From contig NZ_SRLA01000001.1 of assembly GCF_004745825.1 (NCBI RefSeq), forward strand, positions 1,488,001 through 1,552,000: a stretch of DNA of 64,000 bases, read 5' to 3'. A program made the position numbers and the translations under genes. The notes under the pieces were generated by a model. It was not told where the DNA came from and ran no database searches. It saw nothing but the letters and a program-made list of their open reading frames with translations. This DNA comes from Hymenobacter fodinae. Its GTDB lineage: Bacteria > Bacteroidota > Bacteroidia > Cytophagales > Hymenobacteraceae. Positions 1-64,000 of this stretch are shown in pieces. How positions within the stretch are numbered: position 1 is the stretch's first letter; each line of letters opens with the position of its first letter.

Positions 1-183
1 CTTGCTGGCCAGCCCATTGAGGTAAACGGTGGTCGTCGAGTTCGGATAGAAAGTTCGGGCGTACGACAGGTCGTCGGTCAGCTCAATGAACCGCTGGGCT
101 AGTTCATCGGGTCCGGTAGGCGGCTGCGTTTCGTACTGATGCCAACGCTCCTGATTCTGGCGTAAGAATACGGCTTCGCGCAT
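1..183 (-). CDS. SpoIIM-like (DUF95) membrane protein, N-terminal part only
   Basis: The reverse strand reads from an ATG at 183 through the window edge without a stop, giving 61 residues that begin MREAVFLRQNQERW. This matches the N-terminus of the stage II sporulation protein M (DUF95) membrane family that non-sporulating Bacteroidota carry next to RDD-family genes. The divergent RDD gene at 293 supports the call. The membrane segments would lie in the missing part, so the assignment rests on the N-terminal pattern and the neighbour. The role in Bacteroidota is unknown. Confidence 0.72.
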   Translation of the reverse strand, partial: MREAVFLRQNQERWHQYETQPPTGPDELAQRFIELTDDLSYARTFYPNSTTTVYLNGLASK

Positions 184-238
184 AAGGTGTGCCGCCGGTA
201 AAACAGCTAATATTACGGGCGCCGATAATGGCGCTGGT

Positions 239-246
239 CAAATATA
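239..246 (-). promoter_or_regulatory. TATATTTG -7 box for the SpoIIM-like gene
   Basis: The reverse strand reads TATATTTG, an exact match to the Bacteroidota -7 consensus TAnnTTTG, 55 bp upstream of the ATG at 183. I see no clear -33 TTG at the usual spacing, so this is a probable promoter based on one element. Confidence 0.5.
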
Positions 247-292
247 CAGGTTTCGGACTGGCACCCATCGGGCTGGTTTTTTTTCTTTTTAC

Positions 293-1021
293 ATGAGTAC
301 CATTCGCATCCAAACCGCCCAAAATGTAGTGGTGGAGTACGACACGGCCAGCGTGGGCGACCGAATTGTGGCCCAACTGCTCGACTGGCTAGTGATGGGA
401 CTCTGGGCCCTCGGGGTAGGGTTCCTGCTGGATAAGGCGCTGGATTCGGGCACGCTCAAAAACACGTTTTTCTACGTGCTGGTGGCGGCACCACTGCTGG
501 TGTATCATCCCGTGTGCGAAATTTTCTTCAACGGCCAGAGCCTGGGTAAGCAGGTGCGCCGCATCAAAGTCACGCGCCTCGACGGAACTCGCCCAGGCCT
601 CGGCGACTATCTGCTGCGCTGGCTCATTGGGCTGTTTGAAATTCAGATGACCGGCGGTACAGTGGCCTTGCTGGCGGCTCTAATCAACGGGCGCGGGCAG
701 CGCCTCGGCGACCTGGCCGCCGGCACCACTGTGGTCAGTATGCGCAGCCCCCAAAATAGCCCCGATTTCGAGCTGACCCTGGTGCCACCTGGTTATCAAG
801 TAGTTTTCTCCCAGGTTGCAGCCTTATCTGACCACGATATGGCCCTAATTAGGCGCCTGTATCAGCAAGCCGTTGCTCGAAACAACTATGTGCTGCTCAA
901 CGACGTGGCCAACAAAGTCAAGACACTCACCAATATTCAAACCACCCTGCACGACGAGCCCTTTCTGCGCACCATCTTGCGCGACCATGCCGCTCTGTTG
1001 CAGGAAGAAAACGCCCGCTAG
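293..1021 (+). CDS. RDD family membrane protein
   Basis: This 242-residue protein has the RDD pattern: R24 in the GDRIVAQLLDW segment, D31, and D140 in RLGDLAAGT. Hydrophobic segments lie near 30-48, 58-75 and 105-132, and the conserved GQSLGKQVRRIKV block is at about 81-93. The soluble tail after residue 150 is unusually long for the family. RDD proteins are small membrane proteins of poorly known function, proposed in some bacteria to be ion transporters. The TAG stop is part of a CTAGGCCA octamer at 1018. Confidence 0.88.
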   Translation: MSTIRIQTAQNVVVEYDTASVGDRIVAQLLDWLVMGLWALGVGFLLDKALDSGTLKNTFFYVLVAAPLLVYHPVCEIFFNGQSLGKQVRRIKVTRLDGTRPGLGDYLLRWLIGLFEIQMTGGTVALLAALINGRGQRLGDLAAGTTVVSMRSPQNSPDFELTLVPPGYQVVFSQVAALSDHDMALIRRLYQQAVARNNYVLLNDVANKVKTLTNIQTTLHDEPFLRTILRDHAALLQEENAR

Positions 1022-1037
1022 GCCACCTCGCCGCACC

Positions 1038-1076
1038 AAAAGACCGACCTGCACTTAGGGGCAGGTCGGTCTTTTT
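1038..1076 (+). terminator. Rho-independent terminator after the RDD gene
   Basis: AAAAGACCGACCTGC at 1038-1052 pairs with 1061-1074 around an 8-nt loop and runs into a T tract. It follows the RDD stop by 17 bp. Confidence 0.85.
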
Positions 1077-1132
1077 CCTTAGTAAGTTATTCCCTAACGG
1101 CTGCAGCCGCGCCGTTAGGTCTTGATGCAGAA

Positions 1133-1162
1133 GGGGGCAGCACTCCGAAGAATGCTGCCCCC
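1133..1162 (-). terminator. Terminator hairpin for the SDR gene
   Basis: GGGGGCAGCA (1133-1142) and TGCTGCCCCC (1153-1162) form a 10-bp stem about 30 bp beyond the leftward SDR stop. The T tract on that strand is short. Confidence 0.6.
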
Positions 1163-1190
1163 TATACCTGAATGGGTGATTATACCTGGC

Positions 1191-1901
1191 CTACCATGGT
1201 ACCGGCTGCCCTTGCCAGGTTACGAAGCTGCCGTTTTCTTCGGCGTGCAATTGGTCGGTGAGGCGGATGATGCCTTTAGCCGAATCGGCAGGCGGAATGG
1301 CCGCGTTAGAGCCTCCCATACCCGTCCGCATCCAACCCGGATCTACCAGCACCGAAATCAAACCATAGGTGCCTACTTCGGCGGCTAGTGCCCGCATATA
1401 CATATTTAGGGCGGCTTTGCTGGCCGAGTAATGGTACGGCTCACCAGAAGCTTTCCAGGTAAGGGAGCCCAGGCCCGAAGAAAGGCTGATGATGCGCGGC
1501 TTGTTTCCGGCTTTCAACAGCTCCAGAAAGGTCTGTGCTACTAGCACAGGACCAATGGCATTTACCTTAAATACCGTGAGGGCATTATCGGAGGTGAGGG
1601 CGCCTAGGTTCTGTTTGGCGGGGTCCTCGGGACCAGCCCCCGGGAAAATACCGGCATTGTTAATGAGGATGTCGAGAGCTGCGGTGTGGCGACGCACTGC
1701 TTTCTGCGCCTGCGCAATAGAGTCTTCGCTCGTTAAATCAAGCTGAATAAGGTGCAGGCGAGTAGTGCCTAACGCCTTCAATTCAGCAGCTGCATCAGGG
1801 TTGCGGCAAGCGGCATACACCGTGTCGCCCCGCTCCAGATATTGGCGAGTGAGTTCGAGGCCCAGGCCCCGGTTGGCCCCGGTAATTAGTACGCGTTTCA
1901 T
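1191..1901 (-). CDS. SDR family NAD(P)-dependent oxidoreductase
   Basis: This is a classical short-chain dehydrogenase/reductase of 236 residues. It has the dinucleotide-binding TGANRGLG at 7-14, NNAG at 81-84, catalytic serine around S141/S142, and YSASK at 158-162 (Y158, K162). The start was set at ATG 1901 because MKRVLITGA is the normal SDR beginning. A longer frame runs upstream to 2117, but that extension is non-homologous in character and would overlap the next gene. The substrate cannot be told from the sequence. Confidence 0.88.
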   Translation of the reverse strand: MKRVLITGANRGLGLELTRQYLERGDTVYAACRNPDAAAELKALGTTRLHLIQLDLTSEDSIAQAQKAVRRHTAALDILINNAGIFPGAGPEDPAKQNLGALTSDNALTVFKVNAIGPVLVAQTFLELLKAGNKPRIISLSSGLGSLTWKASGEPYHYSASKAALNMYMRALAAEVGTYGLISVLVDPGWMRTGMGGSNAAIPPADSAKGIIRLTDQLHAEENGSFVTWQGQPVPW

Positions 1902-1992
1902 AAAGGGAGGTGAAAGAATGAAAGATGGCGTTAGGGGGCCGCAGTTTACATCAAAAACTAGTAAGCTGCTGCCTAGGCCACTCGTTCTTGTT

Positions 1993-2027
1993 AAAACAAA
2001 GCCGGCCCACCAATGTCGGCGGGCCGG
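1993..2027 (-). terminator. Terminator for the TonB-C protein gene
   Basis: CCGGCCCACC (2002-2011) and GGCGGGCCGG (2018-2027) form a stem with one mismatch. On the reverse strand it is followed by the T-rich TTTGTTTT at 1993-2000. It lies 40 bp beyond the leftward stop at 2068. Confidence 0.65.
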
Positions 2028-2067
2028 GAGCATTCTCATTGCAGCTAATGGCCTAGGGTGGCGCAGG

Positions 2068-2772
2068 CTAACGAATTTGAGTGACGACACCAATTCGGCC
2101 CGTAACCACAACTTCATTTACGTAATGATTGCCTTGGGGAGCTATTAGGGGCAATGAGGCAGGTTGGAGCCCTTTGCTTGAGGCATCTGCCGCCGTTGCC
2201 ATTTTGAAATGCACAACTATATAAAATTTGGCAGGCGTTAGCTGACCCTGGTAAACAGCAGGAACCCAACTATCGGGCAAGTCTTTCACTACCCGCCATA
2301 CTTCCTGATCGAATAAGGTCCCAGCACTTTTTTCAAACAAGAAATCCTTGGTATGGCCATCTGTGCCAACGGTGTAGGCCAGCACCACACTTCCTTGCTG
2401 TCCTTGGCGTAAGGCATTTGCCGGATAACGCAGCTTAGTAGCTAAGTCTACAGTTCTCTGCTTGTTGCTGCCCAGAAATCTGGGGGCGCGGGTAATAGGT
2501 TTCAATTCCCATTGTTCACCCACGCGAATCAAGTAGCGGCTGGTATCGGGCTGCACAAAGGTTATTCTACTAGAGTCATAATCAAATGTCATTTCTAGCT
2601 CGTCGTTATGACCGTAGAAATTCCATTTGCCTATTCGGCGGCCATCCTTCGACATGAGCCCCTGTTCCGCTTGGCCTTTCTTGAATTTAACTTGTTTTGA
2701 AGAATTCTTCTGCGCTTGAGTGCTAATTGAAAAACAAAGTAGTGTTACTAAGAGAAGGTAAAGTGACTTCAT
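2068..2772 (-). CDS. Secreted TonB C-terminal domain protein
   Basis: The 234-residue protein starts with a signal peptide (MKSLYLLLVTLLCFSISTQAQ). Residues from about 115 to 195 resemble a TonB C-terminal domain, including a VVLAYTVGTDGH beta strand and a YPANALRQGQQG lead-in. Full TonB proteins have an N-terminal membrane anchor and a proline-rich linker. Neither is seen here, so this is probably a periplasmic stand-alone domain rather than an energy transducer. About 40 C-terminal residues fall outside the domain. Confidence 0.72.
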   Translation of the reverse strand: MKSLYLLLVTLLCFSISTQAQKNSSKQVKFKKGQAEQGLMSKDGRRIGKWNFYGHNDELEMTFDYDSSRITFVQPDTSRYLIRVGEQWELKPITRAPRFLGSNKQRTVDLATKLRYPANALRQGQQGSVVLAYTVGTDGHTKDFLFEKSAGTLFDQEVWRVVKDLPDSWVPAVYQGQLTPAKFYIVVHFKMATAADASSKGLQPASLPLIAPQGNHYVNEVVVTGRIGVVTQIR

Positions 2773-2862
2773 GAAAACAAGTAACGAAATCTAGTGAGTT
2801 AGTATAAATGGTGGTTGAAGCAGGAAATGCCCTTTTGAGCTTCAGCAATTGTAGTAGATAAA

Positions 2863-2903
2863 AAGAAAGTGCCCTTCATACCAGGTATGAAGGGCACTTT
2901 CTT
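2863..2903. terminator. Long hairpin terminator
   Basis: AAGAAAGTGCCCTTCATA (2863-2880) and its exact complement at 2886-2903 form an 18-bp stem with a 5-nt loop. The A- and T-rich ends let it work in both directions. It sits just past the leftward stop of the GNAT-nitrilase gene at 2927. Confidence 0.82.
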
Positions 2904-2926
2904 ATAGGCTAATTAGCCTTGGAAAT

Positions 2927-4636
2927 TTACCCCTGAGCAACTGCCTTCCGGCGAGCAGGCGCTTTGATAGCGCGCTCCTCACCTTGGCTGAGCAGTTCCT
3001 CGTCGCGCTGTTCCGATTTCTTGGTCCAGCTTACCGAGTACAGATCCTTGCGCCGGTCGCGCAGGTTCCGCACGGCCCCGCTGGTGTTGAGGTCCTTGAG
3101 CAGGTCTAAATCGAGGTCGGCAATCAGCGTCATCTCGGTATTAGGAGTTGCTTCGGCTACAATGGCGTCGTGGGGGAAGGCGAAGTCAGAAGGGCTGAAC
3201 ACCGCCGACTGCGAGTACTGAATGTCCATGTTCTCAACGCGGGGCAGGTTACCCACCGAGCCGGTAATGGCCACGTAGCATTCATTCTCAATGGCCCGGG
3301 CCTGGGCGCAGAGACGTACGCGCTGGTAAGCATTCTTGGTGTCGGTCCAGAAGGGCACAAACAAAATCTTCATGCCTTCATCTGATAGCATCCGGGAGAG
3401 TTCGGGGAACTCCACGTCGTAGCAAATCAGAATACCAATTTTACCGAAGTCGGTATCAAAGCACCGCAGCTTGTCGCCGCCGCGCATGCCCCAGTAGCTG
3501 GCCTCATCAGGCGTCACGTGCAGCTTATACTGCTCGTCCACGGTACCATCGCGCCGGCAGAGGTAGCTTACATTATAGAGCTTGCCATCATCGTAGAGCG
3601 GCATAGAGCCCGCAATAACGTTGATGTTGTAGCTCACGGCCAGCTCCATCATTTTGGTTTTGATGGGCTCGGTGAAGGCCGACATCGAGCGGATAGCCAC
3701 CGAGGGCGACTCCTCGTTGGTGAGGGCCATCATGGGGGCGTTGAAGAACTCCGGGAACAGCACGCAGTCGGCCTTATAGCCCGATACGGTATCCACGAAG
3801 AACTCCATCTGCTGGAAGAAGTCGTCGAGGTTCTGGGTGGCGCGCATCTGCCACTGCACGATGCCAATGCGCACGTTCGACTTCTGGTTACCAATCAGCT
3901 TGTCGGTTTCCTCGTCGTAGTACACATTGATCCACTCCAGCAGCGTGGCGTAGGCCTTCGACTCAGAGTCGTAGGGTAGGTAGCCGCGGATGATTTTGCG
4001 CACGTAGAAATCGTTGGCCAGCTGGAAGGTAAGGATGGGGTCGGTGAGTTCTTTGGCCCGTACCATCTCCACGTATTTAGCTGGCGTCATCTCGTTGGCG
4101 TAGGCCGCGTAGCCCGGAATGCGGCCTCCGGCCACCATAGCGCGCAGGTTCAGGTTTTCGCAGAGCTCCTTACGTGCGTCGTATAAACGACGGCCTAGGC
4201 GCAGGCTCCGGTACTCGGGGTCCACAAATACGTCCACTCCGTAGAGGGTGTCGCCGTTGGGGTCGTGGGTGTCGAATTTGCCATTGCCAGTAATCTTGGC
4301 GTAGGTGTGTTTGTCACCAAACTTGCTGTATTCGACGATGATAGCCAGGGCGGCGGCTACAATCTGACCGTTGTCCTCAATGCAGATTTGGCCTTCGGGA
4401 AATTTTTTGAGAAGGGCGTTATACTCATCTTGGGCCCAGGCACCCTCCATGTTGGAGTATACCTTGTCCATGATTTGCTTTACGGCCTTAAAGTCAGAAC
4501 GCATCAGAGTACGCAACACCAGCTTGTGGGCTGGTATTGAGGTGGGCGTCATCAGCTCAGGAGCTGCAGGCATGCCCGGAAGAGTTTGTTTTTTGGCGTG
4601 GCTGCCGCCCGCCTTGCCATTTGCAGAAGTGGCCAT
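2927..4636 (-). CDS. GNAT acetyltransferase fused to a nitrilase-family hydrolase
   Basis: This 569-residue protein has two enzyme domains. Residues of about 35-200 look like a GNAT acetyltransferase, with the acetyl-CoA loop near VDPEYRSLRLGRRLY. Residues of about 255-530 are a carbon-nitrogen hydrolase with the full Glu-Lys-Cys set: E296 in FPEFF, K371 in QYKLHVTP and C405 in ICYDVEFPE. Proteins of this layout are widespread in Bacteroidota, but the substrate is unknown. The C-terminal tail is basic. A TATCTTTA box on the reverse strand (4668-4675), one base off consensus, may be the promoter. Confidence 0.9.
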   Translation of the reverse strand: MATSANGKAGGSHAKKQTLPGMPAAPELMTPTSIPAHKLVLRTLMRSDFKAVKQIMDKVYSNMEGAWAQDEYNALLKKFPEGQICIEDNGQIVAAALAIIVEYSKFGDKHTYAKITGNGKFDTHDPNGDTLYGVDVFVDPEYRSLRLGRRLYDARKELCENLNLRAMVAGGRIPGYAAYANEMTPAKYVEMVRAKELTDPILTFQLANDFYVRKIIRGYLPYDSESKAYATLLEWINVYYDEETDKLIGNQKSNVRIGIVQWQMRATQNLDDFFQQMEFFVDTVSGYKADCVLFPEFFNAPMMALTNEESPSVAIRSMSAFTEPIKTKMMELAVSYNINVIAGSMPLYDDGKLYNVSYLCRRDGTVDEQYKLHVTPDEASYWGMRGGDKLRCFDTDFGKIGILICYDVEFPELSRMLSDEGMKILFVPFWTDTKNAYQRVRLCAQARAIENECYVAITGSVGNLPRVENMDIQYSQSAVFSPSDFAFPHDAIVAEATPNTEMTLIADLDLDLLKDLNTSGAVRNLRDRRKDLYSVSWTKKSEQRDEELLSQGEERAIKAPARRKAVAQG

Positions 4637-4834
4637 ATAATCAGAAAGAAGTGTCGTGGAAGCAGTGTAAAGATACCGTTGGGTTTCTCAAACGGCAGTT
4701 GTCTTACGGTGCCACAACATGTTTGGTGGCAAAAAGGGTCATGGATAGCGAATCTAGCCGCTCCCACAGAGCACAAGGTTTAGTTACCAGTTGCCTGCTT
4801 TAGTTGGGCACTGAGTTGTAGGCCACTCCCGCCG

Positions 4835-5950
4835 CTACTGCCGTACTACGCGTCGCACGGCTACCCCATCGGCGGTTTCTACGCGCAACAGTATAACCCC
4901 ACGGGTGCCTTTGAATAACTCTGCGGCCAGTACCAGCGGCTGAGACGAGGCGGTTAAGGTTTGCCGGAAAAGCACCCGGCCCGTAAGATCAGTAGCCGTA
5001 ATAGTGGCTAGGCCAGTACCCAGCAACGTGAGGTGCAGGGGCTCGGTGGTCGCGGCCGGGACGGGGTAAGCGGTAACCGCCGACTCAGGTAGGCGCCTGG
5101 TGGTGGCCAACGTGCCTCCGAGACGACGATATATGTCACGGTACTCGACTAGCACAACAGCTTCCCGATCAATTGCTTCCGTTGTGACAATCCGCAGAAG
5201 CGGGATTCCTTGCTCTTTGCCCAACCACTTGTACTCCCGCGTGATGGGCGCATCCGCCACCGTATCAATTTGGCCCGGTAAAGAGATAGAATAGCGGGTC
5301 TTCAGTGTGCTAACTACACGCAACGTAGCAAACGTACCGAACGGAGTGATGAGCGTACCCCATCCATCGGCTCTGTTGACGCGCTGCTGACGTTGGCGCA
5401 AATAAGCAGTTTGGGGCACACTTACATCAAAATCAGAATAGCTGGAGTCGCGCTGCTCGTAGGCCAGGGGAAAGCGGTACACTACATCCTGCAACTGCTG
5501 ACTTTGATACGTGACTGGGAGGGCCGTACCGGAAAGCACGGCGCCGTAGCCTACCTGCCGGTAATCAGCGGCCGATTCATTGAAAAACGAGTACACATCG
5601 GTGAGAGGCAAACCCGCGCTGGCCAACGTGCCCAATGGCTGCTGAGTAGCAATAGTAGCCCGATTGACACCCCCGAGTGAGCCAAAGGCAATGGGTAACA
5701 AGCCAGGCGTGCTGCCTACCGCCGTGTAGCGCTCCACGCGCTGACTGGTGGGGCGCAGGGCAGAGTAGTTCCAGGTCTGGTTGGGGCCTTTTTGGGTGAG
5801 AGCCGGCCCGGTGAAGGCGGTTGTCTGGCTCAGGCGAAGCGTATCGCCCACGTTGGGCATGTCGTTGCGGGTGATGGTAATGGCCTGTTGGGCCTGCAAG
5901 GAGGCTGCGGGCAGCAGCAGAAAGGGGAGGAACTGGTAGAAGTGAGCCAT
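4835..5950 (-). CDS. T9SS type A sorting domain protein
   Basis: The 371-residue protein starts at ATG 5950 with a clear signal peptide (MAHFYQFLPFLLLPAASLQAQ). A longer frame begins at 5995, but its extra residues precede the signal and are rejected. The last 70 or so residues, after the TAYPVPA segment, have the beta-rich layout of the type A sorting domain, ending in VAVRRVVRQ. Such proteins cross the outer membrane by the type IX system. The central region matches no domain I can name. Confidence 0.8.
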   Translation of the reverse strand: MAHFYQFLPFLLLPAASLQAQQAITITRNDMPNVGDTLRLSQTTAFTGPALTQKGPNQTWNYSALRPTSQRVERYTAVGSTPGLLPIAFGSLGGVNRATIATQQPLGTLASAGLPLTDVYSFFNESAADYRQVGYGAVLSGTALPVTYQSQQLQDVVYRFPLAYEQRDSSYSDFDVSVPQTAYLRQRQQRVNRADGWGTLITPFGTFATLRVVSTLKTRYSISLPGQIDTVADAPITREYKWLGKEQGIPLLRIVTTEAIDREAVVLVEYRDIYRRLGGTLATTRRLPESAVTAYPVPAATTEPLHLTLLGTGLATITATDLTGRVLFRQTLTASSQPLVLAAELFKGTRGVILLRVETADGVAVRRVVRQ

Positions 5951-6123
5951 AGCAGATAGTAGATGTCGGAATATACCTGGGGGAAGATACAGCATTAATT
6001 ACTCGGCTATTGCTACCGGTATGGCTGCTGTGCGGGGCGGCTAGGCTAGGTTCGGGTGGGCTGACTGTCCCCACGCAGGAGGGCACTTCATCATTGGCTA
6101 ACACTAGTCTCGTATCTTGCGGA

Positions 6124-6606
6124 ATGTCCGCACCTATGCCCGAACGTCGTTTGCTCACGTTGGCTGCTATTTTGCAAGCTTCGGAGGCGTATCCGCCTAC
6201 GGCGTGGCTGTGTGCGCCCCGGCCCGTAGCGCACTGGCAGCCCGACAGCCCCGCCGCGGTGCTGCTGGTAGCGCAGCCCGGCCAAACGGTGCCGCCGCCC
6301 CCTGGCCTAGCGCGCACCCTATTCATGGATGAAGTGCAGCTCCTGATGAAGCGGCTGCTAGAGCAAGTGCCCGGTGCGCCCACCTGGCTGCGCATTCAAA
6401 TCCTGAGCCGCTACAAGGAGCACGCTGAGTTTCCGGCCCTCACGGCCTACCCCGATACCCTGGCCGACTACCTGGCTGAGGCCGTGCACGATGGTGGCCT
6501 CAGTGCCATCGAAGCCCTGGAGCACCTGCGCCGCTACTTTGCCCATTTCACCCTAGAAGCGGCCCAGCGCATCATGGCGCAGGCCTACATCCGTACCAGA
6601 AAATAG
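6124..6606 (+). CDS. Hypothetical protein
   Basis: The likely start is ATG 6124 (MSAPMPERRLL), giving 160 residues. The frame stays open back to 6010, but TATCTTGC at 6112-6119 resembles a -7 box and would place transcription at or near 6124. The C-terminal half looks helical (LADYLAEAVHDGGLSAIEAL and after). There is no signal peptide or membrane segment from the chosen start. I do not recognise the family. The stop codon runs straight into an AGGCCTAGGCCA palindrome. Confidence 0.6.
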   Translation: MSAPMPERRLLTLAAILQASEAYPPTAWLCAPRPVAHWQPDSPAAVLLVAQPGQTVPPPPGLARTLFMDEVQLLMKRLLEQVPGAPTWLRIQILSRYKEHAEFPALTAYPDTLADYLAEAVHDGGLSAIEALEHLRRYFAHFTLEAAQRIMAQAYIRTRK

Positions 6607-6623
6607 GCCTAGGCCACTGCGCT

Positions 6624-7313
6624 CTACTCGTGACGCAACGGATAAGTCTCTAGTAAAACAGTATTGGCAGCCCGCTGATACCAGTCGTTGTACACCAGTT
6701 CCACGGTATCAACTGCAAAAGAGCCTATTACTTCCTGCTGAAGCTCCTGCATGGTAGCCAATAGCGCCGCCGGGTTGTGTAGAGGACTTTTAAAGCGCAT
6801 GATGGTGGAGTGAGCCGTTTGAATGCTATAGCGCTGATCAATGGACTGCTGTAGCCCCGAGCTACGGAAAAAGCTTCTGACGCTGTTGCGCAGCTGCTCT
6901 AGGCCAGTACCCTCTAGGAAGCCTTGCACCATGATGCCGCCGGCGGAGGCTGTCAGGCCCGCGAAGGTGATGGTAAAGGGACGCACTTGCACCAGTATAT
7001 GCCGCATGGCCTCTTGGTAAGCAGCAGGCTCAATCAAATCCAGAGTAAAGCCTGGGTAGCAGGAAATAATAGAAAGGATAGTGAGGTGCATATCCAATGG
7101 CGGATAGAAATATTGGTCGGGCTCAATACTTCTGAACTCCGCTAGCAGTTCCTCCAAGCGGTTTCTGATGGAGGCGGGCGGCCTAGCCAACAGCGTAATA
7201 CCTCGGCGCGTATCGTGTTCTGACTCAATTAGCAAGTCTAGTTCGGCTTGCCCCTGGGCCAGTTGGCGAAAGGCCGTGGCCCGCATGGTGTCGTAGTGCT
7301 GCTGTAAATCCAT
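6624..7313 (-). CDS. 2H phosphoesterase-like (2'-5' RNA ligase family) protein
   Basis: The 229-residue protein has two HxT motifs, H76-L-T78 and H168-S-T170, spaced as in the 2H phosphoesterase superfamily, which includes 2'-5' RNA ligases and cyclic phosphodiesterases. The first lies in a PPLDMHLTIL strand and the second in QTAHSTIMRF. Members act on 2',3'-cyclic phosphates or related bonds. The exact substrate of this branch is unknown. Confidence 0.75.
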   Translation of the reverse strand: MDLQQHYDTMRATAFRQLAQGQAELDLLIESEHDTRRGITLLARPPASIRNRLEELLAEFRSIEPDQYFYPPLDMHLTILSIISCYPGFTLDLIEPAAYQEAMRHILVQVRPFTITFAGLTASAGGIMVQGFLEGTGLEQLRNSVRSFFRSSGLQQSIDQRYSIQTAHSTIMRFKSPLHNPAALLATMQELQQEVIGSFAVDTVELVYNDWYQRAANTVLLETYPLRHE

Positions 7314-7362
7314 GCATACGGGGAAAGAAAGTCAGCGCTCAGGGATTCTAACAGAGCAAAGA

Positions 7363-7406
7363 AACCAGTTCCTCTCCACGGTACACGTAGGGGAGAAGAA
7401 CTGGTT
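7363..7406 (-). terminator. Terminator of the CoA-transferase operon
   Basis: AACCAGTT (7363-7370) pairs with AACTGGTT (7399-7406), and the stem extends inward through a CTCTCC/GGGGAG block with small mismatches. It lies 27 bp beyond the leftward scoB stop. Confidence 0.6.
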
Positions 7407-7432
7407 CATACATCAATGGCCGCCGCAGTGGC

Positions 7433-8089
7433 CTACACGCCCTGCATTTCTGGTACCTCGTCGGGGATGACGAGCTTGCCGGCGGTAGCAGCTTTAATCT
7501 GGTCTACGGTTACGCCGGGGGCCCGCTCGCGCAGTACAAATCCATCGGGCGTTACGTCTAGCACGGCCAGCTCGGTCACAATTTTCTTCACGCAGCGCAG
7601 ACCCGTAATGGGCAGGGTGCAGGACGGCAGCAGCTTGCTGGAGCCATCTTTTGCCACGTGCTGCATGGCCACGATGATGTTTTTGGCCGAAGCAACCAGG
7701 TCCATGGCGCCGCCCATGCCTTTCACCATTTTGCCCGGAATTTTCCAGTTGGCAATGTCGCCGGTTTCCGATACCTCCATGGCGCCCAGGATGGTAAGGT
7801 CCACGTGTTCGCCCCGTATCATTGCGAAGGAGTCGGCGGAACTGAAGATGCTGGAGCCGGGCAGAGTAGTAACGGTTTGCTTGCCGGCATTGATGAGGTC
7901 GGGGTCTACTTCGGCCTCGGTGGGGAAGGGGCCCATGCCCAGCAGGCCGTTCTCCGATTGCAGCTCTACGTTGATGCCCTCGGGGATATAGTTGGCCACC
8001 AAGGTCGGGATGCCGATACCCAGGTTGACGTAGGAGTTGTTCTGTACTTCTTGCGCAATGCGCTTGGCAATGCCGTGTTTGTCGAGCAT
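7433..8089 (-). CDS. scoB: 3-oxoacid CoA-transferase subunit B
   Basis: The 218-residue protein is the beta subunit of the class I CoA-transferase that moves CoA from succinyl-CoA to a 3-oxoacid such as acetoacetate. The catalytic glutamate is E46 in the SENG motif (45-48), preceded by the [11 protein letters not shown] strand. Length and ends match the family. Its partner scoA lies upstream on the same strand, but a serine hydrolase gene separates the two. The spacing to that gene is only 27 bp, which suggests one transcript. Confidence 0.93.
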
Positions 8090-8116
8090 GATGGGTGGGG
8101 TGGGAGGAGTGGGAGC

Positions 8117-9427
8117 TTATTTAACCGGCGCTGGCTTTGATTCAATAATCGTTTCGCGAACCAGGTGCTTGAATTTGTCGGTCAGGTCGCCGTAGCTGTT
8201 GGGGTACTTCTGGGTGTAGAGCAGGGCCACAATCTTCTCCTTGGGGTCAACCCAATAAGTAGTTCCGAAGATGCCGCCCCACTCAAACGAGCCCTCTGAT
8301 AAGCCCGCCTGCGCTGCGCCCTTGGCCGTAACAACACTGAAGCCCAAGCCAAACTTATTCAGTCCCTGATTAACGTCGCCAATCTGGTTGTTGGTCATCA
8401 GGCGCACGGTTTCAGGCTTCAGCATACGCTTGCCGTTGTACTGGCCCTCGTTGAGCATCATCTGCAGAAAGACGGCGTAGTCATCGAGGGTAGACGACAA
8501 CCCGGCACCGCCTGAAAAATACGTGCCCGCCGTTTTGGGGTAATCGGGGTTAATGCTGCCCATTGCGGCGAAAGGGTTCAGCGCCTTGACCGTATTCTTG
8601 TTGGCATCCTCCGTGTAAAGGACCGCCAGACGGGGCTGCTTCTCCTTGGGCAGGAAGAAGTAGGTGTCGCGCATGGCCAAGGGCTCAAATAGGCGAGTGC
8701 GCAGGAACTGGTCTAGTGGCTGGCCCGATAGCACCTCAATCAGGTAACCTAGCACATCAATGCTCAGCCCATAGGTAAACTTCTCGCCCGGCTGATGCAG
8801 TAGCGGCAACTGGCCTAGCGCATCCATGGAGGTACTCAGCTTACCACCCGGCGTACCAATACCGCTCGGAATGTGCGCTTTCGCGTATATGGCTCGTGCC
8901 TCTTTGGAGCCAATAACCGGGTAGCTGATGCCCGAAGTGTGGGTCAGGAGCTGCCGGATGGTGATTTCGCTCTTGGCCGGAACGGTTGTGTAGCTAGAGT
9001 CGGTGGGGTTAAAGGTGGCCAGCACCTTTGGGCTGCGGAAAGCGGGCAGGTACTTCGAGATGGGGTCATCGAGCTGAAACTTGCCCTCATCATAAAGCAT
9101 CATCACGCCCGCGCTGGCAATGGCCTTGGTTTGGGAAGCGATGCGCAGAATAGCATCCTCGCGCAGCGGCGTTTTGGCAGTTACATCGTCCAGCCCAAAT
9201 GCCTTGCGGTAGATTACCTTGCCGTTGCGCATGATGAGGGCGCTGGCCCCAGGTACTTTATTTGCAGCAGTATACTCGCGCAGCAGAGCATCAATGGCTG
9301 GCAACTGGGCGGGCTGAGCGGCTACCGCCTTGCTCTGCGCAACTTTAGGTTTGGCCGGCGCGGCAGTTTGGGCGTAGGTGCCACTTACCGTGAGGGTCAG
9401 CAGCAGCCCGAGGGCAGTTTGTTTCAT
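8117..9427 (-). CDS. Class C beta-lactamase-like serine hydrolase, secreted
   Basis: From ATG 9427 the protein is 436 residues with a signal peptide (MKQTALGLLLTLTVSGTYAQ). S98-Q-T-K101 is the nucleophile motif of the penicillin-binding/class C beta-lactamase fold, and YGLS further on fits the second motif. Members include esterases, D-amino-acid peptidases and beta-lactamases, so resistance should not be assumed. It lies between scoA and scoB, 44 bp and 27 bp from them, in the same direction. The upstream frame to 9499 overlaps scoA and lacks a signal, so it was rejected. Confidence 0.85.
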   Translation of the reverse strand: MKQTALGLLLTLTVSGTYAQTAAPAKPKVAQSKAVAAQPAQLPAIDALLREYTAANKVPGASALIMRNGKVIYRKAFGLDDVTAKTPLREDAILRIASQTKAIASAGVMMLYDEGKFQLDDPISKYLPAFRSPKVLATFNPTDSSYTTVPAKSEITIRQLLTHTSGISYPVIGSKEARAIYAKAHIPSGIGTPGGKLSTSMDALGQLPLLHQPGEKFTYGLSIDVLGYLIEVLSGQPLDQFLRTRLFEPLAMRDTYFFLPKEKQPRLAVLYTEDANKNTVKALNPFAAMGSINPDYPKTAGTYFSGGAGLSSTLDDYAVFLQMMLNEGQYNGKRMLKPETVRLMTNNQIGDVNQGLNKFGLGFSVVTAKGAAQAGLSEGSFEWGGIFGTTYWVDPKEKIVALLYTQKYPNSYGDLTDKFKHLVRETIIESKPAPVK

Positions 9428-9471
9428 GAGGCAGCAGTGTAGATAGTGGCCTAGGCCACTGCGCGGGGAGT

Positions 9472-10176
9472 TTAGTGGGCAGTAGCTCGCACGGTACATT
9501 GCTCAATGCGCTTCTCGTAGTGCTGGCCCTGGAAAATGCGCTGCACAAAGATGCCGGGCGTGTGAATCTGGTTGGGGTCTAGCTCACCAGCGGGTACCAA
9601 CTCTTCCACTTCGGCCACCGTGATTTTGCCGGCCGTGGCCATCATGGGGTTGAAGTTGCGGGCCGTGCCTTTAAAGATGAGGTTGCCGGCCGTGTCGCCC
9701 TTCCAGGCTTTCACAAAGGCAAAATCGGCGTGCAAGGCGGTTTCCAGCAGGTACATCTTACCGTTAAACTCCCGGCTTTCCTTGCCTTCGCCTACCTCAG
9801 TGCCGTAGCCGGCTGGCGTGTAGAAGGCCGGAATGCCCGCCCCGCCGGCGCGGCACCGCTCGGCCAGGGTACCCTGCGGAATCAGCTCAACTTCCAGCTC
9901 GCCGCTCAACAGCTGACGTTCAAACTCGGCGTTTTCGCCCACGTAGCTGGAAATCATCTTGCGCACCTGCTTGGTCTGGAGCAGCAGCCCGATGCCGAAA
10001 TCATCGACGCCGGCGTTGTTGGAGATGCAGGTGAGGTTTTTCACGCCGCGGCGTAGCAGTTCCTGAATAGAGTTTTCGGGGATGCCGCACAGGCCGAAGC
10101 CGCCGAGCATCAGGGTCATGCCATCGGTAATGCCGTGGAGGGCCTCAGTGGCGTTGGCTACAACTTTATTGATCAT
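9472..10176 (-). CDS. scoA: 3-oxoacid CoA-transferase subunit A
   Basis: The 234-residue protein is the alpha subunit of succinyl-CoA:3-oxoacid CoA-transferase. The CoA-binding glycine loop [10 protein letters not shown] is at 25-34, followed by the typical [11 protein letters not shown] and [13 protein letters not shown] segments. It is the first gene of a leftward set with the serine hydrolase and scoB. A 16-bp palindrome containing TGGCCTAGGCCA lies just beyond its stop at 9445-9460. Confidence 0.93.
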
Positions 10177-10206
10177 GGGAAAGGAAGGGTGGGTGGGAAA
10201 TTTGGG

Positions 10207-11442
10207 TCAGAGAGCCGAAGAAACCGGCGCGTAATCGAGGGGTAAAAATTCACCCATTTTCTCGAATCCCCAGTAGCCGTCGGTAAAAACGCCTAACGGG
10301 TCCGTGAGCTGGCCGTTCTTCTGAATCTCGATTTCAGGCTTGAGTAGCACCAACGTGGAAAGCTGCCCCTTGGGTAAGACCGCGGCTGCCGCCGCGCTTA
10401 CTGGCCTAGGAGTGGAATAAGAGGGATCGGGCGCCTCTTTCTGGTACGTAACCTGCAAGTAGTCGCGGAAGCGCAGCCACACCCGGCCCGAGTCTGGCTG
10501 CACCCGGCGCAGACTATCAAGAGGCCTAGGGGCCGTGTAGAGCATGGAAAAGGCACGGGGCACTTTCACCCACCGGGCCAATGAATCCTGGTCGGCTGGC
10601 GAGAAAACCGAGTTACGGCGCGCCAGCCGCAGGGCCTTGGCCAAGCTATCGGCGCGGGGAAATTTAGGGTTGGGTACGATGCGCATCTTCTGCACCAGAA
10701 AGCCTGCGGGTACTACTTGGCTGGTATAGATGCTGTGCAGAAAGTGCGTGAGGGAGCCACGGTAGGCCTGGTCGCGGTTGGCCGCCCAACGGCGCCGCTC
10801 CCGTTCAGAGCGGGCCTTCATCTCCTCAAACACTGGCCAGCCGTAAAACACCACGTACTGCTCCCGGAAGTTCTGAGTAAACTTGAGGCCGTAGTACTTG
10901 ACGCGGTAGCCCAAGGCCGCATTATCTACCTGCACAAACGTAGGGCTAGTAGCCGTCAACTCGTTCTTGTCACTGTCGTAGTCCACGTACACATCCTTGG
11001 GGTTACGGATACGGCACTGCCGGGAGAAAGTAGACTGGCCTAGGAAGGCCTGCACGAACCGTTGGTAATCGGCCTCGCGGTTGGGGTTGGGCCGTACTAC
11101 CACCTCCCGCAACTGTTGGGCCGAAGGTGTGAGCAGCAGCGTAAGCGTCTGCGGGCCCGGCCTCACGACCACCGACCGTTTATATAGCTTGTACCCCAGG
11201 TAGGAAATCACCAGATCGTACTGACCTACAGGCACGTTTGGCAGCGAAAATTCCCCTTTGGCAGTAGTAGAAGCTCCATAAGTAGTATTGGCCAGAAACA
11301 GGCTGGCCAGCTCTAGTGGCGCCTGCGTTACGGAGTCGCGCACGGTGCCGGTGAGCGTGCCCACCTGGCCTAGGCCAGGTGTAGCCGCCAACAGCCAGCA
11401 TAGGAGAGCTACAGCAATACGCAAGCGAGTAGAAGCGGCCAT
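10207..11442 (-). CDS. Carboxypeptidase-like regulatory domain protein, secreted
   Basis: The 411-residue protein has a signal peptide (to about residue 25) and then a carboxypeptidase-D regulatory-like beta sandwich at about 28-115 (LTGTVRDSVTQAPLELA, with GEFSLPNVPVGQYDL). In Bacteroidota this domain often heads TonB-dependent receptors, but no plug or barrel follows here. The rest is an unrecognised region seen in a group of exported proteins with this N-terminal domain. It is probably periplasmic or surface exposed. Confidence 0.72.
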   Translation of the reverse strand: MAASTRLRIAVALLCWLLAATPGLGQVGTLTGTVRDSVTQAPLELASLFLANTTYGASTTAKGEFSLPNVPVGQYDLVISYLGYKLYKRSVVVRPGPQTLTLLLTPSAQQLREVVVRPNPNREADYQRFVQAFLGQSTFSRQCRIRNPKDVYVDYDSDKNELTATSPTFVQVDNAALGYRVKYYGLKFTQNFREQYVVFYGWPVFEEMKARSERERRRWAANRDQAYRGSLTHFLHSIYTSQVVPAGFLVQKMRIVPNPKFPRADSLAKALRLARRNSVFSPADQDSLARWVKVPRAFSMLYTAPRPLDSLRRVQPDSGRVWLRFRDYLQVTYQKEAPDPSYSTPRPVSAAAAAVLPKGQLSTLVLLKPEIEIQKNGQLTDPLGVFTDGYWGFEKMGEFLPLDYAPVSSAL

Positions 11443-11494
11443 ACCGCAAATAAACGGGTAAACTGCCCTCCGATTGGCTGACCAATAAAATGCC

Positions 11495-12970
11495 TTAGTT
11501 CTTTATTACGCGCATGGTAGAACGCGCACCGTTGGCCTGCTTGCCAGTCAGCAGATACATGCCCGCCGGAATACCTTGCATAGATAAATGCGCTTCTCCC
11601 TCGTCGGTTGCGTCCGGCCATCGGTGCACCAAACTGCCCTGCATAGAGTAGAGCTCAAATTGGCCATTTTGGGCAAAATCAGCCGGAATAGTGAGAGTTT
11701 CGGTGCTCGTAACCGGATTAGGCCAAGCCGTCAGAGGTTGGAGCGTAGCGGTACGAAGGCTTTCTAAAGGGCCCGCACTCAGAAAGATTTCCTCTGCGGG
11801 ATTATCTCCCCGCAAGCTGCCGCAGACTACGACCTGTTTAGTTTGCGGATCAACAAACAAGCCAGCTCCCACCGCTGATAAACTCTTGCCAAGTTCATAT
11901 TGTACCGGCTGTTGGGCACCAGGCAAACCTGCGGATTCGGCGTAAAGTTGCGCTCCGGTTGCGTCTAACACTGTTAGGAGCAAACTATATACATGACTGC
12001 CACCAGTTGCGCCCAATACCAAAATGCGGCCATCGGGTAGAGATGCTGCCTGGCTAGGTTGTAGTAAAAGAGTGCTCTTAGAGTAAGCGCGGCTCCAATA
12101 AATAGTAGAAGAATTTAATTGCAGCTTATCAAGTTGGCCGTTTGATACTACCAGCACGTCATCACCTCCCAAGGAGACTACATTTGAGACGTAGGTATTG
12201 CCTTGAGTTTGGTAGGCCCACGAAGGGAGTGCCGTTTCACGTCCTTGTGTTCCTTGGTCTGAAAGCGCAATGAGCTTCGTGCCGGCCCTGGAGCCCGCAT
12301 AGGCAAATAAGCCAGTTGGAAGCTGAAATAGATTATATATGAAAGTGGGGCCCGCTGGTATACTTGGTGGGGCAGGGGCAGGTAAAGTGCCTGAAGGAAT
12401 AGCGAAAGGTACTTGCTGAAGCTGTTCACCAGTTGCTGTTAGGCGTAGCAGTGCTGAACCCGTAGGTCGGTTGGTGGCTATCCAAAAATTGCCAGTCTTA
12501 TCAAGTGCTATTCCACTGTAGGGTAGTGCCTCGCCAGTTTCTGGCTCAGTGCGCTGCTGCCAAGCAATAGCTCCATCGGTCTTCAGCATAAGCAGTAAGC
12601 CCGTAGAAGTAAAAGGGCGGTTTATCACATCCTGCCCCGTGAGCATGGAGAGTAACACCTGGCCAGCTGCATTTTCACAGGCTGCTACAGAGCTTAGTTG
12701 AGTGCAATCACTAATGGGGTGGCGCTTAGTCCAGAGCTGATTGCCGCGCTCGTCGGTACGGATCAGGTAAAGCTCCGTGTTGTACCCATTTTTGGCTTGA
12801 TGATTACCAATGAGTAAGTAGCCCCCATCCTTGAGTTTAAGAAGGCGGCTGCAGGATTCGTGCTCAGCGGTGCCATACAGCCGCTGCCAGGTAGGTTGCG
12901 CTGTAGCGTTCCAAGTACCCAGCAATAGCACGAGGAAAACCGAGAAAGGCAGGAGTAAAGTTTTTAGCAC
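11495..12970 (-). CDS. T9SS type A sorting domain protein
   Basis: The 491-residue protein starts with GTG at 12970 and has a signal peptide (to about residue 25). The middle has repeated beta blade-like stretches (GGYLLIGNHQ, DERGNQLWTKRHP) like those of PQQ/kelch-type propellers. The last 80 or so residues, from AWPNPVTSTETLTI to STMRVIKN, form a type A sorting domain for type IX secretion. By eye its DNA is less G+C-rich than its neighbours, around 12.1-13.0 kb. Confidence 0.83.
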   Translation of the reverse strand: MLKTLLLPFSVFLVLLLGTWNATAQPTWQRLYGTAEHESCSRLLKLKDGGYLLIGNHQAKNGYNTELYLIRTDERGNQLWTKRHPISDCTQLSSVAACENAAGQVLLSMLTGQDVINRPFTSTGLLLMLKTDGAIAWQQRTEPETGEALPYSGIALDKTGNFWIATNRPTGSALLRLTATGEQLQQVPFAIPSGTLPAPAPPSIPAGPTFIYNLFQLPTGLFAYAGSRAGTKLIALSDQGTQGRETALPSWAYQTQGNTYVSNVVSLGGDDVLVVSNGQLDKLQLNSSTIYWSRAYSKSTLLLQPSQAASLPDGRILVLGATGGSHVYSLLLTVLDATGAQLYAESAGLPGAQQPVQYELGKSLSAVGAGLFVDPQTKQVVVCGSLRGDNPAEEIFLSAGPLESLRTATLQPLTAWPNPVTSTETLTIPADFAQNGQFELYSMQGSLVHRWPDATDEGEAHLSMQGIPAGMYLLTGKQANGARSTMRVIKN

Positions 12971-13073
12971 AGAATAAAATAATAGAAGGGAAATTGATAG
13001 GTTTCTGATGATATAAGGTTAACAATAAATTTGTTATTGCCTTGTCGCACAGTGAAATATATATATAACTTGC

Positions 13074-14027
13074 TTAGCCTCCAATGAGGTGCTGGCGCGC
13101 ATTTTCGGCGTCCAGAAACAGCTGCGTTTTAAGCGCATCGAGGCCATCGAACTTCTGTTCATCGCGGAGGCGGGCCACGAATTGTACGGTGAGGGGCTGG
13201 TCGTACAGGTCGCCTTCAAAGTCAAGCAAGTGAGCCTCTACAGTCTGAGCCAGGTTGCCGCCCACGGTAGGGCGCACGCCAATATTGAGCATGGCTGCGT
13301 GGTGGGTGCCCGCCGCCGTGGTGGCCATTACGGCATATACGCCGCGGGCCGGAATCAGCTTCAGGGACTCCTCACACTGAATATTGGCCGTAGGCCACCC
13401 AATGGTGCGCCCCAGCTGCCGGCCCTTTACTACTAGGCCCGTCAGCGGATAATCGTAGCCGAGGTAGCGGTTGGCGGTGGCTACGTCGCCGGCCTCTAGG
13501 GCCCGCCGGATGCGGGTGCTGCTCACGCCCACGGCGTCCACGTCTTCGCGCGGAATCTCTTCCACGCTCATGCCGTAACGGTCGGCGTGTTGGCTCAGGT
13601 ACTCGAAGCCGCCCTCCCGGTTTTTGCCGAAACGGTGGTCGTAGCCAATTACAAGCTTCTTGGTGCCTACCGTGCGCAGCAGAATGTTCTGGATATATTC
13701 TTCCGAGGTTGAAGCGGCAAACTCCTTCGTAAACGGAATAATAAACAGGTAGTCAACGCCGTACTCGGCCAGCTTCTGGCTGCGCTCCTCCTGGGTGTTG
13801 AGCAGGTGCAGGTCCATGGGTGCCGGGTGGGAGGTAGGCGGGGCCAGCACTAGGCGGGGGTGGGGCCAGTAGGTAATAACAACGGCCGGGCCGCCGCTCT
13901 GGTCTGCCACTTCGCGCAGGCGCCGCAAAATCTGCTGGTGGCCCACATGAACGCCATCAAACGTGCCGCTGGTTACTACGGCGTTGCCCAAGTGCGGAAA
14001 CTGCGCGGGGTCCCGGATGATGTCCAT
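13074..14027 (-). CDS. ribF: Bifunctional riboflavin kinase / FAD synthetase
   Basis: The protein is 317 residues from ATG 14027. The N-terminal FMN adenylyltransferase domain has the nucleotide-binding GTFDGVHVGH at 21-30 and a STRIRRAL segment. The C-terminal riboflavin kinase domain begins near 185 with TGLVVKGRQLGRTIGWPTANI. Together they turn riboflavin into FMN and then FAD. It ends the leftward ftsX-uppP-truB cluster. The frame is open to 14144, but the extra residues are not homologous. TACCTTCG on the reverse strand (14071-14078) is a weak promoter candidate. No FMN riboswitch was seen. Confidence 0.94.
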   Translation of the reverse strand: MDIIRDPAQFPHLGNAVVTSGTFDGVHVGHQQILRRLREVADQSGGPAVVITYWPHPRLVLAPPTSHPAPMDLHLLNTQEERSQKLAEYGVDYLFIIPFTKEFAASTSEEYIQNILLRTVGTKKLVIGYDHRFGKNREGGFEYLSQHADRYGMSVEEIPREDVDAVGVSSTRIRRALEAGDVATANRYLGYDYPLTGLVVKGRQLGRTIGWPTANIQCEESLKLIPARGVYAVMATTAAGTHHAAMLNIGVRPTVGGNLAQTVEAHLLDFEGDLYDQPLTVQFVARLRDEQKFDGLDALKTQLFLDAENARQHLIGG

Positions 14028-14176
14028 AGTGGAGGGTAAGCTAGATGAAAAGGGGGAGCTGATGAAGCTGCGAAGGTAAAGCACCGGGCCCGACCTTGCG
14101 TAGGCCACTCCCCAGTGCCTACGTAAAAGCCCCAGCCGCCGCACTCAGATACGGCCAGTCAGGGCGTGTGGGGTAG

Positions 14177-15004
14177 TTAAGAAACAGGTGGCGTATCAGG
14201 CGCGGCGGCCGCGTCCTGCTGTGACTGATAATACTCTAGGCCAGTCCGGCGCTCGGGCTGCCGCTCCCGGCGCTGCCGCGGCGGACGGTCAGCTTCCCCC
14301 TCGGGGCGGGGTGGTCGCAAAGCCTGTATGGCTTCCATGGTTAGGGCATCCTCCAGGCGGTACTCGCCAATACGGGTACGTACCAACTTGGTGAGGTGGG
14401 CGCCCACGCCTAGTGCAGCACCATAGTCGCGGGCTAGGCTGCGGATATAGGTGCCCTTGGAACACACCACCCGGAAGTCAACCTCAGGTAGGGCAATGCG
14501 CGTCAGTTCAAACTCCCTGATGGTGACCTGCTTGCTCTTAATTTCGGCGTCGTCGCCGCGGCGGGCTACTTCGTATGCCCGCTCCCCGTTCACCTTCACC
14601 GCCGAAAACAACGGGGGCGTTTGATTGATAAGACCAACGAAAGGGGCCAGAGCCGCCCGCAGCTCGATTTCGGTGAGGTGGTCGTAGGCCAGTTCTTGGT
14701 CTACAGGCGTCTCTAGGTCAAAGCTAGGGGTAGTCTGGCCTAGCCGGAAGGTGCCGGTGTACTCTTTCTCCTGGGCCTGAATCAGGTCGATCTGCTTGGT
14801 TTTCTTGCCGGTGCACAAAATCAGCAGGCCCGTCGCCAGGGGGTCGAGGGTACCCGCGTGCCCGATTTTTTTGATGCGCAACGTATTTTTCACCTTGCGC
14901 ACCACGTCAAACGAGGTCCAGGTCAAGGGTTTATCAAGGAGGAGCACTTCGCCGGCTTCAAAGTCGAAGCGGGCGGGAGAAGTAGGTTGTTCTTCGTTCA
15001 TCAT
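14177..15004 (-). CDS. truB: tRNA pseudouridine(55) synthase
   Basis: The 275-residue protein has the TruB catalytic motif GHAGTLDPLATG at 48-59 with nucleophile D54, followed by KEYTGTFRLG and the CSKGTYIRSLARD block. It makes pseudouridine 55 in the tRNA T loop. About 40 C-terminal residues rich in Arg, Pro and Gln replace the PUA domain found in longer members. The gene starts only 5 bp beyond the uppP stop, so the two are probably co-transcribed. Confidence 0.95.
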   Translation of the reverse strand: MMNEEQPTSPARFDFEAGEVLLLDKPLTWTSFDVVRKVKNTLRIKKIGHAGTLDPLATGLLILCTGKKTKQIDLIQAQEKEYTGTFRLGQTTPSFDLETPVDQELAYDHLTEIELRAALAPFVGLINQTPPLFSAVKVNGERAYEVARRGDDAEIKSKQVTIREFELTRIALPEVDFRVVCSKGTYIRSLARDYGAALGVGAHLTKLVRTRIGEYRLEDALTMEAIQALRPPRPEGEADRPPRQRRERQPERRTGLEYYQSQQDAAAAPDTPPVS

Positions 15005-15008
15005 GGTC

Positions 15009-15797
15009 TTACAGCACCTGCAGGCTGATGCCCAACGACACCATCACCAAAATCACGACGCCCACCACAATGCGGTAGAAGCCAAATGCCCGGAAGCCGA
15101 AGCGCGACACAAAATCTACGAACGACTTCACGGCCAGCAGCGCCACAATGAAGGCCACCACGTTACCAAATAGCAGCAGCTTGATGTCCTCGGAGCCCGG
15201 CGCGCTTACTTTATAGGTCTTGTAGAGCTGATACGCGGTAATGACCGTCATAGTCGGGACGGCCAGCAGAAAGGAGAAGTCGGCCGCTGAGCGCCGGTCG
15301 AAGCCCTGGGCTAGGCCACCAATAATAGTTGCGGCTGAACGCGAAACACCCGGCACCAGCGCTATGCACTGAAACAAGCCAATTTTGAGGGCCTGCGCAA
15401 AGCTAGGCGTAGTCACCTCTTTACGCGGACTGGTAAACAGCTTATCCACGAACAGCAGAACCACGCCGCCTACTACCAGTGAAATAGCAACCACTGTCAC
15501 GCTTTTCAGCAAATCCTCAATGGTGTCTTTCAGCAGAAAGCCCAAAATCCCGAACGGAATGAACGCTGCCGCCAGCTTAAGGTAAAAGTCAAAGCTCTGC
15601 AGAAACCGGCGCCAGTACAGCACCACTACCGCCAGAATGGCTCCAAACTGAATGGAGGTAATGTAGGTATCGGTGAAGGGCAACTGCCCGATGCCGAGCA
15701 GGTTGGCGAAAATAATCATGTGCCCCGTGCTGGAAACGGGCAAAAATTCGGTCAGGCCTTCAACAATAGCGAGCAGCAGCGCGTGCCAGTACGACAT
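15009..15797 (-). CDS. uppP: Undecaprenyl-diphosphate phosphatase
   Basis: The 262-residue integral membrane protein (BacA/UppP) recycles the undecaprenyl carrier used for peptidoglycan and other envelope polymers. The first active-site block is GLTEFLPVSSTGH (14-26, with E17), and the second is PGVSRSAATI. Several hydrophobic segments fill the rest. Over-expression of such enzymes gives bacitracin tolerance in other species. It lies between DUF3098 and truB, separated from the former by a REP-like repeat. Confidence 0.95.
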   Translation of the reverse strand: MSYWHALLLAIVEGLTEFLPVSSTGHMIIFANLLGIGQLPFTDTYITSIQFGAILAVVVLYWRRFLQSFDFYLKLAAAFIPFGILGFLLKDTIEDLLKSVTVVAISLVVGGVVLLFVDKLFTSPRKEVTTPSFAQALKIGLFQCIALVPGVSRSAATIIGGLAQGFDRRSAADFSFLLAVPTMTVITAYQLYKTYKVSAPGSEDIKLLLFGNVVAFIVALLAVKSFVDFVSRFGFRAFGFYRIVVGVVILVMVSLGISLQVL

Positions 15798-15865
15798 AGA
15801 GGGAGAGTTGGGGAAGTAAACAGGGAGGCTAGTTGCCTAGTGAATGGCGTAGCATAAGCATAGGA

Positions 15866-15964
15866 GAACGTCATGCTGAGCTGGCCGAAGCATCCTTTCC
15901 GCTTTGTCTATGCCAGGTAGTTAGCCAGAGGGAGAGATGCTTCGGCCAGCTCAGCATGACGTTC
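15866..15964. repeat. REP-like inverted repeat, copy A
   Basis: Two perfectly complementary 29-bp arms (15866-15894 and 15936-15964) carry the core GTCATGCTGAGCTGGCCGAA around a 41-bp spacer. Copies B (51787) and C (53710) share the GTCAT...GAGCT...TCGA frame. The right part of the spacer (TTAGCCAGAG) also matches copy C. It lies in the uppP/DUF3098 spacer. Confidence 0.85.
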
Positions 15965-15984
15965 TGAGCTGGCAGGCGAGTGGC

Positions 15985-16296
15985 CTAGCGCTTATACGTA
16001 GGGGCGGCCGGTGGTACCGTAGTAGGCGGCACAGGCTGAGATGGTACAGTATTCACCGTTGCGGCATCCTTTGCCACGGGGGCGGTGCTGCCGGCGCGGC
16101 TCATGATAGCCCAAAACTCAATGCCAAAGCCCACGGCCAGCAGAATGGGGCCCAGCGTAATGCCAAGGAAACCTTCACCGTAATCAGCTGAGTCCAGCAT
16201 CATCGTGATAAAGCCAGCAGCCAGCACGGCCAGCCCGATGAACATCAGCCGGTAGTTGCGCGGCCCGAAGGCGAAGCGGGGAGTTGTCTGTTCCAT
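15985..16296 (-). CDS. DUF3098 membrane protein
   Basis: This 103-residue protein has two hydrophobic segments, about 17-35 and 45-64, joined by a short loop (SADYGEGFLGIT), and a Pro/Thr-rich C-terminal tail. This matches DUF3098, a Bacteroidota family usually encoded between ftsX and uppP, as here. The function is unknown, though the constant neighbours suggest an envelope or division role. Its TAG stop is part of the octamer at 15981. A consensus -7 box lies only 5 bp before the ATG. Confidence 0.85.
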   Translation of the reverse strand: MEQTTPRFAFGPRNYRLMFIGLAVLAAGFITMMLDSADYGEGFLGITLGPILLAVGFGIEFWAIMSRAGSTAPVAKDAATVNTVPSQPVPPTTVPPAAPTYKR

Positions 16297-16301
16297 AACT
16301 G

Positions 16302-16309
16302 CAAAGGTA
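16302..16309 (-). promoter_or_regulatory. TACCTTTG -7 box abutting the DUF3098 start
   Basis: The reverse strand reads TACCTTTG, an exact TAnnTTTG match, with only 5 bp between it and the ATG at 16296. If used, it would place the first transcribed base at or near the A of the start codon, giving a leaderless message. Confidence 0.5.
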
Positions 16310-16358
16310 GGAGGGTTGGCAGAAGGTGCCGCGCAAATTCAACCAACCGGGTAGTTCA

Positions 16359-17252
16359 TTAATACAAGTCGTCAAGTGACATGCCCGAATACTTGCGCAC
16401 CGCCCGCCAGGAGCTCAAGAAGCCTATGCCCATGCCTAGCACCACCAGCAGTACAATCAGGGCACCAATCAGGCGCTCATCGCGCAGCAGGCGCAACTCT
16501 TCTAACTGCAAATAGGCGTATTGAAGCAAGGCCAAGAGCAGCAGCCCCGCCAGAATACCACCCGCCAGCCCCTGCCACACGGCGCGGCGCAAAAACGGCC
16601 ACTGAATAAACGCCTGCGTGGCCCCCACCAACTGCATGCTCCGGATAAGGAAGCGTTGCGAGAACATGGCCAGCTTGATGGTATTGTTGATGAGCACCAC
16701 CACTACAAACGTGAGCACGGCAGCAAAGCCCAGCAGCACCAAGCTCACGTTGCGCAGGTTTTCGTTGACGGAAGTAATCAGGCTTTCCACGTACTCCACC
16801 TCAAACACGCCGGGCTGCTGACGTAACTCTTCCTTGATGCGGGCCAGGTTTTTGGCGTCGCCGTAGTCGGCGTTGATTTTGAGCAGGTAAGCGTCGCGCA
16901 ACGGATTGTCGCCCAAGAAGCGCTGAAAGTCCTCGCCCGTCTGGTCGATGAGCTGCTTGGCGCCTTCTTCCTTGGAAAGAAAGCGCACCTGAGCCTGCCC
17001 ATTTTTGTAGGCCACGTAAGGCTTATGGGCGAAGTCTTGCTGCAGGCGCAGCAGCTGGGTCTCGGGTAGGTTGCGCTCCAGATAGACCTGCATTTCCAGG
17101 TTCTCCTTCACCAGGTTCGACATCTTGTGCGCGTGAATGAGCAGCAGCCCAAACAGCCCAATCACCAGCAGCGCCAGCGTAATGCTAAACACTACCATGG
17201 TGTGCGGGTAGCTGCCTAGCTTCTTCTTACGGGTGGTACGCGGTTGGGACAT
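16359..17252 (-). CDS. ftsX: Cell division protein FtsX
   Basis: The 297-residue protein has one N-terminal membrane helix (about 20-43), a periplasmic domain of about 125 residues beginning VKENLEMQVYLERN, and three C-terminal helices, which is the FtsX layout. FtsX pairs with the ATPase FtsE and controls peptidoglycan hydrolases at the septum. No ftsE is in this window; in Bacteroidota it is commonly encoded elsewhere. Genes downstream are DUF3098 and uppP. Confidence 0.92.
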   Translation of the reverse strand: MSQPRTTRKKKLGSYPHTMVVFSITLALLVIGLFGLLLIHAHKMSNLVKENLEMQVYLERNLPETQLLRLQQDFAHKPYVAYKNGQAQVRFLSKEEGAKQLIDQTGEDFQRFLGDNPLRDAYLLKINADYGDAKNLARIKEELRQQPGVFEVEYVESLITSVNENLRNVSLVLLGFAAVLTFVVVVLINNTIKLAMFSQRFLIRSMQLVGATQAFIQWPFLRRAVWQGLAGGILAGLLLLALLQYAYLQLEELRLLRDERLIGALIVLLVVLGMGIGFLSSWRAVRKYSGMSLDDLY

Positions 17253-17326
17253 TGGGTAAAGGTGAAGTTGTGAAGAGCGAAGTTATAAAGGCAAAGTTGT
17301 GAAAGAAGCAGTTCACAAGTTCACCT

Positions 17327-20300
17327 TTACATGCTAGTACGGGGGTCTTCCTCAATCTGAAGCTCGCGGGCCTTCCGGGCGTTTTGGTCGCGGCGGCGCA
17401 GGCGCTTGCGGGCAAACAGCTCCCGCATCGAGTCGAACTGCTCAGTGTGCAACAAGGAGAGGCCTACGCGGGCCTGGTTGGCAAGCTGGGCCTGGGCCGT
17501 CAAATCACGGGGAGTGGTTTCGTAGCGCAGCTTTGCCCTGAACTTGCCATCGGGGCGCAGGTAGTACTCTAGGCTCAAGTCGCCAACCAGCGACGACTGC
17601 GCTGTGGGCAGCGGTACGCCGCCGGGCTGGGTGCTCCCCGTAGGCAGGGCGTTGTTGCCGAAGCCCCCTTCCCGCGTTACGCGTAACCGGCCATTGAGGA
17701 ACGAATAGCTGAGGCGCACCTGCAGAGCTTGGAGCTGCTCCGAAGTCAGACCGTTTAGGTTAAAGCTGATTTCCAGGTTGGGGTCAATCTGGGAGGTTAA
17801 TAGGCCTAGCTGCGTAGATATGATCTGGCCTAGACTGTTGCCAATAGCATTGTTCTCACCCTGCAACCGAGTTACGGCCAGGGAGCCCACGGGCGTGAGC
17901 TGGCGGAACACCACAAGGCTAAACACCTGCCGGTTCAGCTCCTGCTCGTCGTTGCGGAGGGCTGAGAGAAACGGTGCCAGGTCGCCTTCCAGCGACGAGG
18001 GAATATCGTTGAATTCCAGATTCAGCCGGATAATAGGCTGCAGCAATGGCCCCGTCAGGTTCATAACGGCCGTAACGGGCACCACCGAGGTGCTGGTTGC
18101 CAGTACCGGAGCCAAAGAGGTGCGCTGGGTGTAGGTGGCCGTTACGTTCATTTCGCCGGCCAGTGGGTCGCCGTTCCAGGCAATAGTACCCCCAGGGCGC
18201 ACCACAAACTCCTTGTTCACCAGGCCCTGTAGGGTAAAGTTGTAGGCCCCGCGCACAATCTCCACCTGGCCATACATGTTGAAGTCGCCGCGCGTATCAA
18301 TATTCAGGCGCAGTTGCCCACTGCCCGTACCCCTGATAATGTCGCCGGTGCTTTCGTCGAGCAGCATTTCCAAATAGGCATCGGGGGTAATGTCTAGGTT
18401 CATATTCAACCGGATACCCGAAATATCCGTCTGGGCCGTGGTGGTAGCTACCGTTTTCGTGCGGGCAGTATCGGGCAGGTTACGGTTCACGAACCGGATG
18501 TAGCTGGCTTGCTCGGCTTTGGCGGCGTTGTCGAAAGGCAAGGAAATGCGTGTGCCGGCTTCGCTACGGGCCGTTACGTTAATGAACAGATTGTCGGCCG
18601 GGCCGCGCACGAGGGCAGTACCCGTGGCGTAGGCCTGTCCGAAGTACAGCTCATTGTCTTTGCGGGTAGTATTAAGCACCTGCAGTTTCCGGAACGAGGC
18701 ATTCAACTCCAGCCGCATATCCTGGAAACCCTTCTCGAAGATATTGCCGTTTACCACGCCCGTGTTGCCCTGGGGGTCACGCACGGTTATGTTCTGCAAG
18801 GCAATTCGGTCTTCCAGGAAGCGAATTCGGTCGGAGAAGGTATAGGTAGTGCCCAGGTAAATAAACGTCAGCTGCCCGTTGGTTACGTCAATATTTCCCG
18901 TGAGCACCGGGGCGTTTAGACGGCCCGTGAGACGCAACGTGCCCAGCGCCGTGCCGCCCAGGTCGCGGAAAAGCGTGTGCAGGAAGGGCTGGGCCAGTTT
19001 TACCGGAGCATTGGCCAGCGTGCCGGTGAGGTTTAGCTGCTGCTCGGCCTCGCCGGGCGCAAACGTGCCAGTTACCTGCACCACGCGCTGCTGGTCACGC
19101 TCCACATCCAGGTTCACGGCCAGGCGGCTAGCCCGGTTGTCCCAGTCGCCGCGGCCCTTCACGTCGCCAATCAGCACATCATCCATCTTCAGCGAGTCAA
19201 CTGAGAGCGTAGAATTAATAACCAGCTCATCGTAAATGCCGCTGATGGTGCCCAGCGCATTCACGCGGCCCGCAAACTTCTCCTGACCCGTGAGGCCGTT
19301 CAGAGTCGAAAGCTCGAAGTCCTTCACTGTAAGGGCCAAAGGCTTGTTGGCATTCTGAGAGATAAAGCCTTGGGCGCTGATGCTCTGGTTGCCGTTGCTA
19401 AGCGTTAGGTTTTGGAAGTCAAACTCCTTGCCGCCCCCCGAAATAACCAGGGAGTTGTCGGGTGCAATCGTCCATTCCTTACCCAGTACATTCACGCCAG
19501 AGCGCCGGAATACTACCCGCACGGCGTCGTTGAGGAATACCAGGGCTCCGTTGATCTGGGCGCGGTTGGTGGTGCCGGTTTGGGCCAGGGAAGTAGCAAA
19601 GTTGATTTTCTCCTGGTCCCACACGCCTTCCACGTAAAACTTCTCGGTGGCGCCTAGGCCAGGTACGCGCTGCCGTACCGAGGTTACGTTGGCCTGGGCC
19701 AGAATCTCGGGTTGGTAGGGCAGCTTAGACGTGTTGAATTCAAAGTCGTTGTTTACGAGCAGCAGGCTGTCGTAGCGCACCTCGTTCACGTGCCCGCCCA
19801 ACTCAAAAATCGACGTAGGCCCATTCCGGAAGGACCCGTCGATGACCGTTGAGTCCGACACCGTGAGCTGAGGCATAAACACATGCAGCACCGGGTTAGG
19901 CTTCTTCAGGTACAGATCGAGCGCAATTTGGTACTCCGGAATGGGGCGCTGACGCTTACGGCGGTAGTAGTTGGCAATGACCTCGTCGTTGCTTTCAAAG
20001 TTGAGCTGGTACTCCGTCAGCAGGGTAGATACATCGCGCAGAACAGTGGATGGCGTGAAGTTACCTGCCAAGTTTAGGTTGAGCACCTCAGAGCGCACAT
20101 TGAGCCGGCGTTGCCCACCCCCAAACTGGCTTACCAAGTCTAGGGTGTCTACGGGAACAGTGCGACCGTTGTAGCTCAGGCGAGAGTTACGTAGGCGGGC
20201 ATAACCCAGCAACTCATCCAGGCGCAAACCGCGAAACTTCACATCGGCGGTAGTCGCTATAATTACATTCTGCTGGGTGAGACCTAGCGCTTTCAGGCTG

Positions 20301-21916
20301 GCACGTCGCACTCGGGCGCGCAGGTCAAAGGCCTGCTCTTTCTTATTAAGGTCGATGGTGCCATCGGCGTCGAACTGCAGGTTGGGGTCGTTGGCGGCAA
20401 TCTTACCCGTAAACGACTCCCGGCTGAAGCGGCCGTTGGTGGTAATGTTGCGGTAGCGGTACCCATTCAGCCAAATGCTCTGCACTGTGGCGTTGGCCGT
20501 TACGCGGGCCGTAGCGGGCACAAAGCCTACCCCTTCCACCTTGCCATTGAAGGTCACGTCGCGTATGGTGCGCTCATCGCCCAGCAGGCGACCCAGCTGG
20601 AAGCCTGTAGTGCGCACCTGGCCCTCGTAGCTGGAGTAGCGCGGGTCGTCCTTGAATTTCAAGTTAACGTCGGATACCACTGAGCCCAGCGCCGTTTGGA
20701 AGGAGCCATTGGCTACGAAGTCGTTGTAGAAGCCCAGGAATTGGCCTTTCAGCTTTACCACGCCCAGGCGCTGCACGTAGGGCCACCCCGAAGCTGGAAT
20801 GTAACGCCGAATGTCGCGCCCGTCTACTACCGACGGCTGCAGGCGCATCTCCACGAAGCTTTCCCGGAAGTTGGGCAGGCCTTCCACGTTGATGTCGCCC
20901 CGCACGCGGCTGTTTTTGCCGTAGGTAATATCCAGGTTTTTGGTGGTGAAGTTGCGCACATACCCCTTCGCCTGACCCGAAATCAGCACGGATTCCTTGA
21001 GGTCGCGCACGAAAGGCTGGGGCGCGAACTTGGCAATATCATCGGAGTACACCCGCGAAGGCTGCAGTCGGGCAATGACTTTTACCGAGTCGTTGAAATC
21101 GGTGAAGTTGAGGAAGTGCTCGTACTCGAAGCGGATGTAATTGCTGAGCTGGCTGTTCTGCACGCGCAGCATCAGCTTGTCAAACTCCCAGAACTTGTCG
21201 CCATAGGTCATGTTGGAGGTAAGCTCCCGGAGCCGCGTGCCCGAGGGCGTATCCACCGTCCGCAACCCTTGAATATTGGCGTGAATGGTGTCGCCCTTAA
21301 TCCACAGCTGATCGGCATCGGCATAAATGCTGTCGAGACGCATGTGGGCGTAGTCCATGGTGCGGCCATACTCCGGAATGCGCGGCACATTCTGGCGGTC
21401 TAGCACAAACCGGCCGTTGCGTAGGCCTATCGATTCAATCTTGAAGTCGAAGGGCTTGCTGACTTTGGTGGTGTCGGAGGGGCCAATTAGCCGCTTCACG
21501 GCTGTAATAAACTCCGTGAGGTTGGTGGTGTCGGGGCTGTTCTGGTAGGTAACCAGATTGAAGCGCGGCTCCTCTAAAATTAGCTTGCCCACGTGCAGAT
21601 GAGAAGGGTCGAAGACCGAGAAGAGGCGGATGTCGGCGTCGGCCCGCCCAATGTTGAACAACTCGTTGCCGCGGCGGTCCAGCACTTGTACTCCCTCTAG
21701 CAGCACCCGCGAGAAAGGCCGCACATCAACCCGCCCCACCAGCACCTTCTGGCCGAGCTTGTTGGTAAGCATGGCTGCCGCCCGCTTAGCCAAGTTGGTT
21801 TGCACGCTGGGCACCCGTAGCGCTACCAACGCACCCACTACGGCCAGCACTACCACAATGAGCAGCGCAAACAGGACCTTGAGGATGACGGTTATAAAGC
21901 GGGGCACGGGCAGCAA
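17327..21916 (-). CDS. tamB: Translocation and assembly module protein TamB
   Basis: This 1529-residue protein has one N-terminal membrane helix (about 8-30) and a very long beta-rich body of repeated strands. The DUF490/TamB domain covers roughly the last 450 residues and includes a FNDIPSSLEGDLAPFL segment. TamB-like proteins span the periplasm and take part in outer-membrane protein assembly or lipid transport. The start is TTG at 21916, or a GTG three codons later; no ATG is available. It diverges from tsaD. Confidence 0.9.
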   Translation of the reverse strand: MLPVPRFITVILKVLFALLIVVVLAVVGALVALRVPSVQTNLAKRAAAMLTNKLGQKVLVGRVDVRPFSRVLLEGVQVLDRRGNELFNIGRADADIRLFSVFDPSHLHVGKLILEEPRFNLVTYQNSPDTTNLTEFITAVKRLIGPSDTTKVSKPFDFKIESIGLRNGRFVLDRQNVPRIPEYGRTMDYAHMRLDSIYADADQLWIKGDTIHANIQGLRTVDTPSGTRLRELTSNMTYGDKFWEFDKLMLRVQNSQLSNYIRFEYEHFLNFTDFNDSVKVIARLQPSRVYSDDIAKFAPQPFVRDLKESVLISGQAKGYVRNFTTKNLDITYGKNSRVRGDINVEGLPNFRESFVEMRLQPSVVDGRDIRRYIPASGWPYVQRLGVVKLKGQFLGFYNDFVANGSFQTALGSVVSDVNLKFKDDPRYSSYEGQVRTTGFQLGRLLGDERTIRDVTFNGKVEGVGFVPATARVTANATVQSIWLNGYRYRNITTNGRFSRESFTGKIAANDPNLQFDADGTIDLNKKEQAFDLRARVRRASLKALGLTQQNVIIATTADVKFRGLRLDELLGYARLRNSRLSYNGRTVPVDTLDLVSQFGGGQRRLNVRSEVLNLNLAGNFTPSTVLRDVSTLLTEYQLNFESNDEVIANYYRRKRQRPIPEYQIALDLYLKKPNPVLHVFMPQLTVSDSTVIDGSFRNGPTSIFELGGHVNEVRYDSLLLVNNDFEFNTSKLPYQPEILAQANVTSVRQRVPGLGATEKFYVEGVWDQEKINFATSLAQTGTTNRAQINGALVFLNDAVRVVFRRSGVNVLGKEWTIAPDNSLVISGGGKEFDFQNLTLSNGNQSISAQGFISQNANKPLALTVKDFELSTLNGLTGQEKFAGRVNALGTISGIYDELVINSTLSVDSLKMDDVLIGDVKGRGDWDNRASRLAVNLDVERDQQRVVQVTGTFAPGEAEQQLNLTGTLANAPVKLAQPFLHTLFRDLGGTALGTLRLTGRLNAPVLTGNIDVTNGQLTFIYLGTTYTFSDRIRFLEDRIALQNITVRDPQGNTGVVNGNIFEKGFQDMRLELNASFRKLQVLNTTRKDNELYFGQAYATGTALVRGPADNLFINVTARSEAGTRISLPFDNAAKAEQASYIRFVNRNLPDTARTKTVATTTAQTDISGIRLNMNLDITPDAYLEMLLDESTGDIIRGTGSGQLRLNIDTRGDFNMYGQVEIVRGAYNFTLQGLVNKEFVVRPGGTIAWNGDPLAGEMNVTATYTQRTSLAPVLATSTSVVPVTAVMNLTGPLLQPIIRLNLEFNDIPSSLEGDLAPFLSALRNDEQELNRQVFSLVVFRQLTPVGSLAVTRLQGENNAIGNSLGQIISTQLGLLTSQIDPNLEISFNLNGLTSEQLQALQVRLSYSFLNGRLRVTREGGFGNNALPTGSTQPGGVPLPTAQSSLVGDLSLEYYLRPDGKFRAKLRYETTPRDLTAQAQLANQARVGLSLLHTEQFDSMRELFARKRLRRRDQNARKARELQIEEDPRTSM

Positions 21917-21945
21917 ATAGGGGAGAGGCAGGAGGCCAGCCAGGG

Positions 21946-21953
21946 CAAAGATA
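21946..21953 (-). promoter_or_regulatory. TATCTTTG -7 box for tamB
   Basis: The reverse strand reads TATCTTTG, an exact consensus match, 29 bp upstream of the proposed tamB start. This supports a start at or just downstream of 21916. Confidence 0.6.
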
Positions 21954-22190
21954 GCGGGTTACCCCCAAGCGTTGCCTAGCCTACGCACGGCAAGAAACGG
22001 GTAGCAACGCGTTGGGGTTGAGCTTTGACAACGCCGAGGCTGCAAGGTTTAGCATTTTGCCCGACCTTTGTCGAACAAGCTAGCAGTTTTCTGGTGTTAA
22101 AATGCGAGAAAACTCTCTCGTCCTGACTCTGTAATGGGCGCCTGCTCTGGTTCTAGGCCACCCTCATCAGTTTACCTTCCTCGTATAACC

Positions 22191-23201
22191 ATGCAACATC
22201 CCGTTATCCTGGCCATTGAATCTTCCTGCGACGATACCTCGGCGGCCGTAATGGTCGGGGGCGAAATCCGCTCCAATGTGGTGGCCACCCAGCAGGTGCA
22301 CGAGCAATACGGCGGCGTGGTGCCCGAGCTGGCCTCGCGCGCCCACCAGCAACACCTGATTCCGGTAGTAAATGCCGCTCTCCAAAAGGCGGGTGTGGCA
22401 AAGGCCGACCTTGATGCCGTGGCTTTCACGCAGGGGCCGGGCCTGCTCGGCTCTTTATTAGTAGGAGGCATGTTTGCCAAAACCCTGGCCCTGGCCCTGG
22501 GTAAGCCCCTGATTGCGGTAAACCACATGCGGGCCCACATTCTAGCGCATTTTATTGAAGAGCCTAGGCCAGTATTTCCCTTCCTATGCCTCACCGTGAG
22601 TGGCGGCCACACTCAGCTAGTCATCGTGCGCAGCGCCATGGACATGGAAATTATTGGCCAGACCATTGACGATGCCGCCGGCGAGGCCTTCGACAAAACC
22701 GCCAAGCTGCTAGGCCTGCCGTACCCTGGCGGCCCCCACCTCGATAAGCTGGCTCGCGAAGGTAATCCCACGCGTTTCCCGTTCCCAGTGGGTGCCATGC
22801 CCGGCTACGACTTCAGCTTCAGCGGACTTAAAACCTCGGTGCTTTACTTCCTGAAGAAAGAAACAGCCCAAAACCCCAACTTTATTCAGGAAAACCTGCC
22901 AGACCTGTGCGCCAGCATCCAGTACACCATCATCCAGACGCTGCTGCGTCAGCTGCGTCGCGCCGCCGCCGATAACGGCCTCACGCAAATTGCCCTGGCC
23001 GGGGGCGTGGCCGCCAACAGTGGCCTACGCCAAGCCTTGCAGGATGAAGCGGCAGTGCAAGGCTGGCAGGTGTTCATCCCTGCCTTTCAATTCTGCACCG
23101 ACAATGCCGGTATGGTAGCCATGACGGCCCACTTCCAATACGAAGCCGGTGACTTCGCCGATCAGCTCGTCAGCTCCGACCCACGCTTAAAGCTAGCCTA
23201 G
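22191..23201 (+). CDS. tsaD: tRNA N6-threonylcarbamoyladenosine transferase subunit
   Basis: The 336-residue protein starts at ATG 22191 (MQHPVILAIESSCDDTS), the standard TsaD beginning. Metal-binding histidines are H112 and H116 in NHMRAH. The TVSGGHTQLV and ALAGGVAANSGLR loops of the ASKHA fold follow. With TsaB, TsaC and TsaE it makes t6A37 in ANN-decoding tRNAs. An upstream frame to 22134 was rejected. The TAG stop lies inside a CTAGGCCA octamer at 23198. The tamB gene diverges upstream. Confidence 0.95.
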   Translation: MQHPVILAIESSCDDTSAAVMVGGEIRSNVVATQQVHEQYGGVVPELASRAHQQHLIPVVNAALQKAGVAKADLDAVAFTQGPGLLGSLLVGGMFAKTLALALGKPLIAVNHMRAHILAHFIEEPRPVFPFLCLTVSGGHTQLVIVRSAMDMEIIGQTIDDAAGEAFDKTAKLLGLPYPGGPHLDKLAREGNPTRFPFPVGAMPGYDFSFSGLKTSVLYFLKKETAQNPNFIQENLPDLCASIQYTIIQTLLRQLRRAAADNGLTQIALAGGVAANSGLRQALQDEAAVQGWQVFIPAFQFCTDNAGMVAMTAHFQYEAGDFADQLVSSDPRLKLA

Positions 23202-23295
23202 GCCACTCGTTCACGCCTTCTCTCGAATTATTCGCAACCTTGCTGCCCGCATTTGCGAACCTTGCTTATGCCGCCTTTCCTGCGGCTACTTTTTC

Positions 23296-23769
23296 ATGGC
23301 CAAACAAAAAGACGATACTCCCAAGCGCGTTAACATTCTTAACCGCCGCGCTAGCCACGAATATGCCTTCATCGTGAAGTATGATGCCGGCATTATGCTT
23401 CAGGGCACCGAAATCAAGAGCATCCGCGAGGGCAGCGTGCAAATCCAGGATGGGTTTTGCTCCTTCCACACCGATGGTAGCCTGTGGGTGCACAACCTCA
23501 CCATTGCCAAGTACACTGAGGGTACATACAACAACCATGAGCCCACCCGGGCCCGCAAGCTGCTGCTCAACAAGCGCGAGCTAAAGCAGCTGGCCAACAA
23601 AAACCAGGAACAGGGCCTCACCATCATTCCGCTGCGCATGTACGTGAACGACCGGGGCTTTGCCAAGCTGGAAATTGCCCTGGCCAAAGGCAAGAAGCTC
23701 TTCGATAAGCGCGAGGACATCAAAGCCAAGGACCAGCGCCGCGAAATGGACCGCGCTCGGGAGTACTAA
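23296..23769 (+). CDS. smpB: SsrA-binding protein
   Basis: The 157-residue protein has SmpB features: NRRASHEYAFIVKYDAGIMLQGTEIKSIR near the start, the NNHEPTRARKLLL segment, and a basic tail ending DQRREMDRAREY. It binds tmRNA and delivers it to stalled ribosomes. No tmRNA gene was recognised in this window. The gene lies 94 bp after tsaD. Confidence 0.96.
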   Translation: MAKQKDDTPKRVNILNRRASHEYAFIVKYDAGIMLQGTEIKSIREGSVQIQDGFCSFHTDGSLWVHNLTIAKYTEGTYNNHEPTRARKLLLNKRELKQLANKNQEQGLTIIPLRMYVNDRGFAKLEIALAKGKKLFDKREDIKAKDQRREMDRAREY

Positions 23770-23934
23770 CACAAGTGCTGATGTTGTGCGCTAGCGAATT
23801 TGCGAAGCAGGCTTGGTAGGCTCAGATTAAAGCAAGAATTTCGCCCGATAGCAGTTTTGGGTAGTAAAATTCTGCTACTCTGTTACGTGGAGCAGTAGCT
23901 ATCTTCGCAACTTCATCATCTCACAACGTCACCT

Positions 23935-24741
23935 TTGGATCACGGAATTTGCGCCCTGAGCGTCGTGCCGGTACGCGCCGAGCCTTCTGATAAGGCCGAA
24001 ATTGTTACCCAGCTCATCTTCGGGGAGTGCTATTCTATTTTGTTGGTGCAGGGCAACTGGTGCCAGGTGCGCAGCGCCGCCGACCAATACGTGGGCTGGA
24101 TTGATTTCAAGCAGCACACGCCCGTTACGCCCGACTACCTGCAGGCCTGGCAGGCCCAGGACCACCCCCGCACCCTCGACGTGGTGCAAATGGTGAGCAA
24201 TACCACAACGCGCATACCAGTGAGCTTGGGCGCTCGTCTGCCGTTTTTCGATGGTATGACCCTGCGCCTTGGTGAGCAGCAGATGTTCTACAACGGCGCC
24301 GCCACCAACCCTCAGAACGGCCATGGTCCTCACGGCCCCGTCGACCAGCGCCTGCGTCTGTTGCAGAAAATGGCTCTCACGTTTCTGAAGTCGCCGTACC
24401 TGTGGGGCGGCAAGACCATGTTCGGGGTTGACTGCTCGGGCCTCATGCAGCAGCTCTATGGTCTTATTGGCGTGCAGCTCCCGCGCGATGCTCACCAGCA
24501 GATCAACGTAGGCCAGGTGGTACACTTCGTGGCCCAGACCCGCCCCGGTGACCTGGCCTTTTTTGATAACGCGGAAGGGCGCATCATCCACGTAGGCGTA
24601 CTGCTCGAAGACCAGCAGATTCTGCACGCCAGCGGTGAAGTCCGCATAGACCCCCTCGACCACAACGGCATCTACAACCGCGACCGGAAAAAGTATTCTC
24701 ACAAGCTGCGTCTCATCAAGCGCATTCTGTCGGATGATTGA
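23935..24741 (+). CDS. NlpC/P60 (C40) cell-wall peptidase with SH3-like domain
   Basis: The 268-residue protein has an N-terminal SH3b-like region (about 5-60) and a C-terminal NlpC/P60 domain with catalytic C167 in FGVDCSGL, H219 in IIHVGV and H231 in ILHASG. Such enzymes cut D-Glu to diamino-acid bonds in peptidoglycan stems. The start is TTG at 23935. No ATG precedes it in frame, and the next residues (DHGIC, then PVRAEPSDKAE) match the usual N-terminus of this family. No signal peptide is seen. TATCTTCG at 23900-23907, one base off consensus, may be the promoter. Confidence 0.88.
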   Translation: MDHGICALSVVPVRAEPSDKAEIVTQLIFGECYSILLVQGNWCQVRSAADQYVGWIDFKQHTPVTPDYLQAWQAQDHPRTLDVVQMVSNTTTRIPVSLGARLPFFDGMTLRLGEQQMFYNGAATNPQNGHGPHGPVDQRLRLLQKMALTFLKSPYLWGGKTMFGVDCSGLMQQLYGLIGVQLPRDAHQQINVGQVVHFVAQTRPGDLAFFDNAEGRIIHVGVLLEDQQILHASGEVRIDPLDHNGIYNRDRKKYSHKLRLIKRILSDD

Positions 24742-24893
24742 TGGGTACGGTAGGTCGATGGCTATATAGCGAGATATAGTGGGCGTTGGGTTATTCCAAT
24801 AAATAACCAGCAATCAACCACTACGAGCACTTGTTAATGCGCTAAGAATCATCTAGCTTTCAGGCAGGACAGATTCTTTTTCTTATAGCGCAT

Positions 24894-25385
24894 ATGGATC
24901 AAAAAGTGCTCGTGTTAAACGGCGACTACACCGCCATAACGCTGTGTAGTGTACAGAAAGCCTTTGTGCTTCTGTTTTTGGAAAAAGCGGAGTTGATTGC
25001 CAAGTCAGATGGCGTGATGCGCACGGTAAGCACGGCCTTCCCCAAGCCTAGCATTATCCGGCTGCAGCGGTACGTGCGTGTGCCCTACAAAGGCATTGCC
25101 CTGAGCCGTCACAACATCATGAAGCGGGACCATTTCGAGTGCCAATACTGCGGCTCCACCAAAAACCTCACTCTGGACCACGTGTTGCCCAGGAGTAGGG
25201 GTGGCGACTCCAGTTGGAGCAACCTGCTTACGGCCTGCTCCAGATGCAACCACGCTAAAGGCCACAGAACCCCGCAAGAAGCCGGGCTCACCATTCGGCA
25301 ACAGCCCAAAAAACCTACCCTTACCGGATTTCTCAAACTCAGCGCCGGTACCCTCGACCAAAACTGGCACGCCTATCTTCACTAA
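24894..25385 (+). CDS. HNH endonuclease
   Basis: The 163-residue protein has a zinc-type HNH domain: C83 and C86 (CQYC), the D95-H96 pair in LTLDHVLPRSRGG, N110, and C115/C118 (CSRCN). Such proteins nick or cut DNA. This short stand-alone form is widespread in Bacteroidota, and no restriction, phage or intron gene lies beside it, so the role is unknown. The N-terminal 60 residues (VLNGDYTAIT...) are typical of this group. Confidence 0.9.
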   Translation: MDQKVLVLNGDYTAITLCSVQKAFVLLFLEKAELIAKSDGVMRTVSTAFPKPSIIRLQRYVRVPYKGIALSRHNIMKRDHFECQYCGSTKNLTLDHVLPRSRGGDSSWSNLLTACSRCNHAKGHRTPQEAGLTIRQQPKKPTLTGFLKLSAGTLDQNWHAYLH

Positions 25386-25418
25386 AACCGACCGCCTCCG
25401 GGCTGGTCGGTTTTTTTA
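25384..25418 (+). terminator. Terminator after the HNH gene
   Basis: AAAACCGACC (25384-25393) and GGTCGGTTTT (25405-25414) form a 10-bp stem running into a T tract, overlapping the HNH stop. Confidence 0.85.
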
Positions 25419-25423
25419 TTTCT

Positions 25424-25467
25424 CACAAAAAAGAGCCCCTGGCCTAGGCCAGGGGCTCTTTTTTGTG
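25424..25467. terminator. 44-bp perfect palindrome with octamer core, bidirectional terminator
   Basis: The stretch is its own exact reverse complement over 44 bp. TGGCCTAGGCCA (25440-25451) lies at the centre, GAGCCCC/GGGGCTC arms flank it, and A6/T6 tracts mark the outer parts. It lies between the convergent HNH gene and alpha/beta hydrolase gene, and can terminate both. Confidence 0.85.
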
Positions 25468-25482
25468 GCTACGTGAGGCTAC

Positions 25483-26349
25483 TTAGTAACGGTCGGCAGT
25501 TTGCTGAGCCGAGCCGCCGCCCGCGAAGGCCAGCAAGTCTTGGTTGAGGCGGTCTTTCTCCGTGATGAACAGGCCGTGCGGGGCGCCGCTGTATTCCACG
25601 TACTGAGCGTGCGGCACGTACTGCGTCATCCGCTCGCCGCTCACTTTGGCCGGTACCGTATCGTCGCTGCTGCCGTGGATAACCAGCGTGGGCACTTGGA
25701 TGGCGCCTAAGTCCTGGCGGAAGTCAGTGGCGGCGAAGGCATACACGTCTTGCTCAGTAGCGCGGGGCGAAGCCAACTGGCAAATCGACTGCATCCAGTC
25801 CAGCGTAGCTTGGCTTACGGGGTGGCTAATTACGCCCACACCGAAGAACTGCTTGCCGAACGTCTGCAGGAAGTCGAAGCGGTCTTTGTTGATGCCCTCT
25901 ACCATTTTATCGAATACTTCCTTGTCGGCGCCGTCGGGGTTGTTATCGGTTTTGAGCAGGAAAGGAGTTACAGCCGAAACAAACGCCACGCGGCTAACGC
26001 GGGCACCGCCGTGCCGGCTCATGTAGCGGGCTACCTCGCCGCCACCCATTGAGAAGCCTACCAGCGTCACGTTCTGCAGGTCCAACGTGTCTAGCACGGC
26101 CTTGAGGTCGTCGGCCAGCGTATCGTAATCGTTACCTTCCCAGGTTTTGGAGGAATTACCAAAGCCGCGGCGGGTATAGGCCACTACGCGGTGACCGTGC
26201 TTGGGCAGCTCAGCCAGCTGATATTCCCACATTTCATAGGAAGCGGGCCAGCCGTGAATCAGCACGATGGGGTTACCCTCGCCTTGATCGATGTAATGCA
26301 GTTTAACGTCGTTGCCGTTGGCATCGGTGCCAGCTTTGATGTAGCTCAT
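25483..26349 (-). CDS. Alpha/beta hydrolase, chloroperoxidase-like
   Basis: The 288-residue protein has the oxyanion loop HGWP (32-35), nucleophile S100 in GFSMGG, an acidic residue at D229/D230 in HGSSDDTVP and H258 in SGAPHGLF. The set fits the non-haem chloroperoxidase/esterase branch of the fold. Such enzymes hydrolyse esters, and halogenation is a side reaction. No signal peptide is present, so it is probably cytoplasmic. The substrate is unknown. Confidence 0.88.
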   Translation of the reverse strand: MSYIKAGTDANGNDVKLHYIDQGEGNPIVLIHGWPASYEMWEYQLAELPKHGHRVVAYTRRGFGNSSKTWEGNDYDTLADDLKAVLDTLDLQNVTLVGFSMGGGEVARYMSRHGGARVSRVAFVSAVTPFLLKTDNNPDGADKEVFDKMVEGINKDRFDFLQTFGKQFFGVGVISHPVSQATLDWMQSICQLASPRATEQDVYAFAATDFRQDLGAIQVPTLVIHGSSDDTVPAKVSGERMTQYVPHAQYVEYSGAPHGLFITEKDRLNQDLLAFAGGGSAQQTADRY

Positions 26350-26475
26350 GAAAGTCAGGTTTAGGAGGTGTAGAAATGGAGGCTAATTGAGTTGATACAT
26401 ACGTTTGGGGGAGAGTATCGATGAGCTTACGCCAATAAGTTGTACACCTATTCTGAATCTCCTTCCTTTGAGCGG

Positions 26476-27726
26476 ATGAGCTATATATTCCGCCCCCGTT
26501 TAGATGCCAGTACAGGTAGCATAGTTGCCAAAGCAGGCCTAGGCCTGTTGCTGGTTGCCTGCCAATCCAAATCTGATACCGCCGCTACCACCACGGGCGC
26601 AGCACCACCTACCACCGCGGCGGCGACCAATCCATCCAATTCGCCGGGCGCGTGGTACCGGCAGTACCGCGGCGTGGTGCCCGGCACGCCCGATACCGTG
26701 ACGCTACACCTGCAGAGCTTTGGCAAAAGCCGCGGCGACTTCAGCGAAAACCGCATCTGGGGTTTCTACGCTACCGCCGACGGCCAGCCCCACGAGGTAA
26801 GCGGCACCAGCAGCTCTCCCGATAGTATTACCCTCCGTACCAGTGGCCTACCGCAAACAGGAGAGGGCCCAGCCTGGCGGCTAAAGCAAAACGGCTTCCT
26901 GCTGGTGGGCTCTCAGCAGGGCCAGCCACTGCAGTTCCGGCTGGTGCAGCCCCCTGGCGGTATTGGCTTCGTATCTCGGGTTTTCACTGATTCGGTGCCC
27001 GCCCGGCCCAACCACCCGCAGGATTCCATCTTCGGCCGTACACGCCTGCACGCCCTACTGCCTACCAGCGGGGCCGCGCAGCAAACCATCCAGTACCATC
27101 TGCTGCGCGGCCTGCGCGGCGATACCGTTGATACTACGCCTAATCCTACCCTGGCCGCCGTGTGGCAGCAAAAGCGCGACGCGCTGAAGGACTACCAGCA
27201 AGACGTAGGGCCCCTGGTAGAAGCTGCCCTGGCCGATACCAGTAGTTCTTACCGCCCGGCTGCTACTCTTAACTATGAAACGGAAGCCGATACGTACGTG
27301 CTCTGGAACAAGGGTAATCTGCTTAGTATTGGGTTCTTTGTCTTTGATTATAGCGGCGGTGCCCATGGTAACTACGGCACTACCGTGCGCAGCTACGACA
27401 CCCGCACTGGCCGACCCCTGCGCTACTCCGACATCTTCCGGCCCGGTACTGAGCATGCCCTGGAGAAGCTGCTAGGCCAGTACGCCCGGCTCACCCTCGG
27501 GCTCCGGCCCGGTGAGCCCCTGTCCAAAGCTCTTTTCGAGAATACACTCCCCGTTACGCACAACGTGTTTCTTACTAGTGGTGGCGCCGTGTTCGTATAC
27601 GTACCTTACGAGGTAGCCTCGTACGCCCAGGGTGAAATCCGGGTGTTCGTGCCTTTCTCGGCGCTGCAACCTCTGCTGCAACCGGGCCTGCCCGTAGGCG
27701 GTGGGAGGGAGGTAGTGCGTAAGTAA
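26476..27726 (+). CDS. DUF3298-type lipoprotein
   Basis: From ATG 26476 the protein is 416 residues with a lipoprotein signal ending LLLVAC. A Thr/Ala/Pro linker follows. The C-terminal 180 residues have the DUF4163/DUF3298 layout: FFVFDYSGGAHGNYGT, YSDIFRPG and, near the end, VPYEVASYAQGEIRVFVPF. These domains are found in surface or periplasmic proteins of unknown function, such as the Bacillus RsiV group. It is probably anchored in the outer or inner membrane. Confidence 0.78.
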   Translation: MSYIFRPRLDASTGSIVAKAGLGLLLVACQSKSDTAATTTGAAPPTTAAATNPSNSPGAWYRQYRGVVPGTPDTVTLHLQSFGKSRGDFSENRIWGFYATADGQPHEVSGTSSSPDSITLRTSGLPQTGEGPAWRLKQNGFLLVGSQQGQPLQFRLVQPPGGIGFVSRVFTDSVPARPNHPQDSIFGRTRLHALLPTSGAAQQTIQYHLLRGLRGDTVDTTPNPTLAAVWQQKRDALKDYQQDVGPLVEAALADTSSSYRPAATLNYETEADTYVLWNKGNLLSIGFFVFDYSGGAHGNYGTTVRSYDTRTGRPLRYSDIFRPGTEHALEKLLGQYARLTLGLRPGEPLSKALFENTLPVTHNVFLTSGGAVFVYVPYEVASYAQGEIRVFVPFSALQPLLQPGLPVGGGREVVRK

Positions 27727-27743
27727 TACCGGTAGTGAGACTT

Positions 27744-27797
27744 CAGACTGGCCTAGCAACTACTTATGTGAGCGTAAGTAGTTGCTAGGCCAGTCTG
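27744..27797. repeat. 23-bp perfect inverted repeat with octamer in both arms
   Basis: The arms at 27744-27766 and 27775-27797 are exact complements around an 8-nt loop, and each holds one octamer (27749, 27785). It follows the DUF3298 stop by 17 bp. There is no T tract, so it is either a weak terminator or an RNA-stabilising hairpin. Confidence 0.8.
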
Positions 27798-27946
27798 ACT
27801 TTGCTCGTTATGGCCACTGTGACCGCCCGATTCTTGTGCGTAGTGCAACCAACTGGCTTACGTACAAAATACCGCCCTTTGGCACCTTATCAAGTTCATC
27901 GGTATTAGAAGGAGTATCTTTACCCCCGACTTCTTCTCACCACCAT

Positions 27947-29011
27947 ATGCAAGCACCCAAATTCTCGGCCTCGCGCTCTTTTCACCAAGAGCTGAAACGC
28001 CGGACCAATGCCTACTTCGCCGAGGCAGGAAAATCAACTACCGGCGGCAAAACCCTGTTATTCAAAGCTATTCTGCTTACTGCTGCCTTCGTGGCAGTGT
28101 ACCTCCACCTAGTGTTCTGGACACCCACTGCCTGGTTAGGCATCCTGGAGTGCGCCTTGCTCGGCGGCATCGGGGCCGCCATTGGCTTCAACGTGATGCA
28201 CGACGGCGCCCACGGCTCCTTCAGCAAGCGTAAATGGGTTAACCAGTTCGCAGCCTTTACTCTCAACGTAATGGGTGGCAACTCCTTCATGTGGAACATG
28301 AAGCACAACCTCATCCACCACATGTACACCAACGTGGAAGGTGTGGATGATGACCTGGATGCTCAGCCCTGGCTGCGTCTGAGCCCTGAGCAACCCCGCC
28401 GCAAGCTCCACCGCTTCCAGCACCTGTACTTCTGGTTCTTCTATGCCCTGCTCTTCATCGCCTGGATTTTCTACATGGACTACCAGAAGTATTTCCGTGG
28501 CAAAATCGGTGAAATGGCTATCAAGAAGATGTCTGCCTCTGACCAAGGCGTATTCTGGGGCTTCAAGGTGCTGCACCTAGGCCTGTTCGTGGCCCTGCCC
28601 ATTTACACGGTGGGCTTCCTGGGCTGGCTGGTAGGCTTCTTGGTGTTTATGGCCGTGGCCGGCTTTACCCTGAGCATCGTGTTCCAACTGGCGCACACGG
28701 TGGAGCACACCAGCTTCGTGGTGCCTCACGCTACCACCAACAAGATTGAGGACGAGTGGGCCATCCACCAGATCAAAACCACCGCCAACTTCGCTACCGA
28801 CAATAAAGTCATTAGCTGGCTGGTAGGCGGCCTCAACTTTCAGGTAGAGCACCACCTGTTTCCTAACATCTCGCACGTGCATTACCCCGCCCTGAACAAG
28901 ATTATTCGGCAGGTGTGCGAGGAGTTCAATATTACATACAATGAGTACCCCAAGATGCGCTACGCCGTGGCTTCCCACGTTGCTCACTTGCGGGAGCTAG
29001 GTCGCAAGTAG
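27947..29011 (+). CDS. Membrane fatty acid desaturase
   Basis: The 354-residue protein starts at ATG 27947. It has the three histidine boxes of membrane di-iron desaturases: HDGAH (85-89), HNLIHH (120-125) and QVEHH (299-303). Q in place of the first His of the third box is typical of front-end desaturases. Four or so membrane segments fit the fold. It would add a double bond to acyl chains, probably for membrane fluidity. TATCTTTA at 27915-27922, one base off consensus, is a likely promoter. A longer frame from 27782 was rejected because it runs through an inverted repeat. Confidence 0.9.
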   Translation: MQAPKFSASRSFHQELKRRTNAYFAEAGKSTTGGKTLLFKAILLTAAFVAVYLHLVFWTPTAWLGILECALLGGIGAAIGFNVMHDGAHGSFSKRKWVNQFAAFTLNVMGGNSFMWNMKHNLIHHMYTNVEGVDDDLDAQPWLRLSPEQPRRKLHRFQHLYFWFFYALLFIAWIFYMDYQKYFRGKIGEMAIKKMSASDQGVFWGFKVLHLGLFVALPIYTVGFLGWLVGFLVFMAVAGFTLSIVFQLAHTVEHTSFVVPHATTNKIEDEWAIHQIKTTANFATDNKVISWLVGGLNFQVEHHLFPNISHVHYPALNKIIRQVCEEFNITYNEYPKMRYAVASHVAHLRELGRK

Positions 29012-29032
29012 TCTCGGCTAGGCCTATTAACT

Positions 29033-29068
29033 AAAGAGCCCCTCACTGCTAGCGGTGAGGGGCTTTTT
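29033..29068 (+). terminator. Terminator after the desaturase gene
   Basis: AAAGAGCCCCTCAC (29033-29046) pairs with GTGAGGGGCTTTTT (29055-29068) around an 8-nt loop. It lies between two convergent genes. Confidence 0.88.
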
Positions 29069-29079
29069 GGTTTTGCTGC

Positions 29080-29601
29080 TTACTGAGAAATGACTCGGAA
29101 GCCTGGGATGTCGCGCACGTTTTGCTCCCAGTGAATCATTTCCTCCAAAAACTCCTGTACGTGGTGCAAAATAATATCAGAGGTTAGCTCTTCAGGCTCG
29201 AAGCTATCTAGGAATTTGGGCTCCCCGCAGTCCTTCAGCTCCACAATCTCGGGGTACTGAATGCTTACGTATACCCGTGAGTCGGAAAGTTGGGAGTAGA
29301 GCAGGGCGCCGCCTTTCTTTACATAGTGGCGGAAGTCGGTCTCATGTTGTTGCTCGTCGTGCAATACGGTTTTGATGCCGCTGGGAGAGGAGTTAAATGA
29401 CAGAAATATCACCTCCCGATTCTCCAAGTAATTATCAGTATCCACGTACCAATTCAGGTTCACTTCCCGCTGCACCTCGTTCAGCTGCTCCAGCAGCAGG
29501 TTCCGAGTATCGTTCTTCCAGGTAGCTCTCCTGGTTTCGATCTTGCTGAGGATTTCCTTGTAGGCAACGCTGGTCTTTCTGATAATCTCTAATCGGGTCA
29601 T
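29080..29601 (-). CDS. Hypothetical protein in an A+T-rich patch
   Basis: The 173-residue protein starts at ATG 29601 (MTRLEIIRKT). The frame continues upstream to 29721, but those residues come from very A+T-rich DNA and look non-coding. It is acidic, without a signal peptide or membrane segment, and has a helical N-terminus and a mixed C-terminal part. I do not recognise the family. Base composition is lower in G+C than in its neighbours, which fits a recent arrival together with the broken gene at 29734. Confidence 0.6.
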   Translation of the reverse strand: MTRLEIIRKTSVAYKEILSKIETRRATWKNDTRNLLLEQLNEVQREVNLNWYVDTDNYLENREVIFLSFNSSPSGIKTVLHDEQQHETDFRHYVKKGGALLYSQLSDSRVYVSIQYPEIVELKDCGEPKFLDSFEPEELTSDIILHHVQEFLEEMIHWEQNVRDIPGFRVISQ

Positions 29602-29733
29602 GAAGCGAGTGTTTATGTGACAATGGTTGAGATACGAATACTGAGCAATACGAATAGTTAAGTAGATAGATAGGGTATATCGAGGAGATGCAATATCTAC
29701 TTCTCTTTGCATCTTGTTCAATAGCGTTTGAGA

Positions 29734-30076
29734 ATGAACAGAAGGGCAAGAAAATCAACCGTTACTCGGAACAAGTGGTTAATTAGAGTTCAGAATAATA
29801 GGAGGAATATATTAGCTATAGCTACAGTGGTGCTGCTATTTACTGGCCTAGAAGTAAGCCGCTGGAAATGGCGAAACTATAAGAGAGAATGGCCGCGAAG
29901 TAACAGGCTATGTTATTGGCTCAAATAGCAAAAACATTCGTGTTACTTACTGTATACAAGAGAAAAGGTATGAGGTGACCGTATCGAATCACGGATCAAA
30001 TCTAGTTTCAGGGGATAGTTGTAAGCTGAGATACAACCCACGATGCTTTAAGGATGTCGTTCTTATATCAGACTGA
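29734..30076 (+). pseudogene. Small membrane protein gene split by a frameshift
   Basis: ATG 29734 opens a frame with a basic N-terminus and one membrane helix (NILAIATVVLLFTGLE) and stops at 29928. The +1 frame is open from 29858 to a TGA at 30074 and encodes a well-formed continuation (GYVIGSNSKNIRVTY...CKLRYNPRCFKDVVL) that has no start codon of its own. Small Bacteroidota proteins with one helix followed by a short beta domain ending in a RYNP-like motif have this combined layout. The two parts overlap at 29858-29928, so a one-base indel there would join them. A sequencing error or programmed frameshift is also possible. Confidence 0.55.
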
Positions 30077-30133
30077 TTGCATCCAACTTATTTAGACAGC
30101 AAGACGGCATTTCTAACTCTCCCCAAACTTCCG

Positions 30134-30250
30134 TATCTTTGCGCCCCCGCCAGGGTGGCGGGCCGGAGCTTTGGCTCTGTGTATCAAGTAAAAACGCGTT
30201 CCGGAGTTGGCCCTGTGCCGGACGTGTAGAGCAGGGCTATAAGCAAACTA
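30134..30250 (+). promoter_or_regulatory. rpsA promoter and structured leader
   Basis: TATCTTTG at 30134-30141 is an exact -7 box. The 5' leader of about 105 nt can fold: CCGCC/GGCGG around 30147-30161, and TCCGG/CCGGA around 30199-30222. Ribosomal protein S1 controls its own translation in Enterobacteria. Similar control here is only an inference from the leader length and folds. Confidence 0.55.
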
Positions 30251-32248
30251 ATGGCAGAGTTAGTAGACAACTTCGACTGGGACAATGTTGGAGCCAACAG
30301 CTTCGGTGGTAACTACACCGCTGAGCAGCGCGCCGAGATGGAACAGATGTACGGTGAGACCCTCACGACGGTACAGGAAGAAGAAGTAGTAAAAGGCACC
30401 GTGGTAGGCATCACCGACCGCGATGTAATCCTGAACATCGGCTTCAAATCCGATGGTCTGGTGTCTATCACTGAATTCCGTGACCTGACCGACCTCAAAA
30501 TCGGTGACCAGGTAGAGGTATTCATTGAAGACCAAGAAGATGCCAACGGTCAGCTGATCCTGTCGCGCAAGAAGGCGAAGATCAAGCAGGCTTGGAAAGC
30601 TATCTATGACGCCCTGGAAAACGACACCGTGCTGGAAGGCGTGGTAAAGCGTCGTACCAAAGGTGGTCTGATCATGGATCTGGACGGCGTTGAGGCCTTC
30701 CTGCCCGGCTCGCAGATTGACGTGAAGCCTATCCGTGACTTCGACATCTATGTTGGTCGTCGCATGGAAGTGAAAGTGGTGAAAATCAACGCCGCTTTCG
30801 ACAACGTGGTAGTTTCGCACAAAGTCCTGATCGAGAAAGACCTCGAGAAGCAGCGCGAAGCCATCCTCAACAACCTGGAGAAAGGCCAGATCCTCGAGGG
30901 TGTTATCAAGAACATGACCAACTTCGGTGTGTTCATCGACCTCGGTGGCGTAGACGGTCTGCTGCACATCACCGACATCTCGTGGGGCCGCATCGCTCAC
31001 CCGAGCGAAGTACTGCAGCTCGACCAGAAGCTGAACATCGTAGTTCTGGACTTCGATGAAGCCAAGAAGCGTATCAGCCTCGGCCTGAAGCAGCTGACTC
31101 CTCACCCATGGGATTCGCTGCCCGCCGATATGGGCGTAGGCTCGAAGGTGAAAGGCCGCATCGTGAACGTTGCCGACTACGGTGCGTTCATGGAAATCAT
31201 CCCCGGCGTAGAAGGCCTGATCCACGTTTCAGAAATGTCGTGGAGCCAGCACCTGCGTAACCCACAGGACTTCATCAAGCAGGGCGACGTAGTAGAGGCT
31301 CAGATCCTGACCCTCGACCGCGAAGACCGCAAGATGAGCCTGGGCATCAAGCAACTGAGCGAAGACCCATGGACTCGCGGCGACTTCGCTACGAAGTACG
31401 CAGTAGGTACCAACCACAACGGTCTGGTGCGCAACCTGACCAACTTCGGCCTGTTCGTTGAGCTGGAAGAAGGTGTGGACGGCCTCGTGCACGTTTCGGA
31501 CCTGTCATGGACCAAGAAGATCAAGCATCCTTCGGAAGTAGTGAAGGTAGGTGATCGTCTGGACGTGGTAGTTCTGGAACTGGACGTTGCTAACCGTCGT
31601 CTGGCCCTGGGCCACAAGCAGCTAGAAGAAAACCCCTGGGATACGTTCCAGACGGTATTCACCCCCGGTTCGGTGCACAAGGCTACTATCACCGAGAAAA
31701 ACGACCGCGGTGCTGTTCTCGAGTTGCCGTACGGCATCGAGGGCTTCGCTTACCCCAAGTCGCTGGTGAAAGAAGATGGCAGCAACGCTGAGAACGGCGA
31801 ATCGCTGGACTTCCGCGTAGTTGAATTCTCGAAGGATGACCGTCGCATCGTGCTGTCACACACTGCCGTGTTCAACCAGTCTCAGGAAGATGATTCCCGC
31901 AACGCTAAGTTCGCGAAGAAGAAGCCCGCTGCTGGTGCTGCTCCCGCCCAAGGCGAAGGCAAAATCAGCGACCTGAAGAAGCCACAGGCGGCTGAGAAGT
32001 CGACCCTCGGTGACCTGGATGCTCTGTCGGCTCTGCGCGACAAGATGATGGGCAGCGAGCGTCAGGCTGGTGAGCAGAAGCTCTCCGCTAAAGATGCTCC
32101 CGCTGAAGGTGGTATCCTGTCGGCTGTAACGGGTGCTGCTTCGGCTGCTATCGACAAGGTAACGGAAGTTGCCGGCGACGTAGTAGACACCGTGAAGCAC
32201 GCTCTCGGCAACGATGATGCTGACAAAAAAGAAGACGAGAAAGCCTAA
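30251..32248 (+). CDS. rpsA: 30S ribosomal protein S1
   Basis: The 665-residue protein has six S1 domains at roughly 44-112, 129-195, 210-280, 297-367, 384-454 and 470-540. Examples are GVIKNMTNFGVFIDLGGVDGLLH and GRIVNVADYGAFMEIIPGVEGLIH. It binds mRNA on the small subunit. The C-terminal 110 or so residues after the last domain are Ala/Lys/Glu rich and include a likely amphipathic helix (GAASAAIDKVTEVAGDVVDTV). Codon use is strongly biased, as expected for high expression, and the gene has no CTAGGCCA octamer. Confidence 0.96.
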   Translation: MAELVDNFDWDNVGANSFGGNYTAEQRAEMEQMYGETLTTVQEEEVVKGTVVGITDRDVILNIGFKSDGLVSITEFRDLTDLKIGDQVEVFIEDQEDANGQLILSRKKAKIKQAWKAIYDALENDTVLEGVVKRRTKGGLIMDLDGVEAFLPGSQIDVKPIRDFDIYVGRRMEVKVVKINAAFDNVVVSHKVLIEKDLEKQREAILNNLEKGQILEGVIKNMTNFGVFIDLGGVDGLLHITDISWGRIAHPSEVLQLDQKLNIVVLDFDEAKKRISLGLKQLTPHPWDSLPADMGVGSKVKGRIVNVADYGAFMEIIPGVEGLIHVSEMSWSQHLRNPQDFIKQGDVVEAQILTLDREDRKMSLGIKQLSEDPWTRGDFATKYAVGTNHNGLVRNLTNFGLFVELEEGVDGLVHVSDLSWTKKIKHPSEVVKVGDRLDVVVLELDVANRRLALGHKQLEENPWDTFQTVFTPGSVHKATITEKNDRGAVLELPYGIEGFAYPKSLVKEDGSNAENGESLDFRVVEFSKDDRRIVLSHTAVFNQSQEDDSRNAKFAKKKPAAGAAPAQGEGKISDLKKPQAAEKSTLGDLDALSALRDKMMGSERQAGEQKLSAKDAPAEGGILSAVTGAASAAIDKVTEVAGDVVDTVKHALGNDDADKKEDEKA

Positions 32249-32266
32249 GCTTCCTTCTCTCTAAGC

Positions 32267-32299
32267 AAAAAGGCCCCGGAGCAATCCGGGGCCTTTTTT
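32267..32299 (+). terminator. rpsA terminator
   Basis: AAAAAGGCCCCGGA (32267-32280) pairs with TCCGGGGCCTTTTTT (32285-32299), a 14-bp stem with a 4-nt loop and T tract. Confidence 0.92.
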
Positions 32300-32471
32300 G
32301 TTGCCATCTAATTGCACGCAAGAGAAGTACTGGAGCTGCACTCAAATGATCAATGTCTTAGCTAACCGCTAGGCCACCCCAGTTGAATTGGCAACTGCTT
32401 CATAGATGCGTAAAATTTCTCTCACTGCTCCAATTAGTTACCAACGCACCTGGGTAAAAACTGACCTGCAC

Positions 32472-32503
32472 TTTGGCTTAAGTCGGATTAAAGCGTATGT
32501 TTG
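32472..32503 (+). promoter_or_regulatory. Promoter of the tRNA-Cys gene
   Basis: TTTG at 32472-32475 and TATGTTTG at 32496-32503 are separated by 20 bp, matching both elements and the spacing of the Bacteroidota promoter. The tRNA begins 17 bp further on. Confidence 0.75.
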
Positions 32504-32519
32504 CATCCTCAAAACCACT

Positions 32520-32590
32520 GGTGACGTGACCGAGTGGCTAGGTAGAGGTCTGCAAAACCTCCTACAGCGGTTCGAATCCGCTCGTCACCT
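32520..32590 (+). tRNA. tRNA-Cys (anticodon GCA)
   Basis: The 71-nt sequence folds as a cloverleaf. The acceptor stem is GGTGACG/CGTCACC, the D arm is ACC/GGT, and the anticodon stem GAGGT/ACCTC has loop CTGCAAA and anticodon GCA. The T arm is AGCGG/CCGCT with loop TTCGAAT. The discriminator base is U, as is normal for cysteine tRNA. The 3' CCA is not encoded. It is a single-gene transcript with its own promoter and terminator. Confidence 0.96.
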
Positions 32591-32628
32591 CTCTTACAAT
32601 TCCTGTTTTCTAGAGTACGCTTTGTGTG

Positions 32629-32659
32629 CCCCGGTCGATTAGCCCCGACCGGGGTTTTT
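32629..32659 (+). terminator. Terminator after tRNA-Cys
   Basis: CCCCGGTCG (32629-32637) and CGACCGGGG (32646-32654) form a 9-bp stem followed by five Ts. Confidence 0.88.
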
Positions 32660-32755
32660 GCGTTTTAAGCCTCGCCCAACTATAACACCTAGCCTAGGCC
32701 ACCGTACTGCGATATTAAGGTCACTCTGCTCGCAGCTGAAACAGAAGCCCGGAAC

Positions 32756-32777
32756 AGCATGCAAGAGCATGCTTTTT
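32756..32777 (+). terminator. Short hairpin with T tract in the 328-bp spacer before cphA
   Basis: AGCATGC (32756-32762), an AAGA loop, GCATGCT (32767-32773) and then more Ts form a terminator-like hairpin. The rest of the spacer (32591-32918) holds the tRNA terminator, one octamer at 32694 and a possible promoter (TTG at 32846, TACATTTC at 32861-32868). I see no coding sequence in it. Confidence 0.45.
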
Positions 32778-32918
32778 CAAAATTCTTGGTGCCTGAGAAT
32801 GACTTAGGTGCCCCTAGCAAGCCAGCAGAAGAGAAAAAGCCTTTCTTGCGGTATTATCCCTACATTTCGTTTCTGCGTAAGAGCGCGCACGCAACTACTT
32901 CTTTCCCGTTCATCATCC

Positions 32919-35555
32919 ATGAAAATTATTGACCTCCGCACGATGCGCGGACCCAGCTACTGGTCCGTGAAGCACTTCAAGCTCATCGTAATGAAAGTCG
33001 ACATGCAGGACTTGGCCGACGCGTGGTCGAATACAGTGCCCGCGTTAGCGGAGCAATTACCGGACCTGCTACCGGAGCTAGCGCAGCCGCAAAACAATGA
33101 TTCCAGCAAATCAGCGCAGAAAAATCCGCCTCTCACCCAAGAGCAACTGGCCGATGGTGAGCCGCTAGGCCACGTGATTCTGCATGTAGCACTGGCACTG
33201 CAGCGCACAGCCGGCATGCCTGTGCACTGGGGTAAATCGTATCCGGCGCATCAGGAAGGAGTAGAATTTGTTGTGTTTGCTTATCAGGAGGAGCGCGCCG
33301 GTCGGATGGCTGCCGAGGCTGCCGTGCAAATCGTAGATGATTTGTGCCACCAGCGTTCTGTTAGTCTTAAGCCCGTAATTGAGGAACTGCACGAGATTCG
33401 GGAAGAGGAGTTTTTCGGGCCTAGCACCTGGAGTATAGTATCGGAAGCGGCTTCGCGCAATATCCCCTACATCCAGCTCAAGAACAGCAGCATTATTCAG
33501 CTAGGGTACGGCGTAAACCAAAAACGCATTTGGGCCACCACTACCAGCTATACCTCCCACGCGGGTGTAGAGGTAGCCGGCAACAAAAACCGGACGAAGG
33601 CAATGCTGCGGGATGCAGGTGTACCAGTACCAAGCGGCACCACCGTGTACTCAGAAGAAGGACTGCGCGACGCTATTGAAGAACTGGGCTTCCCCATTGT
33701 GACCAAGCCCCTGGATGGCAACCATGGCAAAGGAGCTACCATTTGCATCCGAGACTGGGAAGGCGCGGTAGAGGGCCTAAAGGCTGCCCAAGTGTATTCA
33801 CGCGCGGTAATTGTGGAGCGCTTTATTGAAGGGCACGATTACCGTATGCTAGTTGTGAATGGCAAACTGATTGCAGCGGCCAAGCGCACGCCGGCGGCCG
33901 TAAAAGGCAACGGCACGAGCACTATTCAGCAACTCATCGATGAGGTAAATACAGATCCTCGTCGGGGGATAGGTCACGAGAAAGTCCTGACCAGCATTAA
34001 AGCCGACCAGCACACCCTCGATATCCTTAAAACCCACGACCTGACCCTCGACTCGGTGCTGCCGGCCGGACAGGAAGTGTACCTGAAGAGCACAGCTAAT
34101 ATTAGCACGGGTGGTACCGCTACTGATGTCACCGATTTAGTACACCCCTACAATGTGTTGCTGGCCGAGCGAGTAGCGGGCATCATTGGCCTCGATATCT
34201 GCGGCATCGACTTGCTGACCAACGATATTGCCGTGCCGCTAAATGAGGCGCGGGGTGCAGTGATTGAAGTAAACGCTGCTCCTGGTTTCCGGATGCACAT
34301 TTCGCCTACTGAGGGCTTGCCGCGTAACGTGGCGGCGCCGGTGGTAGATATGCTATTCCCGCGGGGTAGCACTGCTCGTATTCCAATTATGGCCGTAACC
34401 GGCACTAATGGCAAAACCACCACTACGCAGCTTATTGCGCACGTAGTAGCCACTGCTGGGCATCAGGTGGGATACACCACCACCAACGGTATCTATATTC
34501 AGGGCGTGCAGCTGCAAAGCGGCGACTGTACGGGCGGCCAAAGCGCCGAGTTTGTGCTGAAAGATCCTACCGTGAATTTTGCAGTGCTGGAAACGGCCCG
34601 CGGCGGTATGTTGCGCTCCGGTCTGGGCTTTCATACCTGCGATGTAGCGGTAGTGACCAACGTAGCCGCCGACCACCTAGGCCTCCGCGATATATACACC
34701 GTGGAGGAAATGGCTAACGTGAAAGGAGTACTGCCCCGTACTGTGCGCAAGGATGGGTATGCCGTTCTGAATGCTGACGACGACTTAGTGTATGCAATGC
34801 GCGAGAAGGTTGACTGCTGCGTGGCGCTGTTCAGCATGAACGAGCACAACCCCCGCATTCGGGAGCACATTGAGCACGGTGGCCTAGCGGCGGTGTACGA
34901 AGAAGGCTACATCACGATTTACAAGAACAGCTACAAGCTGCGCATCGACCACGCCACGGCCTTCCCAATTACGTTCGGTGGCCGGGCTACCTTCAACATC
35001 GAAAACTCACTGGCGGCAGCCTTGGCCTGCTATTGCTATGGGTTCGATAAAGAGCAAATCAAACAGGGGTTGCGCACGTTTGTGCCCTCCGCGGCCAAAA
35101 TGCCAGGCCGGATGAACACCTACAAGTTCCCTAAGTTTGAAGTCATCGTCGACTACGCCCACAATACGCACGGGATTGAGAAGTTTGCTCAGTTCCTGGG
35201 GGCCACTGAGGCCACGCGCAAAATTGGGGTAGTATCAGGCCTAGGAGACCGGCGCGACGAGGATACGCTCAGCTTTGCCCGGGTCGCTGGTAAAATGTTT
35301 GATGAAGTGGTGTTGCGACAAGACCGTGACCTGCGTGGCAAGACCGCCGAGCAGCTCAAGGAAATCATGATGCAAGGGCTGCGTTTAGATGCGCCGGAGT
35401 TGCCTATCACCTACATCGAAAACGAGATGGATGCCATTGATCATGTGCTGAGCACTGCACAAGAAGGCTCCGTAATCGTGCTGCTCACAGAAAACATCAA
35501 GGATACCATCAAGAAACTCGATGAGTATGAGGCCAAAACCAAGGCCCTAGTATAA
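32919..35555 (+). CDS. cphA: Cyanophycin synthetase
   Basis: The 878-residue protein starts at ATG 32919 (MKIIDLRTMRGPSYWS), the usual CphA beginning. An N-terminal domain is followed by an ATP-grasp domain (about 210-485, with FPIVTKPLDGNHGKGATI). A Mur-ligase-like domain follows, with P-loop GTNGKTTTT near residue 493 and a DYAHNTHGIEKF segment near the C-terminus. It polymerises aspartate and arginine into cyanophycin, a nitrogen store. No cyanophycinase gene lies nearby. An upstream frame to 32808 was rejected. Confidence 0.93.
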   Translation: MKIIDLRTMRGPSYWSVKHFKLIVMKVDMQDLADAWSNTVPALAEQLPDLLPELAQPQNNDSSKSAQKNPPLTQEQLADGEPLGHVILHVALALQRTAGMPVHWGKSYPAHQEGVEFVVFAYQEERAGRMAAEAAVQIVDDLCHQRSVSLKPVIEELHEIREEEFFGPSTWSIVSEAASRNIPYIQLKNSSIIQLGYGVNQKRIWATTTSYTSHAGVEVAGNKNRTKAMLRDAGVPVPSGTTVYSEEGLRDAIEELGFPIVTKPLDGNHGKGATICIRDWEGAVEGLKAAQVYSRAVIVERFIEGHDYRMLVVNGKLIAAAKRTPAAVKGNGTSTIQQLIDEVNTDPRRGIGHEKVLTSIKADQHTLDILKTHDLTLDSVLPAGQEVYLKSTANISTGGTATDVTDLVHPYNVLLAERVAGIIGLDICGIDLLTNDIAVPLNEARGAVIEVNAAPGFRMHISPTEGLPRNVAAPVVDMLFPRGSTARIPIMAVTGTNGKTTTTQLIAHVVATAGHQVGYTTTNGIYIQGVQLQSGDCTGGQSAEFVLKDPTVNFAVLETARGGMLRSGLGFHTCDVAVVTNVAADHLGLRDIYTVEEMANVKGVLPRTVRKDGYAVLNADDDLVYAMREKVDCCVALFSMNEHNPRIREHIEHGGLAAVYEEGYITIYKNSYKLRIDHATAFPITFGGRATFNIENSLAAALACYCYGFDKEQIKQGLRTFVPSAAKMPGRMNTYKFPKFEVIVDYAHNTHGIEKFAQFLGATEATRKIGVVSGLGDRRDEDTLSFARVAGKMFDEVVLRQDRDLRGKTAEQLKEIMMQGLRLDAPELPITYIENEMDAIDHVLSTAQEGSVIVLLTENIKDTIKKLDEYEAKTKALV

Positions 35556-35577
35556 GTCAATATCCAATGCTCCATAA

Positions 35578-35611
35578 CAAAGAAGGCCGCCCAAGAGGGC
35601 GGCCTTCTTTG
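35578..35611. terminator. Bidirectional terminator between cphA and the coiled-coil gene
   Basis: CAAAGAAGGCCGCCC (35578-35592) and its exact complement (35597-35611) form a 15-bp stem with a 4-nt loop between convergent genes. Confidence 0.9.
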
Positions 35612-35640
35612 TATAGTTAAGGCTAGGAAGTGGCCTAGGC

Positions 35641-36588
35641 CTATTTCAGCGTGAAGGTGGTTTTGCCGATCATAACGCCCCCTTCATACAGCTCTACCGT
35701 GTGCAAGCCGGTTTTGTACGCAGCACCTTTGGCGTACAGAAACTGCACAGGCTGACGGGTGTTGTCGAATACGATGTCTTGCTTAGCCGTGTAAAATGCC
35801 TCAGAGCCATCAATAGTAAATGTGCCACCACCGGTGCTCAGGTTATACAGGGCTGCACCGTCTGGCTCAATCAGACGCATCATGATCTGCTTGGTTTCCT
35901 TCGGCGACACGTCGTTGCGGGCCAGGTTGAACGTTACCTTCACCTTCTCCACGCGCCGAGCCTTGAACTCGTTGTCATCGTCGTCTTTCTCCTTGTTGCG
36001 GCTGTTAACTACTCCAACCCGGATATTCTCGGCCTGCAAACGCGAGGCAATAGATACTTTCTCCGACAGCTCCTGGTTGGAGCGAACTACCGTGGAGATG
36101 GTGTCAGTCAGTTTGTTCTGACGCTCCTTGAGCGTAGTGGTTTCAGTGTAAAGCGCTTCGTTGTCGGCCTTCAACTGGGCAATTTCTTCGTCTTTTTTGC
36201 GCAGCTGATTTTCGAAGTTAGCAGCCCGTTGCTTGAAGCGGCGCTGCTCGGCAATGCTAAAGCTACCGGCTTTGAAGGAGCGTAGCCGGAGCAGGTCGGC
36301 GTTAATCTGGGCCAGCTTAGCTTCCAGCGAATCGTTGGCGAGGCCCATGCCCTGCACTTCCTGGCTCTGCCGCTCAAAATCAGCTTTTAGAGCTTCGTAC
36401 TGCTTGATCTGTTCTTCCAGCTTGGTGTCTTTCACCTGTACTTCCGACTGCAGCTGCTCATTCTGCTGCGTCTTTTGCCGATTCATGTAGAACAGAAAGC
36501 CATTGATGCCGACCAAGAGCAGGACAAGGGCGATAAGCAGGAGCCATTTGTTATTGTTCTTTGGTTCGGGGCTGTTGTCTTGTTCCAT
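35641..36588 (-). CDS. Membrane-anchored coiled-coil protein
   Basis: The 315-residue protein starts at ATG 36588 (MEQDNSPEPKNNNKW). One membrane helix (about 15-35) is followed by a long coiled coil to about residue 190, rich in Glu, Gln, Lys and Leu heptads. An acidic-basic linker (KEKDDDDNEFKARR) leads to a compact beta-rich domain at about 215-315. The layout fits a periplasmic or cytoplasmic scaffold anchored in the inner membrane. I recognise no named family. Its TAG stop begins a TAGGCCTAGGCCA run at 35641. Confidence 0.75.
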   Translation of the reverse strand: MEQDNSPEPKNNNKWLLLIALVLLLVGINGFLFYMNRQKTQQNEQLQSEVQVKDTKLEEQIKQYEALKADFERQSQEVQGMGLANDSLEAKLAQINADLLRLRSFKAGSFSIAEQRRFKQRAANFENQLRKKDEEIAQLKADNEALYTETTTLKERQNKLTDTISTVVRSNQELSEKVSIASRLQAENIRVGVVNSRNKEKDDDDNEFKARRVEKVKVTFNLARNDVSPKETKQIMMRLIEPDGAALYNLSTGGGTFTIDGSEAFYTAKQDIVFDNTRQPVQFLYAKGAAYKTGLHTVELYEGGVMIGKTTFTLK

Positions 36589-36647
36589 GGAAGGAGAGGG
36601 GGTTAAGTGAAGCCCGGATGGTCCGGACGAAGGCATTACCTTTAGGG

Positions 36648-36655
36648 CAAAAATA
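36648..36655 (-). promoter_or_regulatory. TATTTTTG -7 box for the coiled-coil gene
   Basis: The reverse strand reads TATTTTTG, an exact TAnnTTTG match, 59 bp upstream of the ATG at 36588. This supports choosing that start over the longer frame to 36684. Confidence 0.5.
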
Positions 36656-36703
36656 ACGGAGTTCCGTACCCAGGCAAGTCCCAAGATACAATCCTGCCAC
36701 CAT

Positions 36704-37306
36704 ATGCAACTGGATTATACCCTTGATGCTGCGTATTGGCAGCAGCGTTATGCTACCGGCCAGACGGCCTGGGATACAGGTGCGGTAACGCCGCCACTGC
36801 GAGATTATTTTGCGCAGCTGGGCCCGCCAGATGCACGCCGCATCCTGATTCCGGGCGTGGGACGAGGCTATGAGGCTGAGTACCTGCATTATGCTGGTTG
36901 GTCGAATGTATTTGTAGCCGATGTGGCCGCGGCCCCCCTGCACGACCTGCAACAGCGGGTGCCTGACTTCCCGCTAGGCCACCTGCTGCAACAGGATTTT
37001 TTTCAGCTGCCCGTTTCGCTGCCCTACGATATGCTGGTGGAGCAGACCTTCTTCTGCGCCCTCGATCCTGACCTGCGGCCCGCGTACGCCCAGCACTGCG
37101 CCGAGTTGCTGCGTCCCGGAGGTACGCTGGTAGGCCTCTTATTTGCGACTACCTTTAGCCAGCCTGGGCCACCGTTTGGCGGCTCCCGCGAAGAGTACCA
37201 CGCGTACTTTCAACCATACTTCAACTTTGTGCACTTCGATACGGCTTTCAATTCCATTCCGCCCCGGCAGGGTCGGGAGTTGTTTATATGCCTGAGAAGA
37301 AAATAA
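36704..37306 (+). CDS. TPMT-family SAM-dependent methyltransferase
   Basis: The 200-residue protein belongs to the thiopurine S-methyltransferase-like group. It has the N-terminal YWQQRYATGQTAWDTG pattern and the SAM-binding loop PGVGRGYE at 50-57. An EQTFFCALDP segment and LLRPGGTLVGLLF follow. Bacterial members methylate thiols, halides or selenium and tellurium compounds, and the actual substrate here is unknown. It lies just upstream of kdsA, separated by a TGGCCTAGGCCA palindrome at 37312. Confidence 0.87.
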   Translation: MQLDYTLDAAYWQQRYATGQTAWDTGAVTPPLRDYFAQLGPPDARRILIPGVGRGYEAEYLHYAGWSNVFVADVAAAPLHDLQQRVPDFPLGHLLQQDFFQLPVSLPYDMLVEQTFFCALDPDLRPAYAQHCAELLRPGGTLVGLLFATTFSQPGPPFGGSREEYHAYFQPYFNFVHFDTAFNSIPPRQGRELFICLRRK

Positions 37307-37379
37307 TGGGGTGGCCTAGGCCACTTGTCTCTGTTCTATACACCCGCCAAGCTTCGGCTAAACTCTAACCTGCGCTTTC

Positions 37380-38204
37380 ATGCTACAAACTCTTGCTAAC
37401 ACGCTGCCGCATTTCCGCAATACTAATTCTGGCCAATTTTTCCTGATGGCCGGGCCCTGCGTGATTGAGGGCGAAGACATGGCCCTGCGTATTGCCGAAC
37501 AGGTGCGCCACATTACGGATAAACTCCAGATTCCGTACATCTTCAAAGGCTCCTACCGCAAGGCCAACCGCTCCCGCCTCGATTCTTACACAGGTATCGG
37601 CGACGAAAAGGCGTTGCGTATTCTAGAGAAAGTAGGCCGCGAGATTGGTGTGCCAACCGTTACCGACATCCACGAGTCGGAGGAAGCAGCTATGGCCGCC
37701 GAGTTTGTGGATGTACTGCAGATTCCGGCCTTTTTGTGCCGACAGACCGACTTGCTCATTGCTGCCGCTAAAACTGGCAAAGTTGTAAACGTGAAGAAAG
37801 GACAGTTTCTGTCTGGTGAGTCGATGCAGTTTGCCGTGGATAAAGTGCGCCAATCGGGCAACGAGAACGTGATCCTGACCGACCGTGGCAACACCTTTGG
37901 GTACGCCGACCTAGTGGTAGACTTCCGGAACTTGCCAGTGATGCGCGAGTTTGGCGTGCCCGTGGTGATGGACGTAACGCACTCCTTGCAGCAGCCCAAC
38001 CAGAGCAGCGGCGTAACGGGAGGCAAGCCAGCCCTGATCGAGACTATTGCCAAAGCCGCTATTGCGGTGGGCGCCGATGGCCTGTTCATTGAAACTCACC
38101 CAACCCCCGCCACCGCCAAATCTGATGGCGCAAATATGCTGTCACTTGATCGGTTGGAAGACCTACTGATTAAGCTCACGCGCGTGCGGGAAGCGGTGCG
38201 TTAG
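37380..38204 (+). CDS. kdsA: 3-deoxy-8-phosphooctulonate synthase
   Basis: The 274-residue protein condenses arabinose 5-phosphate with phosphoenolpyruvate to give Kdo 8-phosphate for lipopolysaccharide. KdsA signatures are LMAGPCVIEG, the FKGSYRKANRSR loop and PTVTDIHES, and GLFIETHPTP is near the end. The stop is in a TTAGGCCAC sequence, one base from the common octamer. Confidence 0.95.
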   Translation: MLQTLANTLPHFRNTNSGQFFLMAGPCVIEGEDMALRIAEQVRHITDKLQIPYIFKGSYRKANRSRLDSYTGIGDEKALRILEKVGREIGVPTVTDIHESEEAAMAAEFVDVLQIPAFLCRQTDLLIAAAKTGKVVNVKKGQFLSGESMQFAVDKVRQSGNENVILTDRGNTFGYADLVVDFRNLPVMREFGVPVVMDVTHSLQQPNQSSGVTGGKPALIETIAKAAIAVGADGLFIETHPTPATAKSDGANMLSLDRLEDLLIKLTRVREAVR

Positions 38205-38264
38205 GCCACTTCTTTTGCTAGCAAATGGGTGCCAACGGAGGCCACATTTTGCAAAAACATACGC

Positions 38265-38272
38265 TATATTTG
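38265..38272 (+). promoter_or_regulatory. TATATTTG -7 box ahead of the unassigned RNA
   Basis: TATATTTG is an exact consensus -7 box. A TTTTG at 38247-38251 lies upstream, but the 13-bp gap is shorter than usual. The next rightward coding gene is beyond 40 kb, so this box most simply serves the RNA at 38278-38534. Confidence 0.6.
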
Positions 38273-38277
38273 TTTCG

Positions 38278-38534
38278 TTGAAAACGAAAGTAGCAGAGAG
38301 CTTGCGCCCCCTGCTACCGTTACCGCTACAGTCCGAAAAGGAGGTATACGCCTCCGATTCCGCCTAAAGCGGCCACTACTTTTACCATGAAAGTAGTGGT
38401 CACATGAATGGAGCATTCAAACTGAAGCCCATCCATGTTTGTACGACCCTTGTCCATAACGACTGGATTTGAGGGTGGCCTAAACACCCTTCTTATCCTG
38501 AAGCCCGTGCCCCAAGCACGGGCTTCGCTGTTTT
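38278..38534 (+). ncRNA. Unassigned structured RNA, about 255 nt
   Basis: The stretch has no long reading frame but holds a series of hairpins: GTAGCAG/CTGCTAC (38290-38317), GGAGG/CCTCC (38340-38355), CCGC/GCGG (38360-38372), the 10-bp CCACTACTTT/AAAGTAGTGG (38373-38399), GAATG/CATTC (38406-38418) and AGGGTG/CACCCT (38472-38490). A terminator with stem AAGCCCGTGC/GCACGGGCTT (38501-38525) ends in GTTTT. A consensus -7 box precedes it. It lacks the hallmarks of tmRNA, RNase P RNA and SRP RNA, and it is not the single long hairpin of 6S RNA. The flanking gene on the right is on the other strand, so it is not a leader. Confidence 0.6.
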
Positions 38535-38643
38535 AAGCAGCCGCGTTGGCGGGGTGACAACCGTACGTTTGCCAAATATACTAGCATTCAACGGCTCTTA
38601 TGCTACTGTGGTTAGTATTTTTAGTTTTGGTTGAGCTTGATGC

Positions 38644-39474
38644 TTAAGCAGAAAGTCGGCGAGTATGCTCTAGCAGCTTATCTAAGAAGTTATCAAACCG
38701 CAGGATAAAGTGCTGTTTAGGCTGCTTGCGCCGGAAGAATACCAATCCAATGAAGAACAAATCAATGGTCAGGGTAACATCTGGATGCTGTTGGATGGCC
38801 TTCCAGGCACGGGTCATTTCTTCCGACCAATGGATATCGTCCAATACAAATACGCTGTCATCGGTACGGTGCGCATTCATCAGCTCGAAATAGCGCAGGG
38901 TGGGCTCATAACGGTGGTTGCCATCGAAGAACGCAAAGTCAACGGGGGCATTGAGGGCCGCTAGCGCCGGTGCGAGGGTCTCGTCAAGGTTACCTTCCCG
39001 GAGCTCTACATTACCTAGGCCTAGAGCAGCAAACGTTTCGCGGGCAACGGCTGCCGTTTGCGGGCAGCCCTCAAACGTGAGCACACGCGCGCGAGAATCG
39101 GCCGAAGCCAAGTAAGACGTCGTAAGGCCTAGAGATGTGCCCAATTCAATCACCGTGCGTGGCTGAAACGCATTCACTAGCCGGAACAGCAGCTGCGCGA
39201 GCGGCCGGGGCTTGGCAGCAGCACGAGCAATGTCGCGGATGCGGCGGGTTCGGCCGGCCCCTGTGTGCGAGCCAGCCCCAAAGTCACGCACCTGAATACT
39301 GGTTGAGCTCTGTAACAGCTCCCGGCGCCGGGTTTCAATGGGTTCGTAAGCGGCAAACTGCCCATCATGCCCAATTACGTGCGCATACAGGCCAAAAACG
39401 AAAGGCGAGTGTAGCCCATGCGTGTTGCCTGATTGCAACAGAAACCGGAGGTAGCTAAGAAGTTGAAACAGCAA
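38644..39474 (-). CDS. Class I SAM-dependent O-methyltransferase
   Basis: The 276-residue protein has the SAM-binding segment TVIELGTSLGLTTSYLA, an acidic VLTFEGCP loop and FAFFDGNHRYEPTLRYF. The last is typical of catechol-O-methyltransferase-like enzymes (Methyltransf_24). The conserved HGLHSPFVFGLY stretch near residue 20 is shared by a Bacteroidota group. No ATG or GTG suits the N-terminus. TTG at 39474 is the likely start. The substrate is unknown. Confidence 0.82.
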   Translation of the reverse strand: MLFQLLSYLRFLLQSGNTHGLHSPFVFGLYAHVIGHDGQFAAYEPIETRRRELLQSSTSIQVRDFGAGSHTGAGRTRRIRDIARAAAKPRPLAQLLFRLVNAFQPRTVIELGTSLGLTTSYLASADSRARVLTFEGCPQTAAVARETFAALGLGNVELREGNLDETLAPALAALNAPVDFAFFDGNHRYEPTLRYFELMNAHRTDDSVFVLDDIHWSEEMTRAWKAIQQHPDVTLTIDLFFIGLVFFRRKQPKQHFILRFDNFLDKLLEHTRRLSA

Positions 39475-39578
39475 AATACGAACGTGAGGAGAAGAGCGAC
39501 CCGTACTACTGGCCTAGCCGCTGACTGAAATGTGCCCAGCAAAGCTACGCGGCTTTTTAAGATCGAATAGGCTACTCA

Positions 39579-39650
39579 GCCAGCACAGAAACGCCTTTCT
39601 TCAACCAAGGCAACAAGCTGCTCTGGGAAGAAAGGCGTTTCTGTGCTGGC
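39579..39650. terminator. 24-bp stem hairpin between apaG and the O-methyltransferase
   Basis: The arms at 39579-39602 and 39627-39650 are exact complements (core CACAGAAACGCC) around a 24-nt loop. An octamer (39647-39654) overlaps the right end. It lies just beyond the leftward apaG stop and probably terminates it. Confidence 0.75.
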
Positions 39651-39666
39651 CTAGGGCAAGCAACTA

Positions 39667-40053
39667 TTAGTTCAAGCGGTACGGAACCACAAGCGTAAAC
39701 TCGGGAATTTCAACAGCAAACTCGCTGCCATCCATCAGGCGCTCCATCTGGTATGAGCCCCGCATCTTGCCAAGTCCCGACTTAAGGTTACAGCCCGAAA
39801 CATACTGGTGCGATTCGCCAGGTTCCAGTACGGGCTGCTGGCCTACTACGCCTTCGCCTTCTACTTCGCGCACGGCGCCGTTAGCATCGTAGATGTACCA
39901 ATGGCGGCGCAGCAGTTTAACAGTAAATTCACTGTCGTTGCGGATATCAATTTTGTAAGCGAAAACGTAATGTTCCTGACCTGGGCTCGAATAGTCGGGC
40001 AGGTAATTGGTGGTTACGCTAACGGTGACACCCTGTGTTGTGGTCGTATTCAT
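39667..40053 (-). CDS. apaG: ApaG family protein
   Basis: The 128-residue protein covers the whole ApaG/DUF525 beta-sandwich domain, from VTVSVTTNYLPDYSSP through RRHWYIYDANG and EGEGVVGQQPVLEPG to GSYQMERLMDG. ApaG was linked to cobalt and magnesium efflux in Salmonella, but its molecular role is not settled. It is a single gene bounded by a hairpin on one side and the divergent ung on the other. Confidence 0.93.
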   Translation of the reverse strand: MNTTTTQGVTVSVTTNYLPDYSSPGQEHYVFAYKIDIRNDSEFTVKLLRRHWYIYDANGAVREVEGEGVVGQQPVLEPGESHQYVSGCNLKSGLGKMRGSYQMERLMDGSEFAVEIPEFTLVVPYRLN

Positions 40054-40165
40054 GGCTCCTGAGGTCCGGGGTGGGAGAAAGCTAACAGCCGTATTAGGAA
40101 TTTAGTTTATCTACGCAGCCAGAGCTCCAAGAGGCTTAACCAACCGCAAAATAATATACTCCTGT

Positions 40166-40831
40166 ATGTCTGTAAAGATAGAAGAAAGCTGGCGCAAGGT
40201 ACTCCATGCCGAGTTCGAAAAACCGTATTTTCAGCACCTGATTGCCTTTGTAAAGGGCGAATATGCCACGGCTACAGTATACCCGCCCGGGCCGCTAATT
40301 TTTCACGCCTTTGATGCCTGCCCCTTTGATAAGGTGAAAGTTGTGATTCTAGGCCAGGACCCATACCACGGTAAAGGGCAGGCCCATGGGTTAAGCTTCT
40401 CGGTGGCCGAGGGTGTCCGGACGCCTCCTTCCCTGCAGAATATATTCAAAGAGTTGCAGAGCGACCTGCCAAACACGCCTCCAGCCCCTAATGGCAACCT
40501 CGACCGCTGGGCTGAGCAAGGTGTGCTGTTGCTTAATGCCACCCTCACGGTGCGCGCGGGCGAGCCGGGTAGCCACCAAAAGAAAGGGTGGGAGCAGTTC
40601 ACCGACGCCGTAATCCAAAAGATATCGGAAGAGAAAGAACATGTAGTATTCATCCTGTGGGGGGCCTACGCGCAGAAAAAGGGCGAAATCATAGATACTC
40701 GCAAGCACCTCGTGCTCAAAGCCGCTCATCCATCGCCTTACGCCGCCGACCGTGGTTTTTTTGGCTCCAAGCCCTTCAGCCAGACCAATGCATATCTGGA
40801 GAAAAATGGCCTAGCTCCCATCAATTGGTAG
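40166..40831 (+). CDS. ung: Uracil-DNA glycosylase
   Basis: The 221-residue family I enzyme removes uracil from DNA. The water-activating motif GQDPYHG (64-70) has catalytic D65, and [18 protein letters not shown] holds the catalytic histidine and DNA intercalation loop. Length is normal. Two octamers lie within the gene (40349, 40807). Confidence 0.97.
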
Positions 40832-40850
40832 CTAACCAAGTCACGATATA

Positions 40851-40896
40851 AAAGCAAAAACGCCTTCCTCTCATGAGAGGAAGGCGTTTTTGCTTT
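40851..40896. terminator. 46-bp perfect palindrome, bidirectional terminator
   Basis: The sequence is its own exact reverse complement, with centre TCATGA, arms CGCCTTCCTC/GAGGAAGGCG and A5/T5 tracts. It follows ung by 19 bp and precedes the end of the convergent lepB gene. Confidence 0.9.
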
Positions 40897-40941
40897 GGAA
40901 GGCTAAGGACACAAATCCATGCCCATCAATCAACCTCGGTG

Positions 40942-42168
40942 TTAATCAACCAAGTTGAACAAGCGGTTCCAGCGGATCTTTTTCAGGAAAGATGCGTGTG
41001 GGTCTATCGACAACCAAATAAGCACTGCTTTCCCCACTATGTGGTCTTCGGGTACAAAGCCCCAGAAGCGGGAATCAAGTGAGTTGTGGCGGTTGTCGCC
41101 CATCATAAAGTAGTAATCCTGCTTGAAGGTATAGCTCGTGAGCGGCTGACCATTCTGCGTAATTACTCCGTTCGGGTCCAGCATCATGCCATCATTGTGC
41201 TCGTAGCGTAGAATAATCTTCTGGTACAACGGCGTGTTTTGCGGCGTGAGCTGCACCGTCTGACCTTTCTTCGGAATCTGAATAGGACCGTAGTTGTCCT
41301 TGTTCCAAGTAGGATAAGGCGGGTTAGCTAAGGGTTGGCTATACGGCGCGTCAGGGTTATTTGGGAATACTTGCTGTCCAGGCTCAGGCTGCCCAGCCGG
41401 GGTTTTCAAATCAATGATGCCTTTTACGTATGGCTGTTGCTTGAAGTAAGCTACTGCCGCCGGCGTCATGTTTACGCGATAACCATCACCATATGTTGGG
41501 TCGGGTCCGAATGGAGCAGAAGGCATACCAGTTTCGGTATTGTCGTAGTCGACAACGCCATACTTCTTAAATGCATCCCGCATGTCGTCATTAGGCTGCG
41601 ATATTTGCAGAAAATAGCTGCTCTGCATCTCGGGGTAGTTCTTGGCAGGCTTACCATTTACCGACACTTGGCCGTTAACAATGGTCAGCACATCGCCGGG
41701 AATGCCAATGCAGCGCTTAATATAGTTGGTGCGCAAGTCGGCGGGATGCTCGGCTTCGGTTGGCACGTTGAACACGACCACGTCGTTGTTTTTCACCGAA
41801 GAAAAGCCCGGCAAGCGGTGGCTGGTCAGCTGGATAGCCTCCGAGTAGCTCTTGATATTAGTGCCCCAAATAGTTTGGTGCGTGAGCGGCACCTGCAGTG
41901 GCGTTTGCGGGGTGCGCGGGCCGTAGTGCAGCTTGCTCACAAACAGATAGTCGCCCACCAGCAAGGAGTGCTCCATGGATGGCGTCGGGATGGTGTAGGC
42001 CTCGAAGGTCGCCCACCGGATAAGCGTAGCCGCGACTACCGCAAACAAAATAGCGTCGGTCCACTCTCTGATTGGGCCCTTGTGCTTTTTCGGCTTGCCA
42101 TTGGTCGTGACAGGTGCCGGAGCCGGTTTATTCTTTTCGAGGTATTTCTCCCAGGATTGTACAGCCAT
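40942..42168 (-). CDS. lepB: Signal peptidase I
   Basis: The 408-residue protein starts at ATG 42168. A membrane helix (about 36-52) precedes the catalytic serine S64 in PTPSMEHSL. The general base is K151 in NYIKRCIGIPGD, and the MGDNRHNSLDSR box lies near the C-terminus. The stretch between about 165 and 330 is much longer than in E. coli LepB, as often in Bacteroidota. It removes signal peptides at the inner membrane. It follows dapB on the same strand. Confidence 0.94.
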   Translation of the reverse strand: MAVQSWEKYLEKNKPAPAPVTTNGKPKKHKGPIREWTDAILFAVVAATLIRWATFEAYTIPTPSMEHSLLVGDYLFVSKLHYGPRTPQTPLQVPLTHQTIWGTNIKSYSEAIQLTSHRLPGFSSVKNNDVVVFNVPTEAEHPADLRTNYIKRCIGIPGDVLTIVNGQVSVNGKPAKNYPEMQSSYFLQISQPNDDMRDAFKKYGVVDYDNTETGMPSAPFGPDPTYGDGYRVNMTPAAVAYFKQQPYVKGIIDLKTPAGQPEPGQQVFPNNPDAPYSQPLANPPYPTWNKDNYGPIQIPKKGQTVQLTPQNTPLYQKIILRYEHNDGMMLDPNGVITQNGQPLTSYTFKQDYYFMMGDNRHNSLDSRFWGFVPEDHIVGKAVLIWLSIDPHASFLKKIRWNRLFNLVD

Positions 42169-42346
42169 AATAGTCAGGGCCAAAAAACGACAACCGGTAC
42201 ATACCGGTCGCTTCCAGTTATGAACGCCGGAAGATGCGAAATAATGCAATGAAGATAAGCAAGACGTGAATCTGTGCAGTAGTGAGAAGCAGAGTAGGAA
42301 GTACCAGGAGCTTCCACAAAGTAATTCCTCTAGCGCACAGGTGCAC

Positions 42347-43066
42347 CTATAGGCCTAGCAGGTCTTTCATGCCGAATACGCCTTGATGGCCCGGAAGCCA
42401 CTCCGCGGCCAATAAGGCACCCTGCACAAACCCGTCGCGAGAATGGGCCTCGTGCTTTAGCTCGATGGTATCGGCAGGGGAGGAGTACGTCACGATGTGG
42501 GTACCCACCACGGCACCTTCCCGTTCCGAGATAATAGCTAGTTCCTCCGGAGCTTGGGTTGCCTCGTTGCGCCACGTAGTCTTATTGGGGAAGTGACGCA
42601 AAATGCCCTCGGCGGTTGTCAGGGCGGTGCCGCTGGGCTGGTCTACTTTCTGCGTGTGGTGTATCTCGCGCACTTGCACATCATAGCCGCCAAACTGATG
42701 CATTTTGGCAGCTATGTACTCGTTGAAATGGAAGAACAGATTCACCCCCACGCTGTAGTTGGAGGCGTAGAATAATGGTGTACCCGTCTGCTGGCTAAGA
42801 GCCTGCGCTTCGGGAAAGTGATGAAGCCACCCAGTTGAACCGCAGACCACCGGAATACCCTGGCGCAGGCAGGCCTGCACGTTCTGGAAAGCGGCATCGG
42901 GATGCGTGAATTCAATGGCCGCATCGGCCGTAGCAGCCGTGAAATCGGTGATATGAACGTTGGGGTGTGCGGGATCTACAATGCCAACAATTTGGTGGCC
43001 CCGGTCAATGGCCTGGGCCTCGATGGCCCGGCCCATTTTGCCGTAGCCGATCAGGAGAAGCTTCAT
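42347..43066 (-). CDS. dapB: 4-hydroxy-tetrahydrodipicolinate reductase
   Basis: The 239-residue enzyme of lysine and diaminopimelate synthesis has the NAD(P)-binding GYGKMGRAI at 8-16. The EIHHTQKVDQPSGTAL segment holds the catalytic His-His and Lys residues. It is slightly shorter than E. coli DapB. It begins 14 bp beyond the DUF5683 stop, so it is probably co-transcribed with it. Confidence 0.95.
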   Translation of the reverse strand: MKLLLIGYGKMGRAIEAQAIDRGHQIVGIVDPAHPNVHITDFTAATADAAIEFTHPDAAFQNVQACLRQGIPVVCGSTGWLHHFPEAQALSQQTGTPLFYASNYSVGVNLFFHFNEYIAAKMHQFGGYDVQVREIHHTQKVDQPSGTALTTAEGILRHFPNKTTWRNEATQAPEELAIISEREGAVVGTHIVTYSSPADTIELKHEAHSRDGFVQGALLAAEWLPGHQGVFGMKDLLGL

Positions 43067-43080
43067 TCGAGAAGGGAGAG

Positions 43081-43740
43081 TTATTTTAGGGTAAACGTCA
43101 GCGCTAGGCCAGTGGCCGGCTGCTTGAAGGAAGACGAGGGCAGGACAGCTGGGTCTAGGCGCATACTCAGGTCTTCACTGATATCAAAGTCGCGCAGGTG
43201 GGCGGCCACCAAGGCATCCAAAATCGTGACACCGTACACCAGCGCGGTGTAAGCGATAAAGGTGTCGCGGTTGCGCCGGTAGAAGACGATGCCCCGCTGC
43301 ACGTTGGCGATGCTGGTTTCCTGCTTAACCCGGGACCCAGAGAGTTCACTAATGGAAATGGGCTTACCTGCGTTTTGGGCATCAACAAATTGGTTTTTCC
43401 CGTTGACGTACTCCTTATAGCGCGTTTGGTAAAACACCAGGCCGTAGCCAATGCCACCTAGGCCACCGTACACCAACGGCAGCTTCCAGTACTGGCGATT
43501 ATAAATCTGACCTGAACCAGGCAGCACTAACGCCAGCAGCGCTGCTTTCTGCGGCCGGGTTACGCGCCAGCCAAAAAGCTTCTCCGTGCGGCGCAAGGAG
43601 TCATTTACATCCGGGGTAGAGACTCGCGCAGAGTCGGGACCGGTAGTAACGGTTTGCGCCTGCCCCGGCAAGGTACGTAAGGCCATCACAATAGTAACCA
43701 GCCAAATGAGAAGCACCCGGGGCTGAAAGGTGTGGGGCAT
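43081..43740 (-). CDS. DUF5683 membrane protein, copy 1
   Basis: The 219-residue protein has a signal peptide or membrane anchor (to about residue 28) and the DUF5683 core. That core has RVTRPQKAALLALVLPGSGQIYNRQYWKLPLVYGG, with membrane segments after it, and a C-terminal DALVAAHLRDFDISEDLSMRL stretch. The family is Bacteroidota-specific and commonly lies between parB and dapB. Its function is unknown. It is followed by dapB at 14 bp and preceded by a paralogue at 12 bp. Confidence 0.85.
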   Translation of the reverse strand: MPHTFQPRVLLIWLVTIVMALRTLPGQAQTVTTGPDSARVSTPDVNDSLRRTEKLFGWRVTRPQKAALLALVLPGSGQIYNRQYWKLPLVYGGLGGIGYGLVFYQTRYKEYVNGKNQFVDAQNAGKPISISELSGSRVKQETSIANVQRGIVFYRRNRDTFIAYTALVYGVTILDALVAAHLRDFDISEDLSMRLDPAVLPSSSFKQPATGLALTFTLK

Positions 43741-43752
43741 GTGCGGCGTAGG

Positions 43753-44367
43753 TTAGAAAGAACGGTTGGAAGAACGAACCATCAGGGCAACCCGTAGGCC
43801 AGGTGCCCAGCCAGAAGAGGCCACTGGCAGGGCTGTTGGTTGCCAGCGAAGGGCTAACTTCTCACTGATATCAAAGTCGTGCAGGTGCGCAATCGTAACG
43901 GCATCCAGAATTTGCAGCCCATACACCACCGCATTCAGGCCTAGCCACAAATCCCGGGAAGTACGATAAGAGTTAAAACGGTACAGCTGTGCTGCATCGC
44001 TGGGCTCTTTGCTGGAGCGAGGCCCTCGGTCAACTGCCGAGGCGTTGCCTAGAGCCAACTGCATTCTTGCTTGCCGCCCCGCCTTATACTCTCGGTACCG
44101 CTGCCAATAATGTACCTCTATATACACGGAGCCAGCTACAGCCCCACAAACTAGTGGCGCTTTCCAAGCTTGCCCGTTATACACCTGACCCGCACCTGGC
44201 AGCAGAGCCGAAAATATCCCGGCTTTCTGCGGACGAGTAACAGACCACCAAGCTAGTTTTTCGGTAGCCGCGGAAGTAGGAACTGGTACCTGCGCGTGCG
44301 TTGCATGGGCTAGCGGCAGTGCCGCCAACAGCAGAAAGGGAGCTACTGCGTCTGAAAGCCCAGGCAT
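43753..44367 (-). CDS. DUF5683 membrane protein, copy 2
   Basis: This 204-residue protein is a clear paralogue of the downstream gene: SVTRPQKAGIFSALLPGAGQVYNGQAWKAPLV and DAVTIAHLHDFDISEKLALRW align with it directly. It has its own signal peptide (to about residue 26). The loop between the two conserved blocks differs. Tandem copies point to local duplication. The parB stop is 13 bp upstream, so parB, both copies and dapB could form one transcript. Confidence 0.82.
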   Translation of the reverse strand: MPGLSDAVAPFLLLAALPLAHATHAQVPVPTSAATEKLAWWSVTRPQKAGIFSALLPGAGQVYNGQAWKAPLVCGAVAGSVYIEVHYWQRYREYKAGRQARMQLALGNASAVDRGPRSSKEPSDAAQLYRFNSYRTSRDLWLGLNAVVYGLQILDAVTIAHLHDFDISEKLALRWQPTALPVASSGWAPGLRVALMVRSSNRSF

Positions 44368-44380
44368 GGCAGGAAGAGTG

Positions 44381-45337
44381 TTAAGCGGGCTGCAGAATAT
44401 GCAGAATACGCTGCATGTCCTCTACTGAGTCGAAGGCAATCTTGATTTCGCCCCGACCTTGCGGGCCTGGCTTTACCAGTACCCGGCTACCAAACCGCTC
44501 CGTGAGGTGACGCTCGGTGCGGCGCAGCTCAGCGGCTGGTACTACCGGCTCAACGGGCTGAGACGCTTTCTTCTCGCCTTCGGCCGGAGCAGCGCTGCCC
44601 GTGCGCACGAGCTGCTCTACGCGGCGCACCGACAGATCCTCGGCCACAATGCGACGGAACAGGCCTAGCTGCTGCTCCATGTCCTCCACGTTTACCAGGG
44701 CGCGGGCGTGGCCCATGCTGATAACGTTGTCGCGCAGGCCGATCTGAATATCAGGCGGGAGCTTGAGCAGGCGCAGATAATTGGTAACCGTAGAGCGGTT
44801 CTTGCCCACCCGGTCGCCGAGTTCTTCCTGCTTGAGGTTGCACTCGCTTACCAGACGCTGGTAGCTGAGGGCAATTTCAATGGCGTTGAGGTTTTCCCGC
44901 TGAATGTTCTCAATCAGGGCCATTTCCAGCATCTGCTGATCGTCGGCCTTGCGGATGTAAGCCGGAATAGCATCGAGACCCGCCAGCTTGGAGGCCTGCA
45001 GACGCCGTTCCCCCGAAATCAGCTGGTAGACGTTGGTGCCGGTCTGGCGTACCGTCACGGGCTGGATGATGCCCTGCACCTTAATGCTCTCGGCCAGGTC
45101 CTGAAGGGCCTGCTGGTCGAAGTGCGTGCGGGGCTGGTAGGGGTTGGCCTCAATCTGGCCTACCGGAATCAGGCCTACGGAGTTCACGGGGTGAGGCACC
45201 AGGCCTAGCCGCTCGCTTTTCTTCTCGTAGCTGCCTTCAATCAGGGCGTTGAGACCCCGGCCTAGGCCACCAATTTTTCGTTTGGCCGCTGCGGCAGCCG
45301 CTGCCGGCGTAGCTTTATCTTCGTTCTTCTCTGACAT
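44381..45337 (-). CDS. parB: Chromosome partitioning protein ParB
   Basis: The 318-residue protein has the CTPase/clamp domain (VGQIEANPYQPR, ERRLQASKLAG) at about 55-150. The helix-turn-helix region follows (LIENIQRENLNAIEIALSYQRL and EELGDRVGKNRSTVTNYLRLL) to about 225, and the C-terminal dimer domain ends the protein. It loads at parS sites and works with ParA in origin segregation. It is transcribed separately from parA, which has its own terminator. Confidence 0.95.
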   Translation of the reverse strand: MSEKNEDKATPAAAAAAAKRKIGGLGRGLNALIEGSYEKKSERLGLVPHPVNSVGLIPVGQIEANPYQPRTHFDQQALQDLAESIKVQGIIQPVTVRQTGTNVYQLISGERRLQASKLAGLDAIPAYIRKADDQQMLEMALIENIQRENLNAIEIALSYQRLVSECNLKQEELGDRVGKNRSTVTNYLRLLKLPPDIQIGLRDNVISMGHARALVNVEDMEQQLGLFRRIVAEDLSVRRVEQLVRTGSAAPAEGEKKASQPVEPVVPAAELRRTERHLTERFGSRVLVKPGPQGRGEIKIAFDSVEDMQRILHILQPA

Positions 45338-45383
45338 ACCTGCATTCAGCTCTCACCTAGTAGTGGCAGACGAGAGCGGGATT

Positions 45384-45391
45384 CAAAAATA
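45384..45391 (-). promoter_or_regulatory. TATTTTTG -7 box for parB
   Basis: The reverse strand reads TATTTTTG, an exact consensus match, 46 bp upstream of the parB ATG at 45337. The split palindrome at 45422-45449 lies 30 bp further upstream. Confidence 0.55.
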
Positions 45392-45421
45392 CACAAACGC
45401 CCGGGATGACCGGGATATTTT

Positions 45422-45449
45422 TGTTCCACGCCGGAAAAAACGTGGAACA
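45422..45449. promoter_or_regulatory. Split ParB-type palindrome upstream of parB
   Basis: TGTTCCACG (45422-45430) and CGTGGAACA (45441-45449) are exact complements around a 10-bp spacer. Joined directly, the halves resemble the bacterial parS consensus (TGTTTCACGTGAAACA in Bacillus). No contiguous 16-bp parS was found in the window. It may be a ParB operator, a decayed parS site or simply an RNA hairpin. Confidence 0.45.
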
Positions 45450-45460
45450 TAAAGTAAAAA

Positions 45461-45498
45461 GAAAGACGGTCAGCAACTTGAGTTACTGACCGTCTTTC
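45461..45498 (-). terminator. parA terminator
   Basis: GAAAGACGGTCAG (45461-45473) and its exact complement (45486-45498) form a 13-bp stem with a partly paired loop, 40 bp beyond the leftward parA stop. It separates parA and parB transcripts. Confidence 0.75.
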
Positions 45499-45538
45499 AA
45501 ACTTCTGATTTGGTTAAGCTATAACCGGCTAGGCCACC

Positions 45539-46354
45539 CTAGGCCGCGGTATCCTCGGCGGGCTGCTCCTGCTCGGGGTCAGCGGAGACGATGTTCTTCT
45601 CCACAATCTCGCGGGCAAGGTTCAGGTAGCTGATGCTGCCCTTGCTCTCGGCATCGTGCAGCAGTACCGGAATGCCAAAGCTCGGCGACTCCGACAGCTT
45701 CACGTTGCGAGGGATAATGGTATCGAACACCAACTGCTGGAAGTGCAGCTTTACTTCTTCTACCACTTGGTTAGAAAGGCGCAAGCGTACATCGTACATC
45801 GTGAGCAGAATACCTTCAATCTCCAGCTCCTCGTTGAGGCGGCTCTGAATGATTTTGATGGTGTTTAGCAGTTTGCCCAAGCCTTCCAGAGCGAAGTACT
45901 CACACTGCACCGGCACGATTACGGAGTGCGCAGCCGTGAGAGCGTTTACTGTGATGAGGCCTAGCGAAGGCGAGCAGTCGATAATGATGAAGTCGTACTG
46001 GTCCACGAGAGGGCGCAGGGCGTCTTTCATCTTCTCCTCTCGGTTCGGCAGGTTGATCATCTCCACCTCAGCTCCTACCAAGTCAATGTGGGAGGGCATC
46101 AGGTCGAGGTGGGGGAGCACCTGGGTGTTCAGGATAATGTCCTGCGCGTTGATGCCATCCACCATGCACTCGTAGATGCTGTTCTGGATGTCTTTCGGGT
46201 CGAAGCCCACGCCGGAAGTAGCGTTAGCCTGCGGGTCGGCGTCAACCAGCAGGGTCCGATACTCCAGCGCCGCCAGCGAGGCTGCGAGGTTAATCGAGGA
46301 GGTGGTTTTGCCCACCCCGCCCTTCTGATTGGCTACCGCAATAATTTTTCCCAT
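45539..46354 (-). CDS. parA: Chromosome partitioning ATPase ParA (Soj)
   Basis: The 271-residue protein has the deviant Walker A motif KGGVGKTT (10-17), the DADPQANAT switch and [11 protein letters not shown] (Walker B). It is of the small chromosomal Soj type without an N-terminal DNA-binding domain. The acidic tail ends [14 protein letters not shown]. The stop codon is inside GGCCTAGG at 45539. TACCTTTTG on the reverse strand (46409-46417), one base longer than the consensus, may be the promoter. Confidence 0.95.
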
Positions 46355-46456
46355 GAGAGTAGAAGCTGTTAGCTACTGGTTTTAGCTGTTAGCTTTTCGT
46401 AGCAAGTACAAAAGGTAGTAAGCGAATAGCCGAAAGACTATCCGCCGTTAGCTTTT

Positions 46457-47137
46457 TTACAAAGTAATGGTTTCTCCAACGCGTAGCAGCACCAGCTCTT
46501 TGCCGGCCTGCGTGGCTTTGGCTTTGGCCTCGTCGTGGTCGATAACCAGCGGCGGGAACGTATCGAAGTGCATGCCAATGACTTTGCTGGCCCCCGTCCA
46601 CTCGGCGGCTATCAGCGCATCATCAACATTCATGGTGTAAAAGTCGCCAATGGGAAGCAGGGCGAAGTCCAGCTTGTATCGCTCCCCAATCAGTTTCATG
46701 TCGTAGGTAAGGGCGGTGTCGCCGGCGAAATAAAAGGTTTTGCCTTCCGTTTCTACCACAAAACCAGCGGCTAGGCCACCATATGAGCCATCGGGCAGGG
46801 AGTTGGAGTGGGCCGCAGCCACCATTTTTACCTTCCCGAAGGGGAGGCTAATGGTGCCACCCAGGTTCATACCATAGGTTGCTTTCAGGCCTTTCTGCCC
46901 AAACCAGCCCACGGTTTCTACCATGCCTACCAGCTCGGCGCCGGTGCGCTGACCAATCTCTTCCACATCCGCTACGTGGTCGCCGTGGCCGTGGCTAAGC
47001 AGAATGTAATCAGCCTCAATTTTGTCCACGTCCACATCTTTCGCGAGGGGGTTAGGGCGGATAAACGGGTCGAAGAGAACTTTGCTGCCGCCCGCTTCAA
47101 GAAGGAAGCAAGAATGGCCGTAGTAGGTTAAATTCAT
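46457..47137 (-). CDS. UPF0173-type metal-dependent hydrolase
   Basis: The 226-residue protein starts at ATG 47137 (MNLTYYGHSCFLLEAGG). It is a metallo-beta-lactamase-fold hydrolase with HGHGDH at 49-54. Further metal ligands lie in AAHSNS, FAGDTALT and GMHFDTFPPL, which fits the UPF0173 group. The substrate is unknown. A consensus -7 box on the reverse strand at 47198-47205 supports this start. The longer frame to 47200 overlaps the promoter and was rejected. Confidence 0.9.
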   Translation of the reverse strand: MNLTYYGHSCFLLEAGGSKVLFDPFIRPNPLAKDVDVDKIEADYILLSHGHGDHVADVEEIGQRTGAELVGMVETVGWFGQKGLKATYGMNLGGTISLPFGKVKMVAAAHSNSLPDGSYGGLAAGFVVETEGKTFYFAGDTALTYDMKLIGERYKLDFALLPIGDFYTMNVDDALIAAEWTGASKVIGMHFDTFPPLVIDHDEAKAKATQAGKELVLLRVGETITL

Positions 47138-47189
47138 AGGGAAGGAAGGCCGCGCGGCGGCGCTTGAACCGGAAACCCGGCTTGTGGGA

Positions 47190-47205
47190 TACCTTTGCAA
47201 ATATA
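47190..47205. promoter_or_regulatory. Abutting divergent -7 boxes
   Basis: TACCTTTG (47190-47197, forward) serves the solute-binding gene at 47224. The adjacent CAAATATA (47198-47205) reads TATATTTG on the reverse strand and serves the metal-dependent hydrolase at 47137. Both are exact consensus boxes with no bases between them. Confidence 0.7.
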
Positions 47206-47223
47206 CACTGTTTCGTCGTTCCC

Positions 47224-48897
47224 ATGTTTCCGTTTTCGCGCCGTGCTGCCGGTTATGCTTTTGTTCTGCTGCCTCTGCTAACGGCCTGCTCTGAGACCGG
47301 CCCGACCACGGATGCCCGGCGCGTATTCCGCTACAACCAGCCCGAGGCGCTGACTTCCCTCGACCCCGCTTTCACAAACAAGCAGGCCAACATCTGGGCG
47401 GCCACGCAGCTCTATAATGGCTTAGTGGAGCTAGACGACAGCCTGAAGCCCGGCCCCGCCCTGGCCCGCCGCTATAGCATCTCGCCCGATGGCAAGACTT
47501 ACACGTTTGTGCTGCGGCCCAACGTGCGCTTCCACGACTCGGAGGTGTTCCCCAGTGGCAAAGGCCGTGCGGTGGTAGCCCAGGATTTTGTGTACAGCTT
47601 TAAGCGCCTGCTAGATGGACCCACGGCCAGCCCCGGCGGCTGGATTTTCCGCGGGAAGGTCCTGGAGAATGCCAAAGGTGAGCCATCAGATACCTGCTTC
47701 GTGGCTACTAACGACAGCACGCTGCGCGTGTACCTGAAGGAGCCGTTTATTCCGTTCCTAGGCATCCTGACCATGCCCTACGCCTACGTGGTACCGCGGG
47801 AGGCCGTGCAGAAGTACGGCAAGGATTTCCGAGAGCACCCAGTGGGTACGGGGCCGTTCCTCTTCAAAGAGTGGGATGAGGGCAACGCCATTATTTACCA
47901 CCGCAACCCCAACTACTGGCGCAAGGATGCGCAGGGCAAGCAGCTGCCCTACCTCGATGCTGTGCAGATCAGCTTCATTCAGGACCGCAAATCGGAGTTC
48001 CTGACCTTTATGCAAGGCAAGCTAGACTTCCTAAGCGGCATCCGGGCCGGCTCCCGCGACCTAATCATGTACCCCGATGGTACCGTGCGCGAGGATTTCC
48101 AAGGGAAGTTCCGGCTGCAGAAAGTACCTTACCTCAACACCGAATACCTAGGCCTACAACTGGACCCCACCCGCCTGCGCGGCGATAACGCCGAGGCCGG
48201 CAAAGCACTGCAGGATAAGCGCGTACGGCAGGCGCTGAACTACGCGCTCAATAAGCCCGAGCTACTGGCCTACTTCCTCAACAACGTGGGCGTGCCAGGA
48301 CTCTCGGGCTTCGTGCCGGCCTCGTTGCCATCCTACAGTCAGAAGCTGGTTCCCGGCTATACGTATCAGCCAGCCAAGGCCCGGCAACTGCTGAAGCAGG
48401 CGGGGTATGACCTAGGCCACCCATTGCACTTGCGCCTAGCTACGGTAGCCGAGCGGAAGGAAGTGTGCGAGTACCTACAGAAGAACTGGGCCGACGTGGG
48501 CGTGCAGGTAGATATTGACGTTAACCAGGCCGCCGCCCACCAGGAAATGGTGGATAACGGTAGCTCGGCCTTCTTCACTAAAAGCTGGCTCGGCGACTAT
48601 CCCGATGCGGAAAATTACCTGGCGCTGTTCTACAGCAAGAACTTCTCGCCGGCGGGCCCCAACAAAACCCACTTCAAGAGCCTGGCCTACGACCGCCTGT
48701 ACGAGCAAGCCAAGCTGGAGCAAGACACCGAGAAGCGCTACAACCTCTACCGCCAGATGGACCGCATCATTGTGGAAGAGGCCCCGGTTATTGCCCTCTA
48801 TTACGACGAGGTAGTGCGCCTCACCCAAAACAACGTGCAGGGTCTCACACCCAACCCCATGAACCAACTGGTGTTGGAACGGGTACGTAAGCAATAG
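47224..48897 (+). CDS. Peptide ABC transporter substrate-binding lipoprotein
   Basis: The 557-residue protein starts at ATG 47224 with a lipoprotein signal whose lipobox LTAC ends at C22. The body is an SBP_bac_5 domain of the DppA/OppA type: LTSLDPAFTNKQANIWAATQLYNGL, YTFVLRPNVRFHD, VGTGPFLFKEW and the KRYNLYRQMDRIIVEEAP ending. It would bind peptides or similar ligands in the periplasm. No permease or ATPase gene is next to it, so it may work with a transporter encoded elsewhere. Confidence 0.92.
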   Translation: MFPFSRRAAGYAFVLLPLLTACSETGPTTDARRVFRYNQPEALTSLDPAFTNKQANIWAATQLYNGLVELDDSLKPGPALARRYSISPDGKTYTFVLRPNVRFHDSEVFPSGKGRAVVAQDFVYSFKRLLDGPTASPGGWIFRGKVLENAKGEPSDTCFVATNDSTLRVYLKEPFIPFLGILTMPYAYVVPREAVQKYGKDFREHPVGTGPFLFKEWDEGNAIIYHRNPNYWRKDAQGKQLPYLDAVQISFIQDRKSEFLTFMQGKLDFLSGIRAGSRDLIMYPDGTVREDFQGKFRLQKVPYLNTEYLGLQLDPTRLRGDNAEAGKALQDKRVRQALNYALNKPELLAYFLNNVGVPGLSGFVPASLPSYSQKLVPGYTYQPAKARQLLKQAGYDLGHPLHLRLATVAERKEVCEYLQKNWADVGVQVDIDVNQAAAHQEMVDNGSSAFFTKSWLGDYPDAENYLALFYSKNFSPAGPNKTHFKSLAYDRLYEQAKLEQDTEKRYNLYRQMDRIIVEEAPVIALYYDEVVRLTQNNVQGLTPNPMNQLVLERVRKQ

Positions 48898-48913
48898 CAA
48901 ACACAGAAAACAA

Positions 48914-48946
48914 AAAAGGAGCCCTGACTTACTCAGGGCTCCTTTT
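48914..48946. terminator. Bidirectional terminator
   Basis: AAAAGGAGCCCTGA (48914-48927) pairs with TCAGGGCTCCTTTT (48933-48946), a 14-bp stem with a 5-nt loop between the convergent substrate-binding protein and DUF6438 genes. Confidence 0.9.
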
Positions 48947-48969
48947 CTGTTTTTGATAGGCCTAGGCCA

Positions 48970-49497
48970 CTACTTGGTTACCTCAAAGGCCTTGACCACT
49001 TCTTGGTCAATAGAATCGAATAGCTTTTGTAGAGCGGGAGGGAAGTTTTCTTCGGCCTGTACGGTTTTCATGGTGCCGTTGGCGCCCCGGATGGTGAGAA
49101 TGGTGGAGGGCATGTCGGAGAAATTGGTGGGGTATTCATCTGGCATTTGGAAGAAGCCAATCTTCTGCGCGTCCTGCATGATTCTGGTAACCACCGCCGC
49201 GGGTAGCTGCACTTCGCGCTTCCCAGCTGCCGGAGCATACGCAAAGCCTTCGTACTGCATCCGACCATCGGGGAAGAAGCTGGCCTCATAATGCGGGCAG
49301 GTGCCGAAGCAGGGCGTCCGGCGGAAGACTACCGCCGGCTGAGCCGTTACTGGGGCTTTAGTGGCGGTGGCCCCCACGGGCTTGGCTTTAGGTTTTGTTT
49401 TCGTGGTTACTACTTTGGTAGCCGAGGCGCGCGGAGTCTGCGCGGTGCAGCTAGTCAAAGAAGCAGTTAGCAGCAGAATAGGCAGGAGTAGGCGCAT
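48970..49497 (-). CDS. DUF6438 lipoprotein
   Basis: The 175-residue protein starts at ATG 49497, with lipobox LTSC ending at C17. The mature part begins with a basic Thr/Lys-rich linker and then a domain starting VVFRRTPCFGTCPHYEASFF. The paired cysteines CFGTC and the following EGFAYAPAAGKREVQL strand fit DUF6438, a family of Bacteroidota exported proteins of unknown function. An octamer pair overlaps the region just beyond its stop (48959-48969). Confidence 0.78.
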   Translation of the reverse strand: MRLLLPILLLTASLTSCTAQTPRASATKVVTTKTKPKAKPVGATATKAPVTAQPAVVFRRTPCFGTCPHYEASFFPDGRMQYEGFAYAPAAGKREVQLPAAVVTRIMQDAQKIGFFQMPDEYPTNFSDMPSTILTIRGANGTMKTVQAEENFPPALQKLFDSIDQEVVKAFEVTK

Positions 49498-49628
49498 GAG
49501 AGTAGAGAAGAGGAGTACGCAGGTGGATAGCCAAAAACCACGCCGGAATGGTTGACTAGATAGTGACCTAGGCCAGTACCGCAACGTGGCCACAGCCTAT
49601 TAGAAGCAGTACGATATTCGTTCTAAAA

Positions 49629-49666
49629 CAGAAAGCCCCAGTTGCGGCTGCAACTGGGGCTTTCTG
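49629..49666 (-). terminator. yidC terminator
   Basis: CAGAAAGCCCCAGTTGC (49629-49645) and its exact complement (49650-49666) form a 17-bp stem with a 4-nt loop, just beyond the leftward yidC stop. Confidence 0.85.
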
Positions 49667-49678
49667 TAAGGGAGTGGC

Positions 49679-51574
49679 CTAGGAGCGACGCGTTTTACGC
49701 GGCTTCTTCGGAGATATATCCGAAGCACCGGTGCCAGAGTCAGCATCATCCGAGTCGTCGGTGTCGTTGCTGGCGGCAGGGCGGGCGCCAGCGCCTTGGC
49801 GGGCTTGGGCTTCTTTCTCCTGGGCAGCTTTCATAGCATCTTGGAGGCGGGCCGCAAAGCCGCTAGGCTTCTTGTCCTTGTTCTTAATCTTGTTGGCTTC
49901 CAACTTGGCGCGCAGCTTGGTGTCATCCACGAAGCGGCGGGTAATGGCCTGCTGAGCCAGCGTTACCAGGTTAGAGATGAGGTAGTACCAGGTCAGACCG
50001 GCTGAGAAGCTGTTCAGCACAAAGAAGAAGATCAGCGGCATGAGGTAGCTGTAGAACTTCATCGGGCCCTGCATGGCGGCCGGGTTGTTCTGGTTGCTCT
50101 GGTAGGTCATGGCCAGCGTCGAAAGCGTCATCAGCAGGGTGAACAAGCTGATGTGGTTGCCCAGGAACGGCACCGTGAAGGGCAGCTTAATCAGGTCGTC
50201 GTAGGTGCTCAAGTCGTGTGCCCACAGGAAGGGCTGCTGGCGCAGCTCAATGGCGTTGGGGAAGAACTGGAACATGGCAAACAGAATCGGCAGCGTGAGC
50301 AGCGTGGGTACGCAGCCACTCAGCGGCGAGACGCCCATGCTGCTGTACAGCTTCATGGTCTCTTGCTGCTGTTTCATCTGATCCTCGGGGTACTTCTCCT
50401 TGATGGCGTCAATCTCCGGCTTCAGCACCTTCATCTTGGCCTGCGACTCATACGTTTTGTAGGTCAGGGGCCAGGTCACCAGCTTGATCAGCACAACCAG
50501 CAGGGCAATGATGATGCCGTAGGAGCTGATGAACTGCTCCAGAAAGTGGAAGGTGGGGAGCACCACAAAACGGTTTACCCAGCGGAAAATGCCCCAGCCC
50601 AGGTACACGTTGCGGTCGAAATCTGGCGCTACTTCCTTTAGGGTGTTGAAGGAGTTCGGGCCGAAGTAAAAGCGGAAGTTGGCTTTGCCCTGCTGCACAT
50701 CGGCGGCCGGAATGGTCAGCGTGCTGCTCAGAGTCTTGATGAAGGTCGAGTCGTTGAGGTCAACCGTAGAGTTAAGCTGGCCCGACTGAAACTGGTTGTC
50801 GGCCACGATGCCGGCCACGAAGAAGTCGTGCTTGTGCGCAACCCACTTCAGCGGCTCCGTCACCTTTATTTCTTCCGGCTTCTCCGAGGCTTCAGCCAGG
50901 GCGGTATGGTCGCCGGAAACGAGGTATCGGTTGATGGTGGTGTGGTTGCGGTTTTGCTTCATGTCCTGCTCCGTCTGGCGCACACGGTCCAAGAAGGTGA
51001 ACGTGAGCGGCTCCTGGGCCACCACGCTATTCAGGTTGTTGAAGCGCAGGTTATAGCTCAGCTCGAAGCTGTTGGCGGGCAGAGTGTACAGTTGCTCAAT
51101 CTGGCCACCAGCTACATCGGCTACAAACCGAATGGCCGTATTGCCTTGAGGTTCAGCCCGGAAGTACAGGTCTGAAAGCTTTACCTGACGGCCGTCGGTA
51201 GTGCGGAAGCGAGTGTCTAGTTGGGCGCTCTGGGCGTCGAACAGATCAAGCTGCTTGCCGAAGAAGGTCTTATACTTGTTCAGACGAACAGCCTCTACAC
51301 GGCCACCTTTTGAGGAGAACGTTATGGTGAGGTTGTCGTTTTTCAGCTCCGTAGTTTGGGCGCTGCCCACGCCAGCGGCACCGAAATCACCCAGTTGCTG
51401 AGCAGCCGCGGCGGAATCCAGTGGTGCGGGAGTAGCAGCAGCGGCCGGAGCAGCGGCGGTGGTTTGGGCTGGCTTCTTGGCTTCGTCGCTCGGCTTGGGG
51501 CGGGGCACGACGTAGAGGTAGATGATGAGCAAGGCCGATATCAAAAACAGGCCAATTGCTGAATTTCTGTCCAT
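49679..51574 (-). CDS. yidC: Membrane protein insertase YidC
   Basis: The 631-residue protein has an N-terminal helix (5-23), a large periplasmic domain of about 330 residues, and the 60KD_IMP insertase core with five helices from about 350 to 560. A WPLTYKTYESQAKMKVLKPEIDAIKEKY segment is the cytoplasmic hairpin. The C-terminal tail is basic, as in many YidC proteins. It inserts proteins into the inner membrane with or without SecYEG. The upstream gene is pyrG. The TAG stop is inside the octamer at 49675. Confidence 0.96.
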   Translation of the reverse strand: MDRNSAIGLFLISALLIIYLYVVPRPKPSDEAKKPAQTTAAAPAAAATPAPLDSAAAAQQLGDFGAAGVGSAQTTELKNDNLTITFSSKGGRVEAVRLNKYKTFFGKQLDLFDAQSAQLDTRFRTTDGRQVKLSDLYFRAEPQGNTAIRFVADVAGGQIEQLYTLPANSFELSYNLRFNNLNSVVAQEPLTFTFLDRVRQTEQDMKQNRNHTTINRYLVSGDHTALAEASEKPEEIKVTEPLKWVAHKHDFFVAGIVADNQFQSGQLNSTVDLNDSTFIKTLSSTLTIPAADVQQGKANFRFYFGPNSFNTLKEVAPDFDRNVYLGWGIFRWVNRFVVLPTFHFLEQFISSYGIIIALLVVLIKLVTWPLTYKTYESQAKMKVLKPEIDAIKEKYPEDQMKQQQETMKLYSSMGVSPLSGCVPTLLTLPILFAMFQFFPNAIELRQQPFLWAHDLSTYDDLIKLPFTVPFLGNHISLFTLLMTLSTLAMTYQSNQNNPAAMQGPMKFYSYLMPLIFFFVLNSFSAGLTWYYLISNLVTLAQQAITRRFVDDTKLRAKLEANKIKNKDKKPSGFAARLQDAMKAAQEKEAQARQGAGARPAASNDTDDSDDADSGTGASDISPKKPRKTRRS

Positions 51575-51786
51575 TAGTAGTGGTACGTACAGAGAAAAAA
51601 GATCGAAGCCACCACCAGCGGCAGCCCCGCGTCCCCGTCAAAAATCCGGCGACATTCCCGCAAAGGTCGGACTTGTCAGGCGAATATTTGTTGAGTCGGC
51701 TCTTTTGTCAGGAGGAAAGGTGAAAATGCGTGGGGTAGACTGGCGAAGTAGTTCGATAAACAGCACGAATCATCCTACCAAAAGAA

Positions 51787-51882
51787 CGTCATTCCGAGCT
51801 TGTCGAGGAATCTCGCGTGCTGGCAATAGGGTTACTATTACAACATCAGCACGTGAGATTCCTCGACAAGCTCGGAATGACG
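51787..51882. repeat. REP-like inverted repeat, copy B
   Basis: Complementary 28-bp arms at 51787-51814 and 51855-51882 carry CGTCATTCCGAGCTTGTCGA. Pairing extends 7 of 8 further bases inward (CGTGCTG/CAGCACG). It lies in the pyrG-yidC spacer, which is otherwise free of genes. Its right end matches the third arm of copy C. Confidence 0.85.
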
Positions 51883-51906
51883 GTCTCTGTAGATTGCCTT
51901 AGTGGC

Positions 51907-53683
<1,777 letters not shown>

Positions 53684-53709
53684 CCTGGCCTAGAATAACT
53701 TAGACAGAC

Positions 53710-53854
53710 CGTCATGCTGAGCTTGTCGAAGCATCTCTACCGCTTCTGTAGGCCACTTATTTAGCCAGAGGTAGAGATGCTTCGACAAGCTCAGCATGAC
53801 AGTGTCTACCACAACATCAGCAGGCGAGATGTCTCGACAAGCTCGACATGACGG
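53710..53854. repeat. REP-like repeat, copy C, with extra degenerate arm
   Basis: The arms at 53711-53740 and 53771-53800 are 30-bp exact complements with core GTCATGCTGAGCTTGTCGAA. A third arm at 53826-53854 is a diverged copy of the right arm. The stretch 53812-53854 is close to the right end of copy B, including the ACAACATCAGCA lead. The element fills most of the spacer between pyrG and the oxidoreductase gene. Confidence 0.82.
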
Positions 53855-53873
53855 GCTGGATAGACAACGGTTC

Positions 53874-55313
53874 CTAGGCCTGTTTTGGCTCAGGGCCGCG
53901 GAAGACGTCGGTGCCTTTTACTTCGGTTAGCTTCACGGGGCGGCCTTCGCGGGCCGACTGGTAGATGGCTTCCATGATGCGGTGGTCCTGCAGGCCTTCT
54001 TCGCCGGGGGTGTGGGGCGCTTTATCTTCCATCACGCACTCCGAAAAGTGGTCCATTTCGGCGGCAAACTGATTTTTCTCGCTCAGCACAATCTGGTTCT
54101 TCATCTTGGCGGGGCCTTCGGCGTGCGAGGTTTGCAACTGTTGGCCAGTGTAGGCGTAGGCGTTGTCTACGTGAATCCAGCCGCGCTCCGTGTTCACGCG
54201 GTAAAAGCGCGAGTCATGGGTGTTGTAGTGGGTGATGCAGTTCACGAGGACGCCCTCCGGGAAGCGCATCTGCCACGACATTACTTCCTCTACTTCTTTG
54301 AACAACGGGTTGCCGGGCGTGCTGTAGGAGTAGGCAAAGACTTCAGTGGGCTCGTTGCCCAGCACAAACCGACTGGTGTTCAAGCAGTACAGACCAATGT
54401 CGGGGAGGGCGCCGCCGCCCGCTAGGGCTTTCTTGTGACGCCAGTGGTCGGGGTTGGCGGAGCTTTGGCTGTTCTGGGCTTCAATGTATTTGGGCTTGCC
54501 AAACTTGTTGTCGCGCACCATATCCCGCACCTGCCGGTTGTAAGGCTCGTACTGGATGCGGTAGGCCACCATCAGCTTTTTGCCGGCCTTCTTGCAGGCG
54601 TCAATCATGGCCTGGCACTCGGCGGAGGAGTTGGCCATGGGCTTTTCGCAAAGGATATGCTTGCCCGCCTGCGCACCCCGAATGGTGTACTCGGCGTGCA
54701 TGGAGTTAGGCAGCACAATGTAAATCACCTGCACCTCGGGGTTGTCCTTGAGCTTGTCGTAGGTTTCGTAGCTGTAGCAGTTTTCGGGCTTGATACCGTA
54801 CTGCTGGGCTACTTTCTTGAGCTTCTCGGGTGAGGCGCTAACCAGGGCCACCGGCTTCGATTTCTTGCACTCCCCGAACGCGGGCAGAATCTCCTCCAGG
54901 GTAAGGTGGCCTAGGCCTACCAGGGCGTAGCCCACGCGCTTGTCGGGCGGTAGGGGAGTGGGCACCGGCCCCGACTGCGGGTCTACGTCCGACTTCCACT
55001 TTTCCAGCTCAATGGGCTGATCCAGCGCCGTAGGCACCTTAGCCGGCGGCGACACGGCCTCTGAGGACGGTACTTTCTGCCCAGCGGGTGAAGTGTAGGT
55101 AGTGGAGCCGTTTACCTCCGAAGCGGGCGTACCCGTGGTGGGCGTGGTAGCGGCTTTGGCGTCGGCGGGGCCTTCCGACTGGCAGCTGGCCAGGGTGCTG
55201 GCTGCTACGCCCACGGCCAAACCGCGGCCTGCCAGCGATAGAAACTCTTTACGGGATACTTCCCGGCTGGCCTCGCGCAGCACGGTGTTAAGTAGTTCAT
55301 TGGTAATAGACAT
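53874..55313 (-). CDS. Gfo/Idh/MocA family oxidoreductase, exported
   Basis: The 479-residue protein starts at ATG 55313. The N-terminus has a Tat-like signal (SRKEFLSLAGRGLAVGVAAS) ending in a possible lipobox LASC. A low-complexity linker runs to about residue 120. The NAD(P)-binding domain follows with VGYALVGLGHL and a CEKPM motif, and then the C-terminal substrate domain. It resembles periplasmic glucose-fructose oxidoreductases. The sugar substrate is unknown. The TAG stop is in GGCCTAGG at 53874. Confidence 0.88.
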   Translation of the reverse strand: MSITNELLNTVLREASREVSRKEFLSLAGRGLAVGVAASTLASCQSEGPADAKAATTPTTGTPASEVNGSTTYTSPAGQKVPSSEAVSPPAKVPTALDQPIELEKWKSDVDPQSGPVPTPLPPDKRVGYALVGLGHLTLEEILPAFGECKKSKPVALVSASPEKLKKVAQQYGIKPENCYSYETYDKLKDNPEVQVIYIVLPNSMHAEYTIRGAQAGKHILCEKPMANSSAECQAMIDACKKAGKKLMVAYRIQYEPYNRQVRDMVRDNKFGKPKYIEAQNSQSSANPDHWRHKKALAGGGALPDIGLYCLNTSRFVLGNEPTEVFAYSYSTPGNPLFKEVEEVMSWQMRFPEGVLVNCITHYNTHDSRFYRVNTERGWIHVDNAYAYTGQQLQTSHAEGPAKMKNQIVLSEKNQFAAEMDHFSECVMEDKAPHTPGEEGLQDHRIMEAIYQSAREGRPVKLTEVKGTDVFRGPEPKQA

Positions 55314-55527
55314 GGAGCAGAAAGTCAGGTGATGATACACAGAAGCATACTGTCTAGCTGATAGGAAGTTGCTCCTGCCCACAATCATGAACCTGCCCAA
55401 GCGGGGAGTAAAGCCAGCAACCTCTCGGCGCTACCAGTGCAGAAGTGGCCTAGAGGAAAGCTAAAGACTTGAAAAGCGCCACGCTTTTGCCCAAGTTGCG
55501 AGAGTTTTTGCCCATTGCCTCCCCTCC

Positions 55528-56883
55528 ATGTCGTTCTTTCGTTTCTTCCTGAGTGCGCTGCTAGGCCTATTGGCCCTGCTGGCTACGCCGGTTGTTGCCC
55601 AGAAAAAAGCAGTGCCCGCAGTTACAAACCCTGCTAGGCCAGTCTGGCTAGAGCAGATGCTTCAGGAGTCGGCGGTGCTGCGCCAGCACAACGTGGGCGT
55701 TTGCCTGACCGATGTGGCTACCGGCCAATCGGTGTATGAGCTGAACTCCGACCGGTATTTCACGCCAGCCAGCACCATGAAGCTGTTCAGCCTCTACGCC
55801 GGCTTGCACTTGCTGCCCGACTCACTACCCAGCCTGCACTACGTACTGCGCCCCGATTCTTTGCTGTTCTGGGGCACCGGCGACCCAACCCTGCTCCACG
55901 GCGATGTACCTTCTAGCCGGGCCCTCATCTTCCTGCAAAACCGCCCCGAAAAGCTGTTCTATGCGCCCGTGCCCTGCGTAGAGCCCTTCGGCCCCGGCTG
56001 GACCTGGGACGACTACAATTACTACTTCCAGCCCGAGCGTGGCCCCTTGCCAGTGTACGGCCACACCGTGCGCTTCTATGGCAAAGCCGGGCAGCCGTTG
56101 CCCCGGGTGTACCCTAAATTCTTCCGCCCCCTCACTGAAGCGGCATCGGCACAACTCCCTAACCCTACTGACGACCACGTGCGCCGGGCTGTGCTCGAAA
56201 ACCGCTTTACCGTATTTCCCAGCGCCAAAAACTGGGTGGATGAGACGCCCTTCCGGACCAGCCAGACCTTGTTACTGCAACTGCTGCAAGACACGTTGCG
56301 GCGCCCCATCGTGCCGCTGGCGTTGCGCTTGCGGCCTCAGGATTCAGTGCGTACCCTGCGCGGCCTGCCCGTAGATTCACTGTACCGCCGCATGCTGCGC
56401 GTGAGCGACAATTTTCTGGCTGAGCAACTGCTGCTGATGTGTGCCTCCAGCCTCAGCAATGATTCCCTGAGTACCAAACGAGTTATTCGGGCCATGCAGG
56501 CCAACTACTTGCGCACCCTACCCGATGCCCCACAGTGGGTAGATGGCTCTGGCCTCTCGCGCCTCAACCTTGTTACGCCGCGCACATTAGTAGCCTTGCT
56601 GCTAAAGCTGCACCAGGAGGTGCCCGAAGCGCGCCTATTTGATCTGCTGGCCACCGGCGGAGGGCAGGGCACGCTGCGCCGCGTGTACCGCGACCCGCGT
56701 ACCCCCTGGCTGTGGGGTAAAACCGGTACGCTCAGCAACAACCACAACCTCTGCGGCTACCTCCGCACCAAGTCGGGCCGGCTGCTGGCGTTCAGCTTCA
56801 TGAACAACAACCACATCGCCGAAACTAGCGCCATCCGGAAGGAAATGGAACGTGTGCTAACCCAAGTGCGGGAGCGGATGTAA
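55528..56883 (+). CDS. dacB: PBP4-type D-alanyl-D-alanine carboxypeptidase (S13)
   Basis: The 451-residue protein has a signal peptide (to residue 24) and the three penicillin-binding motifs: S82-T-M-K85 in TPASTMKLFS, SDN in VSDNFLAEQLL, and KTG in WGKTGTLSNN near the C-terminus. It belongs to the S13 (DacB/PBP4) family, which trims or cuts peptidoglycan cross-links in the periplasm. The large domain inserted between the first two motifs is partly reduced compared with E. coli PBP4. Confidence 0.92.
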   Translation: MSFFRFFLSALLGLLALLATPVVAQKKAVPAVTNPARPVWLEQMLQESAVLRQHNVGVCLTDVATGQSVYELNSDRYFTPASTMKLFSLYAGLHLLPDSLPSLHYVLRPDSLLFWGTGDPTLLHGDVPSSRALIFLQNRPEKLFYAPVPCVEPFGPGWTWDDYNYYFQPERGPLPVYGHTVRFYGKAGQPLPRVYPKFFRPLTEAASAQLPNPTDDHVRRAVLENRFTVFPSAKNWVDETPFRTSQTLLLQLLQDTLRRPIVPLALRLRPQDSVRTLRGLPVDSLYRRMLRVSDNFLAEQLLLMCASSLSNDSLSTKRVIRAMQANYLRTLPDAPQWVDGSGLSRLNLVTPRTLVALLLKLHQEVPEARLFDLLATGGGQGTLRRVYRDPRTPWLWGKTGTLSNNHNLCGYLRTKSGRLLAFSFMNNNHIAETSAIRKEMERVLTQVRERM

Positions 56884-56915
56884 ATTCAAACCCATTTCTA
56901 CTACCAAGAATTGCT

Positions 56916-57320
56916 CTAGTTCTCGGAAATAGCCTTATTCGTGGGAATAAAGTGTGAAGAGGCTTCGGCAGGAAAAGGCAGATATAATCGTTCCCACATT
57001 TCTCCTTCCAAGAGGTCCCATTGGTGGCCGGGGCCTTGCGTATCCTCAGCCAGAAGGAGTATGCCGGGCTCCAGAATAAAGGTGTCGCCGTTGCTGACGG
57101 TGAAGCGCAACTTGCCCCGCAGTGTAACTACATATTGGGGGCGCGGCGCCGGGTGGGGCTTTTTCTGGTAATCGTATATGACCGTTTCGGCTTCGAAAAA
57201 GCTAACAGGCAGCGGCACGCTGGTAGGCAACGTGCCTACTTCAAACGTGCAACTGCCATCCGCCAAGTTGAAGAGGCGGATGGCGGGAATAGTTTGCTGC
57301 GCGTGGTTCTCTGCGGTCAT
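56916..57320 (-). CDS. Cupin-like domain protein
   Basis: The 134-residue protein has the small beta-barrel pattern of a cupin: PQYVVTLRGKLRFTVSNGDTFILEPGILLLAEDTQGPGHQW, with the G-D-x-x-x-L-x-P-G turn and a terminal histidine. The first cupin motif lacks the usual His pair (KPHPAPRPQ precedes it), so metal binding is uncertain. No signal peptide is present. Its function is unknown. The upstream neighbour on this strand, 105 bp away, is no obvious partner. Confidence 0.7.
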   Translation of the reverse strand: MTAENHAQQTIPAIRLFNLADGSCTFEVGTLPTSVPLPVSFFEAETVIYDYQKKPHPAPRPQYVVTLRGKLRFTVSNGDTFILEPGILLLAEDTQGPGHQWDLLEGEMWERLYLPFPAEASSHFIPTNKAISEN

Positions 57321-57343
57321 AAGTCTAGCTTCAAGATAGTGGC

Positions 57344-59245
57344 CTAGTACAGCACCCGGAACTTGATGGTGTGCTCTACTTTGCGCAGTTCCCCAATTAC
57401 CTCTTGCTCGTACTGCTTGTCGATGTCGGTAATCACGTAGCCGATGTGCTCGTTGGTTTTCAGGTACTGGCCTAGAATGTTGACGTGGTGCTGGGCCAGC
57501 ACGTTGTTAATGCGGGCCAGCACGCCGGGCACATTGTGGTGAATGTGGATGAGGCGGTGGGCCTGCTGGTCGGGAAGCTGAATGTTGGGGAAGTTGACGC
57601 TCTGCTGGGTGTTGCCGGTGTTCACGTACTGCATGATGCGCTCAGGCACGAACTCGGCAATGTTGCGCTGGGCTTCGGCGGTGCTGCCGCCAATATGGGG
57701 AGTGAGCAGCACGTTGGGCAGGCCCCGTAGCTCGCTCTCGAAGCTCTCCTGGTTGGTCTTGGGCTCGTACGGAAACACATCAACGGCCGCGCCGCCCAAG
57801 TGACCGGAGCGTAGCACGGCCGCCAGCGCCGCTACATCTACCACGTGGCCGCGGCTGTTGTTGAGCAGCAGGGCACCCGGTTTCATCATGGCTAGCTCCG
57901 CGGCCCCAATCAGGTTGGTGTTGGCGGGGCGGCCATCTACGTGCAGGGTCACGATATCCGACTGGCGGAGCAGCTCCTCCAGGGTGCGGCACTTTACTGC
58001 GTTACCGAGCTGCAGCTTTTCGGCCACATCGTAGTAGAGCACTTGCATACCCACTGCCTCGGCTACTACCGAAAGCTGGGAGCCAATATTGCCGTAGCCC
58101 ACAATGCCGAGCTTTTTGCCCCGAATTTCAAAGGAGCCTTTTGCCGACTTATCCCACTCGCCTTGGTGCATTTTGGGGCTTTTCTCGGGGATGCGGCGGG
58201 CCAGCATAATGATTTCGCCGAGGGCTAGTTCTACTACCGAGCGGGTGTTGGAGAAGGGGGCGTTAAACACGGCTACGCCCTTCTTCATGCAGCCCGTCAG
58301 GTCAATCTGGTTGGTACCGATGCAGAAGGCGCCCACGGCAATCAGGCGGTTGGCGGCTTCCAGCACCCGGGCCGTCACCTGAGTTTTGCTCCGGATGCCC
58401 AGAATGCTCACGCCCTCAATCTGCTGCACCAGTTCATCTTCGTCTAGGCCACCCGGCACGGAGTCAACCTGGTAGCCTTCCTGGCGAAACATCTCCGCGG
58501 CGCGCGGATCGGGGTTTTCGAGGAGCAGAACTTTGATGCGGTTTTTCGGATAGGAAAGGGTCATCGGAAGCTTATTCTGGTAGAGAAATTCGTCGAAAGA
58601 GGGCAGCACTTCATCGGCGCGGGCTACTACGGCCTCGCGGTGCACGTTTTCGGTGAAGGCGTAGAAGCGGTTGGCTAGGCCTGCCTCCCGGATCTGGTAG
58701 TCGGTGTAGCCGTCGCCGAGGGCGTACACGTCGCCGGCCAGATCAAGCTGGCGAAGCTGCAGGATTTTGCCGCCGTCGCGGCTGAGCACGTTTTCCGTGT
58801 CGAAGCCGGTGATGCGGCCGTCGGCATCAAAGGTGAAGGTGTTGGCCAGCACGTGGTCGGCGTCGATGCCAAACTCAGCTACCACTGGCTCAATAAACTC
58901 CCGAAACCCGCTGCTGACGATGTACACCCGCCCCGGAAAGCGCTCAAAGAAGTCGCGGTTGCGCCGGATGCTTTCTGAAACCTTGCCTTTTAGGCGTTCC
59001 ACTAGCAGCCCAATGTGCTCGCGCCGGGCCGGCAGCAGCTCCAGCCGCTGCTTCAGCGACTCCGAGAAGTTCAGCTCCCCGCTCATACCGCGGTCGGTGA
59101 GGGCCCGTATGGCGCCTACCACTTCCTCCCGGTTGGGTTGGCCCTGCAGGGCAATGTCGGCCAGTTCATCGAGCCCTTCTACCTGGGTAAAAGTGCTGTC
59201 AAAGTCAATGATAAGGTAGGGGAGCGGTTGGTGCGGTTCGGGCAT
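57344..59245 (-). CDS. serA: SerB-like HAD phosphatase fused to phosphoglycerate dehydrogenase
   Basis: The 633-residue protein starts at ATG 59245. Residues 10-220 form a HAD-IB phosphatase of the phosphoserine phosphatase type: nucleophile D14 and D16 in DFDST, S111/S112 in VSSG, K160 and GDGYTD (177-182). Residues of about 235-545 are a D-3-phosphoglycerate dehydrogenase with GIVGYGNIGSQL, and an ACT domain follows to the end (HIHHNVPGVLARINNVL). The fusion would combine the first and third steps of serine synthesis. The TAG stop is in the octamer at 57340. Confidence 0.92.
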   Translation of the reverse strand: MPEPHQPLPYLIIDFDSTFTQVEGLDELADIALQGQPNREEVVGAIRALTDRGMSGELNFSESLKQRLELLPARREHIGLLVERLKGKVSESIRRNRDFFERFPGRVYIVSSGFREFIEPVVAEFGIDADHVLANTFTFDADGRITGFDTENVLSRDGGKILQLRQLDLAGDVYALGDGYTDYQIREAGLANRFYAFTENVHREAVVARADEVLPSFDEFLYQNKLPMTLSYPKNRIKVLLLENPDPRAAEMFRQEGYQVDSVPGGLDEDELVQQIEGVSILGIRSKTQVTARVLEAANRLIAVGAFCIGTNQIDLTGCMKKGVAVFNAPFSNTRSVVELALGEIIMLARRIPEKSPKMHQGEWDKSAKGSFEIRGKKLGIVGYGNIGSQLSVVAEAVGMQVLYYDVAEKLQLGNAVKCRTLEELLRQSDIVTLHVDGRPANTNLIGAAELAMMKPGALLLNNSRGHVVDVAALAAVLRSGHLGGAAVDVFPYEPKTNQESFESELRGLPNVLLTPHIGGSTAEAQRNIAEFVPERIMQYVNTGNTQQSVNFPNIQLPDQQAHRLIHIHHNVPGVLARINNVLAQHHVNILGQYLKTNEHIGYVITDIDKQYEQEVIGELRKVEHTIKFRVLY

Positions 59246-59501
59246 AGCGGGGGCAAGGTAGAACGGAATCAGATGACCGCCATAGCCGCAAGCGCACAAC
59301 TACGATTTCAAACGCCGCTGTAGATGCTGGGCCTCGCCATCTGCCACACTATACGTAAAAGCTGCTAGGCCACTCAGGCAGCTGTAATTGCCAGTGGGTT
59401 TATTCATTACTAGTGAGCATAGTATGCAAGCTCACTTGGCCTTTCGGGCAGGGCCAATGCCCAACGCCTCGGCTACAGCCGGGGCTTTTGCTGGTAGTGG
59501 C

Positions 59502-59891
59502 CTAGACCTCGTAAAACTCAATCGGTAGCCCGTCGGGGTCCTGGATGAAGGTGAAGCGGCGGCCGGTAGACTCATCTACTCGGATGGGTTCGTAGGCCAC
59601 TTGGGCTGCTTCCAGGCCGAGCACGGTGGCGTCAAGGTCTGCAACGGCAAAAGCAAGGTGGCGGAGGCCAGTGGCTTCGGGGCGTGAGAGGCGAGCCGGC
59701 GTTTCGGGGAAGGAAAACAGTTCGATCAGGTACTGCCCATTGAGGGCCAGATCGAGCTTATAGGAGTCGCGCTCGGCGCGGTAGATTTCCTGCTGGATTT
59801 CCAGGCCTAGCACCTCGGTATAAAACCGTTTGGAAACGGCATAGTCGGAGCAGATGATGGCAATATGGTGGACGCGGAGCAGGGAAAGCAT
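59502..59891 (-). CDS. VOC family protein (glyoxalase-like)
   Basis: The 129-residue protein starts at ATG 59891 (MLSLLRVHHIAIICSDY). It belongs to the vicinal oxygen chelate fold, near the YaeR/SMU1112c group. Metal ligands probably include H8 or H9, E in YLIELFSFPE, H in LRHLAFAV and E in LPIEFYEV. Such enzymes act as glyoxalases, dioxygenases or isomerases. The substrate is unknown. Its TAG stop is in the octamer at 59498. Confidence 0.87.
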   Translation of the reverse strand: MLSLLRVHHIAIICSDYAVSKRFYTEVLGLEIQQEIYRAERDSYKLDLALNGQYLIELFSFPETPARLSRPEATGLRHLAFAVADLDATVLGLEAAQVAYEPIRVDESTGRRFTFIQDPDGLPIEFYEV

Positions 59892-59974
59892 CGGGAGTAA
59901 AGTAGGAGAGCAGGAGGTAGCGCGGCAATATCGGGGAAAATGATTTTCTTCTCTGGTCACTAGCTGCTGCCTCG

Positions 59975-61174
59975 ATGAAACGACTCTACCCTGCGTGTCT
60001 GCTGGTTATTGCCCTGAGCGTGAACTTAGGAGTAGCGCAAGCGCAAAAGCCAGTTACGTTTCACACCCTAGATGGGCGCCGCCTGCGCAGCCCCGACATC
60101 GACCGCCTAGTGCTGCAGCTCATGGATTCGGCTCGCATTCCAGGCCTGGCGCTGGCCTTGCTGGAAGACAACAACGTGCGCTACCTGCGCACCTACGGGC
60201 TGCGTAATGTGGCAACCCGCGCCCCGCTGGAGCCGACCACCGCCATGTATGGGGCATCTCTGAGCAAAGCCGTGTTTGCCTACTTAGTAATGCAGCTGGT
60301 GCAGGAAAAGCGCCTCGACCTCGACCGGCCTCTCTATCAGTATCTACCCAAGCCCCTGCCCGAATACGAGGCTTACCGCGACTTATCCGGCGACGAACGG
60401 TGGCGCCAGCTCACGGCCCGCATGGCCCTCACGCACACCACTGGCCTACCCAATTGGCGCTGGATTGAGCCCGACAAAAAGTTGCGCTTCAAGTTTGCGC
60501 CCGGTGCCCACTACTGGTATTCCGGCGAAGGCCTGCAGCTGCTGCAGCTGGTAGTGGAGCAAGTGACAGGGAAAAGTCTGACTGAGTTAAGCGCCGAGCG
60601 AGTGTTTCAGCCCCTGGGCCTGACGCGTACGAGCTACGTGTGGCAGCCCGCTTTCGAGAGCAACTACGCCCTGGGCTACGATGAGCAGGGCCAGCCGCTG
60701 GACAAACGCAAGCGCACCAAGCCCGGCGCGGCCGGCTCCCTCGAAACCACACCCGCCGACTACGCCGCCTTTCTGGCTGCCGTGATGCAGGGGCGCGGCC
60801 TCACGCCCGCCGCCAAGCAGGAAATGACCCGCGGGCAAGTGCGCATTCCGTACAAAGCGCAGTTCGGGCCGCTAGCCACCGTGGCCGCCCCCGATAGCAA
60901 CCGCACCATCCGACTGGCCTACGGGCTGGGGTGGGGCACGTTTGAGTCGCCGAAGTACGGGCACGCCTACTTCAAGGAGGGCCACGATGATGGTTGGGAA
61001 AACCACAGCGTGGTGTTTGCCGACCGCAATAAGGGCTTGCTGCTGCTGAGCAACAGCTCCAACGCCGACGGCATTTTCAAGCAGCTACTAGCGCGCCTGC
61101 TCGGCGACACCGACACGCCCTGGCAGTGGGAAAACTACGTGCCCTACACGGCCAAGCAAAATTCAAAGCCTTAA
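59975..61174 (+). CDS. Class C beta-lactamase-like serine hydrolase, secreted
   Basis: The 399-residue protein has a signal peptide (to residue 24) and the S95-L-S-K98 nucleophile motif in YGASLSKAVF. YSG follows in HYWYSGEGLQLLQLV, and a GWENHSVVF stretch fits the third motif region. It belongs to the penicillin-binding/esterase group. It is only distantly related to the other hydrolase of this fold at 8117. The substrate is unknown. Confidence 0.85.
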   Translation: MKRLYPACLLVIALSVNLGVAQAQKPVTFHTLDGRRLRSPDIDRLVLQLMDSARIPGLALALLEDNNVRYLRTYGLRNVATRAPLEPTTAMYGASLSKAVFAYLVMQLVQEKRLDLDRPLYQYLPKPLPEYEAYRDLSGDERWRQLTARMALTHTTGLPNWRWIEPDKKLRFKFAPGAHYWYSGEGLQLLQLVVEQVTGKSLTELSAERVFQPLGLTRTSYVWQPAFESNYALGYDEQGQPLDKRKRTKPGAAGSLETTPADYAAFLAAVMQGRGLTPAAKQEMTRGQVRIPYKAQFGPLATVAAPDSNRTIRLAYGLGWGTFESPKYGHAYFKEGHDDGWENHSVVFADRNKGLLLLSNSSNADGIFKQLLARLLGDTDTPWQWENYVPYTAKQNSKP

Positions 61175-61297
61175 TCGGTTAAAAGTCCGGCTAGGCCCTT
61201 GCTGCCCGCCAGAGAAGTGCGCAAACTAGCAGCTCGTCTGCATCAATGTTGCCGCGGAAGCAGTACACCGGTAGGTAGCACCTAGTAGGGCAAAAAG

Positions 61298-61984
61298 ATG
61301 GCACGACAGCGGCAGGAACAGGAGTTTGTACTGGAAGAGGTAAGGGTTGAAAACACCGTTGATGGGGTGGAGGAGTTGGTCATGCGCACCAATGCCGGCC
61401 AGATTACGGCGCGCCTGCACCCCGCGGCGCCCGGTGCCGCGGCAGTGGTGTGGGTTGGTGGCGCGGGCGGGGGCCTCGATGGACCGGCCTGGGGCATGTA
61501 CCCGCGCTTGGCCGGGCAACTGGCTGCCCAGGGCATTGCCTCCCTGCGTCTGCACTACCGCCAGCCTAACTATCTCGAAGAATGCGTGGCCGATACGTTG
61601 CTTGGGGTGTTATATCTCAGTCAGTTGCGCGGGTATGGCCCCGTGGCGTTAGTAGGCCACTCGTTCGGCGGGGCTGTAGTCATCAGTGCCGGCGCCTTAA
61701 GTGAAGATGTAGCGGCAGTGGTAGCCATGAGCAGCCAAACCTACGGCACCGACCTAGCGCCCCGCGTGAGTCCGCGGCCGTTGCTGGTGCTCCACGGCAC
61801 CGCCGACGAAGTGTTGCCGGCCGCCTGCTCCGAAGATATCTACCGGCGCGCCAAGCAACCCAAGGAGCTATTGCTGTACCCCGGCTGCCGGCACGGGCTG
61901 GATGAGTGCCGCGACCAGGTAGATGTGGATGTAGTGCGTTGGCTGACGCAACAACTAGCTCAAAAAACTAGGGAGGGAAAGTAG
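61298..61984 (+). CDS. Dienelactone hydrolase-like alpha/beta hydrolase
   Basis: The 228-residue protein has nucleophile S122 in GHSFGG, D170 in HGTADEVLP and H199 in PGCRHGLDE, a complete triad. The N-terminal strand (WVGGAGGGLDGPAW) replaces the usual oxyanion HG loop. No signal peptide is seen. The closest fit is the dienelactone hydrolase or acyl-esterase group. Its upstream neighbour is the secreted serine hydrolase, 123 bp away. Confidence 0.83.
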   Translation: MARQRQEQEFVLEEVRVENTVDGVEELVMRTNAGQITARLHPAAPGAAAVVWVGGAGGGLDGPAWGMYPRLAGQLAAQGIASLRLHYRQPNYLEECVADTLLGVLYLSQLRGYGPVALVGHSFGGAVVISAGALSEDVAAVVAMSSQTYGTDLAPRVSPRPLLVLHGTADEVLPAACSEDIYRRAKQPKELLLYPGCRHGLDECRDQVDVDVVRWLTQQLAQKTREGK

Positions 61985-61997
61985 AGTGTAGGCCGCA

Positions 61998-62714
61998 CTA
62001 GGCCACCCGTTTGGTGTCACAGGCGGGTATCCATTCATCGGCTTGGCAATTGGAGCAGGTGGCGGTGCCGCCACGCGGAAGCTCCTGTACGTGGCCGCAG
62101 GTAGAGCAGGCAAATTGGCCAGCCGTCTCAACCCGTTTACGGGTCTCTTCTACCCGTTCTGGCCAAATGGGCATGCCAGGTTTAACGGGCTCTTGCTCCT
62201 CGTAGAAGAAAATGCTGAAGTCGCCGGTAGCCTCAATATAGGCGCGGCGCACCTGGCCTAGGTGCTCTACCTGCAGCTGGCGCAGCTCCCCGAACAACTC
62301 TTTCTGGGTGAGATTCTGGTTCTGAAAATTGGCAAGCTGAATCAGCCCGTCTTTCACCAACAGCACTGGCTTGCCCTCCAGCCAGTCGCTAAAACCGGGG
62401 TATTTCTCCGTGAGCCGATTGAAAAGCAGGTACAACACCGTCACGACCAGGAACACCACGGCGGCATACAGCAGGGGCGTGTCGTGGTAGAGCATGGCGT
62501 CGCCGGCCGCCGAGCCCAGACCCAGAATGATGCTGAGCTCGAAAATAGAGAGCTGCCGCACGCCCCGGCGGCCCGTAACGCGCAGGGCCGCCAGCATGAG
62601 CAGGTAGGTTACGATGCAGCGGAGCGCCACCTCCAGCAGAAAGAGGGGCGGCGCATCAGCAGAAAACAGGATTCTTTCCCAGTCAAAGGGCTTAATATCA
62701 GCGGCAAGCAGCAT
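61998..62714 (-). CDS. DUF421 (YetF-like) membrane protein with C-terminal zinc ribbon
   Basis: The 238-residue protein has three hydrophobic segments within residues 23-100 and the conserved DUF421 part, GRRGVRQLSIFELSIILGLGS at 49-69. The soluble domain (KPVLLVKDGLIQLANFQNQNLT) continues to about 170. The last 40 residues hold two CxxC pairs, C203/C206 and C220/C223, which look like a zinc ribbon. YetF-family proteins in Bacillus are spore or envelope proteins of unknown mechanism. The TAG stop is in the octamer at 61998. Confidence 0.82.
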   Translation of the reverse strand: MLLAADIKPFDWERILFSADAPPLFLLEVALRCIVTYLLMLAALRVTGRRGVRQLSIFELSIILGLGSAAGDAMLYHDTPLLYAAVVFLVVTVLYLLFNRLTEKYPGFSDWLEGKPVLLVKDGLIQLANFQNQNLTQKELFGELRQLQVEHLGQVRRAYIEATGDFSIFFYEEQEPVKPGMPIWPERVEETRKRVETAGQFACSTCGHVQELPRGGTATCSNCQADEWIPACDTKRVA

Positions 62715-62821
62715 ACAATCGAAGGCAAAAGCAATGGTAGCAGAACCATGCTTTAAGGCCTAACGAAACTGTTGTGCTTCCGGTTAGCTGGGCCGTACGG
62801 TTTTACCAGTGCGAGTGAGAA

Positions 62822-63304
62822 CTACTCTTCCGGCGGTTTGGGCAGCGGCTGCATCATATGAAAGGTGGTAGGAGCGAAGCCCTGCGACTCCCAGAACCGC
62901 CGCCCAGCGGGGTTGGCTACGGCCACTTGCAGCTCCAGATGGTCGGCGCCCTGGGCTGTAAGCCAGTCTTTGACAGCTGCAAACAAAGCCCGCCCGAGGC
63001 CCTGGCGGCGGTACTCTTCCCGTACAATGGTTTCGGCGATGTAGCCGCGCCGGAAGTAGTGCATCCCCGAACTGCCCACCTGGTAAGTAGCTACCATCAG
63101 GCCTAGCAACCCGTAGCGGCCCTGCGCCACAAACATGCGGGTGTTGTTTTCGGCCAGCCGGCTACGCAACACGCGCTTTAACTGAAAATCGGCGGTGGGG
63201 TGGTACCCAAACACCGGGTGAAACGACTGATGCTCATCCATTAGCTCACACCACAGGCTGTAAAGTTCATCCAGGTCCTTGTGCGTGGCAATACGAATGG
63301 TCAT
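62822..63304 (-). CDS. GNAT family N-acetyltransferase
   Basis: The 160-residue protein starts at ATG 63304 (MTIRIATHKDLDELYSLW). The acetyl-CoA binding loop is in VREEYRRQGLGRALF, followed by the WLTAQGADHLELQVAVANPAG strand and the C-terminal FWESQGF motif typical of GNAT enzymes. The substrate is unknown. A longer frame to 63337 is not supported. Confidence 0.9.
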   Translation of the reverse strand: MTIRIATHKDLDELYSLWCELMDEHQSFHPVFGYHPTADFQLKRVLRSRLAENNTRMFVAQGRYGLLGLMVATYQVGSSGMHYFRRGYIAETIVREEYRRQGLGRALFAAVKDWLTAQGADHLELQVAVANPAGRRFWESQGFAPTTFHMMQPLPKPPEE

Positions 63305-63362
63305 GCAGTAGAAATAAAGTGCTGGGAGTACAGGCAAGCTACAACCAGAACCCGACAGTACA

Positions 63363-63431
63363 AATCAGCAACAGACAATGAGCAATGGGTGATGGGGCAC
63401 AGTCCTCATTGCTCATTGTCTGTTGCTGATT
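63363..63431. repeat. 25-bp perfect inverted repeat
   Basis: The arms at 63363-63387 and 63407-63431 are exact complements (core CAACAGACAATGAGCAATG) around a 19-nt loop. It lies between two leftward genes and ends 2 bp from the aldo/keto reductase stop, so it probably terminates that gene or stabilises its message. It has no T tract. Confidence 0.75.
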
Positions 63432-63433
63432 AT

Positions 63434-64000
63434 TTACTCGCTGGCTTGGCCTAGCTCTGTCAGGTCTTCGGGGCTTAGCTGCAGCTCGGTGGCTTTGAGC
63501 AGCTCGGTTACCTGTTCGGGGCTGGTGGCGCTGGCAATGGGGGCCGTAAGGCCGGGTTGAGCCATGATCCAGGCCAGGGCTACCTGGGCCTGGGTGGCCT
63601 GCAGGCGCGCCGACACCGCATCGAGAGCACCGAGGATTTTCAGGCCTTTATCGTTGAGGTATTTCTGGCCGACACCGCCACCGCGGGCGCTTTTCTTAAG
63701 GTCCTCTTCAGAGCGATACTTGCCGGTCAGGAAGCCCGCCGCCAAACCGTAGTACGGAATCACCCCAATGTTCTGCTCCTGCATGAGCGGCAACAATTCC
63801 TGCTCAAACTCAGCGCGGTCGTAGAGGTTGTAGAGGGGCTGCAGGCTTTCGTAGCGGGGGTAGCCGTGCTTTTCGCTGGCCTCGATGGACTCGCGCAAAC
63901 GGGCCACATCAAAGTTGGAAGCTCCAATGGCGCGCACCTTGCCTTCTTTCACCAGCTGGGCGTAGGCCTCCAGCGTTTCCTCCACGGGCGTGGTGGGGTC
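63434..64000 (-). CDS. Aldo/keto reductase, C-terminal part
   Basis: The leftward frame is open from the window edge to a stop at 63434, giving 189 residues of the C-terminal half. AKR features are VRAIGASNFDVARL, the PLYNLYDRAEFEQELLP segment, VIPYYGLAAGFLTGKY and QVALAWIMAQPGLTAPIASAT. These fit the NADP-binding strand and loops of the AKR barrel. The catalytic Asp-Tyr-Lys-His residues would be in the missing N-terminal half. Confidence 0.85.
   Translation of the reverse strand, partial: DPTTPVEETLEAYAQLVKEGKVRAIGASNFDVARLRESIEASEKHGYPRYESLQPLYNLYDRAEFEQELLPLMQEQNIGVIPYYGLAAGFLTGKYRSEEDLKKSARGGGVGQKYLNDKGLKILGALDAVSARLQATQAQVALAWIMAQPGLTAPIASATSPEQVTELLKATELQLSPEDLTELGQASE

What the first reader, a model, noticed from the sequence alone, without database searches (positions are those of the whole stretch)
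38265..38534. Unassigned structured RNA after kdsA
A stretch of about 255 bp has a consensus -7 box at its left end, at least six short hairpins including a 10-bp stem, and a terminator hairpin at its right end, but no long reading frame. It does not look like tmRNA, RNase P RNA, SRP RNA, 6S RNA or a tRNA. The right neighbour is on the other strand, so it is not an mRNA leader. It is a candidate for a new RNA class in this lineage.
Basis: partly seen in the sequence, partly recalled or inferred. Interest (0 to 1): 0.7.

Follow-up and report, generated by a model that had tools for sequence, protein, structure and literature searches.

The report
Likely toxin gene with antisense RNA

Summary
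But the minus strand carries a 43-codon gene (38457-38326) with its own TATATTTG box and terminator; the + RNA is its antisense.

A covariance model of the gene's 5' leader matches 92 of 120 Hymenobacter genomes, up to 14 copies each. Of 117 distinct copies read, 91 have an intact 37-52 aa frame, in nine peptide clusters. Median pairwise dN/dS in the four large clusters is 0.23-0.37. An exact antisense -7 box lies within 140 nt of the stop in 70 of 91 intact copies (shuffle mean 2.1), but in 4 of 11 broken copies that keep their 3' part. The leader has a covarying CACCC/GGGTG/CACCC triple, and coding sequences fold better than synonymous recodings in 90 of 91. Copies also sit on small Rep_3/relaxase contigs.

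Best reading: a new type I toxin-antitoxin family, possibly the first in Bacteroidota. Toxicity, transcription and antisense action are untested.

The parts
38573..38580 (-). -7 promoter box (TATATTTG) of the peptide mRNA
   Evidence: Sequence; 97 of 117 copies have TAnnTT[TGC] within 18 nt of the conserved leader start, and upstream conservation is confined to this box. Box spacing to +1 taken from Flavobacterium johnsoniae (PMC6847099 passages).
38280..38568 (-). Predicted peptide mRNA, about 289 nt (start inferred from the -7 box, end from the terminator)
   Evidence: Inference; fold z -7.70.
38541..38568 (-). Conserved 5' leader ACGTACGGTTGTCACCCCGCCAACGCGG; its CACCC (38556-38552) can pair with GGGTG (38489-38485)
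   Evidence: 12 copies; 117 copies; 97.4% of cells paired.
38499..38527 (.). Hairpin in the peptide mRNA leader that doubles as the terminator of the antisense RNA
   Evidence: + strand site; pairs kept with changes on both sides.
38473..38489 (-). [quoted passage not shown] competes with the leader's CACCC
   Evidence: (97.1% of cells paired).
38326..38457 (-). Peptide gene, 43 codons plus stop: MDKGRTNMDGLQFECSIHVTTTFMVKVVAALGGIGGVYLLFGL
   Evidence: cluster of 19 homologues; dN/dS median 0.23 in 112 pairs; hydrophobic C-terminal 17 residues, mean Kyte-Doolittle 2.08.
38373..38399 (.).
   Evidence: 95% of cells paired over 16 distinct sequences, 35-53% when slid; covariation between third codon positions.
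38289..38318 (-). Terminator-like hairpin of the peptide mRNA
38265..38272 (+). -7 promoter box (TATATTTG) of the antisense RNA
   Evidence: an exact TANNTTTG box at this place in 70 of 91 intact copies, shuffle mean 2.1, maximum 6.
38277..38534 (+). Predicted antisense RNA (putative antitoxin), about 258 nt, complementary to all of the peptide mRNA but its first ~34 nt
   Evidence: Inference from the boxes and terminators; transcription not shown.

Best explanation
It is a type I toxin-antitoxin-like module. The minus strand is transcribed into a ~289-nt mRNA with a ~111-nt structured leader and a 43-residue peptide with a hydrophobic C-terminal half. The plus strand is transcribed from the other end into a ~258-nt antisense RNA that covers the whole frame and most of the leader, and stops at the leader hairpin. 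Proposed working (inferred): while the mRNA is made, the leader's CACCC transiently pairs with GGGTG upstream of the start codon; it is then displaced by the local GGGTG-CACCC hairpin, and the folded mRNA is poorly translated. Unstable antisense RNA pairs with the rest and removes it. When the antisense supply stops, as after plasmid loss, surviving mRNA is translated and the peptide inserts into the membrane and stops growth. Shown here: a conserved peptide gene under purifying selection, conserved covarying mRNA structure, opposing promoter boxes and terminators, multi-copy spread including small mobilizable plasmids. Inferred: transcription, toxicity, antisense repression, the order of folding.
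For: Peptide gene: 91 of 117 distinct copies have an intact 37-52 aa ATG frame at the same place; median dN/dS 0.24, 0.23, 0.33, 0.37 in four clusters and most differences at codon position 3. Antisense: exact -7 box in 70 of 91 intact copies, shuffle mean 2.1 and maximum 6 of 200; 6 of 26 in broken copies (Fisher p 8.8e-7), 4 of 11 among broken copies that keep the 3' part of the frame (p 0.009). mRNA structure: leader pairs covary (CGC 76, TAT 22, CGT 12, other 7 of 117; 97.4% and 97.1% paired, 39-63% when slid); coding sequence folds better than synonymous recodings in 90 of 91, mean z -3.06; coding stem 95% paired. Refolding: local hairpin dominates the full mRNA (P>0.5 in 72 of 80), the long-range pair in transcripts ending just after GGGTG (P>0.5 in 51 of 80). 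Spread: 92 of 120 genus genomes, up to 14 copies; 21 of 21 relatives with the same kdsA-methyltransferase neighbours lack the exact leader motif there; relaxase homologue on 12 and Rep homologue on 11 of 14 chosen contigs.
Against: No transcript, toxicity or repression was measured. 21 of 91 intact copies lack an exact antisense -7 box, and no conserved -33 TTTG element was seen for either promoter. 4 of 11 broken copies with 3' part keep the box, so the link is not strict; the tests ignore shared ancestry. In the window's own copy the coding-region excess of folding is larger on the antisense strand (z -4.06) than on the mRNA strand (-2.35), against the family mean. The window peptide has no net charge by count, though 86 of 91 family members are positive. 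The long-range pair is only moderately favoured in truncated folds (mean P 0.60, falling to 0.45-0.48 a few nt later) and these are equilibrium folds, not kinetics. 11 of 91 intact copies were left out because the segment patterns were not found.
Confidence: 0.8

Rival explanations
1. One reading: the + strand makes an independent structured noncoding RNA (for instance a trans-acting sRNA), and the minus frame is incidental.
For: Perfect + strand -7 box, terminator and fold z -9.56; in this copy the coding region's antisense strand has the larger folding excess.
Against: Frame kept in 91 of 117 copies with dN/dS 0.23-0.37; the most conserved block (38541-38568) lies outside the + RNA; over the family the folding excess is larger on the mRNA strand.
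Confidence: 0.05
2. A small-peptide gene with an antisense regulator, but the peptide is not a self-toxin: for example a membrane-protein modulator, signal or secreted antimicrobial peptide.
For: Cationic and hydrophobic/amphipathic peptides fit these roles too; nine unrelated-looking clusters could suit diversifying peptides.
Against: No secretion or immunity gene was seen next to the window copy; multi-copy, decaying, plasmid-borne modules with opposing antisense promoter fit toxin-antitoxin habits better. Neighbours of other copies were not surveyed systematically.
Confidence: 0.12
3. A non-autonomous mobile repeat (MITE- or REP-like) whose palindromes and frame are passengers.
For: Scattered copies, an acquired insertion between kdsA and the methyltransferase gene, decayed copies.
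Against: Purifying selection on the frame, codon-register covariation, conservation ends at a promoter box and no terminal inverted repeats were noted; target-site duplications were not searched for.
Confidence: 0.03

Closest known systems
AapA/IsoA type I toxin-antitoxin family of Helicobacter pylori (PMC6733600, passages)
   Same: Several chromosomal copies, short membrane-type peptide, overlapping antisense RNA on the other strand, mRNA with long-range pairing and transient hairpins that change during transcription.
   Different: No sequence relation was found or tested directly. AapA control masks a Shine-Dalgarno sequence; Bacteroidetes mRNAs lack these (PMC6847099). Here the antisense covers nearly the whole mRNA, and peptide types are nine under one leader.
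timP/TimR of enterobacteria (PMC11228461, abstract and introduction)
   Same: Toxin mRNA with mutually exclusive folds set by elements far upstream of the start codon; first annotated as a noncoding RNA.
   Different: There the upstream pairing (a pseudoknot) makes the active form; here the role of either fold is unknown. Different phylum, no sequence match sought.
hok/Sok plasmid-stability system (recalled; also described in passages of PMC6733600)
   Same: Plasmid carriage, metastable 5' hairpin in the toxin mRNA, antisense RNA.
   Different: No Pfam match of the five tested peptides above cut-off; Sok is short and covers only the leader (recalled).
msoT1/msoA1 of Microcystis (PMC12390103, passages)
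   Same: Type I-like locus outside the classical phyla.
   Different: Cyanobacterium; that paper states that type I systems had been found only in Proteobacteria, Firmicutes and Tenericutes before it.

Membership tests
Type I toxin-antitoxin system (functional class) | Small peptide, under 60 residues, hydrophobic or amphipathic | tested here: met
   91 intact frames of 37-52 aa; cluster means of best 17-residue hydropathy 1.06-2.06, helical moments 0.31-0.67.
Type I toxin-antitoxin system (functional class) | Antisense RNA encoded opposite or next to the toxin mRNA | tested here: inconclusive
   Promoter box in 70 of 91 and terminator signals; the RNA itself was not observed.
Type I toxin-antitoxin system (functional class) | Peptide is toxic when expressed | not testable with these tools
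   Needs an expression experiment.
Type I toxin-antitoxin system (functional class) | Antisense RNA represses by base pairing | not testable with these tools
   Complementarity over ~255 nt follows from the layout; repression needs experiment.
Type I toxin-antitoxin system (functional class) | Primary mRNA folded so that translation is delayed (common, not universal) | tested here: inconclusive
   Covarying alternative helices and predicted refolding; no probing.
Known toxin peptide families in Pfam, NCBIfam, PADLOC, PHROGs | Match above cut-off | tested here: not met
   0 of 5 peptides in NCBIfam, PADLOC and above cut-off in Pfam (one sub-threshold TrbI hit, E 0.057); 0 of 4 in PHROGs.
Known RNA families in Rfam 15 | Match at gathering score | tested here: not met
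   No match in this stretch; relaxed search only E 0.44 and 0.83.
AapA/IsoA | Sequence homology of peptide | not tested
   No direct comparison was made.

The most novel reading that the evidence does not exclude
A Bacteroidota family of type I toxin-antitoxin modules in which one conserved leader-and-antisense RNA chassis has been joined to at least nine different peptide payloads, controlled by a co-transcriptional structural switch instead of Shine-Dalgarno masking, and kept both on small mobilizable plasmids and in many chromosomal copies across Hymenobacter.
Probability: 0.6. Interest if true: 0.8.

Novelty: new variant of a known kind. Interest (0 to 1): 0.7.

Why it matters
A 2025 paper states that type I systems were known only from Proteobacteria, Firmicutes and Tenericutes before its cyanobacterial case (PMC12390103, passages). 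A family common in Hymenobacter would extend the class to Bacteroidota, a phylum that lacks Shine-Dalgarno sequences, so that the usual way of silencing a toxin mRNA cannot apply; it makes testable how such an mRNA is kept silent. It would also supply a plasmid-stability element for a genus with few genetic tools (that last point is recalled), and it shows that structured 'noncoding' stretches can hide short genes on the other strand.

Tried and rejected
Noncoding RNA class: Rfam at gathering and relaxed thresholds gave nothing. Known peptide family: nothing in Pfam above cut-off, NCBIfam, PADLOC, PHROGs. Phage origin: no match of the window peptide in phage records, no exact leader motif in viral contigs. 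Distribution outside the family: three exact leader-motif hits in MAG records labelled Verrucomicrobia, Porphyromonadaceae and Planctomicrobium (of 22) show nothing of the module downstream when read by eye and are taken as chance. Insertion at a fixed place: relatives keep kdsA and the methyltransferase gene side by side without the exact leader motif (21 of 21; a diverged copy could be missed, and in 9 of the 21 the spacing is only an upper bound). A search of the own genome by DNA similarity found no convincing second copy; the covariance model did. A -33 promoter element was looked for in the logos and not found. Literature: nothing on type I systems in Hymenobacter or Bacteroidota in the open-access library (listings, not exhaustive). 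One listed paper counts orphan toxins of several types in marine Bacteroidota MAGs without, in the passages seen, assigning type I to that phylum (PMC12654330). The T1TAdb paper is not held. No structure prediction was run.

Full report
What is there. The + strand between kdsA and the next gene has an exact TATATTTG box (38265-38272), a terminator-like hairpin (38499-38527) and between them RNA that folds far better than shuffles (-106.8 against -63.6 kcal/mol, z -9.56). Rfam has no match there.

What was overlooked. A DNA search of 59 related genomes matched 10, the own one included (13 places). Most matches lay over the right part of the stretch and ran past the + terminator. Read on the minus strand, most of these loci have the same plan: a TAnnTTTG-like box, a conserved leader (ACGTACGGT...CACCCCGCCAAC...), the hairpin that is the + strand's terminator, a start codon at a nearly constant distance, a frame of about 40 codons and a terminator; a few have broken frames. 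In the window the frame is 38457-38326, 43 codons: MDKGRTNMDGLQFECSIHVTTTFMVKVVAALGGIGGVYLLFGL. With the box-to-start spacing reported for Flavobacterium johnsoniae (T at -12, G at -5; PMC6847099, passages), the mRNA would start at 38568, the first base of the conserved block, and the plus RNA at 38277, next to the minus terminator tail.

How common. A covariance model (R1) of the leader, built from 12 copies, matched 92 of 120 genomes of the genus at E 0.01 or better, with up to 14 copies in one genome, and 6 places of the own genome at E 1e-5 or better plus one weak overlapping hit on the other strand. Among 390 genomes of the order, 37 matched at E 1e-4, in 3 of 129 genera, all in one family; one of the two other genera has only a partial match. 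Among 395 genomes drawn from the phylum only the own genome matched.

The peptide gene is real. I read 120 loci, chosen from the better-scoring places listed, hence not a random sample; 117 are distinct. In 91 of 117 an ATG frame of 37-52 codons starts where expected. They fall into nine clusters of 34, 19, 15, 14, 4, 2, 1, 1 and 1 (single linkage). Median pairwise dN/dS is 0.24, 0.23, 0.33 and 0.37 in the four large clusters (526, 112, 103 and 87 pairs; one truncated member, near-identical pairs and pairs saturated at synonymous sites were left out), and third codon positions carry the most differences. Because structure also constrains silent sites, these ratios are if anything too high. None of five tested peptides reaches a Pfam cut-off or matches NCBIfam or PADLOC, none of four PHROGs. 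Of the 91, 86 have a positive net charge; the window peptide has none by count but ends in 17 hydrophobic residues (mean hydropathy 2.08). Many members of different clusters share a similar start such as MGKRAK, MKKVRT or MEKERA (by eye), while their C-terminal parts differ.

The antisense side. An exact TANNTTTG box pointing back at the gene lies within 140 nt after the stop codon in 70 of 91 intact copies; base shuffles of the same stretches gave 2.1 on average and 6 at most in 200 rounds. Of 26 copies without an intact frame, 6 have it (p 8.8e-7). Many of these have lost the end of the module altogether, so the fairer comparison is the 11 that keep the 3' part of the frame: 4 of 11 (p 0.009). 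Neither test corrects for shared ancestry. The peptide-side box was found in 97 of 117 copies (no shuffle control was run for it). No conserved -33 element was seen on either side.

The mRNA structure. RNAalifold on the first 12 copies paired the leader's CACCC with GGGTG upstream of the start codon. On all 117, aligned by sequence alone, the same GGGTG can pair with the leader (97.4% of cells) or with a CACCC just before the start codon (97.1%); sliding either partner by 1-4 bases gives 39-63%. The outer base covaries three ways: C-G-C 76, T-A-T 22, C-G-T 12, other 7. These are sequences, not independent events. RNAalifold on all 117 chose the local helix. In predicted full mRNAs the local helix dominates (P above 0.5 in 72 of 80; long-range in 1 of 80). 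In transcripts cut just after GGGTG the long-range helix is favoured (51 of 80 above 0.5, mean 0.60), falling to 0.45-0.48 over the next few bases, 0.19 at 20 and 0.01 at 30. That is the signature of a transient helix, on equilibrium folds only; 11 of 91 copies were not usable.

The coding sequence is itself selected to fold. Against synonymous recodings with family codon usage the mRNA strand is more stable in 90 of 91 copies (mean z -3.06) and the antisense strand less so (mean -1.64); in the window copy it is the other way round (-2.35 and -4.06). In 16 distinct relatives 95% of its pairs hold, 35-53% when slid, and third codon positions pair with third codon positions and change together.

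Mobility. In 21 relatives the kdsA and methyltransferase genes are neighbours too and none has the exact leader motif between them (33-191 nt apart in 12; upper bounds in 9), against 445 nt with the module here. Plasmid records with related peptides are all Hymenobacter (3 records, 2); four of five have no annotated feature under the match and one is a 'hypothetical protein'. Of 14 contigs or contig ends chosen because the copy lay on a mostly short contig, 12 carry a relaxase homologue and 11 a Rep_3 initiator homologue (Pfam on seven proteins), and 6 of 14 have end overlaps of 77-127 nt as circular assemblies do.

Reading. [quoted passage not shown] AapA/IsoA (PMC6733600, passages) and timP/TimR (PMC11228461, abstract and introduction) show that transient or mutually exclusive mRNA folds control such toxins. 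Membrane type I toxins are under 60 residues with a putative membrane helix (PMC8309996, passages). I put 0.8 on this reading. What is new is the family, the phylum and the combination of one RNA chassis with nine peptide clusters; the claim of first in Bacteroidota rests on PMC12390103 (passages) and on open-access searches only. Transcription, toxicity and repression remain to be shown.

Noticed in passing
window 39573-39650: A long inverted repeat (acagaaacgcctttct ... agaaaggcgtttctgt) lies between the methyltransferase gene and the small gene at 39667-40053; it looks like a terminator or a repeat element.
   Followed up: no
L168, L169, L174, L178 (intergenic stretch after kdsA): In several relatives the space after kdsA holds other palindromic stretches of 140-190 nt, so this gap seems to collect structured repeats.
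   Followed up: no
L054-L057 (own genome): Four of the six strong leader matches in the own genome have no intact peptide frame; only the window copy and L053 do.
   Followed up: partly
L212, 2001-2132: One family member on the plasmid of Hymenobacter sp. DG01 is annotated as a hypothetical protein (WP_257883430.1), upstream of umuD and a Y-family polymerase gene.
   Followed up: no
L197, 3001-3072: A partial family match (57% of the query) lies between the mobC and replication initiator genes of a 27-kb Hymenobacter plasmid that also has a VapC-family toxin gene.
   Followed up: partly
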